Shown piece by piece: positions 1-35,789 of a stretch of DNA of 35,789 nt (its first letter is position 1; each line of letters starts with the position of its first letter). Where the stretch lies: IMG/VR virus record IMGVR_UViG_3300025704_000058, positions 1 to 35,789 of that record; one strand, given 5' to 3'. This stretch comes from a virus. The position numbers and the translations under genes were made by a program. Below the pieces are notes generated by a model. It was not told the origin of the DNA. It saw only the letters and a program-made list of their open reading frames with translations, and searched no databases.

Positions 1-155
1 TCCATGCTGTGACGTTTGGATAGTCTAATGCTTCTACACCTACGTTAATAGCAGATGCCTCTGCAATCTTACGCAACAGGCTTGCTTTACCAGTTACTCC
101 AATAAATAAAGATGCTACATCACTTGGGTCAGTCATATATGCTGTCATGCTACCA
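1..155. repeat. Direct terminal repeat, left copy (circle join)
   Basis: This stretch recurs at 35635-35789 with a single difference (T at 29, G at 35663). The difference is synonymous inside the gene that spans the join (GCA versus GCC, both Ala). It is best read as assembly overlap of a circular or circularly permuted molecule. The mismatch suggests a mixed phage population rather than a trivially duplicated end. Confidence 0.93.
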
Positions 156-664
156 GCAAAGTCTCCCAATACTCCAGTAGCTGCTTGCTTGTTTGCAGTT
201 TGTTCGTATTGATCTTGATATGCTTGTGCCTTATCCGCAGCACTTTGTATTAATGACTCATAAGCTATTTGCCTGCTAGACATATCAATGCCAAGCTCTT
301 CAAATCTAGTCCTTACATTCTCATCATTGCTAGCTAAGTCATACAGTCTGGATATAGATAATGGGATAACTTCCCCAGTTGAAGATAGTTCTCTAGTTGG
401 CGCTACATATCTACCTTGACCATAGTTCATGTCACCAACCCACATGCTATATTGATTATCGTCAAGACTTAATACTTCTTTAGCAACGGCCTCTAATGGC
501 TCCATTGCTTCATTAAGCATGTCTGTTTTACTGCCAGAGTTCTGTAATGAACGTGTGGCATCGTAAGACGCTACAAAGTTTTCAACAAGTCCTGAATACT
601 CACCAGGCTCAACTGACTGTTGTAGCTGCAAACTTGTTAGATCTGCTTTACCAGTTAATCTCAT
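1..664 (-). CDS. Internal virion protein with ParB-like domain, N-terminal part
   Basis: This is the N-terminal part of a 766-aa protein that continues at 35789 and ends at 33998; the window edge cuts it. The start ATG is at 664, 3 nt downstream of the stop of the next upstream reading unit (668). The frame stays open to base 1 and matches the frame at the right end across the 155-bp repeat. This part is polar and mostly helical with no recognised catalytic motif. Its place between the gp15-like protein and an 841-aa virion protein fits an internal core or ejection protein. Length and context support the role; similarity to a named family is not evident in this part. Confidence 0.8.
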   Translation of the reverse strand, partial: MRLTGKADLTSLQLQQSVEPGEYSGLVENFVASYDATRSLQNSGSKTDMLNEAMEPLEAVAKEVLSLDDNQYSMWVGDMNYGQGRYVAPTRELSSTGEVIPLSISRLYDLASNDENVRTRFEELGIDMSSRQIAYESLIQSAADKAQAYQDQYEQTANKQAATGVLGDFAGSMTAYMTDPSDVASLFIGVTGKASLLRKIAEASAINVGVEALDYPNVTAW

Positions 665-667
665 ACT

Positions 668-3019
668 TTACCTTTGTTGTAATTTTTTCTCAATAGTTCT
701 TTTGCCAGCAGCAGTTTGACCACCATAAATTCTTACTGGCCCTTTGCGTGGACTATATGCGTATCCTGCTATTGGCTTATCAAGAGGACCAATAAGCTTC
801 ATGTTATTGTAAGATTCACGCATTCTTAACAAATCTATTTGAATTGGATTGCCGTTTATGTCTTTAAATGGTAAACCTTCATCATCGATAATAACATAAT
901 TATCACCTGATCTTCTTAATCCAGCACTTTGTAAGTCAGCAATGTTGTAACTTTCTGCTGCGCCAGTTCTACTATTTAGCCCTAATATTGTTGCGCCTGT
1001 AGTGTCAGGATTATCTACTACAGCATCAGCAAAAAACGATAAAGGTGATTCAGCAATAATGTCTGGAATTTCATCTACTCTAAGCTCATCATGTATTAAT
1101 ACAATAGAGTCGCCAACCTGAGCAGCTCCACCATACCTTTGTCCGTTATTGCCAACATATCCGCCAGATGCAGCCCAAATTGATTCAGCAATTAAATCAG
1201 CATCAAGGTTTGCAGTATCTCCGCCTTTACCTATATAGTATGCTTCTGCTGTTGCTAACACTCTGTCATTTACTTCTGGATAAAAGTCACCTAAAGATGT
1301 AGTTAAAGCCATTCCAGCTTCAGATGTTCTAAACTTACTCTTAATATTTAAGCCAGTGCTTTTTGTAATTGAAACACCTTTATTCACTACTCTCATAGTG
1401 TTGATAGTGTTTTCTGGATTATCTACTAACAAGAAACCAAGTTGAGCAAAAATTGGATCATCTTTAGCTATTTGATTAAATACTCCGGGAGCATCATCTC
1501 CAAAAGAATCTACAATGTTTTGTGCTAAAGCCATTTTTGTGCCTGAATTTAAGGCTCCTTCTGAAGTAAGTTTGCTAGTGATTTCGCTAGCTTGTGACTT
1601 AGTTAGTATGTCATCGCCGGGCGTATAGTTCGCAGAAGATTTAATTGTTGCTATTTGATCTTTAAAACCAGTCAACACTATAGCTTGTGATTCACCGTCA
1701 TATACAATTTGTCCAGCAGTACCTGAAGTTCTTTTTAGCTCGTAAGCAACAGCATCTTGGTTGTATGCAGTTCTAGCTTTGTCAAGATAAGCTTTTGCTT
1801 GCTCTACAGTATAGTCTGGAATTTCTAAGTTTGCTTCCATCCTCTCTACTTCTGCTTCCATTCCAGAGATAGATAGGTTTCTTAATCTATTAGCTACATT
1901 AATAGTTGATTGAACTTGACCGAGCCTAGCTTCTGCTTCTACTTTAGCAGTGCCATTTAATTTACTTGCATCATCGCTTAATTGAATAATGTTATCTTTT
2001 AATCGATCCGGTGAGGTTTCATTATTAACGATAGATTTTTCAATGTCTGTTGCATTAGCGTTAAGCGCTGTCAGTTTTTTCTGGTTAATTTGATCTATAG
2101 CTTTAAAGTATGACTTAACTTCAGTCTCTAGAGAGTCTCTTTGTTTAAAGGTCAGTTCTTTATATACCTTACTCCATGCACCAGCCTTACCTTCGCTCAT
2201 AGCTAGGATCACTTCATCAGTTGAACCAAACTGTTTAGATAAGTCTTTTGCTATATGCTTGTATAGGCCAGTAGTAAATTCGCTTTCAACTAATGCTTCA
2301 TAGCTTTTTCTGTTAGCACTGTCTTTAAATAACTCTTTAGTAGATGCCATGTCATTTTCAAATTTGGCAAATAACATGTCTGGATCCATGCCTGACTGAA
2401 AATCCATATCTAGCGACTTTAACTTTTCGCTTAATGTGTCTTTAGCTAATTCATCTTGTCTTAATTGTTCTTGAGTTCTTAAGTCACCCAAAGCTTTCCT
2501 ATAGTAACTACCACCATTATTTACGCTTTGCGCATAAAATCTATTAGCTTCTTCTGGATCAATCTGTGATAAGACATTACGCCATGCAGCTAATGGTTTT
2601 TCTAAGGCTTGTTGAATTTGTCCGGCATCCTGTAGCTCACCAGTTTCTACTCTAGCTAAGGTAGTATCAAAGTGTTTATATGCTTTGTTGGTTAACTCGG
2701 CAGATGCTTGTTGGCCGTATAGTTTTTGTAAGGCATCGTTCCATACCATACCACCATTCATTGCTTGTTCGATAGGGTTAATACCACTTACACGTGCTTT
2801 CTCTAACTGTTCTGCTGTTAAAGGGTTAGCTACTGTATACTCCATTGCTTCTTGTTTTACTGCTCTTTCTGCTTGTGAATTTGCAAACTTAGTTACAGTA
2901 TCTAATGCACCTTGTATACTTTTAGACCGTCTAATTGCTTCGCCATATTGTGGCGTTTGCAGTGTTGGCGCATCGGCCATTAACGGCGCTCTGTTTTCGT
3001 ATTGTGGTAGTTTAGCCAT
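668..3019 (-). CDS. Probable internal virion (core) protein, gp15-like by position
   Basis: A 783-aa, strongly charged and helix-rich protein with no signal peptide, membrane segment or Cys-based motif. It lies directly after the small gp14-like core protein and before two more very large virion proteins. That is the order of T7 genes 14, 15 and 16, whose products form the inner core and are ejected into the cell to span the envelope. The stretch around residues 100-270 is dense in Glu, Lys and Gln, as expected for long helices. The assignment rests on position and size. The start ATG lies 10 nt after the previous stop, with AAGGA just upstream. Confidence 0.7.
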   Translation of the reverse strand: MAKLPQYENRAPLMADAPTLQTPQYGEAIRRSKSIQGALDTVTKFANSQAERAVKQEAMEYTVANPLTAEQLEKARVSGINPIEQAMNGGMVWNDALQKLYGQQASAELTNKAYKHFDTTLARVETGELQDAGQIQQALEKPLAAWRNVLSQIDPEEANRFYAQSVNNGGSYYRKALGDLRTQEQLRQDELAKDTLSEKLKSLDMDFQSGMDPDMLFAKFENDMASTKELFKDSANRKSYEALVESEFTTGLYKHIAKDLSKQFGSTDEVILAMSEGKAGAWSKVYKELTFKQRDSLETEVKSYFKAIDQINQKKLTALNANATDIEKSIVNNETSPDRLKDNIIQLSDDASKLNGTAKVEAEARLGQVQSTINVANRLRNLSISGMEAEVERMEANLEIPDYTVEQAKAYLDKARTAYNQDAVAYELKRTSGTAGQIVYDGESQAIVLTGFKDQIATIKSSANYTPGDDILTKSQASEITSKLTSEGALNSGTKMALAQNIVDSFGDDAPGVFNQIAKDDPIFAQLGFLLVDNPENTINTMRVVNKGVSITKSTGLNIKSKFRTSEAGMALTTSLGDFYPEVNDRVLATAEAYYIGKGGDTANLDADLIAESIWAASGGYVGNNGQRYGGAAQVGDSIVLIHDELRVDEIPDIIAESPLSFFADAVVDNPDTTGATILGLNSRTGAAESYNIADLQSAGLRRSGDNYVIIDDEGLPFKDINGNPIQIDLLRMRESYNNMKLIGPLDKPIAGYAYSPRKGPVRIYGGQTAAGKRTIEKKLQQR

Positions 3020-3028
3020 TATTTATCC

Positions 3029-3655
3029 TTAGTAGCTTGGGCCAAGATTATATTGAGGTCCAGTTTTAAATGGATTCATTATGCTTTCATTAGTCATCAT
3101 TGAAGTAGATCCTGTGTATGAACTCATTGCGTTAAATTGTGATCTATACCCTTCGTATCCAGGCACTGTAGTTGGTGGTGTCCCACCTCCAGGCATCAAA
3201 GCATAAGCATTAAATGCAGCACCAGCTAGTCCTGATATAGCATCAAATGTAGAGCTAGACTTAGCATTGTCTGCTGCTTCTAAGAACATCATCTCTTGTA
3301 CTTCACCGTATGATCGTCTTTCTGCGGCTGTTCGTTGTAAGTTAGTAAAGTCTCTACCAGCATTTTTAGCATTAACTTCTTGAATTAATTTAGCTGATCC
3401 AGAGAATCCACTCACACCGCCAGAGAAGCCACGAGCAACTGCCGCTGCATTGGTTTGTCTTAGCTTACGTAATACATTGTTGCCTTCAATCTCTGCGTTA
3501 ACTGCTTCTCTTTCCGCTTTAGCTCTTGCTTGAGCAGCTTGAATTTCATATTGTGATTCAGCAGCTGCACCTTGTTGCATAGACTGAAATGCGCCCATCA
3601 CTGAACTGACTGCGCTTGCGGCGCTAAATGCTTGTGCTAAGGTTATGCCTTCCAT
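3029..3655 (-). CDS. Internal virion protein, gp14-like
   Basis: A 208-aa protein with an Ala/Gly-rich N-terminal hydrophobic stretch (residues 5-25), a long charged Ala/Glu helix (about 35-65), a Gly-rich turn (VARGFSGGVSGFSGSA) and a second small-residue hydrophobic stretch near 140-155. This mix of amphipathic and weakly hydrophobic helices is typical of the T7 gp14 class of core proteins, which enter the outer membrane during ejection. It sits 3 nt downstream of the tail tubular B gene, where gene 14 equivalents are found in T7-like phages. The family call is from composition and synteny. Confidence 0.7.
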   Translation of the reverse strand: MEGITLAQAFSAASAVSSVMGAFQSMQQGAAAESQYEIQAAQARAKAEREAVNAEIEGNNVLRKLRQTNAAAVARGFSGGVSGFSGSAKLIQEVNAKNAGRDFTNLQRTAAERRSYGEVQEMMFLEAADNAKSSSTFDAISGLAGAAFNAYALMPGGGTPPTTVPGYEGYRSQFNAMSSYTGSTSMMTNESIMNPFKTGPQYNLGPSY

Positions 3656-3658
3656 ACG

Positions 3659-5608
3659 TTATCTTCCTTGATAAACTGATACTTTATATTCTAAACCAAG
3701 TAATGTGAACTTTAACGGTGCGCTTTGTGTCACAGTTATTTGCCCATCATTACTATATCCTAGTATACCATGCAATACTTTAGTACCAGTAAACTCAGGT
3801 ACAGCAGTGTCTAATCCACCTGCACCTAAAGATCTGATAGGAACTAAATTGCCATTAATCACAAGATTCTGTGTATTTAATAATATTGCATTTACTTCTA
3901 CAACACGCTTTCTAAAGCCAATACGTGTGCCAGCTTGAGCTTTAATATTAAGCGGCATAGTTTTTACTTGAATGTCAATCGGTAATCCAACCTCGCTGGA
4001 TGTGGTTGGTGGGTTAACAAAAGTAACAGTTCCCCCAGCAGGTACTGTTTGATTGTTTTCAACATAACCATCTGATAATACATTTACTACACTTCCTTCA
4101 ATATGAGCCATGTTAGCAGTAGTTGATGTAGTCCCTACTACAGCACTGTCTGTTAATCTTTCACTATCAAACACTTCTACATAATATTTATCAGAGCCGC
4201 TGTCTGTTCTTTTTACTACGCTATATATATCAGTAATGTCAACACCAACATCAATATATGATCCGTCAGTTGTAAACTCAGATGGCGCAATAACATTCTG
4301 CAAGCGTAGCAGTGAAAACACCGCCATCGTACCGTCATCTTCATTAACAATTAACAATAGATCATTTTCATCAGTAGCAACAGCACGCCTAATGTCCATA
4401 CGTTTAGGACCTTTCAATAGATGCCCGGCTAATAATGATATTTTAGAAGTAACGTAAGTAAGCTGTGTATCAGAGTATGCAATCTCAGACAGCGCTTTAC
4501 CTTGTCTTTGTATAAACAATACACCAGACTCAAGCGACTTTACTCGTACACCTTCTCTTGATCCGTTACGTGATGTGGTAGAGAAAAAGAAGTCAGTTGG
4601 TGTGATCGGTGTTAACCCTTCCTGTGGTACGTAGAATTCACCACCAGTAGTAAACACCTGTAAGTCTCGACCAGATATAATATCGGTAATAGCGTTGAAG
4701 GTATTGGTATCTAGTGTAGCCTCAACTGCATCATCATCTAAGCCTTCTATAGCTTCAAAATCAAAGAATAGTCCTACTTTTGATCCCCATATAGTAGATG
4801 GTCTTGATCTACTACCACCGAAGTATAGTCGTCCTTGATGGAACGTAACAGAAATAGGCCAACCTTTACTTGCTGACCATACGTTTTCATATCCTGTTTC
4901 TAATTCCCAATTGCCTGTAGTAGTTGCAGTAGTATCAAAGAAGGGAAATTCTGTTACTACGTTTACTGATGTTGAGCTATTAAATTTTACAATCTTTGCT
5001 CGACCTTGTGGCGAAGCATTAATGTATTGACCAACATGCCCTGAATTAAACACAGCAGATGTTGCAGTAATAGTGACCTTGCCTGATACATCGCTAGCGG
5101 TAATACTGCCAGCTGGATTAGTGGTTGTTAATGTGAACGCATACTTAGGAATGCTGTCAAAAGCAATAGCACTAATAGTCCAAGAGGTGTCAGTGTTACG
5201 AACAATCTTCCTTGGCTGCATATCTTCATTCACTACAATCAATGTATCAGCAGATTGTGTCCAACACATTTGATCTAAGTTGGCACTAACGATTCCTGTA
5301 GATGTTTGAGTATGTACTAGAGCTTTATTCTTATACACATACATTGTGTCATTGGTAAAGCACAGCATATAGCTGTCAGACGTAGAAAACTCAAACGCTA
5401 TCAAGCGCACACCATTCTCTGGAGAGCCACCTAGCTCATTAATAAACTGAGTGCCAGGTCTACGCGTTAAACCACCTTGAGGTTGGCATATAACATTCTG
5501 TGCTGTTTCTAACGCATTGTCATATGCTTTGAGATCAACCCTAGCACGAACAAGAGGGTCTAACTCTCCAGTCGTAAAGTTGGTTTGTATCTCTACAAAA
5601 CGAGCCAT
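3659..5608 (-). CDS. Tail tubular protein B (nozzle, gp12-like)
   Basis: A 649-aa protein. Its N-terminus carries the signature of podoviral tail nozzle or stabilisation proteins: an FTTGELDP-type motif, then R-D-Y spacing, then PQGGLTRRPGTQF (about residues 12-55). The remainder is beta-rich with many Thr, Val and Ser, ending in a GLEYKVSVYQGR-type tail. It forms the distal part of the tail tube below protein A. The ATG overlaps the stop of the tail tubular A gene (TAATG at 5606-5610), so the two are translationally coupled. Length is somewhat below that of T7 gp12 (about 790 aa). Confidence 0.9.
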   Translation of the reverse strand: MARFVEIQTNFTTGELDPLVRARVDLKAYDNALETAQNVICQPQGGLTRRPGTQFINELGGSPENGVRLIAFEFSTSDSYMLCFTNDTMYVYKNKALVHTQTSTGIVSANLDQMCWTQSADTLIVVNEDMQPRKIVRNTDTSWTISAIAFDSIPKYAFTLTTTNPAGSITASDVSGKVTITATSAVFNSGHVGQYINASPQGRAKIVKFNSSTSVNVVTEFPFFDTTATTTGNWELETGYENVWSASKGWPISVTFHQGRLYFGGSRSRPSTIWGSKVGLFFDFEAIEGLDDDAVEATLDTNTFNAITDIISGRDLQVFTTGGEFYVPQEGLTPITPTDFFFSTTSRNGSREGVRVKSLESGVLFIQRQGKALSEIAYSDTQLTYVTSKISLLAGHLLKGPKRMDIRRAVATDENDLLLIVNEDDGTMAVFSLLRLQNVIAPSEFTTDGSYIDVGVDITDIYSVVKRTDSGSDKYYVEVFDSERLTDSAVVGTTSTTANMAHIEGSVVNVLSDGYVENNQTVPAGGTVTFVNPPTTSSEVGLPIDIQVKTMPLNIKAQAGTRIGFRKRVVEVNAILLNTQNLVINGNLVPIRSLGAGGLDTAVPEFTGTKVLHGILGYSNDGQITVTQSAPLKFTLLGLEYKVSVYQGR

Positions 5609-6222
5609 TAGTACCTCACATTAATTAATGAGAAATCTTGGAATGCGTTTGTTGGTTGGCCTTGTCCATCAATATTCATTGCTTGGCGCATAAAACCACC
5701 ACGTCCATTCTCACCTGGAGAGCCTTGTGCTACTGATCTCCAATAGTCTGTCTTTTCAATTTGATCTGTGATAGGCATAGCCAGATGCCATACCATTTGG
5801 TATTTAAGTAATTGTACAAAATAGTGAGGTAGAGCAAATTCTGGAACATCATATTGATAATCCACATATACTGACTCATAGTCTGTAAGTAACTTGTCAC
5901 CTAATAACCTATATTCTCTTCTTACTGGTCCACCAATATTGGCAGTATCATACACTGCTCTTGGAACGCCAATCATGTCTGATGGCATTTGATATTGGTA
6001 CTTATATTCATTGGTTGGTGTAGTAATTAGTCTAGCTAACTGCACCTTTTTAAACGAGAAAGACCAGGGGTAACTGGCCAATGTTTTAATCTTAATATCT
6101 GGATAAAGTCGGTCACAAATGTTTGCCTCATCTGTTCCTTCGGTAAATGAAGATATAGGACTTGCTCCTAACATCAATAATGAGTCAGAGCATATTTTAA
6201 TACTAGTATCACCTGTTGCCAT
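5608..6222 (-). CDS. Tail tubular protein A (gp11-like adaptor)
   Basis: A 204-aa protein of the T7 gp11 tail adaptor class. Visible marks are the N-terminal ICSDSLLMLGASPI stretch, the YPDIK and SYPWSFSFKKVQLA segments near residues 40-62, and YQYQMPSDMIGVP near 75-90. These are typical of the ring that connects portal to nozzle. It is followed with TAATG coupling by the nozzle gene. Upstream lies a strong hairpin (6246-6269) separating it from the capsid pair. Confidence 0.88.
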   Translation of the reverse strand: MATGDTSIKICSDSLLMLGASPISSFTEGTDEANICDRLYPDIKIKTLASYPWSFSFKKVQLARLITTPTNEYKYQYQMPSDMIGVPRAVYDTANIGGPVRREYRLLGDKLLTDYESVYVDYQYDVPEFALPHYFVQLLKYQMVWHLAMPITDQIEKTDYWRSVAQGSPGENGRGGFMRQAMNIDGQGQPTNAFQDFSLINVRY

Positions 6223-6245
6223 TTACTTTCTCCAAATGTGCAAAT

Positions 6246-6269
6246 AGGTGGGAGCCGAAACCCCCACCT
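6246..6269 (-). terminator. Hairpin after the capsid gene pair, possible partial terminator
   Basis: AGGTGGG (6246-6252) pairs perfectly with CCCACCT (6263-6269) around a 10-nt loop. On the minus strand it is followed by ATTTG, so the U-tract is poor. It lies between the small capsid-associated gene and tail tubular A, much as T7 places its terminator right after gene 10. It may reduce read-through or protect the capsid mRNA 3' end. Confidence 0.5.
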
Positions 6270-6288
6270 TCTGCATTATTGCTATTAC

Positions 6289-6564
6289 TTAGTCAGCGTC
6301 CGCTACTGAAACAGTAGTTCCGTCTGATACATCGACAACGCCTGCTGCATTTGATAATACTACTACCAAAGTTGCTGTTGGAGTTGCTGTGTCAACTACA
6401 TAAATTAAATCATGTACTTTTAATATAGTTGAAGCACCGTTAAAGTAACCAGCGGTATTTACTGTTGCAATTGCATCCGCTGATTGATATGTCCACATTT
6501 GTGGAGCGTCACCTGCTTTAGATTGACCACCAGCAGCTGATAAACCATTTACGTTATAAGCCAT
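6289..6564 (-). CDS. Small capsid-associated (decoration-like) protein
   Basis: A 91-aa protein with a Gly/Ser-rich N-terminus (GLSAAGGQSK), a central WTYQSAD...GYFNGAS pattern and a beta-rich, Val/Thr-rich C-terminus ending in an acidic VADAD. Small proteins of this pattern commonly follow the major capsid gene in podo- and siphoviruses and are annotated as hypothetical or head-decoration proteins. It starts 14 nt after the capsid stop behind an AGGGAG-type ribosome site. Together with capsid it is bracketed by a promoter upstream and a hairpin downstream, so high expression is likely. The exact role is inferred. Confidence 0.6.
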   Translation of the reverse strand: MAYNVNGLSAAGGQSKAGDAPQMWTYQSADAIATVNTAGYFNGASTILKVHDLIYVVDTATPTATLVVVLSNAAGVVDVSDGTTVSVADAD

Positions 6565-6578
6565 TTATAGTCTCCCTG

Positions 6579-7421
6579 TTAAGATTCACGACATGTGAGT
6601 TGAACAATACCTTCAGCATCGATTGCAACTGAAGTAGCAGAAAACATAGAATTCACAAGGAATGATGTTTTTTCTGGTACATAGTTGATCTCTGTCTTAG
6701 GACCAATACCTTCAGCGTAACCCATAGCAGATTTATGGAAAGCCCATAAAGTTCTGTCTAAAGATCCATCAACAGCAAGACCGCCTTCAGTTCTGTCGCC
6801 TAGTACGTGGAATTTGAAACCTAAGAAAGTATCAACTTCGCCAGATACTAAAGCTTTAACAGTGTTAAAGTCAGTAGATGTTACCGCTGTTTCTGAAAGT
6901 AAAGAAGCTAGTGAGTTAGCATGGATAACCATATGACGATCCTGTGGAGGAACGTTACCTTTATCTAGTAACTTTTTAGCTTCACGTAGTTTAGCTACGT
7001 TAAGGTTTGTGTCAGTACCACCAACGTCATTACCAACAGCCAGTGAAGTACCTGATGCTGTTAATGCGTCAAGAATAAGTTGATCTTGTCTACGGCCAAT
7101 AGCGTTCGCTACTACTTGAACTAACTCTTGTCTTTCGTCAAAGTTAACTTTTTGTTGCATGAAAATGTCTGAGTATTCAGCTGCATTCCAATCTTCGAGT
7201 GTAGCTGTTACTTGACTGAAGTCCACGTTAAGTGGAGTTACGTCTGTTTGTGGTACACGTAGTGTAGCCACGCCTTTCCCAACTTTAGGGAATTTTACTG
7301 TTGCACCTTCAACGCCGCGTCTTTGTCTAGTTGCACCAACCAATTGTGCTTTCGCTTGGTAAGCCTGATGAACTTCGGCATCAAAGAGTGTCACAAAAGC
7401 ATTAGATAATCCAATAGCCAT
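6579..7421 (-). CDS. Major capsid protein
   Basis: A 280-aa protein in the position of the major head protein, directly after the scaffold and with the strongest translation signal of the late region (AAGGAG spaced well before ATG). Recognisable pieces are FDAEVHQAYQ near the N-terminus, VKFPKVGKG and the paired LEDWNAAEYSDIFMQQKV region around residues 90-110, then NAIGRRQDQLILDAL. These are typical of HK97-fold capsids of small podoviruses. The gene has its own promoter candidate (7569-7597) and a structured leader. No cleaved prohead domain is evident, in line with use of a separate scaffold. Confidence 0.88.
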   Translation of the reverse strand: MAIGLSNAFVTLFDAEVHQAYQAKAQLVGATRQRRGVEGATVKFPKVGKGVATLRVPQTDVTPLNVDFSQVTATLEDWNAAEYSDIFMQQKVNFDERQELVQVVANAIGRRQDQLILDALTASGTSLAVGNDVGGTDTNLNVAKLREAKKLLDKGNVPPQDRHMVIHANSLASLLSETAVTSTDFNTVKALVSGEVDTFLGFKFHVLGDRTEGGLAVDGSLDRTLWAFHKSAMGYAEGIGPKTEINYVPEKTSFLVNSMFSATSVAIDAEGIVQLTCRES

Positions 7422-7468
7422 TGTTGTCTCCTTAGAAATTAATAAATTAAATTAATCGCTGTGGTATG

Positions 7469-7506
7469 CCAGAATTTCTGGGCCAGTGCTTGCTATTTAC
7501 GATAGC
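7469..7506 (-). other. Two short hairpins in the capsid mRNA leader
   Basis: In the 180-nt gene-free stretch before the capsid gene, CCAGAA/TTCTGG (7469-7481) and GCTAT/ATAGC (7492-7506) can each form a small hairpin in minus-strand RNA. They lie upstream of the AAGGAG ribosome site and could protect or process the 5' end of the capsid mRNA. The function is inferred. Confidence 0.4.
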
Positions 7507-7568
7507 CATTCGACAAGGTTACTTGCGTTTAAGGATTGCGTTGTGAAATGCAGTGAGCCTTATCCGTG

Positions 7569-7597
7569 AATATAGCACAAATAAGGCTTATTTGCAA
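7569..7597 (-). promoter_or_regulatory. Sigma70-type promoter for the capsid genes
   Basis: On the minus strand TTGCAA (7597-7592) is separated by exactly 17 bp from TATATT (7574-7569), with transcription expected from about 7562. It falls in the only sizeable gap between scaffold and capsid. The -35 is the same hexamer as in the plus-strand promoter at 17655. An 8-bp inverted repeat (AGCCTTAT 7556-7563 and ATAAGGCT 7581-7588) brackets the -10 and could be an operator. Confidence 0.55.
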
Positions 7598-7601
7598 TAG
7601 A

Positions 7602-8399
7602 TTAGCCGTATACTTGCTGGAACGCTCGTTCGACTTTTTGTCTATAAGATGGATCGTCTTGGTATCTAGGATCAGCTACCATGGCTTGCAGTTCTACTTT
7701 AGATGGTGCGCCTTCAACTGGTGTTGCTTCGAGAGGAACTCTGCCTTCTTGCGATGCTCTAAGTTTCTCAAGAGCTGCTAGACCTTTGGCAGTACCGCCC
7801 ATAATTTTGAACTCGTCAAAATCTTCATTAGACCATATGCCTTTTTGAACAAAGTTTTTTCCCCAACTTACCATGCTATTAATGCGTGCATCAGCATTCG
7901 GACCTAATGCCTTACGTTCTTCTGCAAGGTTAACTTCATATGACTCTGCGCTTTGTTGATTCATATCTACTACTTGACCAACCAATGAGTCTAATGCTGC
8001 TTGACTAACATTGTATTCTTTTGCCCAATCCATCACATGACTTCTGATAGGATCGTCTTCTGGTGTATTACCAAAAGCAGACGCATCATACTTGCCGTCT
8101 TCTGGTGCTTTATGCTTTCCTTGTGATACTAACTTTTTAAAATGATTGTATGATTTGACAAGTGCTTCTTCGTCTTTCACTCCATCTTTAATAAAGTTTT
8201 CTGGGTAATAATCAGGAATTTCTGATGATTCTTCATCACCATTTTTGACAGCAAATTCTTCTTTTGCTTTCAACTCATCTGGATCACGGTGATCTATTTC
8301 TACCTGGTCTGTATTAGCTTCCTCAACTTCTGGTGATGCTCCATCGAGTAGGCCAGTCGATTCAGTTTCCTGAACACTAGGTTCGATTGCTTCTTCCAT
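7602..8399 (-). CDS. Capsid scaffold (assembly) protein
   Basis: A 265-aa, very acidic protein. The first 70 residues are mostly Glu, Asp, Ser and Thr; a helical middle part includes YPENFIKDGVKDEEALVKSYNHF, split by charged segments. The C-terminal helix (VERAFQQVYG) is the usual capsid-binding element of podoviral scaffolds. It lies immediately upstream of the major capsid gene, as in T7 (gene 9 before 10). Its ATG overlaps the stop of the Bbp19-like gene. No protease domain is visible. Confidence 0.85.
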   Translation of the reverse strand: MEEAIEPSVQETESTGLLDGASPEVEEANTDQVEIDHRDPDELKAKEEFAVKNGDEESSEIPDYYPENFIKDGVKDEEALVKSYNHFKKLVSQGKHKAPEDGKYDASAFGNTPEDDPIRSHVMDWAKEYNVSQAALDSLVGQVVDMNQQSAESYEVNLAEERKALGPNADARINSMVSWGKNFVQKGIWSNEDFDEFKIMGGTAKGLAALEKLRASQEGRVPLEATPVEGAPSKVELQAMVADPRYQDDPSYRQKVERAFQQVYG

Positions 8400-8662
8400 T
8401 ATAATTTCCTTGCTCTAATTATCCTTGCTTCTAAATCCTTCACTATAGAATTCTGCCCTTCACGGAAGTAAGCATAGCTTGGGTCGCTTCCCGGCAAGGC
8501 AACAGGTTGCTCGTAAATGGCTTGGCGTAACCAATCCATCAACTTCTGTCCATCTTCATCGCCCATTACTCTTAATACTAAGCGATCTAAATCATCTTTC
8601 TTTTGGTTAACATCTCGTATATCAAGAGGTAACCCTTGTTCTAAATCATCCCATCCAGCCAT
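8399..8662 (-). CDS. Bbp19-like small phage protein
   Basis: An 87-aa protein with a GQKLMDWLRQ helix followed by PSYAYFREGQNSIVKDLEARI. This pattern matches the Bbp19-like family known from Bordetella podovirus BPP-1 and many phages, whose role is not established. It sits between portal and scaffold, so a head-assembly role is plausible. Stop and start overlap neighbours on both sides (TAATG), marking tight coupling. Confidence 0.6.
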   Translation of the reverse strand: MAGWDDLEQGLPLDIRDVNQKKDDLDRLVLRVMGDEDGQKLMDWLRQAIYEQPVALPGSDPSYAYFREGQNSIVKDLEARIIRARKL

Positions 8663-8787
8663 TATTTCTTCTTCTTAGGAAAGCCAGCTTTCATATTCTT
8701 GTATGCTTTCTCAGTAACTGTTGAGTCTTTCTTAGTCCTGCTTGTACCAGCTTTTTTTCTTTTGTTTATGTTTTCGTATAAGCTCAT
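8662..8787 (-). CDS. Small Lys-rich protein (41 aa)
   Basis: A 41-aa, extremely basic protein starting MSLYENINKRKKAGTSR and ending GFPKKKK. The ATG overlaps the stop of the upstream 125-aa gene and its stop overlaps the next ATG, both as TAATG, which strongly supports it as real. Small basic proteins of this pattern are common between portal and scaffold genes of marine podoviruses. A role in nucleic-acid or scaffold contact is only a guess. Confidence 0.75.
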   Translation of the reverse strand: MSLYENINKRKKAGTSRTKKDSTVTEKAYKNMKAGFPKKKK

Positions 8788-9164
8788 TATTCGTCATCCT
8801 CTACACTTATTCCCTGCATTAATAAACGATTGCTTCTTTTCATACTTTTGTGCGAAGTCTGACTTGCAATCTCTTTAACATACATCTTTGCTTGTTGTAC
8901 TTCTTCTTTCTCCATCTTATTTAATTTATCTTTTTCTGATCCTGACAACTTGTTGTATTTTTCAATGACTTCTAAACTTTTTCTATACCTACCAACACTT
9001 GACTTAGGCTTTTTGCTCATCATGCCTTCTACGCCATCTTTGTTGTCTACTTTATTTCTAGGATCTGAATTGTATTGATTTATTCTTTGCCTAGTATCAG
9101 CTTTTTCAACTTCTTCTGCTTTACGCAGTTGGTTTGCTTTTATCTTTTCTTTAGCAGTTGCCAT
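8787..9164 (-). CDS. Hypothetical charged helical protein
   Basis: A 125-aa protein dominated by Lys, Glu, Gln and Ser, predicted mostly helical, without Cys-based or catalytic motifs. It lies 3 nt after the portal stop and is coupled to the 41-aa basic protein. The position between portal and scaffold suggests a head-assembly accessory. The family is not recognised. Confidence 0.6.
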   Translation of the reverse strand: MATAKEKIKANQLRKAEEVEKADTRQRINQYNSDPRNKVDNKDGVEGMMSKKPKSSVGRYRKSLEVIEKYNKLSGSEKDKLNKMEKEEVQQAKMYVKEIASQTSHKSMKRSNRLLMQGISVEDDE

Positions 9165-9167
9165 AAC

Positions 9168-10754
9168 TTATCCTTGTCCTTGTTTCATTGCTTGGTCAGC
9201 CACTTGTGTAGCTACTTGTCCGGCTGCTTCTGGATTCTGCATAGCCGCTTGTTGCATTTGTTCCATGGCTTGTTGCTGCATCATCATTCGTTCCATCTTA
9301 GTAGTTAATACACGCTGTGGTATACCTAACTGTTCTGCAATAAAATCCATCATCTCGCCCATCTTCAATGTTGACATTGCTTCTGGACCTGCTTGTTGTG
9401 CTATTTGAGCATACTGCATTACTTTCTCTACTTCTTCCATAGCTTGTGCTTGTGCTAATGGAGCAGCTGCTGCAATTCTTATTTCTAAACCATTTACTTC
9501 AAGAGGTAGGTCAATCAATCCTCTGTCATCCATTACTGCTAAAATCTTACTTACTAATGGAATCATGGTTTCATTAATCAGTCTACCAAATGCAGAGCCT
9601 AAGTTCTGTGACAGCTCTTTCATTCTTTCAACAACTTCTGTTGCAGACCTTGCACTCATATTATCAGGTGGAAGACTTTCGTCAAGCAAGATGCGTTTAA
9701 TGTTTGCTCGCAAATCATCCATAATAATTTGAGATACATTAAAGTCGCCTGATCTTGGTAATGGTCGTAATGACTCACCTTGTGGCCCACCGTTACGTGC
9801 TACAGGAATAATTGCTCCAGGCATAATCTTAACTGTGTTGGGGTTAAGCACACCATCGTCAGCAGCTGTGTACACGCCACTAATAGCTAGAGAAGCATTC
9901 TTTAATACTAACTCTAATGTTTTGTTTAATGTCTTAATATCTGGCAGTGCAGTAATAAGTGGTCCACGTCCATAGATTTCACCAGCTACTTTAGAGTAAC
10001 GAGATACTATCCAAGGACTTTGTTTCATTCTTCTATAAACTAATTCAGTCTTAGACTTCTTATCAATAACATGGTAGCAATAATCACCACGCTTCTGATC
10101 TTGTACTGTTGCCTCTATTAGTTCAATTTCTTCAGTAGGTTTATCTTTAATTTGTTTTTTTAGCTGGTCTGGTATTTTAATGTCCGGCCATTGTCTTTCT
10201 AGTACCTCACCTTTAATACGCATACGTCTGTAAACATTATCAACTTGTCCGTCTGCACCTTCTTCAAACGATACTAAGTATTGTGGTACTGGTATAAAAT
10301 TAATTGGATTAACATCGTCACCTGGCTGAACCATCATAACTGCTGTACCAACAGACAAATCTAGCAAGAATTCACCAATAGCAATATCAAAGTTAGATTG
10401 TTTCAGTGCATCAAACATTTTATCTGAATACACGTCTAAAGCTAATTGCGCTTCTTGTTTACGATCAGTAGGAATGTCTGATCCTGGTTCTAATCGACAC
10501 CACTTTCTTTGTGGAGGAAATATGCCTGATTGCATTCTGTTAGCAAATCGTTGAGTAGAGTTAATAGCAGTAGAATCAAATACACGATTCATTTTCTTAT
10601 TACCACCTACTTTACCATCATAATGCCCGTCATAGAGATTACGTTGTGGCAATGCAAACTCATAGGCTTCTTCGTATAGATTCCTAAAGTTTTCTTTTCT
10701 TGTTAATGCCTTGTCATGTCTTTTTAAAACATCCTCAGCCGTTAATCTCATCAT
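9168..10754 (-). CDS. Portal (head-tail connector) protein
   Basis: A 528-aa protein of the podoviral head-tail connector family (T7 gp8 type). The N-terminus shows FRNLYEEAYEFALPQRN (residues about 23-40), then NRVFDSTAINSTQRFANRMQSG and PPQRKWCRLEPG, all classic for this family. The C-terminal 60 residues are Met/Gln/Ala-rich, as usual for portal crowns. It forms the dodecameric DNA gate and binds terminase. A leader resembling the early 32-nt leader precedes it (AATAACTATAAGGA, 10761-10776). Two adjacent ATGs (10754, 10751) are possible starts. Confidence 0.95.
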   Translation of the reverse strand: MMRLTAEDVLKRHDKALTRKENFRNLYEEAYEFALPQRNLYDGHYDGKVGGNKKMNRVFDSTAINSTQRFANRMQSGIFPPQRKWCRLEPGSDIPTDRKQEAQLALDVYSDKMFDALKQSNFDIAIGEFLLDLSVGTAVMMVQPGDDVNPINFIPVPQYLVSFEEGADGQVDNVYRRMRIKGEVLERQWPDIKIPDQLKKQIKDKPTEEIELIEATVQDQKRGDYCYHVIDKKSKTELVYRRMKQSPWIVSRYSKVAGEIYGRGPLITALPDIKTLNKTLELVLKNASLAISGVYTAADDGVLNPNTVKIMPGAIIPVARNGGPQGESLRPLPRSGDFNVSQIIMDDLRANIKRILLDESLPPDNMSARSATEVVERMKELSQNLGSAFGRLINETMIPLVSKILAVMDDRGLIDLPLEVNGLEIRIAAAAPLAQAQAMEEVEKVMQYAQIAQQAGPEAMSTLKMGEMMDFIAEQLGIPQRVLTTKMERMMMQQQAMEQMQQAAMQNPEAAGQVATQVADQAMKQGQG

Positions 10755-10772
10755 TGCATTAGTTCCTTATAG

Positions 10773-11279
10773 TTATTCAGTCCAGGTTAATATTATCTCA
10801 GTTGCGTGTGGAGTGTTAGTTGCATCTTCATTGGTTAATCTAAACAAATAAGCTGTTGCCCCTTTTAGTATTAAAGTGCTACCTCCAGCTTCTGCGCCAC
10901 CACCTTTTTTACCAACACCACCAGTCAAGATTTCGCTTATAATTAAAGTACCAGTTGAAGTTACTGTGGGGTTAGCTAAAGCTACACTTTCACTAGTAAT
11001 TGTACTTGATCGGTTTCTATTAATGATTGGTATTGATGTACCGCCAGTGACAACAGCGTTTTCATACAAATACGCCATTGCATTACCACCACATAACCCA
11101 GTAATGGTTATAATTGGATTAATGTTTTCTGGAAAAGCAAGAGCAATGTCAATAGAATTATTAGCTGGTAAAGGGTCAGCAAATGTGCGTACATACCCAG
11201 TAGAAAACGAATGGCCTTCAATTAGCCTAACTTGTTGAACATCCCTAGTAGGATACGCGCCTTTATAATCTATAATCAT
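10773..11279 (-). CDS. Beta-rich structural protein, probable head or tail accessory
   Basis: A 168-aa, Thr/Ile/Gly-rich protein with no membrane segment. The C-terminal part (LILKGATAYLFRLTNEDA then EIILTWTE) has the pattern of beta-sandwich structural accessory proteins found beside portal genes in several phages. A Gly/Lys loop (GGVGKKGGGAEAGG) sits near residue 120-135. Its stop codon TAA is the start of the leader-like element of the portal gene. The role as a virion decoration is inferred from composition and location. Confidence 0.55.
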   Translation of the reverse strand: MIIDYKGAYPTRDVQQVRLIEGHSFSTGYVRTFADPLPANNSIDIALAFPENINPIITITGLCGGNAMAYLYENAVVTGGTSIPIINRNRSSTITSESVALANPTVTSTGTLIISEILTGGVGKKGGGAEAGGSTLILKGATAYLFRLTNEDATNTPHATEIILTWTE

Positions 11280-11527
11280 TAAAAACTAAACTCCAATCTA
11301 GCACCCTTATAAGGCACGCCTTTAGCATGTCCCCAATCTCCATCCGCATAAAAAGCAGAGGCTCCAATTACTACATCTAACTTCTTGTCAATAATAGGTT
11401 GTCTGTACTCAGCATATCCACCAACTGATGATGTGCCTTGTTTATTTTTACCGCCAGACATGTCAACACTAATTCTACTTAAAATCTTTTGTACTTGTGT
11501 TGGACTGATGATTTCATCTTCACCCAT
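11279..11527 (-). CDS. Hypothetical 82-aa protein with beta-hairpin C-terminus
   Basis: An 82-aa protein. The N-terminal 30 residues are polar. From about residue 36 it alternates polar and hydrophobic residues (GGYAEYRQ, LDVVIGASAFYADG) and it ends GARLEFSF. That terminal aromatic beta-strand looks like the end of an outer-membrane barrel protein, but it has no signal peptide and is too short for a barrel. It overlaps the endolysin and the next gene by single bases (TAATG). Family not recognised. Confidence 0.5.
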   Translation of the reverse strand: MGEDEIISPTQVQKILSRISVDMSGGKNKQGTSSVGGYAEYRQPIIDKKLDVVIGASAFYADGDWGHAKGVPYKGARLEFSF

Positions 11528-12114
11528 TAAAATAAATCCTTAAGTTTTTTAAATAGCCCTTTATTGTTTGTGGTGTTTACTGTGCTGTCAGCAAAATATT
11601 CTTGTGTTTCTATTCCATTTCTAAACTGTAATATTGCTTGATTAAAATCTTTAGTTCTTTTTGGAGTTTGTTGATGCCACTTAGAATTAAAGACTTCTCT
11701 TGATGCTTTAGTGTATTTACCTTCCTTAAGATACTTCCAAGTTTTTTTATGCTCTTTATACCAATTTGTGCCTAATTGAAAGTTTACTCCAATTAAAGCA
11801 TTTTCAAATTGCTGTGTTGGTTTGTTAGGTAATTCAGCTAACTGATTTTTTGCTGCTGCTTTTGCAATCTTTACATCTTGCTCTAGCCATTGGTTTACCA
11901 CATTCTCTGGGATAGGAGTTCCTACCTTTTCAATGATAGGATACAATGCTTGCTCTTCTTTAGTTAATAAATGACCAACTCCACCTGTAGGTTTGTCAAG
12001 GCTATCAAGATAACTAACATACTTGACTCCTTCTCGGTCTTTTAAATGTTCAATTAAATCCACTCTATGTCCTTGGAGCGTTATGCAAATTAATAGGAGG
12101 AAAAGTAATTTCAT
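11527..12114 (-). CDS. Endolysin, T4-type lysozyme with N-terminal export segment
   Basis: A 195-aa muramidase of the T4 lysozyme family (glycoside hydrolase 24). The catalytic triad spacing is exact: E28, D37 and T43 (E+9=D, D+6=T) inside LKDREGVKY...KPTGGVGHLLT. It would cleave the MurNAc-GlcNAc bond of peptidoglycan. Residues 3-14 (LLFLLLICITLQ) form a hydrophobic export or signal-anchor-release segment, so secretion by the host Sec system is likely. C10 is the only Cys. It lies among structural genes, far from the membrane-protein cluster at 25.2-26.5 kb. Confidence 0.9.
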   Translation of the reverse strand: MKLLFLLLICITLQGHRVDLIEHLKDREGVKYVSYLDSLDKPTGGVGHLLTKEEQALYPIIEKVGTPIPENVVNQWLEQDVKIAKAAAKNQLAELPNKPTQQFENALIGVNFQLGTNWYKEHKKTWKYLKEGKYTKASREVFNSKWHQQTPKRTKDFNQAILQFRNGIETQEYFADSTVNTTNNKGLFKKLKDLF

Positions 12115-12126
12115 GCCATTCCATAG

Positions 12127-12261
12127 TTACGCCCACTCACTACGCTGTAGACGCAAGCATCCTATGTTTATAAGAAAGTGAGATATAGTATCGCCATCGT
12201 AAGTAGATTCAGTCCACTCAAAGCCTAAACCAAATCCCCAATAAAAATGCCAGCTCCACAT
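12127..12261 (-). CDS. Small Trp-rich protein (44 aa)
   Basis: A 44-aa protein beginning MWSWHFYWGFGLGFEW and ending LQRSEWA. Its ATG overlaps the stop of the 177-aa gene (TAATG at 12259-12263) and it fills the otherwise empty gap before the endolysin. It is rich in Trp, Phe and Gly with one weak hydrophobic stretch (ISHFLINIGCL). It could be a small membrane-active or lysis-accessory protein, but no family is recognised. Confidence 0.55.
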   Translation of the reverse strand: MWSWHFYWGFGLGFEWTESTYDGDTISHFLINIGCLRLQRSEWA

Positions 12262-12794
12262 TATAGTTCTGTTCCTACACCTAACATAGATCCAACAATG
12301 CCAAGACCTGTTTCACCTAGTGCTGGCATACCAGTTGCCATGCCCTCTGTTCCCGGTATTGGTGCTTTAGCTAACAGACCGCCAGTTCCGCGTGACAATC
12401 TTTTTTGTGCTGCTTTAGTAGACTCTAGTTCAGACTTAGATTTTTTTTGAGACGCTTTAGATGCTGCTATAATAGAATCTAATTGTGCTTGAGTTAAATC
12501 TTTTTGCCTTACTTTAGTTACATATTGTGGTCTTTGTACTGCTTGTGGCATTCCAAACGCGTTAGTTCCTCCAATATTACTATACCCCCCACTAGAAAGC
12601 GGGTTATAATTAACTCGCTCTGTATAGGTTTCGGAAATACCTTGTCTTATAGTTTTATTGTATTGGTCATTCCACCAATCCTCAGACTTAAATATGTTAC
12701 GTCCGCCAGCTTGTTTAATTAAATCCGCTTCTGCTTCTTTTATAGGCGCGACTAGCCCACGAGCTTTAGCCATGCCAAAGTCAAGGGCAGCCAT
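12261..12794 (-). CDS. Hypothetical structural-region protein (177 aa)
   Basis: A 177-aa protein with a helical N-terminus, a Gly/Asn/Tyr-rich middle (SSGGYSNIGGTNAFG), a Lys/Gln/Ser helical stretch (about 110-145) and a Gly/Pro/Met C-terminus. There is no membrane segment. It lies between the small coiled-coil protein and the endolysin in the packaging-to-head interval. Family and role are not recognised; a minor virion component is plausible. Confidence 0.5.
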   Translation of the reverse strand: MAALDFGMAKARGLVAPIKEAEADLIKQAGGRNIFKSEDWWNDQYNKTIRQGISETYTERVNYNPLSSGGYSNIGGTNAFGMPQAVQRPQYVTKVRQKDLTQAQLDSIIAASKASQKKSKSELESTKAAQKRLSRGTGGLLAKAPIPGTEGMATGMPALGETGLGIVGSMLGVGTEL

Positions 12795-12795
12795 G

Positions 12796-13032
12796 TTACG
12801 AAGCTCCTAGAGTGTCTTCACCAACCCCTTCTTCTGGGTCTAAACGTGTATCAGACAGCAACATTCTTGATCCACCACGAGCTGATGCTCTTTTCTTAGC
12901 AGCCATTTGTTCTTGTAAGTCACGCTTTTCTGCTTCTGATTCCATTCGCATTCTTTCTGTTTCTTTTCTTGATTGCTCAATTTGAGCTAATGCTGCCGAG
13001 TTATCAGGCTTACCGCCCATTAATCCACCCAT
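12796..13032 (-). CDS. Small coiled-coil phage protein (78 aa)
   Basis: A 78-aa protein with a Gly/Met N-terminus (MGGLMGGKPDN), one long charged helix (about residues 12-50, Glu/Arg/Met/Gln heptads) and an acidic tail. Proteins of this pattern are frequent next to terminase and portal genes in podoviruses; the function is unknown. It lies 1-2 bp from both neighbours, showing operon coupling. Confidence 0.55.
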   Translation of the reverse strand: MGGLMGGKPDNSAALAQIEQSRKETERMRMESEAEKRDLQEQMAAKKRASARGGSRMLLSDTRLDPEEGVGEDTLGAS

Positions 13033-13033
13033 G

Positions 13034-13525
13034 TTACTTTCTCCTCATAATAAATGTATCTTCTTTATCAGCACTATATTGTTTCATTAATCCTTCAGAA
13101 ACAAACTTTAAAGTTTTTGCCCAAGCTATAGCGCGGTCATCATTAGATACTACCGTAATTTGTATACGATGTAAATTAAATAATATCTCTACGATATCAA
13201 AGAATGCTATTGCACACTTAGTCATAGCTATCGGGTATCGTTTAGCTTTCTCGTCAAATAAAGACCACGCTTCACCAACCCCAGGCCAAAGGATACCGCA
13301 ACCAAAAATAGCAACAGGATCATTGTGATAAAATGCAGTAACTGCTGGACCAACAGTAGACTGATAATTAATACGTTGTTTTCTATTTTGTTTCGATAAT
13401 GATGAAAACCCATAGTTATCAAATCCTTTAAAATGTTCTATATGGTCTGGGTGATAGTTTCGATAATGAGCATTTTTAACTTTAACCATATACTCATCTA
13501 AATGTTCTTGGTTAATTAAATACAT
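13034..13525 (-). CDS. GNAT-like acetyltransferase, T7 gp13-like
   Basis: A 163-aa protein. The second half (FDIVEILFNLHRIQITV, then NDDRAIAWAKTLKF.SEG) matches the end of a GNAT fold: the helix, strand and AIAWAKTLGF-type C-terminal helix of N-acetyltransferases. T7-like phages carry such a protein (gp13) that aids virion maturation. I start it at the ATG at 13525, which has GGGAG 9 nt upstream; a longer frame would need TTG at 13555 without a ribosome site. It overlaps the terminase end by 14 nt. Confidence 0.7.
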   Translation of the reverse strand: MYLINQEHLDEYMVKVKNAHYRNYHPDHIEHFKGFDNYGFSSLSKQNRKQRINYQSTVGPAVTAFYHNDPVAIFGCGILWPGVGEAWSLFDEKAKRYPIAMTKCAIAFFDIVEILFNLHRIQITVVSNDDRAIAWAKTLKFVSEGLMKQYSADKEDTFIMRRK

Positions 13526-15068
13526 CAAAGTCACTCCCTGCAACTGTTGGTACAATTAATGTACTAGCAGCCAATGGACTTTTAGTCATGCGCTTATGTT
13601 CACCACCGCCTAGCATTAGGTAGCCAAACGCATCACCAATGTGTGAGTGTTCGTTTTTATTTGGAGTATCTTTAAATCGTTCATGTCCGGCACCAACTGC
13701 TACACGTTTAAAGTGATAACCACCGGCCAATGATTTACGAATCATCTTACATGACTTGTGTATCATCAGACCTGGCTTACCGGCAATCAATCTTTGCATT
13801 GGAGCTGCTGCACCTTCACGCCTTACTCTGAAATTGTTAGATGCAGTTGGTTGTGCGCGTAGTCCTAATGTACGTAAATAATCAAAGGCTGTTACTTCAT
13901 AGATAGCATCACGCTGCATACCAGCAGGATCGCCCCATACTAATACTTGTGCTTTAGGATATTTAGCATTTAGCTCGGCTAACAACTGATTACCAAATCT
14001 TTCTAATCCCATATCTTCAGTAACTATCTCATGTAATACAACCCAACGTCCATTTGCTAGACGCTGACCAATAGCTGCTGCTGGAGTTAAACCAAAGTCA
14101 AGTCCAATATGCAATGGCAATGTACCATCGTACTCTACCTCATCTGAACTCATTAAGTTATCATCGTACTCTGGCCACACTGGTCTGCCTTCTTGTACGT
14201 AAGTATATTTACCCTCAGCATAACAACGCACCCAGTCTAAGTTCTTACCACCCAACATTTGTGAGTAGTAACCTGCTGGTAAGTTCTTTACATTTTCTGC
14301 TTTAGGATTCAGCTTCCACCATCGTCCACTAGCAAAGATATGATCGTTTGCTTCTGGATTATCTGGCAGTTCATCAATCGGTACCTCTATAACACCGCCG
14401 GGTTGTTGAAAGAAGTCCCAGCCATACTTACCGGTAATCGGTTCTTTCTCTGCTAGACGATGCCACCAATGATCGTCATCCATTGGGTTGGTATCCATCC
14501 AAACACCATGCCATGTAGGACCACCATCACGCTGAGTAGGATAACGACCCACCCTATGAGTAAGACCGTCAATAACTGCCTTAGGAAGTTCTCTAGCTTC
14601 ATTAACCCATGCCCCCGTCAGTTCAAGTGATAATAGTTTTCTTACATCTTTAGGTTGATCCAATGCCAAGAATATGACCTCACAATCTATTCCCGCAGCA
14701 TCTCCTCTGGATGGGAGACGTATGTGGTGTGTGATGGGTGGGGTATATAACATTGGACCAAAAGTATTCTCAGGAAATAGTTCCTGCCATGTCTTAATTG
14801 TGGTAGTCTTAAGTTCTGGATACGAGTTTCGTACGATGACAAAACGGGTATAGCGAATGCCATCCTGTGGGGAGGGCTTTTGTCTGACGGCACGCATCAT
14901 GATCTCAGCAGCACAGGCGTATGATTTGCCTGATCCAACTGGTCCCATTAGTCCGCGGACAAACTTATTAGACTGTAAGAATCCATATACCGCCGGCGAT
15001 GTGCTAAAGTCCAGGTCAATGCCCGGACCACTGAGTGCTTTTTTACTGCGCTCTTTTTTATTGCTCAT
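13512..15068 (-). CDS. terL: Terminase large subunit
   Basis: A 518-aa DNA-packaging motor. The ATPase half has Walker A GPVGSGKS (residues 42-49) and a Walker B-like segment GAWVNEARE (152-160, Glu catalytic). The nuclease half has LDFG (D324), VWGDPAG (D380) and HIGDAFGY (D479), the acidic triad of RNase H-like terminase nucleases. It would drive DNA into the prohead through the portal and cut the concatemer. The sequence alone does not tell headful from fixed-end packaging. The start overlaps the preceding 53-aa gene by 11 nt. Confidence 0.95.
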   Translation of the reverse strand: MSNKKERSKKALSGPGIDLDFSTSPAVYGFLQSNKFVRGLMGPVGSGKSYACAAEIMMRAVRQKPSPQDGIRYTRFVIVRNSYPELKTTTIKTWQELFPENTFGPMLYTPPITHHIRLPSRGDAAGIDCEVIFLALDQPKDVRKLLSLELTGAWVNEARELPKAVIDGLTHRVGRYPTQRDGGPTWHGVWMDTNPMDDDHWWHRLAEKEPITGKYGWDFFQQPGGVIEVPIDELPDNPEANDHIFASGRWWKLNPKAENVKNLPAGYYSQMLGGKNLDWVRCYAEGKYTYVQEGRPVWPEYDDNLMSSDEVEYDGTLPLHIGLDFGLTPAAAIGQRLANGRWVVLHEIVTEDMGLERFGNQLLAELNAKYPKAQVLVWGDPAGMQRDAIYEVTAFDYLRTLGLRAQPTASNNFRVRREGAAAPMQRLIAGKPGLMIHKSCKMIRKSLAGGYHFKRVAVGAGHERFKDTPNKNEHSHIGDAFGYLMLGGGEHKRMTKSPLAASTLIVPTVAGSDFDVFN

Positions 15069-15219
15069 CGTCTATATCTTTGAACTTCATCGTCATCATA
15101 CGTTTGAGTTCTTGGTTTTCTGTATATAGGGTATCAATGATGTGCATGACTCGAGAGTTATTCATGTTTACCATCTTAAACTCTTCGCGCAGTTGGTCAA
15201 TCTGTTGCTTGATGTCCAT
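15058..15219 (-). CDS. Small coiled-coil protein (53 aa) before terminase
   Basis: A 53-aa, Met/Gln/Glu/Lys-rich protein predicted as one helix (MDIKQQIDQLREEFKMV, then TENQELKRMM). The ATG at 15219 lies inside the end of the DUF3310 gene and its stop overlaps the terminase start by 11 nt, the compact arrangement used throughout this operon. No family is recognised. A packaging accessory is possible from location only. Confidence 0.55.
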   Translation of the reverse strand: MDIKQQIDQLREEFKMVNMNNSRVMHIIDTLYTENQELKRMMTMKFKDIDDEQ

Positions 15220-15427
15220 TATCTTTTCTCCACTGTTTCCAAAGTTGTAATGTGTGTATTGCTTTTTCTATATCCTCATCGCCATTGCCCTTAAGGTCAA
15301 CGCGAGTTACATACTTAATCACAGTATGCTGTATAGCATTAAGGCCGTTAGCCATAGAAAATTCCATTGGCTGTATTAGCATTTGAGTGTAATGGTTGCC
15401 ACCGACTTGGGTGTCTTTAGGATTCAT
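15197..15427 (-). CDS. DUF3310 family protein
   Basis: A 76-aa protein with the full DUF3310 signature: GGNHY near the N-terminus, IQPMEF, then NGLNAIQHTVIKYVTR and LKGNGDEDIEKA. These small helical proteins occur in many phages and are sometimes called nucleotide kinases, but activity is not established. I use the ATG at 15427, with AGAGG upstream, rather than the TTG at 15433. It overlaps both neighbours. Confidence 0.85.
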   Translation of the reverse strand: MNPKDTQVGGNHYTQMLIQPMEFSMANGLNAIQHTVIKYVTRVDLKGNGDEDIEKAIHTLQLWKQWRKDNGHQATD

Positions 15428-15596
15428 TGTCAAGACCTCTTAAGTTGTTAGGGTCTAGTGCTTTCTTGGCCATAGCAATGCCAAGGTCTGATTTGTAGTT
15501 AGGATCAGCTAATATATCACGCGCCCACTTTTTTGGGTCTAATGGTTTACTGCTTAATTCTTTTGCCATCTTAAGAAATTTTTCTCTAGGACTCAC
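15417..15596 (-). CDS. Small hypothetical protein with GTG start (59 aa)
   Basis: A 59-aa, Lys/Ala/Leu-rich protein (REKFLKMAKELSSKP, then WARDILADPNYKSDLG). The start is GTG at 15596: an ideal AAGGAG lies 6-7 nt upstream, inside the end of the small-terminase-like gene. An internal ATG (15569) has no such site. The end overlaps the DUF3310 start by 11 nt. Helical; family not recognised. Confidence 0.65.
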   Translation of the reverse strand: MSPREKFLKMAKELSSKPLDPKKWARDILADPNYKSDLGIAMAKKALDPNNLRGLDNES

Positions 15597-16008
15597 CGAT
15601 ATCTCCTTCTATGATTGGTGCTTTAATGTTAATACCAATAACGGATGGTTTGTCGGATTCTTCTGGGTTGTCCAACATACCAGATGCTTTTGCTAGTATG
15701 CGTAACACTCCGGGCTTGTCCCACATCTCAATAGCAATCTGCCCATCTTTATCAATCTTGATAGACTTAATTGCTTGCAGAGCATGCTCCGGAATATCAC
15801 GGCTTGGTTTTACTTTTACTTTACCTGTCTCATCCCATTCCATAAAGTCAGTAATCTTGGTGTTAGCAATAGACAATAAGGAATAGGCGACAGCTTCTCT
15901 GTTGGCAGCTAATGTTGTGCTGCGCTCCAGATTCTTTTGTAGTGTTTTCACACCACCATAACCCGCCAAAGACGGGATAGGTTTGTTTTTGTTTTTAGCT
16001 TCACTCAT
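15586..16008 (-). CDS. Probable terminase small subunit
   Basis: A 140-aa protein. From about residue 35 it reads like the C-terminal part of Terminase_2-type small subunits: a helix (SLLSIANTKITDFMEWDETG), then PEHALQAIKSIKIDKDGQIAIEMWDKPGVLRILAKASGM. That is the pattern IA-x-DI-DF, aIksIk-t-k-G, DK-x-aL-LAk-lGM. The usual N-terminal HTH is not evident. Small subunits recognise phage DNA and load the large subunit. Location four genes upstream of terL supports the call, but the missing HTH leaves doubt. Confidence 0.6.
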   Translation of the reverse strand: MSEAKNKNKPIPSLAGYGGVKTLQKNLERSTTLAANREAVAYSLLSIANTKITDFMEWDETGKVKVKPSRDIPEHALQAIKSIKIDKDGQIAIEMWDKPGVLRILAKASGMLDNPEESDKPSVIGINIKAPIIEGDIGES

Positions 16009-16298
16009 TAGAAGGGAAGATCGTCCTCGAGTTCGGCCACAGTCTCAGCCGCTGGTGCTTGATGACGTACTGGTGCGGATGTGTTGGATGCGGATGCCGC
16101 GACAGGATTACCAATTCGTAAGCCATAATACTCCGTGCCATCTCGCTGACTTTTGTTACTATACAAGTCTACGTAATGCTCCGTGCCATCTGGTAGTAAT
16201 ACTTTACCACGCCAATCAGCATGCCAATCCTCTGTCTTACGATCATTCTTAAAAATACTTCCACTTCCTGGTTTACGTTGATATGGTTGTTCAGCCAT
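16008..16298 (-). CDS. SSB-tailed small protein, probable ssDNA-binding accessory
   Basis: A 96-aa protein with a compact N-terminal part (PGSGSIFKN, WHADWRGKVLLPDGTEHYV, YYGLRIGNP) like small single-domain phage proteins of OB-type pattern. A disordered Ala/Ser/Pro linker leads to an acidic tail ending DDLPF. That ending mirrors the DDIPF tip of bacterial SSB, which docks RecO, exonuclease I and other repair proteins. It lies between RusA and terminase genes, so a role in recombination-dependent replication is plausible. Binding itself is inferred. Confidence 0.6.
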   Translation of the reverse strand: MAEQPYQRKPGSGSIFKNDRKTEDWHADWRGKVLLPDGTEHYVDLYSNKSQRDGTEYYGLRIGNPVAASASNTSAPVRHQAPAAETVAELEDDLPF

Positions 16299-16665
16299 GT
16301 TCTTCTCCTATATAGTCATATAAATGTACGACAGCCTTTCCGCCATCGACTGCTTCACCTCTAGCAATCTCAATGTACTCAATCTGACTGTCATCATTAT
16401 ACATGCCAGCCTTCATTAGTGCATCTAATATTGCTTTAAGTGTGTTATCTAAGTCAAACTTTCTTTTAGATCTGGGGTGTATCATCACACTAATTGCTAC
16501 TTTCTTTTCTTCAAAACTCTTGGCATTACTTTGCTTCACTACAAGATCTACTGCTTTAGTAAACTCTACACCTTCTTTACTGATGTATCGTCTATGTCCG
16601 TTAGCACGCCAATAACTATTGACGCTTGGTGGATAAGGCAGTTCTAATCTTATAGTTGGATTCAT
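16291..16665 (-). CDS. rusA: RusA-family Holliday junction resolvase
   Basis: A 124-aa endonuclease of the RusA family. PPSVNSYWR (12-20) opens the domain. D71, D73 and K77 in FDLDNTLKAILDAL, together with D91 in YNDDSQI, correspond in spacing to the catalytic D70, D72, K76 and D91 of E. coli RusA. It would cut four-way junctions in replicating or recombining DNA before packaging. The start overlaps the RHH gene stop (ATGA at 16662-16665), so the two are coupled. Confidence 0.93.
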   Translation of the reverse strand: MNPTIRLELPYPPSVNSYWRANGHRRYISKEGVEFTKAVDLVVKQSNAKSFEEKKVAISVMIHPRSKRKFDLDNTLKAILDALMKAGMYNDDSQIEYIEIARGEAVDGGKAVVHLYDYIGEEHG

Positions 16666-16823
16666 AGCTTGTTTAATCGACTACGAATGTCTTTAGTTAA
16701 GTAAGCCTTAATAGCCTCGTTAATTAATCCGGCTTTAGTCTTCTCTTCTTCCTTAGATGCTTTATCTAGCAGCTCAACACTTTGCGGTGTCAGTCTAACT
16801 AGAAACGGTTTTAAATCGCTCAT
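16662..16823 (-). CDS. Ribbon-helix-helix (Arc/CopG-type) DNA-binding protein
   Basis: A 53-aa protein with the RHH pattern: an N-terminal basic strand (KPFLVRLTPQSVELL), helix A (DKASKEEEKTKAGL) and helix B (INEAIKAYLTKDIR). Such proteins dimerise and read operator DNA with the paired strand. It sits near the start of the late operon, so feedback control of the bidirectional promoter at 17.6 kb or of recombination genes is a reasonable guess. Its ATG overlaps the upstream stop (TAATG) and its stop overlaps RusA. Confidence 0.8.
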   Translation of the reverse strand: MSDLKPFLVRLTPQSVELLDKASKEEEKTKAGLINEAIKAYLTKDIRSRLNKL

Positions 16824-17149
16824 TACACTTCTCCTTGTAGTGGTGGTAATTCAACTTCTGTTAATGGAGGTAAAATTACCGGTAGTGTATCTTCAAATAC
16901 AATCTCTGGCAATGGCTCTGCTATTTCTTCTACACTAGATGCAAATACAAAAGCATCTAATTCATCTGTTAGTGGTGGTAACGGTATTTCTTTTACTGGC
17001 AAGATAACCGGTAATTCTTCATGTACCGATGTCATTACCGAAGTCATAGGTGCATCAGAATACCTTGGTGCGTTATCATAAAAGGTAGCAATACCTACTA
17101 ACACTACTGTACCTGCTGCTCCGATCAAACCTAATTCTTTTAACGTCAT
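16823..17149 (-). CDS. Membrane-anchored proline-rich acidic protein
   Basis: A 108-aa protein: one N-terminal membrane helix (about residues 6-23, LGLIGAAGTVVLVGIATF) and then an acidic, Pro/Leu/Val/Glu-rich domain with no Cys. It contains two imperfect copies of one unit, ELPVILPVKEIPLPPLT near 45-61 and TLPVILPPLTEVELPPL near 88-104, plus a related EPLPEIVFED. Such an extended rod on a single anchor would face the periplasm. It could be an envelope or exclusion factor, but no family is recognised. Confidence 0.65.
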   Translation of the reverse strand: MTLKELGLIGAAGTVVLVGIATFYDNAPRYSDAPMTSVMTSVHEELPVILPVKEIPLPPLTDELDAFVFASSVEEIAEPLPEIVFEDTLPVILPPLTEVELPPLQGEV

Positions 17150-17150
17150 A

Positions 17151-17405
17151 CTAATCTCCTTTATATTTAGTGGTTACTTTCTTAATCCTACCTGGCTTAC
17201 GTTTGTCTGCATCTTTCTCTTTCAACAGCCATCGTTCGTATTCCATTACTTCTGCTACTGCGTGGAGTGAGACTGATTTACCTCCCATTGGAAAGCCCTT
17301 AGTTACCTTCCAATAGCCATCAGCCCTCGTCCACTTATACTCCAACGGCTCACCCTCGTTGAACTCTTTACAGATCCACTGGTAAAAAGCTTTCAGCTCC
17401 ATCAT
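17151..17405 (-). CDS. Hypothetical 84-aa protein
   Basis: An 84-aa, Lys/Glu/Trp-rich protein: an N-terminal helix (LKAFYQWICKEFNEG), a middle WTRADGYWKVTKGFPMGG segment and a basic C-terminus (DADKRKPGRIKK). It has no recognised domain. It lies second in the late operon, overlapping the first gene by 38 nt; adjacent ATGs at 17405 and 17402 are possible starts. Confidence 0.55.
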   Translation of the reverse strand: MMELKAFYQWICKEFNEGEPLEYKWTRADGYWKVTKGFPMGGKSVSLHAVAEVMEYERWLLKEKDADKRKPGRIKKVTTKYKGD

Positions 17406-17601
17406 GAATCCTTATTGTGCGTTTCTTAACTGAATCCGGTAAATAGATATAATCTTCTAACAAGCATCGTGTTGCTTTGGCATCAGGTATGTTTAACTCT
17501 ACATACAGATGTGCTTGCTTGCAGCTAGTAAAATGTCCAACATATCTAAAACTTTCTATTGGTGTAGTAACACTCACTACTAATACAAACTCTACTATCA
17601 T
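17368..17601 (-). CDS. First gene of the late operon, hypothetical 77 aa
   Basis: A 77-aa protein with a hydrophobic N-terminus (IVEFVLVVSV) followed by FRYVGHFTSCKQAHLYVELNIPDA, a pattern I associate with a small conserved hypothetical protein in marine T7-like phages. I choose the ATG at 17601, which has GGAGGAAGGG immediately upstream; the in-frame ATG at 17619 has no ribosome site. The near-consensus promoter at 17622-17649 gives a leader of only about 14 nt. Function unknown. Confidence 0.6.
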   Translation of the reverse strand: MIVEFVLVVSVTTPIESFRYVGHFTSCKQAHLYVELNIPDAKATRCLLEDYIYLPDSVKKRTIRIHDGAESFLPVDL

Positions 17602-17621
17602 ATCCCTTCCTCCATACATTT

Positions 17622-17649
17622 AGTATATCTCATAGATACATTGTGTCAA
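17622..17649 (-). promoter_or_regulatory. Main late promoter (sigma70 type)
   Basis: On the minus strand a perfect TTGACA (17649-17644) is followed after 16 bp by TATACT (17627-17622). Transcription should start near 17615, about 14 nt before the ATG at 17601 with its GGAGG ribosome site. This is the best consensus match in the window and heads the long leftward operon. Host RNA polymerase would use it, in line with the absence of a phage polymerase. Confidence 0.8.
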
Positions 17650-17654
17650 GGTAC

Positions 17655-17683
17655 TTGCAATTTATTTTAGTTGTGTATATAAT
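17655..17683 (+). promoter_or_regulatory. Rightward promoter, back-to-back with the late promoter
   Basis: TTGCAA (17655-17660), a 17-bp spacer and a perfect TATAAT (17678-17683) point rightward, with a start near 17690. The -35 lies only 5 bp from the -35 of the leftward late promoter, so both are likely co-regulated or compete. The only rightward gene before the regulator is the DUF1289 gene at 17939, which would have a leader of about 250 nt. Confidence 0.7.
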
Positions 17684-17938
17684 CAATTTACGGGACCATA
17701 ACCCAGTCCACCGGCGGTAGAGCATGACCAATGGTATAAACAAGTTGAATCAAGGGTATCCTTACAGGTACAGTTCCTTGGGTATATAGGTAGACGCTAT
17801 ATATAAACCAGATAAACGAGAATGCTCATCACTTTATGTGATTATCCCTTTTTACTACGGGTGAGATTGTTATTGTCTGTAGTTATGACTCCCACACGAT
17901 CAGGTTGCCACCCGGCATTGTTAACAAGGTTAATAAAT
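17684..17938 (+). other. Gene-free leader region
   Basis: About 255 nt without a convincing gene. It contains a tRNA-like fragment (GGTAGAGCATGACC at about 17714-17727, then GTTGAATC) that does not fold as a full tRNA, and AT-rich stretches. I see no terminator or known riboswitch. It would be the 5' leader of the DUF1289 mRNA. Confidence 0.5.
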
Positions 17939-18142
17939 ATGTCTATAAACCCTAGCAGCAAGGCCGCATCGAGTCCTTGCACGAGTATATGTAAGTACGT
18001 TCAGACAGACAAAGGGGCGATATGCTCCGGTTGTGGACGTGATTATGACGACTTAGAGCAGTGGATGTACATGTCCAGAGACGAAAAAGTAGCTTGTATT
18101 AAGCGATGTAAGGTCAATTTGAAAAACCTAGCAAAAAATTGA
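17939..18142 (+). CDS. DUF1289 family Cys-rich protein (phage cargo gene)
   Basis: A 67-aa protein with the DUF1289 pattern: PCTSIC (C14, C18), ICSGCGRDYDDLEQW (C29, C32), then MSRDEKVACIKRCK (C53, C57). Bacterial DUF1289 proteins are small Cys-rich proteins predicted to hold metal or an Fe-S cluster; their role is not settled. The start ATG is preceded by AAGGTT at good spacing. It stands alone on the plus strand between opposed minus genes with its own promoter, the usual setting of a moron acquired from a host. Confidence 0.85.
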   Translation: MSINPSSKAASSPCTSICKYVQTDKGAICSGCGRDYDDLEQWMYMSRDEKVACIKRCKVNLKNLAKN

Positions 18143-18220
18143 GTGTAGTAGGTGTAGGTTTGCGCATGGGGGTGGGGGGGGTAAAGGTCATATTTCAGAA
18201 AGTGTAAAGCTTATCGGGCG
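18143..18220. other. Short convergent gap with G-run
   Basis: A 78-nt gap between two convergent genes. It holds GGGGG-T-GGGGGGGG (18168-18181). At its right edge GCTTA (18209-18213) pairs with TAAGC (18222-18226), a weak hairpin followed by TTT on the minus strand that could help end the regulator mRNA. Confidence 0.4.
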
Positions 18221-18853
18221 TTAAGCCTTGAATAAAAGGACGCTTGCACCGCTGTTAATGTGGGCTTTCAGCTGTACGAGATCAGCCCCGCCCTCAATCA
18301 GTCGTTCAACGTGTAACAATTCACGCTCATCCGAGACACTCATTAACAAACTAGTAACATCAACCCTATCCGTTTCATTTGATTGATTCGATTGTGTACG
18401 CTTAGTCTCATTTGGTAAGTCATTCATTCGCTGTACTTTCTTGCTCAACAGCTCGGCTTTAATCTCTCGATTATTATATGGTTCAATGGGTGCGTTCGCT
18501 ATCTTGCTGGCGTCCTGGTCGGTTATCTTATCATCGTAGATAATGCGCCTAGTTGCGCCTTTTATCATCGTATAATGTCCGCTTATCTTTTTAACTATCT
18601 TCAATCGTTGTAGTCTGCTCATGTGATAGCTTACAGTCTGCGCGGTAACTCCTAGATCGTTCGCAATGCGGTTCAGTGATACGTGCGAGAATCCCGCTTT
18701 ATTGCAATAGCTCGATAGTACAATCAACACGCGCAAGCTTCCCAATGTTAACGGCTTCTCTAGTATGTTAAGCGGCACAACCGCAAACTTCCGTTGGTCG
18801 GGCGCCTTTGTTTTCTCTTTAATCTTCGGCTTCTGTGGTAAATGATATTCCAT
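18221..18853 (-). CDS. Winged helix-turn-helix regulator or replication initiator
   Basis: A 210-aa protein. Residues about 35-105 form a winged HTH: LTLGSLRVLIVLSSYCNKAGF, the recognition region LNRIANDLGVTAQTVSYHMSRLQRLKIV, then a wing (ISGHYTMIKGATRRI). The rest is polar, with a C-terminal helical part (DERELLHVERLIEGGADLVQLKAHI). It is divergent from the early operon across a short promoter region, the classical position of a phage repressor or of an initiator that binds its own origin. An extended -10 (TGGTATAAT) ends 6 nt before the ATG, implying a leaderless mRNA as for lambda cI. Repressor versus initiator cannot be decided here. Confidence 0.7.
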   Translation of the reverse strand: MEYHLPQKPKIKEKTKAPDQRKFAVVPLNILEKPLTLGSLRVLIVLSSYCNKAGFSHVSLNRIANDLGVTAQTVSYHMSRLQRLKIVKKISGHYTMIKGATRRIIYDDKITDQDASKIANAPIEPYNNREIKAELLSKKVQRMNDLPNETKRTQSNQSNETDRVDVTSLLMSVSDERELLHVERLIEGGADLVQLKAHINSGASVLLFKA

Positions 18854-18859
18854 AGCATT

Positions 18860-18868
18860 ATTATACCA
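18860..18868 (-). promoter_or_regulatory. Extended -10 promoter of the regulator gene
   Basis: The minus strand reads TGGTATAAT (18868-18860), a perfect extended -10. Six bases later comes the ATG of the regulator, so the mRNA should begin at or next to the start codon, without a Shine-Dalgarno. No good -35 is seen, which the TGn element can offset. Confidence 0.6.
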
Positions 18869-18881
18869 ATTTAAAAAGGTG

Positions 18882-18911
18882 TTGCATTAATCGATATCCT
18901 TGATATATAAT
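18882..18911 (+). promoter_or_regulatory. Early promoter with operator-like inverted repeat
   Basis: TTGCAT (18882-18887), an 18-bp spacer and TATAAT (18906-18911) drive the rightward early operon, with start near 18918. TTGATA (18900-18905) and TATCAA (18917-18922) form an inverted repeat across the -10 and start site. That is a natural operator for the divergent wHTH protein. Confidence 0.65.
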
Positions 18912-18922
18912 ATATCTATCAA

Positions 18923-18936
18923 CACGGCTTGCCGTG
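18923..18936 (+). other. 5' hairpin of the early mRNA
   Basis: CACGGC (18923-18928) and GCCGTG (18931-18936) form a perfect 6-bp stem with a 2-nt gap a few bases after the predicted start. It precedes the first 32-nt leader and may cap the primary 5' end. Confidence 0.5.
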
Positions 18937-18940
18937 CATG

Positions 18941-18972
18941 ATCTTAATAACTACATAAGGACTAAGACAATG
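18941..18972 (+). repeat. 32-nt translation leader, copy 1
   Basis: The first of four equal-length copies, read as AATAACTACATAAGGA, then CTAAGACA, then ATG. AAGGA lies 8 nt before the start codon, ideal for ribosome binding. It differs from the others at single positions only. Confidence 0.85.
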
Positions 18973-19335
18973 AAAACATTAAAACAGATCACCCCAGCAA
19001 TCGAAACAGATATTATTTCACAGCTTAAAGAATGGCTGAAAGATGATAAGAACAACGAAACCAAAATGGAGCAAGATTTTTGGCAAAGCTTCACAGTGAC
19101 CGCGGAAGGCTTTGAGGGGTGCGTTGTAGATGTCCAAGTATTAGTTGATGAAGACATCACAGTTTATATGTACCCATGCGACGAAATACAAGTTATCGAA
19201 AAGAATGATAATTCCAATGAATACTACCTAGGCGGAAGTTGGACTAATTCCTTGGTGTACACCCAAGAGTTTGCGGAACCACTGTTCCCTGTTTGGCTTT
19301 GGGAGTACCACAAGCAATTTATTCAATCTAAATAA
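18970..19335 (+). CDS. First early protein, hypothetical 121 aa
   Basis: A 121-aa acidic protein (many Asp, Glu, Gln, Trp) with no Cys motif, membrane segment or known catalytic motif. The C-terminus is aromatic (LFPVWLWEYHKQF). It is translated from leader copy 1, right behind the early promoter, so it is among the first proteins made. Small acidic early phage proteins often modify or inhibit host enzymes, but nothing here identifies a target. Its stop codon lies inside leader copy 2. Confidence 0.7.
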   Translation: MKTLKQITPAIETDIISQLKEWLKDDKNNETKMEQDFWQSFTVTAEGFEGCVVDVQVLVDEDITVYMYPCDEIQVIEKNDNSNEYYLGGSWTNSLVYTQEFAEPLFPVWLWEYHKQFIQSK

Positions 19336-19357
19336 CTATATAAGGACTAAGACAATG
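19326..19357 (+). repeat. 32-nt translation leader, copy 2
   Basis: The same layout: AATAACTATATAAGGA, CTAAGACA, ATG. It overlaps the end of the first early gene, whose TAA (19333-19335) is within the AATAAC element. No ribozyme precedes this copy. Confidence 0.85.
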
Positions 19358-19513
19358 CAAACAACATACACTATTGACCTCACAAGCGTAGGCAATCAAT
19401 CACAGAAAACTAAAACATTCTTAGAGAATGCAACTAATGAACAAATAACTAAATGGTTAGTTAATCAAGTCAAAAAAGGTGATGTTTATATTGATAGCTT
19501 TATTGAGGAATAA
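19355..19513 (+). CDS. Small early protein, hypothetical 52 aa
   Basis: A 52-aa protein, polar with Thr/Gln/Lys (TIDLTSVGNQSQKTKTF, then KWLVNQVKKGDVYIDSF). No domain recognised. It has its own copy of the leader, and its stop ends 2 nt before the first hammerhead ribozyme. Confidence 0.65.
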   Translation: MQTTYTIDLTSVGNQSQKTKTFLENATNEQITKWLVNQVKKGDVYIDSFIEE

Positions 19514-19515
19514 CA

Positions 19516-19567
19516 GCATAACTGATGAGTCCTAATTGGACGAAACCAACGCGAGTTGGTCTTATGC
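19516..19567 (+). ncRNA. Type I hammerhead ribozyme 1
   Basis: The sequence folds as a complete hammerhead. Stem I is GCATAA (19516-19521) with TTATGC (19562-19567). The core CTGATGA (19522-19528) is followed by stem II GTCC-TAATT-GGAC (19529-19541), then GAAA (19542-19545). Stem III is CCAAC-GCGA-GTTGG (19546-19559) with a GNRA tetraloop, then U16.1 and C17 (19560-19561). Every stem is fully Watson-Crick paired. Stem I is open, making it type I. The predicted cut is between 19561 and 19562, 9 nt upstream of leader copy 3. It separates the 52-aa gene from the next gene in the mRNA. Confidence 0.93.
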
Positions 19568-19570
19568 AAC

Positions 19571-19602
19571 ATCTTAATAACTATATAAGGACTAAGAAAA
19601 TG
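19571..19602 (+). repeat. 32-nt translation leader, copy 3
   Basis: AATAACTATATAAGGA, CTAAGAAA, ATG. After cleavage by hammerhead 1 the RNA would begin only 9 nt upstream of this leader, with a 5'-hydroxyl end. Confidence 0.87.
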
Positions 19603-19923
19603 AGAAAAGTAACCGAGCAAATAACAGAAGCATTCTTAAATGGTCGTAAATTAACAGTTGGCAATTCCATGACTGATGGCAATTCGATATTTTTACACGG
19701 CAACAAAATAGCATGGCGCGATGAAGGCGAGTTATTCATTTCGATGTGCGGTTGGGGTACACCTACAACACGCGAACGCCTTAACGGGTTATTACGTACT
19801 ATCAATGCAGATGTTCGTATTCACCAAAGAAACTATGAGCAATTGTTGGTTAATGATAAAACAAAGGTTCAAATTCCAATGATACAAAGCAACGCGGACG
19901 TCATCGTTCGAGTGGAGGTGTAA
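19600..19923 (+). CDS. Conserved hypothetical early protein (107 aa)
   Basis: A 107-aa protein. The middle reads AFLNGRKLTVGNSMTDGNSIFLHGNKIAW, then SMCGWGTPTTRERLNGLL. This pattern (gNS-DG-LHGN-IA, GW-TPTTRERLN) is familiar from small plasmid and phage proteins of proteobacteria with no assigned function. It is the first gene after hammerhead 1. The downstream gene begins 2 nt after its stop. Confidence 0.65.
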   Translation: MRKVTEQITEAFLNGRKLTVGNSMTDGNSIFLHGNKIAWRDEGELFISMCGWGTPTTRERLNGLLRTINADVRIHQRNYEQLLVNDKTKVQIPMIQSNADVIVRVEV

Positions 19924-19925
19924 CC

Positions 19926-20354
19926 ATGACTACTCAACTAGTTCAATTACCTAAATGGTCCTCATGGGAGGTAGAAACATTCTCAAGGGTAATCAATGGC
20001 GTGAAAGAATATGCCTATATGGTCCTTGAGTATAAGTGGCATTCTTTGCAATTGGAGGATGGTTATAAACTTATTCCCTCCAAAGAACACAAAATCATTG
20101 CGCCATTATTTAGCAATCTTGCCTCAGATCGAGTGGAAGGGTTTGATAATAACGAAGCTTTTGTTATTGACGGCACTATTTTGAATGAAGAATCAGACGG
20201 TGGATATTGTGGAATTGATTTTGTAGGTCAAGATCACATCGAGAAAGAATTTAAGGCTTTGGAAGGTGATAACCCAAGCGAACGCGATGTGTTGGAGCAA
20301 ATGGGCTTTGGCGAGGACGAATGGTACATTGTGGTTCAAGGGGGTGCATTATGA
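19926..20354 (+). CDS. Hypothetical early protein (142 aa)
   Basis: A 142-aa acidic protein with Trp/Glu/Asp patches (LPKWSSWEVETFSRV; GFGEDEWYIVVQGG) and no recognised domain. It has a GGAGGTG ribosome site in the end of the previous gene. Its stop overlaps the next start (ATGA at 20351-20354), so it is coupled to the following protein. Confidence 0.6.
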   Translation: MTTQLVQLPKWSSWEVETFSRVINGVKEYAYMVLEYKWHSLQLEDGYKLIPSKEHKIIAPLFSNLASDRVEGFDNNEAFVIDGTILNEESDGGYCGIDFVGQDHIEKEFKALEGDNPSERDVLEQMGFGEDEWYIVVQGGAL

Positions 20355-20782
20355 ACATCAAGCAACTAGTTAATTATATGTATGAATGCGCGGAGATGAA
20401 CTGCGACACATGGCAAGAGCCATACAGGGACAAGTTCGAGGCTTGGGAACTGTCCCACGAATCAACATGGCTTGAAGATTATGAAGATATGCAAGAGGAA
20501 TACGGCGTTACATGGTCGCAAATCAATGAAGCAATCGACATCATAAACGCGGAAGTATCCAAGATGACAACCAAATATATCGTTGAAACCTACACGATCT
20601 GCGATGGTTGGACGAATGCTTGGCATACTGACGGCGAGCCGCAAACATTCCCGACCTACAAGCAAGCGGAGAAAGAACTGGAGGATTTCTTTGCAGACAT
20701 TAGCGAAGCATACGAGGCGGAAGACTTACCCGACGAATACAACCGCGAGGACTACCGCATAGTTGCACTGACGAGGGTTTAA
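20351..20782 (+). CDS. Two-part early protein (143 aa) with internal start candidate
   Basis: A 143-aa protein. The N-terminal 70 residues are acidic and helical (AWELSHESTWLEDYEDM). The C-terminal 72 residues (MTTKYIVETYTICDGWTNAW, PTYKQAEKELEDFFADI, DYRIVAL) match a small stand-alone family common in proteobacterial plasmids and phages. An in-frame ATG at 20564 has GGAAG 8 nt upstream, so the C-terminal part may also be made alone. The last codons and the stop TAA (20780-20782) lie inside hammerhead 2, so ribozyme and coding sequence constrain each other. Confidence 0.65.
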   Translation: MNIKQLVNYMYECAEMNCDTWQEPYRDKFEAWELSHESTWLEDYEDMQEEYGVTWSQINEAIDIINAEVSKMTTKYIVETYTICDGWTNAWHTDGEPQTFPTYKQAEKELEDFFADISEAYEAEDLPDEYNREDYRIVALTRV

Positions 20783-20813
20783 TACCCGAAACGCCCGCGA
20801 GGGTGTCTGCAAC
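20762..20813 (+). ncRNA. Type I hammerhead ribozyme 2, overlapping a stop codon
   Basis: A second complete hammerhead. Stem I is GTTGCA (20762-20767) with TGCAAC (20808-20813). The core CTGACGA (20768-20774, C at the free position 7) is followed by stem II GGGT-TTAAT-ACCC (20775-20787), then GAAA (20788-20791). Stem III is CGCCC-GCGA-GGGTG (20792-20805, one G-U pair), then U and C (20806-20807). The cut is predicted between 20807 and 20808. Stem sequences differ from copy 1 in all three stems, while core, stem lengths and GCGA loop are kept. The TAA of the preceding gene (20780-20782) is in loop II. Confidence 0.93.
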
Positions 20814-20845
20814 ATATTAATAACTATATAAGGATTAATACCATG
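20814..20845 (+). repeat. 32-nt translation leader, copy 4
   Basis: AATAACTATATAAGGA, TTAATACC, ATG. It begins directly after stem I of hammerhead 2, so the cleaved RNA has only 6 nt before it. It is the most diverged copy (3' part) but keeps the exact 32-nt length. Confidence 0.87.
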
Positions 20846-21103
20846 GAAGATCAATTCATCCAACTACAACTCGAGGACGCCTCGCCCGAGGTTAACGAAG
20901 CCTTACTACCTTATGACATTGTTATTCGCGTAGATGATCAAGGCAAGCCCTCAAGCTTCACGCTCGAGCTTAACCACGAACACCGCAACGATCAAACTGT
21001 TATAGATTATTACGACAGCTCAAAGGTTGCGCAGTCATTCGATATAGAAGCCGAGATTATTGAAATGAATCGATACTATAACGGGGGGCTGAGTAATGGT
21101 TAA
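20843..21103 (+). CDS. Hypothetical early protein (86 aa)
   Basis: An 86-aa, strongly acidic protein (LQLEDASPEVNEALLPYDIVIRV). No domain recognised. It is the first gene after hammerhead 2 and overlaps the recombinase start by 8 nt, so cleavage would create a unit in which this protein leads the recombinase, exonuclease and annealing genes. Confidence 0.65.
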   Translation: MEDQFIQLQLEDASPEVNEALLPYDIVIRVDDQGKPSSFTLELNHEHRNDQTVIDYYDSSKVAQSFDIEAEIIEMNRYYNGGLSNG

Positions 21104-21788
21104 ATATGTAACTTACTTGCGCGTTTCAACGAATCAACAGCGCGATTCAGGTTTGGGGATCGAGGCGCAGAGGGCTTTAGTTATGTCGCATATTTCTGCC
21201 AATAACGGAGAACTGGTTGCGGAGCTTATCGACTACGAATCCGGGGCAAAAACTACGCGAATCGAGCGCCCAAACTTACATCTTGCGCTTGAAATGGTGA
21301 AGTTTACGCCGGGCTGTAAATTGCTATTAGCAAAAACGGATAGGCTCGCCCGAGATCTGCATTTTGTTAGCGGATTGCTTAAGGATGATGTCCCCGTAAT
21401 AGTGGCAGGGCATGAGAACATGACAAAGTTAGAATGGCATATGCACGCCATGATAGCCGAGCATGAGCGCGACATGATTAGCCAACGTACTAAGGCGGCA
21501 CTCGAGCAAGCCAAGGCGCGTGGCGTTGTGTTAGGTCCTCCACGCGATCAAGTGGCATGGATTAGTGCCAAAGGCGGTGAAGCAACACGCCAACGGGGCT
21601 TTACCTATCGTAAGAAAGTTATGCCAATGCTGAAGCAACTGCTCGAAGATCCGCAGTACTGGAAGCGAGGCAATAAGAACTTGCCACGATATGATAAGCT
21701 TGCCGACCGCATGCACGAACTAGGTTTTTTATCACCGCGCGACAAGCAAATAACACGATCAACTATTTATCAACTTTTAAAAAGGTAA
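21096..21788 (+). CDS. Serine recombinase (resolvase/invertase family)
   Basis: A 230-aa protein. The N-terminal catalytic domain has YLRVSTNQQ with nucleophile S11 and R9, a central KTDRLARD (R83, R86) and the long helix IAEHERDMISQRTKAAL (E124, R125). These are the hallmark residues of serine recombinases. The C-terminal 60 residues end in an HTH-like ITRSTIYQLLKR. It is longer than Hin/Gin invertases (about 190 aa) and much shorter than large serine integrases. It could resolve multimers, invert DNA or integrate; no crossover site was found. It is coupled to the preceding 86-aa gene. Confidence 0.9.
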   Translation: MVKYVTYLRVSTNQQRDSGLGIEAQRALVMSHISANNGELVAELIDYESGAKTTRIERPNLHLALEMVKFTPGCKLLLAKTDRLARDLHFVSGLLKDDVPVIVAGHENMTKLEWHMHAMIAEHERDMISQRTKAALEQAKARGVVLGPPRDQVAWISAKGGEATRQRGFTYRKKVMPMLKQLLEDPQYWKRGNKNLPRYDKLADRMHELGFLSPRDKQITRSTIYQLLKR

Positions 21789-21792
21789 CAAA

Positions 21793-22761
21793 ATGACTGA
21801 ACAAAAAACAGCAGAAGGAAAACTAACGCCGGACGACATTGCTACGGGTAGTGTGGTTGCGGCATTGATGAACCAAAATCCATTCATGAGCGCTAACGAT
21901 GTACTACAGCGCGCATTTGATGCGGTTACAGGCCTGCCTCGTAAAGAACTAACCTTTGAAGCTTTGCACTGGGGGACACAATTTGAAGTACCTATCATTG
22001 ATGAAGCATGTAAGCGGTTAGCATTATCTGACTATAAAACAGACTTTGGCCGCGCTTTTTATCATGACGACTATCCTATGGCAGTAAGCTTAGACGCCAC
22101 TGCTGAGGGTGATGGCAGAGAACTAGTGACTGACCCGGACAAAGGCATTTATTGCGCCAATGCAAATAGAATCTTTTTGAAGGGTAAGGGTATCATCGAA
22201 GCAAAACTTACGTCACATGACGCTGAGTCAGAACTGCCACCGTATCGCGGTAAGCTTCAGCTGCAAATGGCCATGGATATTATGGGTTGTGAATGGGGTG
22301 CTGTTGCAGTCCTACACAAAGGCATAAAACTAGCTATTCATGTATTTAAGCGAGATAACACGCTTATCAACGAAATTAGAGACACTGCGGTGGACTTTAA
22401 GAAACGCGTAGATAAGTACAAAGAGGCAGAAGAAACTGATTGGTATCAATTTACTTCTACTCGATCTGCCGCGGCTATCTTTGATGAAGTCAATGATTCT
22501 GTACTGGCTATTCCTGCGCTTGAAGACGAAGTCAAAGCTGTTGATCAAATGCGCCAAGACATCAAGCTCTTAGAACAAAGACTTGAAGTGACACAAGCTA
22601 ACATTATGGGTAAAATGGGAGCCGCTAAGATATTAAGAGCCGGTAAGTACAGCGTAACATGGCCAACTATTAACTACAAAGCAGTACCCGAAAAGATAGT
22701 GCCGGCTAAGGAAGCTAGAACTATTCGTATAAATAAACTGAGGATTAAAAAAGATGACTAA
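21793..22761 (+). CDS. YqaJ-type viral exonuclease (PD-(D/E)XK)
   Basis: A 322-aa protein. The nuclease core shows HWGTQFE (E65), AVSLDATAEG (D101), GIIEAKLTS (E136, K138) and KLQLQMAM (Gln motif). That is the order of lambda-exonuclease-like YqaJ family enzymes, which resect double-stranded DNA 5' to 3'. The C-terminal third has a coiled-coil stretch (DQMRQDIKLLEQRLEVTQANI), common in phage YqaJ proteins. With the ERF protein two genes downstream it makes a two-component recombination system like Red. It begins 4 nt after the recombinase stop. Confidence 0.88.
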   Translation: MTEQKTAEGKLTPDDIATGSVVAALMNQNPFMSANDVLQRAFDAVTGLPRKELTFEALHWGTQFEVPIIDEACKRLALSDYKTDFGRAFYHDDYPMAVSLDATAEGDGRELVTDPDKGIYCANANRIFLKGKGIIEAKLTSHDAESELPPYRGKLQLQMAMDIMGCEWGAVAVLHKGIKLAIHVFKRDNTLINEIRDTAVDFKKRVDKYKEAEETDWYQFTSTRSAAAIFDEVNDSVLAIPALEDEVKAVDQMRQDIKLLEQRLEVTQANIMGKMGAAKILRAGKYSVTWPTINYKAVPEKIVPAKEARTIRINKLRIKKDD

Positions 22762-22939
22762 ACAAGAAAAAGACGATCACGACTGGTTAGAAACTTTAGC
22801 CGGTCGCATTGTGCAAGATGCTGATCCAATTATTGTGAAGCAGGCAAAGTTGGTGAGGCAGGTAATATCAGAAAGACGTAACACAAACTTTATTAAACAA
22901 TACATGGGAGAAACAGATGGAAACTTCGGCGATTGCTAA
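22754..22939 (+). CDS. Small hypothetical protein between exonuclease and ERF
   Basis: A 61-aa protein, acidic at the N-terminus (QEKDDHDWLETLAGRIV) then basic (VRQVISERRNTNFIKQY). It overlaps the exonuclease end by 8 nt and the ERF start by 23 nt. The location suggests a recombination accessory. No family recognised. Confidence 0.55.
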   Translation: MTKQEKDDHDWLETLAGRIVQDADPIIVKQAKLVRQVISERRNTNFIKQYMGETDGNFGDC

Positions 22940-23318
22940 AGCATTCTTAGCTGCACAAAAGGCGTTCGCGCCTGCAATAAAAACTAGTACCAATCCGCAT
23001 TTTAGAAGTAAGTATGTATCATTGGATGGTTGTATCGAAGCAGTAATTGACGCACTACATAACAATGGTATGTCAATGATCCAAAAGACACATGATTGCG
23101 AGACTGGGATTAAGATTGAAACTATCCTGCTCCATGAGTCAGGCGAAACGATGTCAGGTGGTACGTTGTATGTACCGGCTAACAAACATGACGCCCAAGG
23201 CTATGGGTCAGCATTAACTTATGCTAGACGTTACTCACTTATGTCAACCTGTGGCATTGCCCCGGAAGATGATGATGGTAATGCAGCAGTAAAGGCAGAA
23301 CTGCCAAAAAAGGCATAA
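22917..23318 (+). CDS. erf: ERF-family ssDNA annealing protein, zero-frame product
   Basis: A 133-aa protein with the ERF family core: NPHFRSKYVSLDGCIEAV, GMSMIQKT, LLHESGETMSGG, DAQGYGSALTYARRYSL, then GIAPEDDDGNAA. ERF proteins anneal complementary single strands in phage recombination. The family is usually near 200 aa; this frame stops early at 23318. The stop directly follows A AAA AAG (23306-23312), and a -1 shift there joins it to 83 more codons (to 23563) for a 215-aa protein. SD GGGAGA precedes the ATG. Confidence 0.88.
   Translation: METSAIAKAFLAAQKAFAPAIKTSTNPHFRSKYVSLDGCIEAVIDALHNNGMSMIQKTHDCETGIKIETILLHESGETMSGGTLYVPANKHDAQGYGSALTYARRYSLMSTCGIAPEDDDGNAAVKAELPKKA
23306..23312 (+). 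promoter_or_regulatory. dnaX-type -1 frameshift heptamer
   Basis: A AAA AAG is in the right phase (zero frame CCA AAA AAG GCA TAA). AAAGG ends 10 nt upstream of it, where dnaX has its stimulatory Shine-Dalgarno. Downstream only a small GGC-ATAA-GCC hairpin is seen. A deletion or sequencing error in the A6 run would give the same picture. Confidence 0.6.
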
Positions 23319-23563
23319 GCCTCAGTCTTCCCGGTAAAGAATCTATAGTTTGTACAGACAAAGATACATGGTTTGCCAAACTAAAAGAGATCGGTGAAAA
23401 GATTGAGGCCAGTAGCTTAGAAACAGATGCTAAGATTGAAAAGATCACGGCATTGCACAAGGTGAACGACTTTGTTATTAAGGGATTAAGTCCTGAGGTA
23501 GCACTGAAAGTCAAGTATAACTTTGGTGAGATAATGGTGAGGCTAGGCGTTCATAACGAATAG
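23312..23563 (+). CDS. C-terminal extension of ERF in the -1 frame
   Basis: The -1 frame is open from just after TAA at 23279-23281 to TAG at 23561-23563. It encodes a coding-like helical segment (DKDTWFAKLKEIGEKIEASS, then VALKVKYNFGEIMVRLGV). It has no ATG, and no GTG or TTG early enough to make a sensible separate protein, so it needs the ERF gene for initiation. Joined at the slippery site the total is 215 aa, close to usual ERF length. It has either a programmed shift or a natural or technical frame break. Confidence 0.65.
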   Translation, partial: GISLSLPGKESIVCTDKDTWFAKLKEIGEKIEASSLETDAKIEKITALHKVNDFVIKGLSPEVALKVKYNFGEIMVRLGVHNE

Positions 23564-23749
23564 CCCCACTATGTATTACATGTATTACTTGTTCATTACG
23601 TACATTGTAACTTCAAAGCCGAAGCGCATTTCTGTTGCTTTAGGTGATGTCCACATAATAAGTTCCTTGGTTCGTTAATCAAGACATTATTATGATATAC
23701 AGTGTACGTTTGAGCATCCTTAAAATCATTAATGAAAGGCAGATTAATC
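23564..23749 (+). other. Gene-free stretch with short tandem repeats
   Basis: This gap holds two direct copies of TGTATTAC (23575-23592 region), then related CATTAC and ACATTGTAA words, which could be protein-binding iterons. A promoter candidate follows at 23667-23696. No gene is evident. Confidence 0.4.
23667..23696 (+). promoter_or_regulatory. Possible secondary early promoter
   Basis: TTGGTT (23667-23672), an 18-bp spacer and TATGAT (23691-23696). It would start transcription near 23703, upstream of the last two rightward genes. The -35 is only partly consensus. Confidence 0.45.
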
Positions 23750-24034
23750 ATGAGTCAAACATACCAGTACGACCATACAACTGACGTAGAATTGTATAGT
23801 GAATCTGATCCATCTAAAGATATAGAGATGGTCCCATTGCTGCAAGCAGTTTTATATCAGGCAGTACATGATGCGATTAGATTAAAACCTAACAGTGCAG
23901 ATAAATTAGAAGCAACTCAATGGCTATGTGATGAAAATAATCATATGTTGCAATTGTGTTTGTCGTGTGTCAAAATGGATTATCAAAAAATAATTCGTAA
24001 GGTAGCGAAACAGGGATGGAACCTCAATTTATAG
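23750..24034 (+). CDS. Hypothetical protein (94 aa)
   Basis: A 94-aa protein: polar N-terminus, then a helical hydrophobic part (MVPLLQAVLYQAVHDAIRL) and a Cys-containing LQLCLSCVKM. I use the ATG at 23750 with AAAGG about 10 nt upstream; the ATG at 23732 has no ribosome site. No family recognised. It overlaps the next gene by 19 nt. Confidence 0.6.
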   Translation: MSQTYQYDHTTDVELYSESDPSKDIEMVPLLQAVLYQAVHDAIRLKPNSADKLEATQWLCDENNHMLQLCLSCVKMDYQKIIRKVAKQGWNLNL

Positions 24035-24186
24035 TAGTAGATGAGTACGGCGATAGCCTTCGTGCATTCTATACAAAAGAATCTGCGGAGGCATTCGTTA
24101 AAATACGCCCGGAATGCAAGATCGAGGACATTCCTGTACTAACTGATGAAGAGTTTGATGAGTTATATGGGTTACCACCGTTCTAA
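24016..24186 (+). CDS. Small acidic protein (56 aa), last rightward gene
   Basis: A 56-aa protein (FIVVDEYGDSLRAFYTKESA, then DEEFDELYGLPPF). Its start lies within the end of the previous gene. A small beta-alpha fold with an acidic tail is likely; this kind of short protein is seen in many phages without assigned function. It ends the rightward operon. Confidence 0.6.
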   Translation: MEPQFIVVDEYGDSLRAFYTKESAEAFVKIRPECKIEDIPVLTDEEFDELYGLPPF

Positions 24187-24251
24187 GCTGTCCTCAGCCC
24201 CGTCAGCAATACTTTAATACAATCTGATACTAACCCATCAAGTACTATAAG

Positions 24252-24287
24252 AAAACCTCACCACGGGCTTTATACGAGGTCGTTTTT
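24252..24287. terminator. Possible bidirectional terminator between convergent operons
   Basis: ACCTC (24255-24259) pairs with GAGGT (24276-24280), followed on the plus strand by CG and TTTTT. On the minus strand the stem is followed by TTTTC. It lies exactly between the convergent early and late operons. The 16-nt loop makes the stem weak. Confidence 0.4.
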
Positions 24288-24510
24288 AGTGTAGAGCCTT
24301 CGGTTTTGGTTCAACAAGATATAAATCTGCCCCTTCGCAGTGAATCATCAGATAATCATCTTCTTCATAGTTAAAACATATCTTAATGAGTGATTCTTCT
24401 TTATCTGGATCTTCAATTAGCTCCACATTCCATATCTTTTTGCCGGCTAACTTATCCAGCATCTCAGCTTGCTTTTCATCTGCTTCGCTTATACTATTTT
24501 CTTCGTCCAT
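24286..24510 (-). CDS. Hypothetical acidic protein (74 aa), end of the late operon
   Basis: A 74-aa, Glu/Asp-rich protein (MDEENSISEADEKQAEML, then IWNVELIEDPDKEESLIKI). No motif recognised. It overlaps the phosphoesterase by 22 nt and is the last leftward gene before the convergent terminator. Confidence 0.55.
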   Translation of the reverse strand: MDEENSISEADEKQAEMLDKLAGKKIWNVELIEDPDKEESLIKICFNYEEDDYLMIHCEGADLYLVEPKPKALH

Positions 24511-25196
24511 CTTCCATCCTCATTGAGTACCATAGGCATAAGTTTAGGCTGACCATCTATAATCATGCCGCAACCAATGATGAATCGATTTTTAAAGTTC
24601 TTAGCGTAATCGAACGCCATAGATTTTTGTGAAGTTAAGCAGCCAACTTGCATACCCCAATGCAGCGCATCTGGATTGCTGAAATAACCGATAGAAAATT
24701 TTGAATGATAATGTCCTTGGACACAATGTTTACCCATCTGCATGGATAGTTTAAGTACGTCAGCACTCATGCCATGTGTAAAAAAGCAGCGTGTGCCGTC
24801 AGACAAAGTAATGGTTAAATCATCTACCCACTCCCAGCTAGGGCCAACGCCAAGGTATTCATTGTAAGACTTGAGGTAGTCTTTAGGTAGTCCATACTTT
24901 AACGCTCTGCGATAAACGAGAGACGAATGATTGGAATGTACTAGGATCATCCTAGGAAAAATCTTTTCCAACTCATAGATGTATTGCCTAGACAGTCGCA
25001 GCTCATCCCCGGCTGATGGTAGGTCAGGGTTACTATCGTGCATACTGATAGCGTGCTGATCGAGTTCATCACCGATGTTAATGATAAGGTCTGGCTTGTA
25101 CTTTTTCTTGAGTGCTTTAAGAAACTCGAATGAGTCTTGATGATGGTACGGTATATGTAAATCTGATATTACTAATATTCTACTGTTCTTTGCCAT
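24489..25196 (-). CDS. Calcineurin-like metallophosphoesterase
   Basis: A 235-aa enzyme of the metallophosphoesterase superfamily. The metal-binding motifs are in order: DLH (D12, H14), GDELD (D43), SNH (N89, H90), THG (H141) and GHYH (H162, H164). SNH replaces the usual GNH. Such phage enzymes act on phosphodiesters or phosphomonoesters; the substrate cannot be told from sequence. It lies downstream of the holin-like genes near the end of the late operon and overlaps the last gene. Confidence 0.88.
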   Translation of the reverse strand: MAKNSRILVISDLHIPYHHQDSFEFLKALKKKYKPDLIINIGDELDQHAISMHDSNPDLPSAGDELRLSRQYIYELEKIFPRMILVHSNHSSLVYRRALKYGLPKDYLKSYNEYLGVGPSWEWVDDLTITLSDGTRCFFTHGMSADVLKLSMQMGKHCVQGHYHSKFSIGYFSNPDALHWGMQVGCLTSQKSMAFDYAKNFKNRFIIGCGMIIDGQPKLMPMVLNEDGRWTKKIV

Positions 25197-25237
25197 GATA
25201 GTTGTTCCGGATTAACTATATAGCCATTGTATATCAA

Positions 25238-25669
25238 CTACTTACCCTTGGCAAGTTGTCCTCCAAAGTAGAATTCTATAATCATAGTAGCCCATGCAAA
25301 TATTTCATCAAACTTATATAGGCCTTTGACTGTTTCAAATCTAGTGCCACCACCTATTTCAAATAATCCGAAAAAAAATGTAGCTGGTTTTTCTACTACC
25401 TCGATCACTGTATCAATACCAAAGACTCCAGCTAGTGGATAGATAGCAACTAAGGCCAGTACAGCAAACATAAGTATGCGCCTGTTCCATGCAGCCATTG
25501 GTGATTCATTGTTGGATTGTTCGCGTGCCTTCTGGATCTCGCCTGACTTAGCAGCCAAGACTTCTAACATCATCTTGTTTTGATCGTGTGATTGCTGCGA
25601 CTTGATAGCCAATAGCTTGGCAAAAAAGCCTAAGCCTATAGGGATTAAGTGCTGCAAGATAGTTATCAT
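25238..25669 (-). CDS. Holin-like membrane protein
   Basis: A 143-aa protein with an N-terminal hydrophobic stretch (about 3-21), a polar Gln/Lys/Glu helix (25-60), a clear membrane helix (65-84, ILMFAVLALVAIYPLAGVFG) and a C-terminal amphipathic membrane segment (122-138). This layout resembles three-segment holins of the GTA_holin type. It lies in a run of five small membrane-type proteins, which supports a lysis role. Which member is the actual holin is uncertain. Confidence 0.65.
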   Translation of the reverse strand: MITILQHLIPIGLGFFAKLLAIKSQQSHDQNKMMLEVLAAKSGEIQKAREQSNNESPMAAWNRRILMFAVLALVAIYPLAGVFGIDTVIEVVEKPATFFFGLFEIGGGTRFETVKGLYKFDEIFAWATMIIEFYFGGQLAKGK

Positions 25670-25846
25670 TTAATAACAGTCGCCTTCAAATCTTTCAATT
25701 TTGTACGGACATACTTCTTTATGAGTTTGATTTCTTTTTGGACGTGGCGGAGTACCAAGGCTAGCAAGATCATGACTACCAAAATCAAATAGCTCATCGA
25801 TAAACTCTCCAGTTAATAGTTTCTTAATCTTTTTAAATAAAAGCAT
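25670..25846 (-). CDS. Small basic protein (58 aa) in the lysis cluster
   Basis: A 58-aa protein with an amphipathic basic N-terminus (MLLFKKIKKLLTGEFIDELF) and a Pro/Arg/Lys-rich middle (GTPPRPKRNQTHK). Two Cys lie near the C-terminus (CPYKIERFEGDC). The ATG follows the upstream stop directly and its stop precedes the holin-like start with no gap. No family recognised; a membrane-associated accessory is plausible. Confidence 0.6.
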   Translation of the reverse strand: MLLFKKIKKLLTGEFIDELFDFGSHDLASLGTPPRPKRNQTHKEVCPYKIERFEGDCY

Positions 25847-25847
25847 A

Positions 25848-26204
25848 TTATTTACTCCATACTTTAGACATAGTGAGGCATAGTAGTCCTGCCCCTATAC
25901 CTGTAACAATTGCTTCGGTAGATGGTCCACCAAAGTGTGTAGGGTGAGTCATCATATCAGCTACTGCGGTAAAGAATCCAATAGCACCTGCCATAGCAAA
26001 CTTGTTATCTGATAGGTTTTGATTGCCATATATAATTAATGCTACTGTAGCTATAGAAGCAATTACGCCAACCTGTAATGCTTTCTCCCAATGCCCTAAA
26101 GTAATAGCTATTAGGTTACCCTGTGTCATCATCACTATGCAAGAGGTAGTAGATTCAGAAAGTCTTTTTAGAAAAGTGTTGATATGCTTTATTAGTAAAT
26201 CCAT
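25848..26204 (-). CDS. Three-helix membrane protein, possible holin
   Basis: A 118-aa protein with three hydrophobic segments: LQVGVIASIATVALIIYG, FAMAGAIGFFTAVADMM and AIVTGIGAGLLCLTM. Length and topology suit a class I holin. I start at the ATG at 26204; a longer frame would need TTG at 26219. It overlaps the 35-aa membrane ORF by 13 nt. Confidence 0.6.
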   Translation of the reverse strand: MDLLIKHINTFLKRLSESTTSCIVMMTQGNLIAITLGHWEKALQVGVIASIATVALIIYGNQNLSDNKFAMAGAIGFFTAVADMMTHPTHFGGPSTEAIVTGIGAGLLCLTMSKVWSK

Positions 26205-26299
26205 CCATATAATATACAAGCAATGATTGGGCTGACTGGTAGCACTGCTAGTAAAGTTAGTATTGTAACAAAAGTCTTACGCGTAAGTAAGGATTGCAT
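26192..26299 (-). CDS. Tiny membrane protein (35 aa)
   Basis: A 35-aa, almost entirely hydrophobic protein (FVTILTLLAVLPVSPIIACILYGW). It overlaps the neighbours on both sides by 13 and 23 nt, the spacing typical of this operon. It is possibly a lysis regulator or antiholin. No homology can be judged at this length. Confidence 0.5.
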   Translation of the reverse strand: MQSLLTRKTFVTILTLLAVLPVSPIIACILYGWIY

Positions 26300-26357
26300 A
26301 GCAATAACTCCAGACTAATACCAATGCAAAGCATACAATGACTGTAGTTTCTTTCAT
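26277..26357 (-). CDS. Tiny membrane protein (26 aa)
   Basis: A 26-aa single-helix protein (VIVCFALVLVWSYCYAIL) with a start in the ATGA overlap with the preceding gene. The coupling argues that it is translated; otherwise it would be too short to call. Confidence 0.45.
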   Translation of the reverse strand: MKETTVIVCFALVLVWSYCYAILTYA

Positions 26358-26521
26358 ATATTGTTTACCACAACTGCGACCACGATAGCACCGAAACCTG
26401 TCATGCAACCCCAGATGAGTTTGTTAATCATAGACTCTAAGCGATCAAGTCTATAGTGTAGTGTAGCATACCTCTCGGCACACAGTTTCTCATGAGCTAA
26501 CAGTTCTTCGTGTGGTGACAT
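26354..26521 (-). CDS. Coiled-coil membrane protein, XhlA-like layout
   Basis: A 55-aa protein: a charged helix (HEELLAHEKLCAERYATLHYRLDRLE) followed by one C-terminal membrane helix (CMTGFGAIVVAVVV). The same layout is seen in XhlA-type hemolysin or holin-associated phage proteins. The ATG overlaps the upstream stop (TAATG) and its stop overlaps the next ATG. Probable lysis accessory. Confidence 0.6.
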   Translation of the reverse strand: MSPHEELLAHEKLCAERYATLHYRLDRLESMINKLIWGCMTGFGAIVVAVVVNNI

Positions 26522-26868
26522 TAATTAGTTACTTCTATCCAGTTAGTTGTAGGTTCATCCCATTCATAAATTTTGTCATCATTTGGGTAAGATACTGGAG
26601 CATCCCATGTCCATGTAGTTTCATTTAGTGTCCATGATGGGAAAGGTTGTGGGGCGTAGAATACATCGTTAGTCGCATCATAGGTAAACCCTATACCTGC
26701 ATAGTTCCCTCTTAGAGGTCTGCCTTCTGGATGCTGATTACCATGTGTATTGTAAGATGTTTGTATCCATTCGCCTGGACTAGAGTCTACGAAAGTATCA
26801 AAGAAGTCTGCCTCTGCGACAATGACTTGTTCTACTAATCCGTTATTAACTTTTGCGTAATGTGCCAT
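26521..26868 (-). CDS. Conserved marine-phage tail-region protein
   Basis: A 115-aa, Trp/Pro/Asn-rich protein. The segment WIQTSYNTHGNQHP...RPLRGNYAGIGFTYDATNDVFYAPQPFPSWTLNE is a conserved pattern in cyanophage and other marine phage proteins found next to tail-fibre genes. Its function is unknown; a fibre-associated structural role is likely. It follows the glycine-rich adhesin. Confidence 0.65.
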   Translation of the reverse strand: MAHYAKVNNGLVEQVIVAEADFFDTFVDSSPGEWIQTSYNTHGNQHPEGRPLRGNYAGIGFTYDATNDVFYAPQPFPSWTLNETTWTWDAPVSYPNDDKIYEWDEPTTNWIEVTN

Positions 26869-26879
26869 ATATAATTTCC

Positions 26880-27818
26880 TTAAGTTGTATAGCTACCTGA
26901 TGATGTATAAGTAAGTATGGTATTAGAACCATCGGTTGTTACTGTAGGTGAGCCTGTAGTTGTTCCTGTGTATTTAGCTGTAGGTACTCGTAGGATGACT
27001 ATACCTGAACCTCCATTACCAGCTGGATTAACAATATGACTACCTCCACCGCCACCGCCTGTGTTTGCAGTGCCTGCCGTTGGATTAACACCGCTTTGAC
27101 CGCCATTACCACCACCGCCATTACCGCCACTACCCAAAGTACTATCCTGTGCTGCCCCACCACCACCACCAGCATAAAAAATAGCTGTGCCTGTAATAGA
27201 ATTTGATAATCCAACTCCACCATTACCACCATTTAGGGATGTACCATTACTTCCAATAGCACCAGCACCTCCACCACCACCACCACCATAAGTTGCACCG
27301 CTGCCACCTGCATTACCTTGACCTCCTGTTCCAGCACCAGCAGCCCCAACGTCATACCCACTATTACCACCTCCAGAACCTCCGCTAAGACCAGTACGTG
27401 TAGGTACTAAGTTATAAGAACCACCACCTCCGCCGCCTAAGGCAGTTAAAGTACTAAATACAGAATCTTGTCCGTTACTACCTCTTACACTATCAGAAGC
27501 TCCGCCAGACCCGCCTGCCCCTACAATTACTGTATAGGTAGAACCTATAGCTAAATTAGTAGTTCCTGTAAGATATCCCCCTGCTCCACCTCCACCAGAG
27601 TAGTATCGTCCGCCACCTCCAGCACCACCAGCGACAATGAGATAATCTATTCCGTAAGCATTACCTAAAGTAGCCCATCCATCTATGGTGTTATATACCT
27701 CTATTTGACCTGTTGTGGTGTTATACCCCATCTGCCCTGTTACTGGACTTGCTGGTCTAGTGCCAGTAGTCCATGAGGAATTAGTAATACCTTTTGTTCC
27801 GTCTAATACAATAGCCAT
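26880..27818 (-). CDS. Glycine-rich tail adhesin
   Basis: A 312-aa protein. The first 55 residues are a fibre-attachment-like part (IVLDGTKGITNSSW; RPASPVTGQMGYNTTTGQIEVYN). After YLIVAGGAGGGGRYYSGGGG come many Gly-rich runs (about residues 63-280) and a short beta C-terminus. This composition matches phage adhesins whose polyglycine helices pack as a sandwich and expose variable loops to the receptor. It overlaps the accessory gene by one base (TAATG). A second such gene lies nearby at 28124. Confidence 0.75.
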   Translation of the reverse strand: MAIVLDGTKGITNSSWTTGTRPASPVTGQMGYNTTTGQIEVYNTIDGWATLGNAYGIDYLIVAGGAGGGGRYYSGGGGAGGYLTGTTNLAIGSTYTVIVGAGGSGGASDSVRGSNGQDSVFSTLTALGGGGGGSYNLVPTRTGLSGGSGGGNSGYDVGAAGAGTGGQGNAGGSGATYGGGGGGGAGAIGSNGTSLNGGNGGVGLSNSITGTAIFYAGGGGGAAQDSTLGSGGNGGGGNGGQSGVNPTAGTANTGGGGGGSHIVNPAGNGGSGIVILRVPTAKYTGTTTGSPTVTTDGSNTILTYTSSGSYTT

Positions 27819-28123
27819 TATTCACCTTCCTTTGGATGTGCTTCTTTAACTGACCTGATATGATCTAGCCATGTCTCTGTACCATTCATTGTGTCGTGGT
27901 ATTGCATGTCTAGTTGTTCTGCTAGTGGTGCGTAGGCTGCTTGTCTTAATTCACTGTATGTTGGTACGTGTACTGGCTTGAGTAAAATAACGCCATCTAC
28001 AACTTGATGTGTTTCGCTACTTACATCGTCAGCTACATCCATCCAGATTAACTCTGGAGCAACTGGGAAAGTTATAGACTCTATCTGTACAATCTTACCT
28101 TCAAAGATTAGGGCTTTTTTCAT
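27818..28123 (-). CDS. Tail-fibre accessory protein (101 aa)
   Basis: A 101-aa protein. Its second half (PTYSELRQAAYAPLAEQLDM, QYHDTMNGTETWLDHI, VKEAHPK) is the common phage motif AEQLD-YHD-NGT-W-IKA-HPK found beside fibre genes, often annotated as tail-fibre assembly chaperone or tail assembly protein. It lies between the two glycine-rich adhesins, suggesting it assists one of them. Confidence 0.65.
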   Translation of the reverse strand: MKKALIFEGKIVQIESITFPVAPELIWMDVADDVSSETHQVVDGVILLKPVHVPTYSELRQAAYAPLAEQLDMQYHDTMNGTETWLDHIRSVKEAHPKEGE

Positions 28124-28795
28124 TTAGAAGAACTCCTCAACAAAGATTATTCCAGCAATACCTGCTATACCCGAAGTCTGCACACCAGCACCACCAGCAC
28201 CGTAAGTAAATGCTCCAAAAAATGACGTGCCTCCTGCACTAGGGTTTGTATTAGTGGAAGACCCACCACTAAAATTTATAGTTCCGTTTGAACCAATACC
28301 ACCTACGGCAAAAGAGTTAGGATTATTAGAACCACCATTACCTCCTCCAGTAGCAGAAGCCAGTGTTCCAAATGATGACGTTCCGCCACCACCTGCTCCT
28401 ATAGTTACTGTCTGTGATGCCCCAAGTGTTGCCGAGTCAACAACTAGTACTGCAGTACCACCACCGCCACCGCCCCTACCAAAGTTGCTGCCTCCGTTTC
28501 CTCCACCCCCAACCACAGTAATCTTTGCTTTAACTAATCCAGCAGGTCGGGTATAAGTACCAGATGAAGTGAATACTTGAATGCTATAGTCACCACCACC
28601 TGCAGGTAAGCCAGTTAGATTAGCTCCACTGATTGCAGGTAAGTCACCAGATAACTTAGTAGCATCTAATGTGCTAGTAGAATCTAGTAATGTACCGCTA
28701 GTAGCAGGTAAGGTTAAGGTATTCGTTCCAGCAACTGCTGGTGCTGATATGGTTAGCTCACCAGAGGTGTCGCCTTGTAGTTTAATTGATGCCAT
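28124..28795 (-). CDS. Second glycine-rich tail adhesin
   Basis: A 223-aa protein. The N-terminus (LQGDTSGELTISAPAVAGTN) and LSGDLPAISGANLTGLP near residue 50-65 are repeat units usual in phage fibre shafts. From about residue 85 it is Gly/Ser/Asn-rich (GRGGGGGG, VTIGAGGGG, GGNGGSNNPN), similar in kind to the adhesin at 26880. It probably forms another receptor-binding tip. Which adhesin is used by which fibre is unclear. Confidence 0.7.
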   Translation of the reverse strand: MASIKLQGDTSGELTISAPAVAGTNTLTLPATSGTLLDSTSTLDATKLSGDLPAISGANLTGLPAGGGDYSIQVFTSSGTYTRPAGLVKAKITVVGGGGNGGSNFGRGGGGGGTAVLVVDSATLGASQTVTIGAGGGGTSSFGTLASATGGGNGGSNNPNSFAVGGIGSNGTINFSGGSSTNTNPSAGGTSFFGAFTYGAGGAGVQTSGIAGIAGIIFVEEFF

Positions 28796-29019
28796 TAGAT
28801 ACTTGCTCCTTTCAATTCATCTACCGTAGTCATACTGTCTACTTGATTAGTAATATCACGAAGCCTTTGTTTTTCTGCTACGATAGCCGTAGTATCTGCA
28901 CCTGATTCTAATGCTCGTTGAAACAATACATCCTGTGCTTCAAGCAATGGCTCACGTTCTGCACGAAGCCTATCCTTTGTGATGACTTTAGCTTTGTCTA
29001 TGTTGACTGTTATTCCCAT
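28795..29019 (-). CDS. Tail-fibre region small protein (74 aa)
   Basis: A 74-aa, charged helical protein (KVITKDRLRAEREPLLEAQDVLFQRALESG), a widespread phage pattern near tail genes, perhaps an assembly chaperone. I take the ATG at 29019 with AGGGA 9 nt upstream; GTG at 29025 is an alternative. It overlaps the 55-aa gene upstream and the adhesin downstream. Confidence 0.6.
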   Translation of the reverse strand: MGITVNIDKAKVITKDRLRAEREPLLEAQDVLFQRALESGADTTAIVAEKQRLRDITNQVDSMTTVDELKGASI

Positions 29020-29177
29020 ATCCACGCATCCCTAAATGTTCTATCTGATGGTACCTCTGAATCTTCTACAATGTGATACTCTGCACCTGTTGGTATGTCT
29101 TTCATACAGGCTTCAATTGTATCGGCAGGTACAATAATTGCTACTCCACCTTCTTCTGTTTTATATACTATTCTCAT
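29010..29177 (-). CDS. Small conserved tail-region protein (55 aa)
   Basis: A 55-aa protein (RIVYKTEEGGVAIIVPAD...IPTGAEYHIVEDSEVPSDRTFRDAWIW). The ending VPSDRTFR-AW is a recurring phage motif beside tail-fibre genes. Function unknown. It starts 9 nt after the fibre stop with AAGGA upstream and overlaps the next gene. Confidence 0.7.
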   Translation of the reverse strand: MRIVYKTEEGGVAIIVPADTIEACMKDIPTGAEYHIVEDSEVPSDRTFRDAWIWE

Positions 29178-29186
29178 AATTTATCC

Positions 29187-29669
29187 TTATCTAAATATAG
29201 AAACACAAACAAATGCTGGGTCTTCTGTTCCGTTTCCCCATCCAAGTATGCTAGTATTTGTTGTTGATATAGATATAATTTCCATCTCCATTCCCTGACT
29301 ATAAACTGATGGACCTGCAGAAACATTTACACAATAATTAGCATCAGGCATAGCAGTCGTAAAGTTTAATGTATATTGACCAACACCATTATCAGTAATA
29401 CTAGACACATTACCACTTGCTCTTATAGCAACTGTACCTTGACCGTTAAAGCTTACCCATGCTCTTGCAGAGTAACTAGGAGCAGAACCACTTGCTGTTG
29501 TTAATGATGATGCTGCAGGTAAGCCAGTTAATTGAGAGCCATCCCCTGTCAGACCTGTAGCATTAACTCCAGCTTTAGTTACTCCGCCAGACTGGAACTG
29601 TATCTCACCCGATGTATCAGAGGTTAGCTTTAGTCCGTCACTTGTATCTGCATTAATTATTGTAGCCAT
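29187..29669 (-). CDS. Distal tail-fibre protein
   Basis: A 160-aa protein. The N-terminal half has fibre-shaft pieces (SDTSGEIQFQSGGV, GDGSQLTGLP). The C-terminal half (ARAWVSFNGQGTVAIRASGN, then YTLNFTTAMPDANYCV) is a beta domain found at the tips of many marine phage fibres. It lies 1 nt downstream of the T7-type fibre gene and probably forms a distal subunit. Confidence 0.75.
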   Translation of the reverse strand: MATIINADTSDGLKLTSDTSGEIQFQSGGVTKAGVNATGLTGDGSQLTGLPAASSLTTASGSAPSYSARAWVSFNGQGTVAIRASGNVSSITDNGVGQYTLNFTTAMPDANYCVNVSAGPSVYSQGMEMEIISISTTNTSILGWGNGTEDPAFVCVSIFR

Positions 29670-29670
29670 A

Positions 29671-31422
29671 TTATAGTATCACCCATCGTTGTCCAGAAGG
29701 AACAGTAACTGTGACACCCGCATCAATCGTCATCGGGCCTACACTCATACCATTACTGCCAGTTGTTAATGTATAGTCTGCATCTATGACATCTGTGTTC
29801 TCATAGATTGCACCACCTGCTGATGCTCCACCACCAATAGAACCCCATGCTGATCCGTCATATCCTTCAAAGGAACCTGAGTCACTATTGAATCGAATGT
29901 AACCAGCTGCTGGAGAGCCATCTCTTTGTGCTTCAGTACCACTAGGTAATGCACCTGAGCCTGTAGTTGATGTCTTACCTACATACGCATCTGCTGATGT
30001 GGTTGCTGCTGTACCTAATCCTAGGTTAGTCCTAGAGGTTCCTGCGTCTGCTACGTCAGATAAATTGTTACCTGCAGTTAAGAAACCTACTGAAGATATA
30101 GCGGTTACTTGCCAGGCTGATCCAGAATAAATCCTTGTCTCATCTGCTGTCGTATTAAAGTACCAGTCACCAGCAGTAACAGGATCACCATTGTTATCTA
30201 AGGTTGGATCAGATGCTTGTGCGCCAAGGTAGAACTCATCAATGCTATCCTTAATTGCTTGTGCATCACTTGCTGAAGTCGCTGCATTAGTAGCTGAAGT
30301 AGATGCGGCTGAAGCTGAGGATGATGCTGCACTCGCTGAACTAGCAGCGTTAGTAGCAGAGGTACTTGCATTGCTTGCCTGAGTGGTTGCTATGCCTGCT
30401 TGTGTTGTTGCTGTACTTGCTGAGGCACTAGCATTACTTGCTTGTGTAGTAGCAGTTGATGCTGATGTTGAGGCAGATGATGCAGAGGTTGACGCAGCTG
30501 ATGCACTACTTGCTGCATTGGTTTCTGATGTTCCTGCATTAGTTGCTGCGGTACTAGCAGTGGATGCACTACTTGCTGCATTCGATTCACTGGTAGCTGC
30601 ATTAGTCTCTGATGTCGATGCGGCACTTGCACTAGCTGCGGCATTAGTCTCAGCAGTCTCGGCATTAGTCTCTGCGGTTTCAGCATTAGTTTCAGCTAGC
30701 TCGGCTGCTGCCTGTGCTGCTTCAGCTGCAATCCTTGCTGCACCTGCTGCCGCTGCATCTACCACAATATCCCATTTAGCGTAATCAGTATTAGTTGTTA
30801 GTGGTAATGAGCCAGAAGATGTATGTGCTACCTGACAGATGTATACGTTATCATTCGTTGTATCTTTGATTAAGTCACGCTTGTTATATGATACGCCTGA
30901 TGCCCAATCGCCTTTCCAGTCACCAATCAGTTCACCAATAGTTGGGTTACCATCCGCATCGAACGCTAAGGTTTTGTTTGCCCTTATGGTATTCAAAGGC
31001 AATGTCATGTCTATGGTAGTAGGATCAGTGTTAGGTGCGCGTAGTGATCGGTTAGATTGTTCTAGGTTTTGTTGGGTAAAAATTGTGAGGCTATCAAACT
31101 CATCGTTCAATGACTGTGCGAATAACGGGCCACCAGTAGTAAAGTCTGTTGATCTTTCAATGGCTCTATCGCCAACAATAGTAATACGATCATCAGCATC
31201 CGGTGTAGTAGGAACGTTGGTTCCAGTAACAATAGTTACATTACCTGTACCAGTACCACCAATAGATACTGTATAGTCAGTAGTAAGTGTAAGTTCAGTC
31301 TCATTGAAGTATACGGCAATGTCTGTCTCAGCTAATACCTCGAACGCAAAAGCATAAGGACCTGTGCCAGCAGATCCTGTATAGACTATGCGCCTAGTTG
31401 TGTTTGATATATCGATTGCCAT
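29671..31422 (-). CDS. T7-type tail fibre with long Ala/Ser/Thr coiled coil
   Basis: A 583-aa fibre. Residues 1-150 are the T7 gp17 N-terminal attachment domain (RRIVYTGSAGTGPYAFAFEVL... pattern, then LNDEFDSLTIFTQQNLEQ). Residues about 225-390 are almost only Ala, Ser, Thr, Asn and Glu, in heptad-like units such as AETNAETAETNAETA: a long trimeric coiled coil. The C-terminal 180 residues contain shaft-like GNNLSDVADAGTSRTNLGL units. It carries a promoter candidate upstream (31441-31469). It would link the tail to the smaller adhesins. Confidence 0.88.
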   Translation of the reverse strand: MAIDISNTTRRIVYTGSAGTGPYAFAFEVLAETDIAVYFNETELTLTTDYTVSIGGTGTGNVTIVTGTNVPTTPDADDRITIVGDRAIERSTDFTTGGPLFAQSLNDEFDSLTIFTQQNLEQSNRSLRAPNTDPTTIDMTLPLNTIRANKTLAFDADGNPTIGELIGDWKGDWASGVSYNKRDLIKDTTNDNVYICQVAHTSSGSLPLTTNTDYAKWDIVVDAAAAGAARIAAEAAQAAAELAETNAETAETNAETAETNAAASASAASTSETNAATSESNAASSASTASTAATNAGTSETNAASSASAASTSASSASTSASTATTQASNASASASTATTQAGIATTQASNASTSATNAASSASAASSSASAASTSATNAATSASDAQAIKDSIDEFYLGAQASDPTLDNNGDPVTAGDWYFNTTADETRIYSGSAWQVTAISSVGFLTAGNNLSDVADAGTSRTNLGLGTAATTSADAYVGKTSTTGSGALPSGTEAQRDGSPAAGYIRFNSDSGSFEGYDGSAWGSIGGGASAGGAIYENTDVIDADYTLTTGSNGMSVGPMTIDAGVTVTVPSGQRWVIL

Positions 31423-31440
31423 ATGTTTATCCTCGTGTAA

Positions 31441-31469
31441 ATTCTAGCAGTTTTTAGTTAAAAAGTCCA
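31441..31469 (-). promoter_or_regulatory. Possible fibre-gene promoter
   Basis: On the minus strand TGGACT (31469-31464), 17 bp, then TAGAAT (31446-31441) with TGC just before it (extended -10). It lies in the small gap before the fibre gene, which has a GAGG ribosome site. It could supply extra fibre mRNA. Confidence 0.5.
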
Positions 31470-31472
31470 TGG

Positions 31473-33998
31473 TTAATTAAAGGGATTGTCGCGTGGACTG
31501 TCGTCCCCAGGCATCCACCAGTATTCTTTACCTTCCTTCAGATTCCTTCTAATACCTTTTTGTAATTGCTTATTGTAAGTAGGATCATTCCATAGCAATA
31601 CTTTTTCCCATACCATCCTACGCATCATTAGGTTGAGCATCCAGTTACTTTGATAAGGTGTGTTACTAATAATCTCCTTCATAATCCTTGTGCCACCTTT
31701 TGCTGGCTCTTGATCGTAGAATGCTTCTTTAGCTGAACCAAACACTGCATAACCTAATTGATCTAATGACCCAATAACAGGACCAGAAGTGTATCCAGAT
31801 AGGCCTTGACGATAGTCAGTGAACCCCATAGCGACATCAAACAAGGGACCTAACCCACCAGACCTAATCATAGAGTTACCCCAAAATCTTCTGCCTTCTG
31901 CTGTAGTAGGGTCCATATCCATAGGCTTACGACCTTTGGTAATCTCCATCAACTGTACACCTAATGCTCCCATCATAGTCATATACAATACGGTATCAGC
32001 AATAGCTGCCATTTTCTTATGACCAAGCTTAGACTCTCCAGCTTCTTTCCAAGCACGTTCAAGATGGTTGTGATAGAAAGCCATGGGCCATGATTTAAAC
32101 ATAGCAAACGATCGAGTAATTTCTCCAGACAATGTTCCTGGTTGTGTAGTCCCGGCAAGTGTTGCACGCTCTCTATAGTTTACTGTTGGTACACCTACCT
32201 CAATCTCACCAAAGATCATACGCATATACTTGTCTGCAAGCTTTCTAGCCTCACCCATCTTTAAGCCTTCAAGTTGAGCAATGTCATCTGCTCTTAGGTA
32301 GTCAACATCTTTGCCTGCATAGTTACGCTTATAAGCTTTAGCTTTTCTTAACTTATCCCATTCGTCTCCACTAATATCATAACGTCCTAGTGCGACTTTC
32401 ATTTGATCAGATAGTTGGTTGAAAGATTGTTTCTGTGCTTGCGCCCAGTTGCTCATTAAAAACATGCCAGACCAGTTACGCCCAGAAGCAGTCACGTGAG
32501 TTAATCCGTTAAGTCTCAGTGATGAGTCAACAATAAATTGAAATGCTGGGGACGCATTGTCTTCATGTAAGAATCTAGCTAATGCTGATGATGTACCATC
32601 CATCATATGTTCATTCATTAGCCCTAGTTCGGCAGCAACCTGTTCTCTTTCCCCTGGCTTTAATTTAAACAACTCTTTTATGTAACCTTTGATTGCTTTG
32701 GTTTGACTCATGCCGTTGTACTTAGCCATCTTACGTACAGTCATAGCATCGGTTGGCGCAGCAAGTAAGGTAGTTGATCCTAGTCTAGTCGCCATAAGTA
32801 AAGCATTATAATTTCTCATGATCTTACTAAATGTTGGCCTGACAGATTCAGGTAATCCTTTATGCAACTTCCACATATCATCAAACAATGCCGCAGCTTT
32901 CTTAGCTTTTTGAATAGGTTGAGTAGTTCCGGTTGCAGCTACATCTCTATCAGCTATTTGTTGAATGCGTAATTTTAAGAACTCTACTGTAGACTCTGGA
33001 TTAGCCCCAAGTATTTGCATAGACGAAATGTCTTTAGACATCGTACGTAAATGATTCTGCATAATGTCATATATATTGGAATCACTAAACTCTTTCTGAT
33101 AAGCCATCCATGACTCACCGTTTCTAAAGATTAATACTCTTTCTTCTTGATGACGTTTAGCAATAGATGTCCCTGTACCAAACCTATCTGCACCCAGACC
33201 ATCTAGCTTATTGCGGCCTTCTTGTGTAATTGAATCAAAAGCTTTTTTTAATACCACATCTAACTCATCATCAGACAGTGGTAGGTTAGTAGCTTTATTT
33301 AACATTGATTCACGATCAAGTAATGGCCGAATAGCTTTAGCCCATTTATCGTATCCAGCGTTAATGATCTTACCAGGATGATGATGTTGTGGAAGATAAG
33401 CTCCGGCTTTCATGCCAGGTATAGCACCACCAGCTTGATTAAATAACAACCTTGCATGTTCTGATGATTCAATGTATGCCTCAGCAAACTGTCTTGCTTG
33501 CATACTACCTGTAACTCCAGGCTCATGGATTTCTTTAATGACTAATCTTAATAAGTTATGTGTTTCTTCTTGCCCTTTAATAAACTTACGTGTTTTGTCT
33601 GTGCCTTCTCTGGTCCCTAGCAACGCTCCTTTTCTAAAGGTATCATGAAACTTATCTAGTGGAGCTTTGATCTGGCTCATAACCACTTTCTCTTGTTGAG
33701 CAAGCTGTATGTTTCCAATATCAATTAATGCTTTATATGGGTCGGCTGATCTTTGCAGGAAGTCTTCTAGCTCAATCTTAGCTAGCATAGTCTGTAACTT
33801 AATGCGTTTGTTTTGTAGGATGTTGCCTTCTATAATAACCATAGCCTGCATAGAGGCATCATTAACCCTACTAGCTTCATCTTTAATTAGATTCTCACTG
33901 GCCTTATAGTATTCATTAAATAGTTCTATTGTTTCGTCAGAGAACTTCTGACTTACTTCAGTTCCGGCATTAGCGAGACATACTCTTATATCACTCAT
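31473..33998 (-). CDS. Large internal virion protein (gp16-like by position)
   Basis: An 841-aa, mostly helical protein. Pieces such as GMKAGAYLPQHHHPGKI (about residue 195), QEERVLIFRNGESWMAYQKEFSDSNIYDIM and RTMSKDI resemble large phage internal proteins. No lytic transglycosylase domain is visible, unlike T7 gp16. One or two C-terminal hydrophobic stretches (about residue 655-680) may insert in membranes. It probably belongs to the ejected core. It overlaps the ParB-domain protein by one base and precedes the fibre gene. Confidence 0.7.
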   Translation of the reverse strand: MSDIRVCLANAGTEVSQKFSDETIELFNEYYKASENLIKDEASRVNDASMQAMVIIEGNILQNKRIKLQTMLAKIELEDFLQRSADPYKALIDIGNIQLAQQEKVVMSQIKAPLDKFHDTFRKGALLGTREGTDKTRKFIKGQEETHNLLRLVIKEIHEPGVTGSMQARQFAEAYIESSEHARLLFNQAGGAIPGMKAGAYLPQHHHPGKIINAGYDKWAKAIRPLLDRESMLNKATNLPLSDDELDVVLKKAFDSITQEGRNKLDGLGADRFGTGTSIAKRHQEERVLIFRNGESWMAYQKEFSDSNIYDIMQNHLRTMSKDISSMQILGANPESTVEFLKLRIQQIADRDVAATGTTQPIQKAKKAAALFDDMWKLHKGLPESVRPTFSKIMRNYNALLMATRLGSTTLLAAPTDAMTVRKMAKYNGMSQTKAIKGYIKELFKLKPGEREQVAAELGLMNEHMMDGTSSALARFLHEDNASPAFQFIVDSSLRLNGLTHVTASGRNWSGMFLMSNWAQAQKQSFNQLSDQMKVALGRYDISGDEWDKLRKAKAYKRNYAGKDVDYLRADDIAQLEGLKMGEARKLADKYMRMIFGEIEVGVPTVNYRERATLAGTTQPGTLSGEITRSFAMFKSWPMAFYHNHLERAWKEAGESKLGHKKMAAIADTVLYMTMMGALGVQLMEITKGRKPMDMDPTTAEGRRFWGNSMIRSGGLGPLFDVAMGFTDYRQGLSGYTSGPVIGSLDQLGYAVFGSAKEAFYDQEPAKGGTRIMKEIISNTPYQSNWMLNLMMRRMVWEKVLLWNDPTYNKQLQKGIRRNLKEGKEYWWMPGDDSPRDNPFN

Positions 33999-35789
33999 TA
34001 AGTTTTCCTACACGCATTAATAAAATCAAGGTCACCGTCCATAACAGTTAAGTTGTCTAGTGCCTGTCGCAATGTAATACCATTACCCTCTGCGTCAAAG
34101 TCAATAACCCTTGCGCCTAATCCATCGTCAAGCTCTAATCTACCTTTAATAATACCTTCAACATTAGCAACATCCACGTTCATCTGCTTTGATACTACGC
34201 CTTCTGCATACTTGATTAGGTCTTTGTTTCGTTTTTTAAACTCATCTGAGACGCGATTAATTTGCGCTGTAACATTGCTTTCAATGAGCTGACCATTGTG
34301 GTAGAGGCCATCGTAGCGGCCTTCATCAACTGCTGTTCTGATATCATCGATTGCGCTTCCAATGGCTCTGTCTGTGCTGTCTCCGTTGGCAATGGCTTGG
34401 GCTGATCGAGTGATTTGTCCATAGACTTCACTGTCTTTGTTCCCATATTCTTTGATGATTTGTATTGCTTTTTCATTCTGTTTTCTCCTAGTAACGTCAG
34501 CCTTTTTCTTAGACTTCTTCAGTGTTATATTCTCTTTCTCTAATGCACCTAACACTCCATCAATTACTTGCCTTCTCTCTTGTTCTACAAATAATGATTT
34601 AATGCTTTGGTCTACTGTGCTAATATCATAAGTCTTTAATGAGCCATCTTCAATAGATTGTAGAATTAATGCTTCTACTGCTTCATCATCATTGATATTT
34701 GCTTTTTTAATTTTATCAATCATTGCTAGTTGTTCTGTAGCATCGTCAACATGCTTACCAATCAATGCAGCAATGTTTTCAGTAATAATGTTTCTCTCTA
34801 CAGCTATGAGTGATCTAGGTGCTAATCTTAGTAAGTTTTTAGTTTGTTTAATCAATGGGTCAAAAAGAGATAATGCTTGCACAAGATCATCATACTTACT
34901 CAGTATGTTCATGTCATATTCTTTAATGGTGCCATCATAATAGTTTCTAATGCGCGCTGCCATCTCAGCGGTTTCTTTAGTAAAGCCGTCTGTTTCTTTT
35001 AAGACCACTCCATACATCTTCTTCTGCCCAGCCTTAGCCGCACCTTTAACTCTCTTCCCTCCATCCATAACAGTTTTATTCCCGGCAGCATCTTCAAAGA
35101 CAAGTATGTGTCCTTGATTAATTTCATCTACTGCTTCCCCGGTAACCTTAGTATCTGGATCTAGTTCTTTAACATCAAACTCATCAATCTTGGCATTTTG
35201 TTTTTCTAGTGCGTATATATCATCTACATCTACCTGTACTGTTTGTGGCCTAATAGCATCAGGATCATTGCGCAATATAGCGCTTAGTGTAGAGCGTACT
35301 TTGTTGTTGTGCTTAGAGTTACTGACATCATTTTCCATGTAGTTTTCTTTGTCTGTAATCTCATCAATAGACTCTTTGTTTTCTATTTGCTGTAAAGTCT
35401 TGTCTTTAACGTACGGCGTACCATTAGCCTCTGCTGCTACTTCTCTAAATAACTCAACAGCCTCTAACTCTTCTTTAGGTGTAAAAGCTCTATTAGCTTT
35501 TGCTTTAACTGCACTAAGCCATGATCTAAGAGGAATGCTAGTAACGCCAACTAATGCTGCTGTGCCTGCTGTAATAAGCCCTGCGTCCTTTAAAAACTGT
35601 TCTCCGGTGTATGGGCTACCTGTAACACGTTCTGTCCATGCTGTGACGTTTGGATAGTCTAAGGCTTCTACACCTACGTTAATAGCAGATGCCTCTGCAA
35701 TCTTACGCAACAGGCTTGCTTTACCAGTTACTCCAATAAATAAAGATGCTACATCACTTGGGTCAGTCATATATGCTGTCATGCTACCA
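33998..35789 (-). CDS. Internal virion protein with ParB-like domain, C-terminal part
   Basis: The larger part of the 766-aa protein whose N-terminus is at 1-664; the frame is open through the right edge. Around 34.9-35.2 kb it contains VDDIYALEKQNAKIDEFDV, then ILVFEDAAGNKTVMDGGKRVKGAAKAG and YGVVLKE. The order (GN-TVMDGGKRV-GAAKAG) recalls ParB/Srx-type nuclease folds (vvDGhHRl-A). Such ParB-like domains occur in large polyvalent phage proteins delivered into the host. Most of the remainder is long helix. Its stop TAA overlaps the ATG of the 841-aa gene. Confidence 0.75.
   Translation of the reverse strand, partial: GSMTAYMTDPSDVASLFIGVTGKASLLRKIAEASAINVGVEALDYPNVTAWTERVTGSPYTGEQFLKDAGLITAGTAALVGVTSIPLRSWLSAVKAKANRAFTPKEELEAVELFREVAAEANGTPYVKDKTLQQIENKESIDEITDKENYMENDVSNSKHNNKVRSTLSAILRNDPDAIRPQTVQVDVDDIYALEKQNAKIDEFDVKELDPDTKVTGEAVDEINQGHILVFEDAAGNKTVMDGGKRVKGAAKAGQKKMYGVVLKETDGFTKETAEMAARIRNYYDGTIKEYDMNILSKYDDLVQALSLFDPLIKQTKNLLRLAPRSLIAVERNIITENIAALIGKHVDDATEQLAMIDKIKKANINDDEAVEALILQSIEDGSLKTYDISTVDQSIKSLFVEQERRQVIDGVLGALEKENITLKKSKKKADVTRRKQNEKAIQIIKEYGNKDSEVYGQITRSAQAIANGDSTDRAIGSAIDDIRTAVDEGRYDGLYHNGQLIESNVTAQINRVSDEFKKRNKDLIKYAEGVVSKQMNVDVANVEGIIKGRLELDDGLGARVIDFDAEGNGITLRQALDNLTVMDGDLDFINACRKT
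35635..35789. repeat. Direct terminal repeat, right copy (circle join)
   Basis: Equals bases 1-155 except G at 35663 (T at 29). Continuing from 35789 to 156 restores one uninterrupted 766-codon gene, so the two ends join. Confidence 0.93.

Follow-up and report, generated by a model that had tools for sequence, protein, structure and literature searches.

A predicted type I hammerhead ribozyme overlapping a stop codon in the apparent early operon of a marine phage

This analysis concerns a 35.8-kb virus record (IMG/VR IMGVR_UViG_3300025704_000058, positions 1 to 35,789), hereafter the window. It is related to MEP301, a cultured marine phage of Methylophilales (OM43) bacteria, with which it shares 83% identity in part of the region. 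The structural genes of the window are on the minus strand. A block from approximately 18.97 to 23.3 kb is on the plus strand, as are the ribozymes, genes, and leaders described for it below, and its gene order indicates an apparent polycistronic early operon. The operon contains two hammerhead ribozymes, HHR1 (19516–19567) and HHR2 (20762–20813), which are 1246 nt apart and located on the strand of the genes. HHR1 is preceded by the gene of a 52-residue protein (19355–19513), whose TAA is separated from stem I by 2 nt, and followed by that of a 107-residue protein of the Kyano_Gp96 family (19600–19923; PF23790, 1.2e-12). Relatives of the 107-residue gene in other phages (loci L085, L090, L091, L094, and L149) also adjoin hammerheads, mostly of a different stem I family, ACCTA/TAGGT. 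HHR2 is preceded by the open reading frame of a 143-residue homologue of MEP301 gp02 (20351–20782), which is without a family match and would be 153 residues long if translated from an alternative ATG. The genes behind HHR2 encode an 86-residue protein (20843–21103), in whose place relatives have other small genes, and, at the end of the block, a resolvase-type serine recombinase (21096–21788; Pfam PF00239, 1.6e-20), a RecE/YqaJ-like exonuclease (21793–22761; phrog_434, 1.7e-30), and an Erf single-strand annealing protein (22917–23318; Pfam PF04404, 1.5e-20).

Behind each of the two ribozymes, a copy of the TTAATAACTATATAAGGA leader precedes a start codon. The copy behind HHR2 (20814–20842) contains the SD sequence AAGGA at 20830–20834. 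The window has four copies of the leader TTAATAACTAYATAAGGA before start codons, at 18935, 19320, 19565, and 20808; two of them follow hammerheads, one follows a hairpin, and one is positioned directly after a gene. The leader looks like a phage-wide translation-start module. The hairpin, CACGG-CTTG-CCGTG (18923–18936), and the first leader copy form the head of the operon (18923–18961), and the hairpin is possibly a 5'-end stabiliser or a terminator of the promoter region. MEP301 has a hairpin of different sequence at the same place, near 34,730 (L273), directly 5' of its first leader copy. A T7-like promoter within the repeated leader was considered and set aside; copies of the leader also stand where there is no ribozyme. 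A scan for promoters and terminators returned nothing above the chance level given by shuffled sequences.

HHR2 is built from three helices around the catalytic core, and its segments agree with the hammerhead core rule CUGANGA...GAA(A)...UH: CTGACGA (CUGACGA in the RNA) at 20768–20774, GAAA at 20788–20791, of which GAA (20788–20790) is the core segment, and UC at 20806–20807. Stem I is formed by GTTGCA (20762–20767), which is also codons 138–139 of the 143-residue gene, pairing with TGCAAC (20808–20813). Stem II with its loop (20775–20787) consists of GGGT (20775–20778) paired with ACCC (20784–20787) around loop II, UUAAU (20779–20783, TTAAT in the DNA). Stem III, ACGCCC/GGGUGU with a GCGA tetraloop (20791–20806), includes the A15.1–U16.1 pair (A20791–U20806), and the 10.1–11.1 pair is G–C (G20775–C20787). 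MFE folding of the 52-nt RNA yields precisely this three-way junction (−19.3 kcal/mol, z −2.6), and the junction persists when 151 nt of context are folded. Stems II and III are closed by loops, and stem I is open and carries the 5' and 3' ends, which is the type I topology. From the position of H17 in the hammerhead consensus, cleavage is predicted 3' of C20807 (20807–20808). Judged by sequence and fold, HHR2 is a genuine and complete type I hammerhead, which would be expected to cleave itself.

Fast hammerhead cleavage at low Mg requires a tertiary contact between the stem I region and loop II. Stem I of HHR2 is without a closing extension. Loop II has a 5-bp match to AUUAA at 20816–20820. 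A pseudoknot joining loop II to the tail was rejected as a conserved feature, since the pairing was not enriched across the set (15 versus 11 expected among the matches listed), and the tertiary contact is therefore hypothetical for HHR2. Flanking A residues are conserved in 75/95 and 78/95 loci among the matches listed.

A chance origin of HHR2 was ruled out. A descriptor of the full structure matched only HHR1 and HHR2 within the window; there were no matches on either strand of 300 dinucleotide-shuffled windows, and none in reversed controls. HHR2 scored 64.4 bits (E 6e-21) with a covariance model built solely from phages outside its own clade, and HHR1 scored 71.9 bits with covariance model R1. 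Neither hammerhead of the window was detected by Rfam at the gathering cut-off, which is a detection threshold and not a biochemical criterion. HHR2 had no match to Hammerhead_1 (RF00163) and reached 18.8 bits with RAGATH-1-hammerhead (RF03152; cut-off 56.3), and HHR1 reached 29.8 bits with Hammerhead_1 (gathering score 34). The two Rfam models are unsuited to compact phage hammerheads, which annotation pipelines will overlook because the gathering thresholds miss both HHR1 and HHR2. A weak model match at 23775–23797 of the window (13.8 bits, E 0.11) is probably due to chance. The hit to the S16 leader at 20816 (E 6.5) was rejected as chance. No plasmid match was found.

The 3' end of the 143-residue gene, GTT GCA CTG ACG AGG GTT TAA, is composed of HHR2 bases, and the TAA (20780–20782) is inside loop II. 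The preliminary description of this DNA had placed a hammerhead at 20762–20813, with stems GTTGCA/TGCAAC, GGGT/ACCC, and CGCCC/GGGTG and the core CTGACGA, and had noted that the last codons and the stop of the gene are ribozyme bases; the descriptor and clade-excluded model uphold the identity at these exact coordinates, the sequence and fold reproduce the stems and core as given, and the overlap amounts to six codons and a stop within loop II. A distant homologue of the 143-residue protein, encoded in L029 without a hammerhead, has a C-terminal tail of similar length (NIVPIGHF versus RIVALTRV). This single comparison suggests that HHR2 came to overlap an old gene end and did not extend the gene.

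The preliminary description had proposed to look for the same element in related phages, and HHR2 is present at the same place in MEP301 and five metagenomic relatives, with its pairing kept. Over the 52 nt, only three changes occur among these relatives. The first is in core position 7 (C20772), the only core position free to vary and the sole varying core base, where C/A replaces threonine with lysine in the encoded protein; the second is an A/G change in loop II that converts the stop codon from TAA to TGA (L019/L026) and retains termination; and the third turns one G–C pair of stem II into G–U. HHR2 of MEP301 differs at 2/52 nt and both changes retain the fold, compared with 47/411 differing nucleotides in the upstream coding sequence. 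The relatives have thus preserved the fold of the RNA together with the stop codon, while up to 47 of 411 nt of the upstream coding sequence differ.

The covariation that had been claimed between HHR1 and HHR2 holds, and it is stronger among relatives: in 20 distinct 52-nt sequences, all 320 of 320 pair cells are standard, and 13 of the 16 pairs changed on both sides, so that each of the three helices covaries. Stem II of the HHR1 orthologues is GTCC/GGAC or GACC/GGTC, a compensatory change from T–A to A–T at one locus. The selection of loci drew on stems II and III and left stem I out; among the matches listed, the held-out stem I pairs in 95/99 loci versus 8.7 by shuffling. The identity of the core combined with compensatory change in the stems indicates selection on RNA structure and not on DNA sequence. 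It is highly improbable that HHR2 is a former ribozyme that is now inactive: the low Rfam score would fit such a relic, but every HHR2 relative has all the required core bases intact.

The genes around the two ribozymes are exchanged among close relatives. HHR1 keeps the downstream 107-residue gene and is combined with three different upstream genes, the stop codons of which are 2 nt upstream of the ribozyme, straddle its 5' end, or are in loop II. In the case of HHR2, the upstream gene is constant and three different downstream genes occur. The ribozymes therefore mark the edges of exchangeable blocks, and together with the repeated leader they split the apparent early operon into blocks. The swaps could mean that the ribozymes serve mainly as conserved recombination joints between gene cassettes, with RNA cleavage being secondary. 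We consider this unlikely, because an identical core with compensatory stem changes speaks for selection on the RNA.

The generality of the stop-codon overlap was evaluated in a survey of phage loci gathered by pattern and protein searches (4.65 Mb, both strands counted). The survey loci contain at least 142 hammerhead places, and the reversed controls contain none. Clustering by the upstream gene end reduced the places to 96 independent junctions among the matches listed, to which the following counts also refer. The upstream stop codon is located from −23 to +5 nt relative to the ribozyme 5' end in 85/96 junctions, compared with 12% at random positions, and it is inside the ribozyme in 54/96 clusters: within CUGA of the core in 16, straddling the 5' end in 15, in loop II in 11, in stem I in 10, and in stem II in 2. 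The longest open reading frame continues beyond the cut in only 2/95. Behind the cut, the median distances are 17 nt to the SD and 29 nt to the start codon; this downstream half of the layout is partly selected, because the search was biased towards ribozymes with a ribosome-binding site behind them, and the upstream half was not selected. Ribozymes with stops in all three frames number 28/95 versus 7 expected from composition. Selection for such stops was rejected, since they are equally common where unused (9/31) and used (15/54), and they look like by-products of the motif. Several loci have a series of 2–5 hammerheads spaced by one or two genes, and within a locus the ribozymes all share one strand. 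Phage contigs L165, L223, L247, and L266 contain three to six serial hammerheads, approximately one for each gene and in every case on the coding strand.

The hammerhead of phage PaP3 was missed by the descriptor and found by the model alone, and the survey is therefore an undercount. Bcep176 matched neither descriptor nor model, as expected from its core, which is a known variant. Stop-codon overlap is the layout of most phage type I hammerheads surveyed, among the matches listed. The position in loop II is not special, as HHR1 of the window phage, with the upstream stop 2 nt 5' of the ribozyme, and other survey junctions have different placements.

The layout can be explained by plain genome compaction, which we regard as the probable cause: a ribozyme that processes the mRNA has its 5' half in the upstream gene since phage intergenic space is short. 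At the remaining junctions of these loci, the median gap from stop to start is 13 nt, and the three-frame stops, found as often unused as used, point the same way. Nevertheless, junctions with a hammerhead spend 79 nt between stop and start, so that little is gained by saving a few codons, and compaction is compatible with a functional effect of the overlap.

Such an effect could be the gating by translation put forward in the preliminary description, in which ribosomes at the loop II stop hold the ribozyme unfolded, and cleavage reports on translation of the upstream gene. The stop in loop II was retained through the codon change from TAA to TGA, and the 85 of 96 stops at −23 to +5 among the matches listed are where a terminating ribosome covers stem I or the core. 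However, the stop is found variously in loop II, the core, stem I, or slightly upstream, and it moves even for HHR1, so that no single stop geometry is preserved; the same pattern is expected from compact packing. Compaction accounts equally well for the variable stop placement and the tight gene packing, and we hold gating of HHR2 to be a tentative possibility.

Based on its structure, conservation, and placement, HHR2 is likely a genuine hammerhead that would cut the early polycistronic mRNA at a gene boundary after C20807. Processing inside the cell would separate the 143-residue gene from the block of the 86-residue gene, recombinase, RecE, and Erf. The upstream piece would retain its whole reading frame, and normal termination would be possible, because the stop codon is 25 nt before the cut. 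Its 3' end would be the folded stem II and III part of the ribozyme, expected to carry a 2',3'-cyclic phosphate. The downstream piece would start with a 5'-OH and a 35-nt leader with a ribosome-binding site. Such 5'-OH and cyclic-phosphate ends may affect RNA decay, and cleavage at HHR2 may thereby alter mRNA stability. Ongoing translation would probably delay cleavage, because a terminating ribosome would occupy stem I, the core, and stem II. Some translational interference is physically plausible, since in nearly all 96 junctions among the matches listed a ribosome halting at the stop would lie over stem I or the core. We speculate, with considerable doubt, that phage hammerheads are a widespread termination-coupled switch, in which a terminating ribosome blocks cleavage and the loss of translation separates the operon. 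If this is true, the upstream stop is built into the ribozyme for this control.

Hammerheads in series between phage and prophage genes, flanking single genes or short blocks, were described by Perreault et al. 2011 (PMC3088659), who proposed that they process long phage transcripts; tandem phage hammerheads were found to cleave in vitro, as did one set inside E. coli. HHR1 and HHR2 resemble these sets in that several hammerheads on one strand flank genes of a phage operon, and HHR2 differs from them in its coding 5' half and its marine OM43 phage. The PaP3 hammerhead, which the same study lists among active variants, is located in NC_004466 directly after the stop codon of annotated orf67. 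Like HHR2, it is of type I, and its SD is about 12 nt beyond the predicted cut; in contrast to HHR2, its stop abuts the ribozyme and is not inside, stem I has 5 bp, the stem II loop is longer, stem III contains an insert, and the host is another one. RF00163 and RF03152 share the core and helix order with HHR1 and HHR2, although the scores are below the cut-offs. The text of PMC3088659 does not mention stop codons or coding overlap, and the paper on the MEP301 genome contains no mention of ribozymes; nor is stop-codon overlap described in the literature that we found, which consisted mostly of papers available without subscription. HHR2 belongs to a known ribozyme class, and the new part, which appears to be undocumented, is the systematic embedding of the stop codon. 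The layout yields a testable prediction, and MEP301, cultured with a known host, has HHR2 itself. The sequence of a stop in or against the ribozyme, a cut, and a ribosome-binding site links bacterial and phage hammerheads, whose role has been a question since 2011, to gene boundaries and translation.
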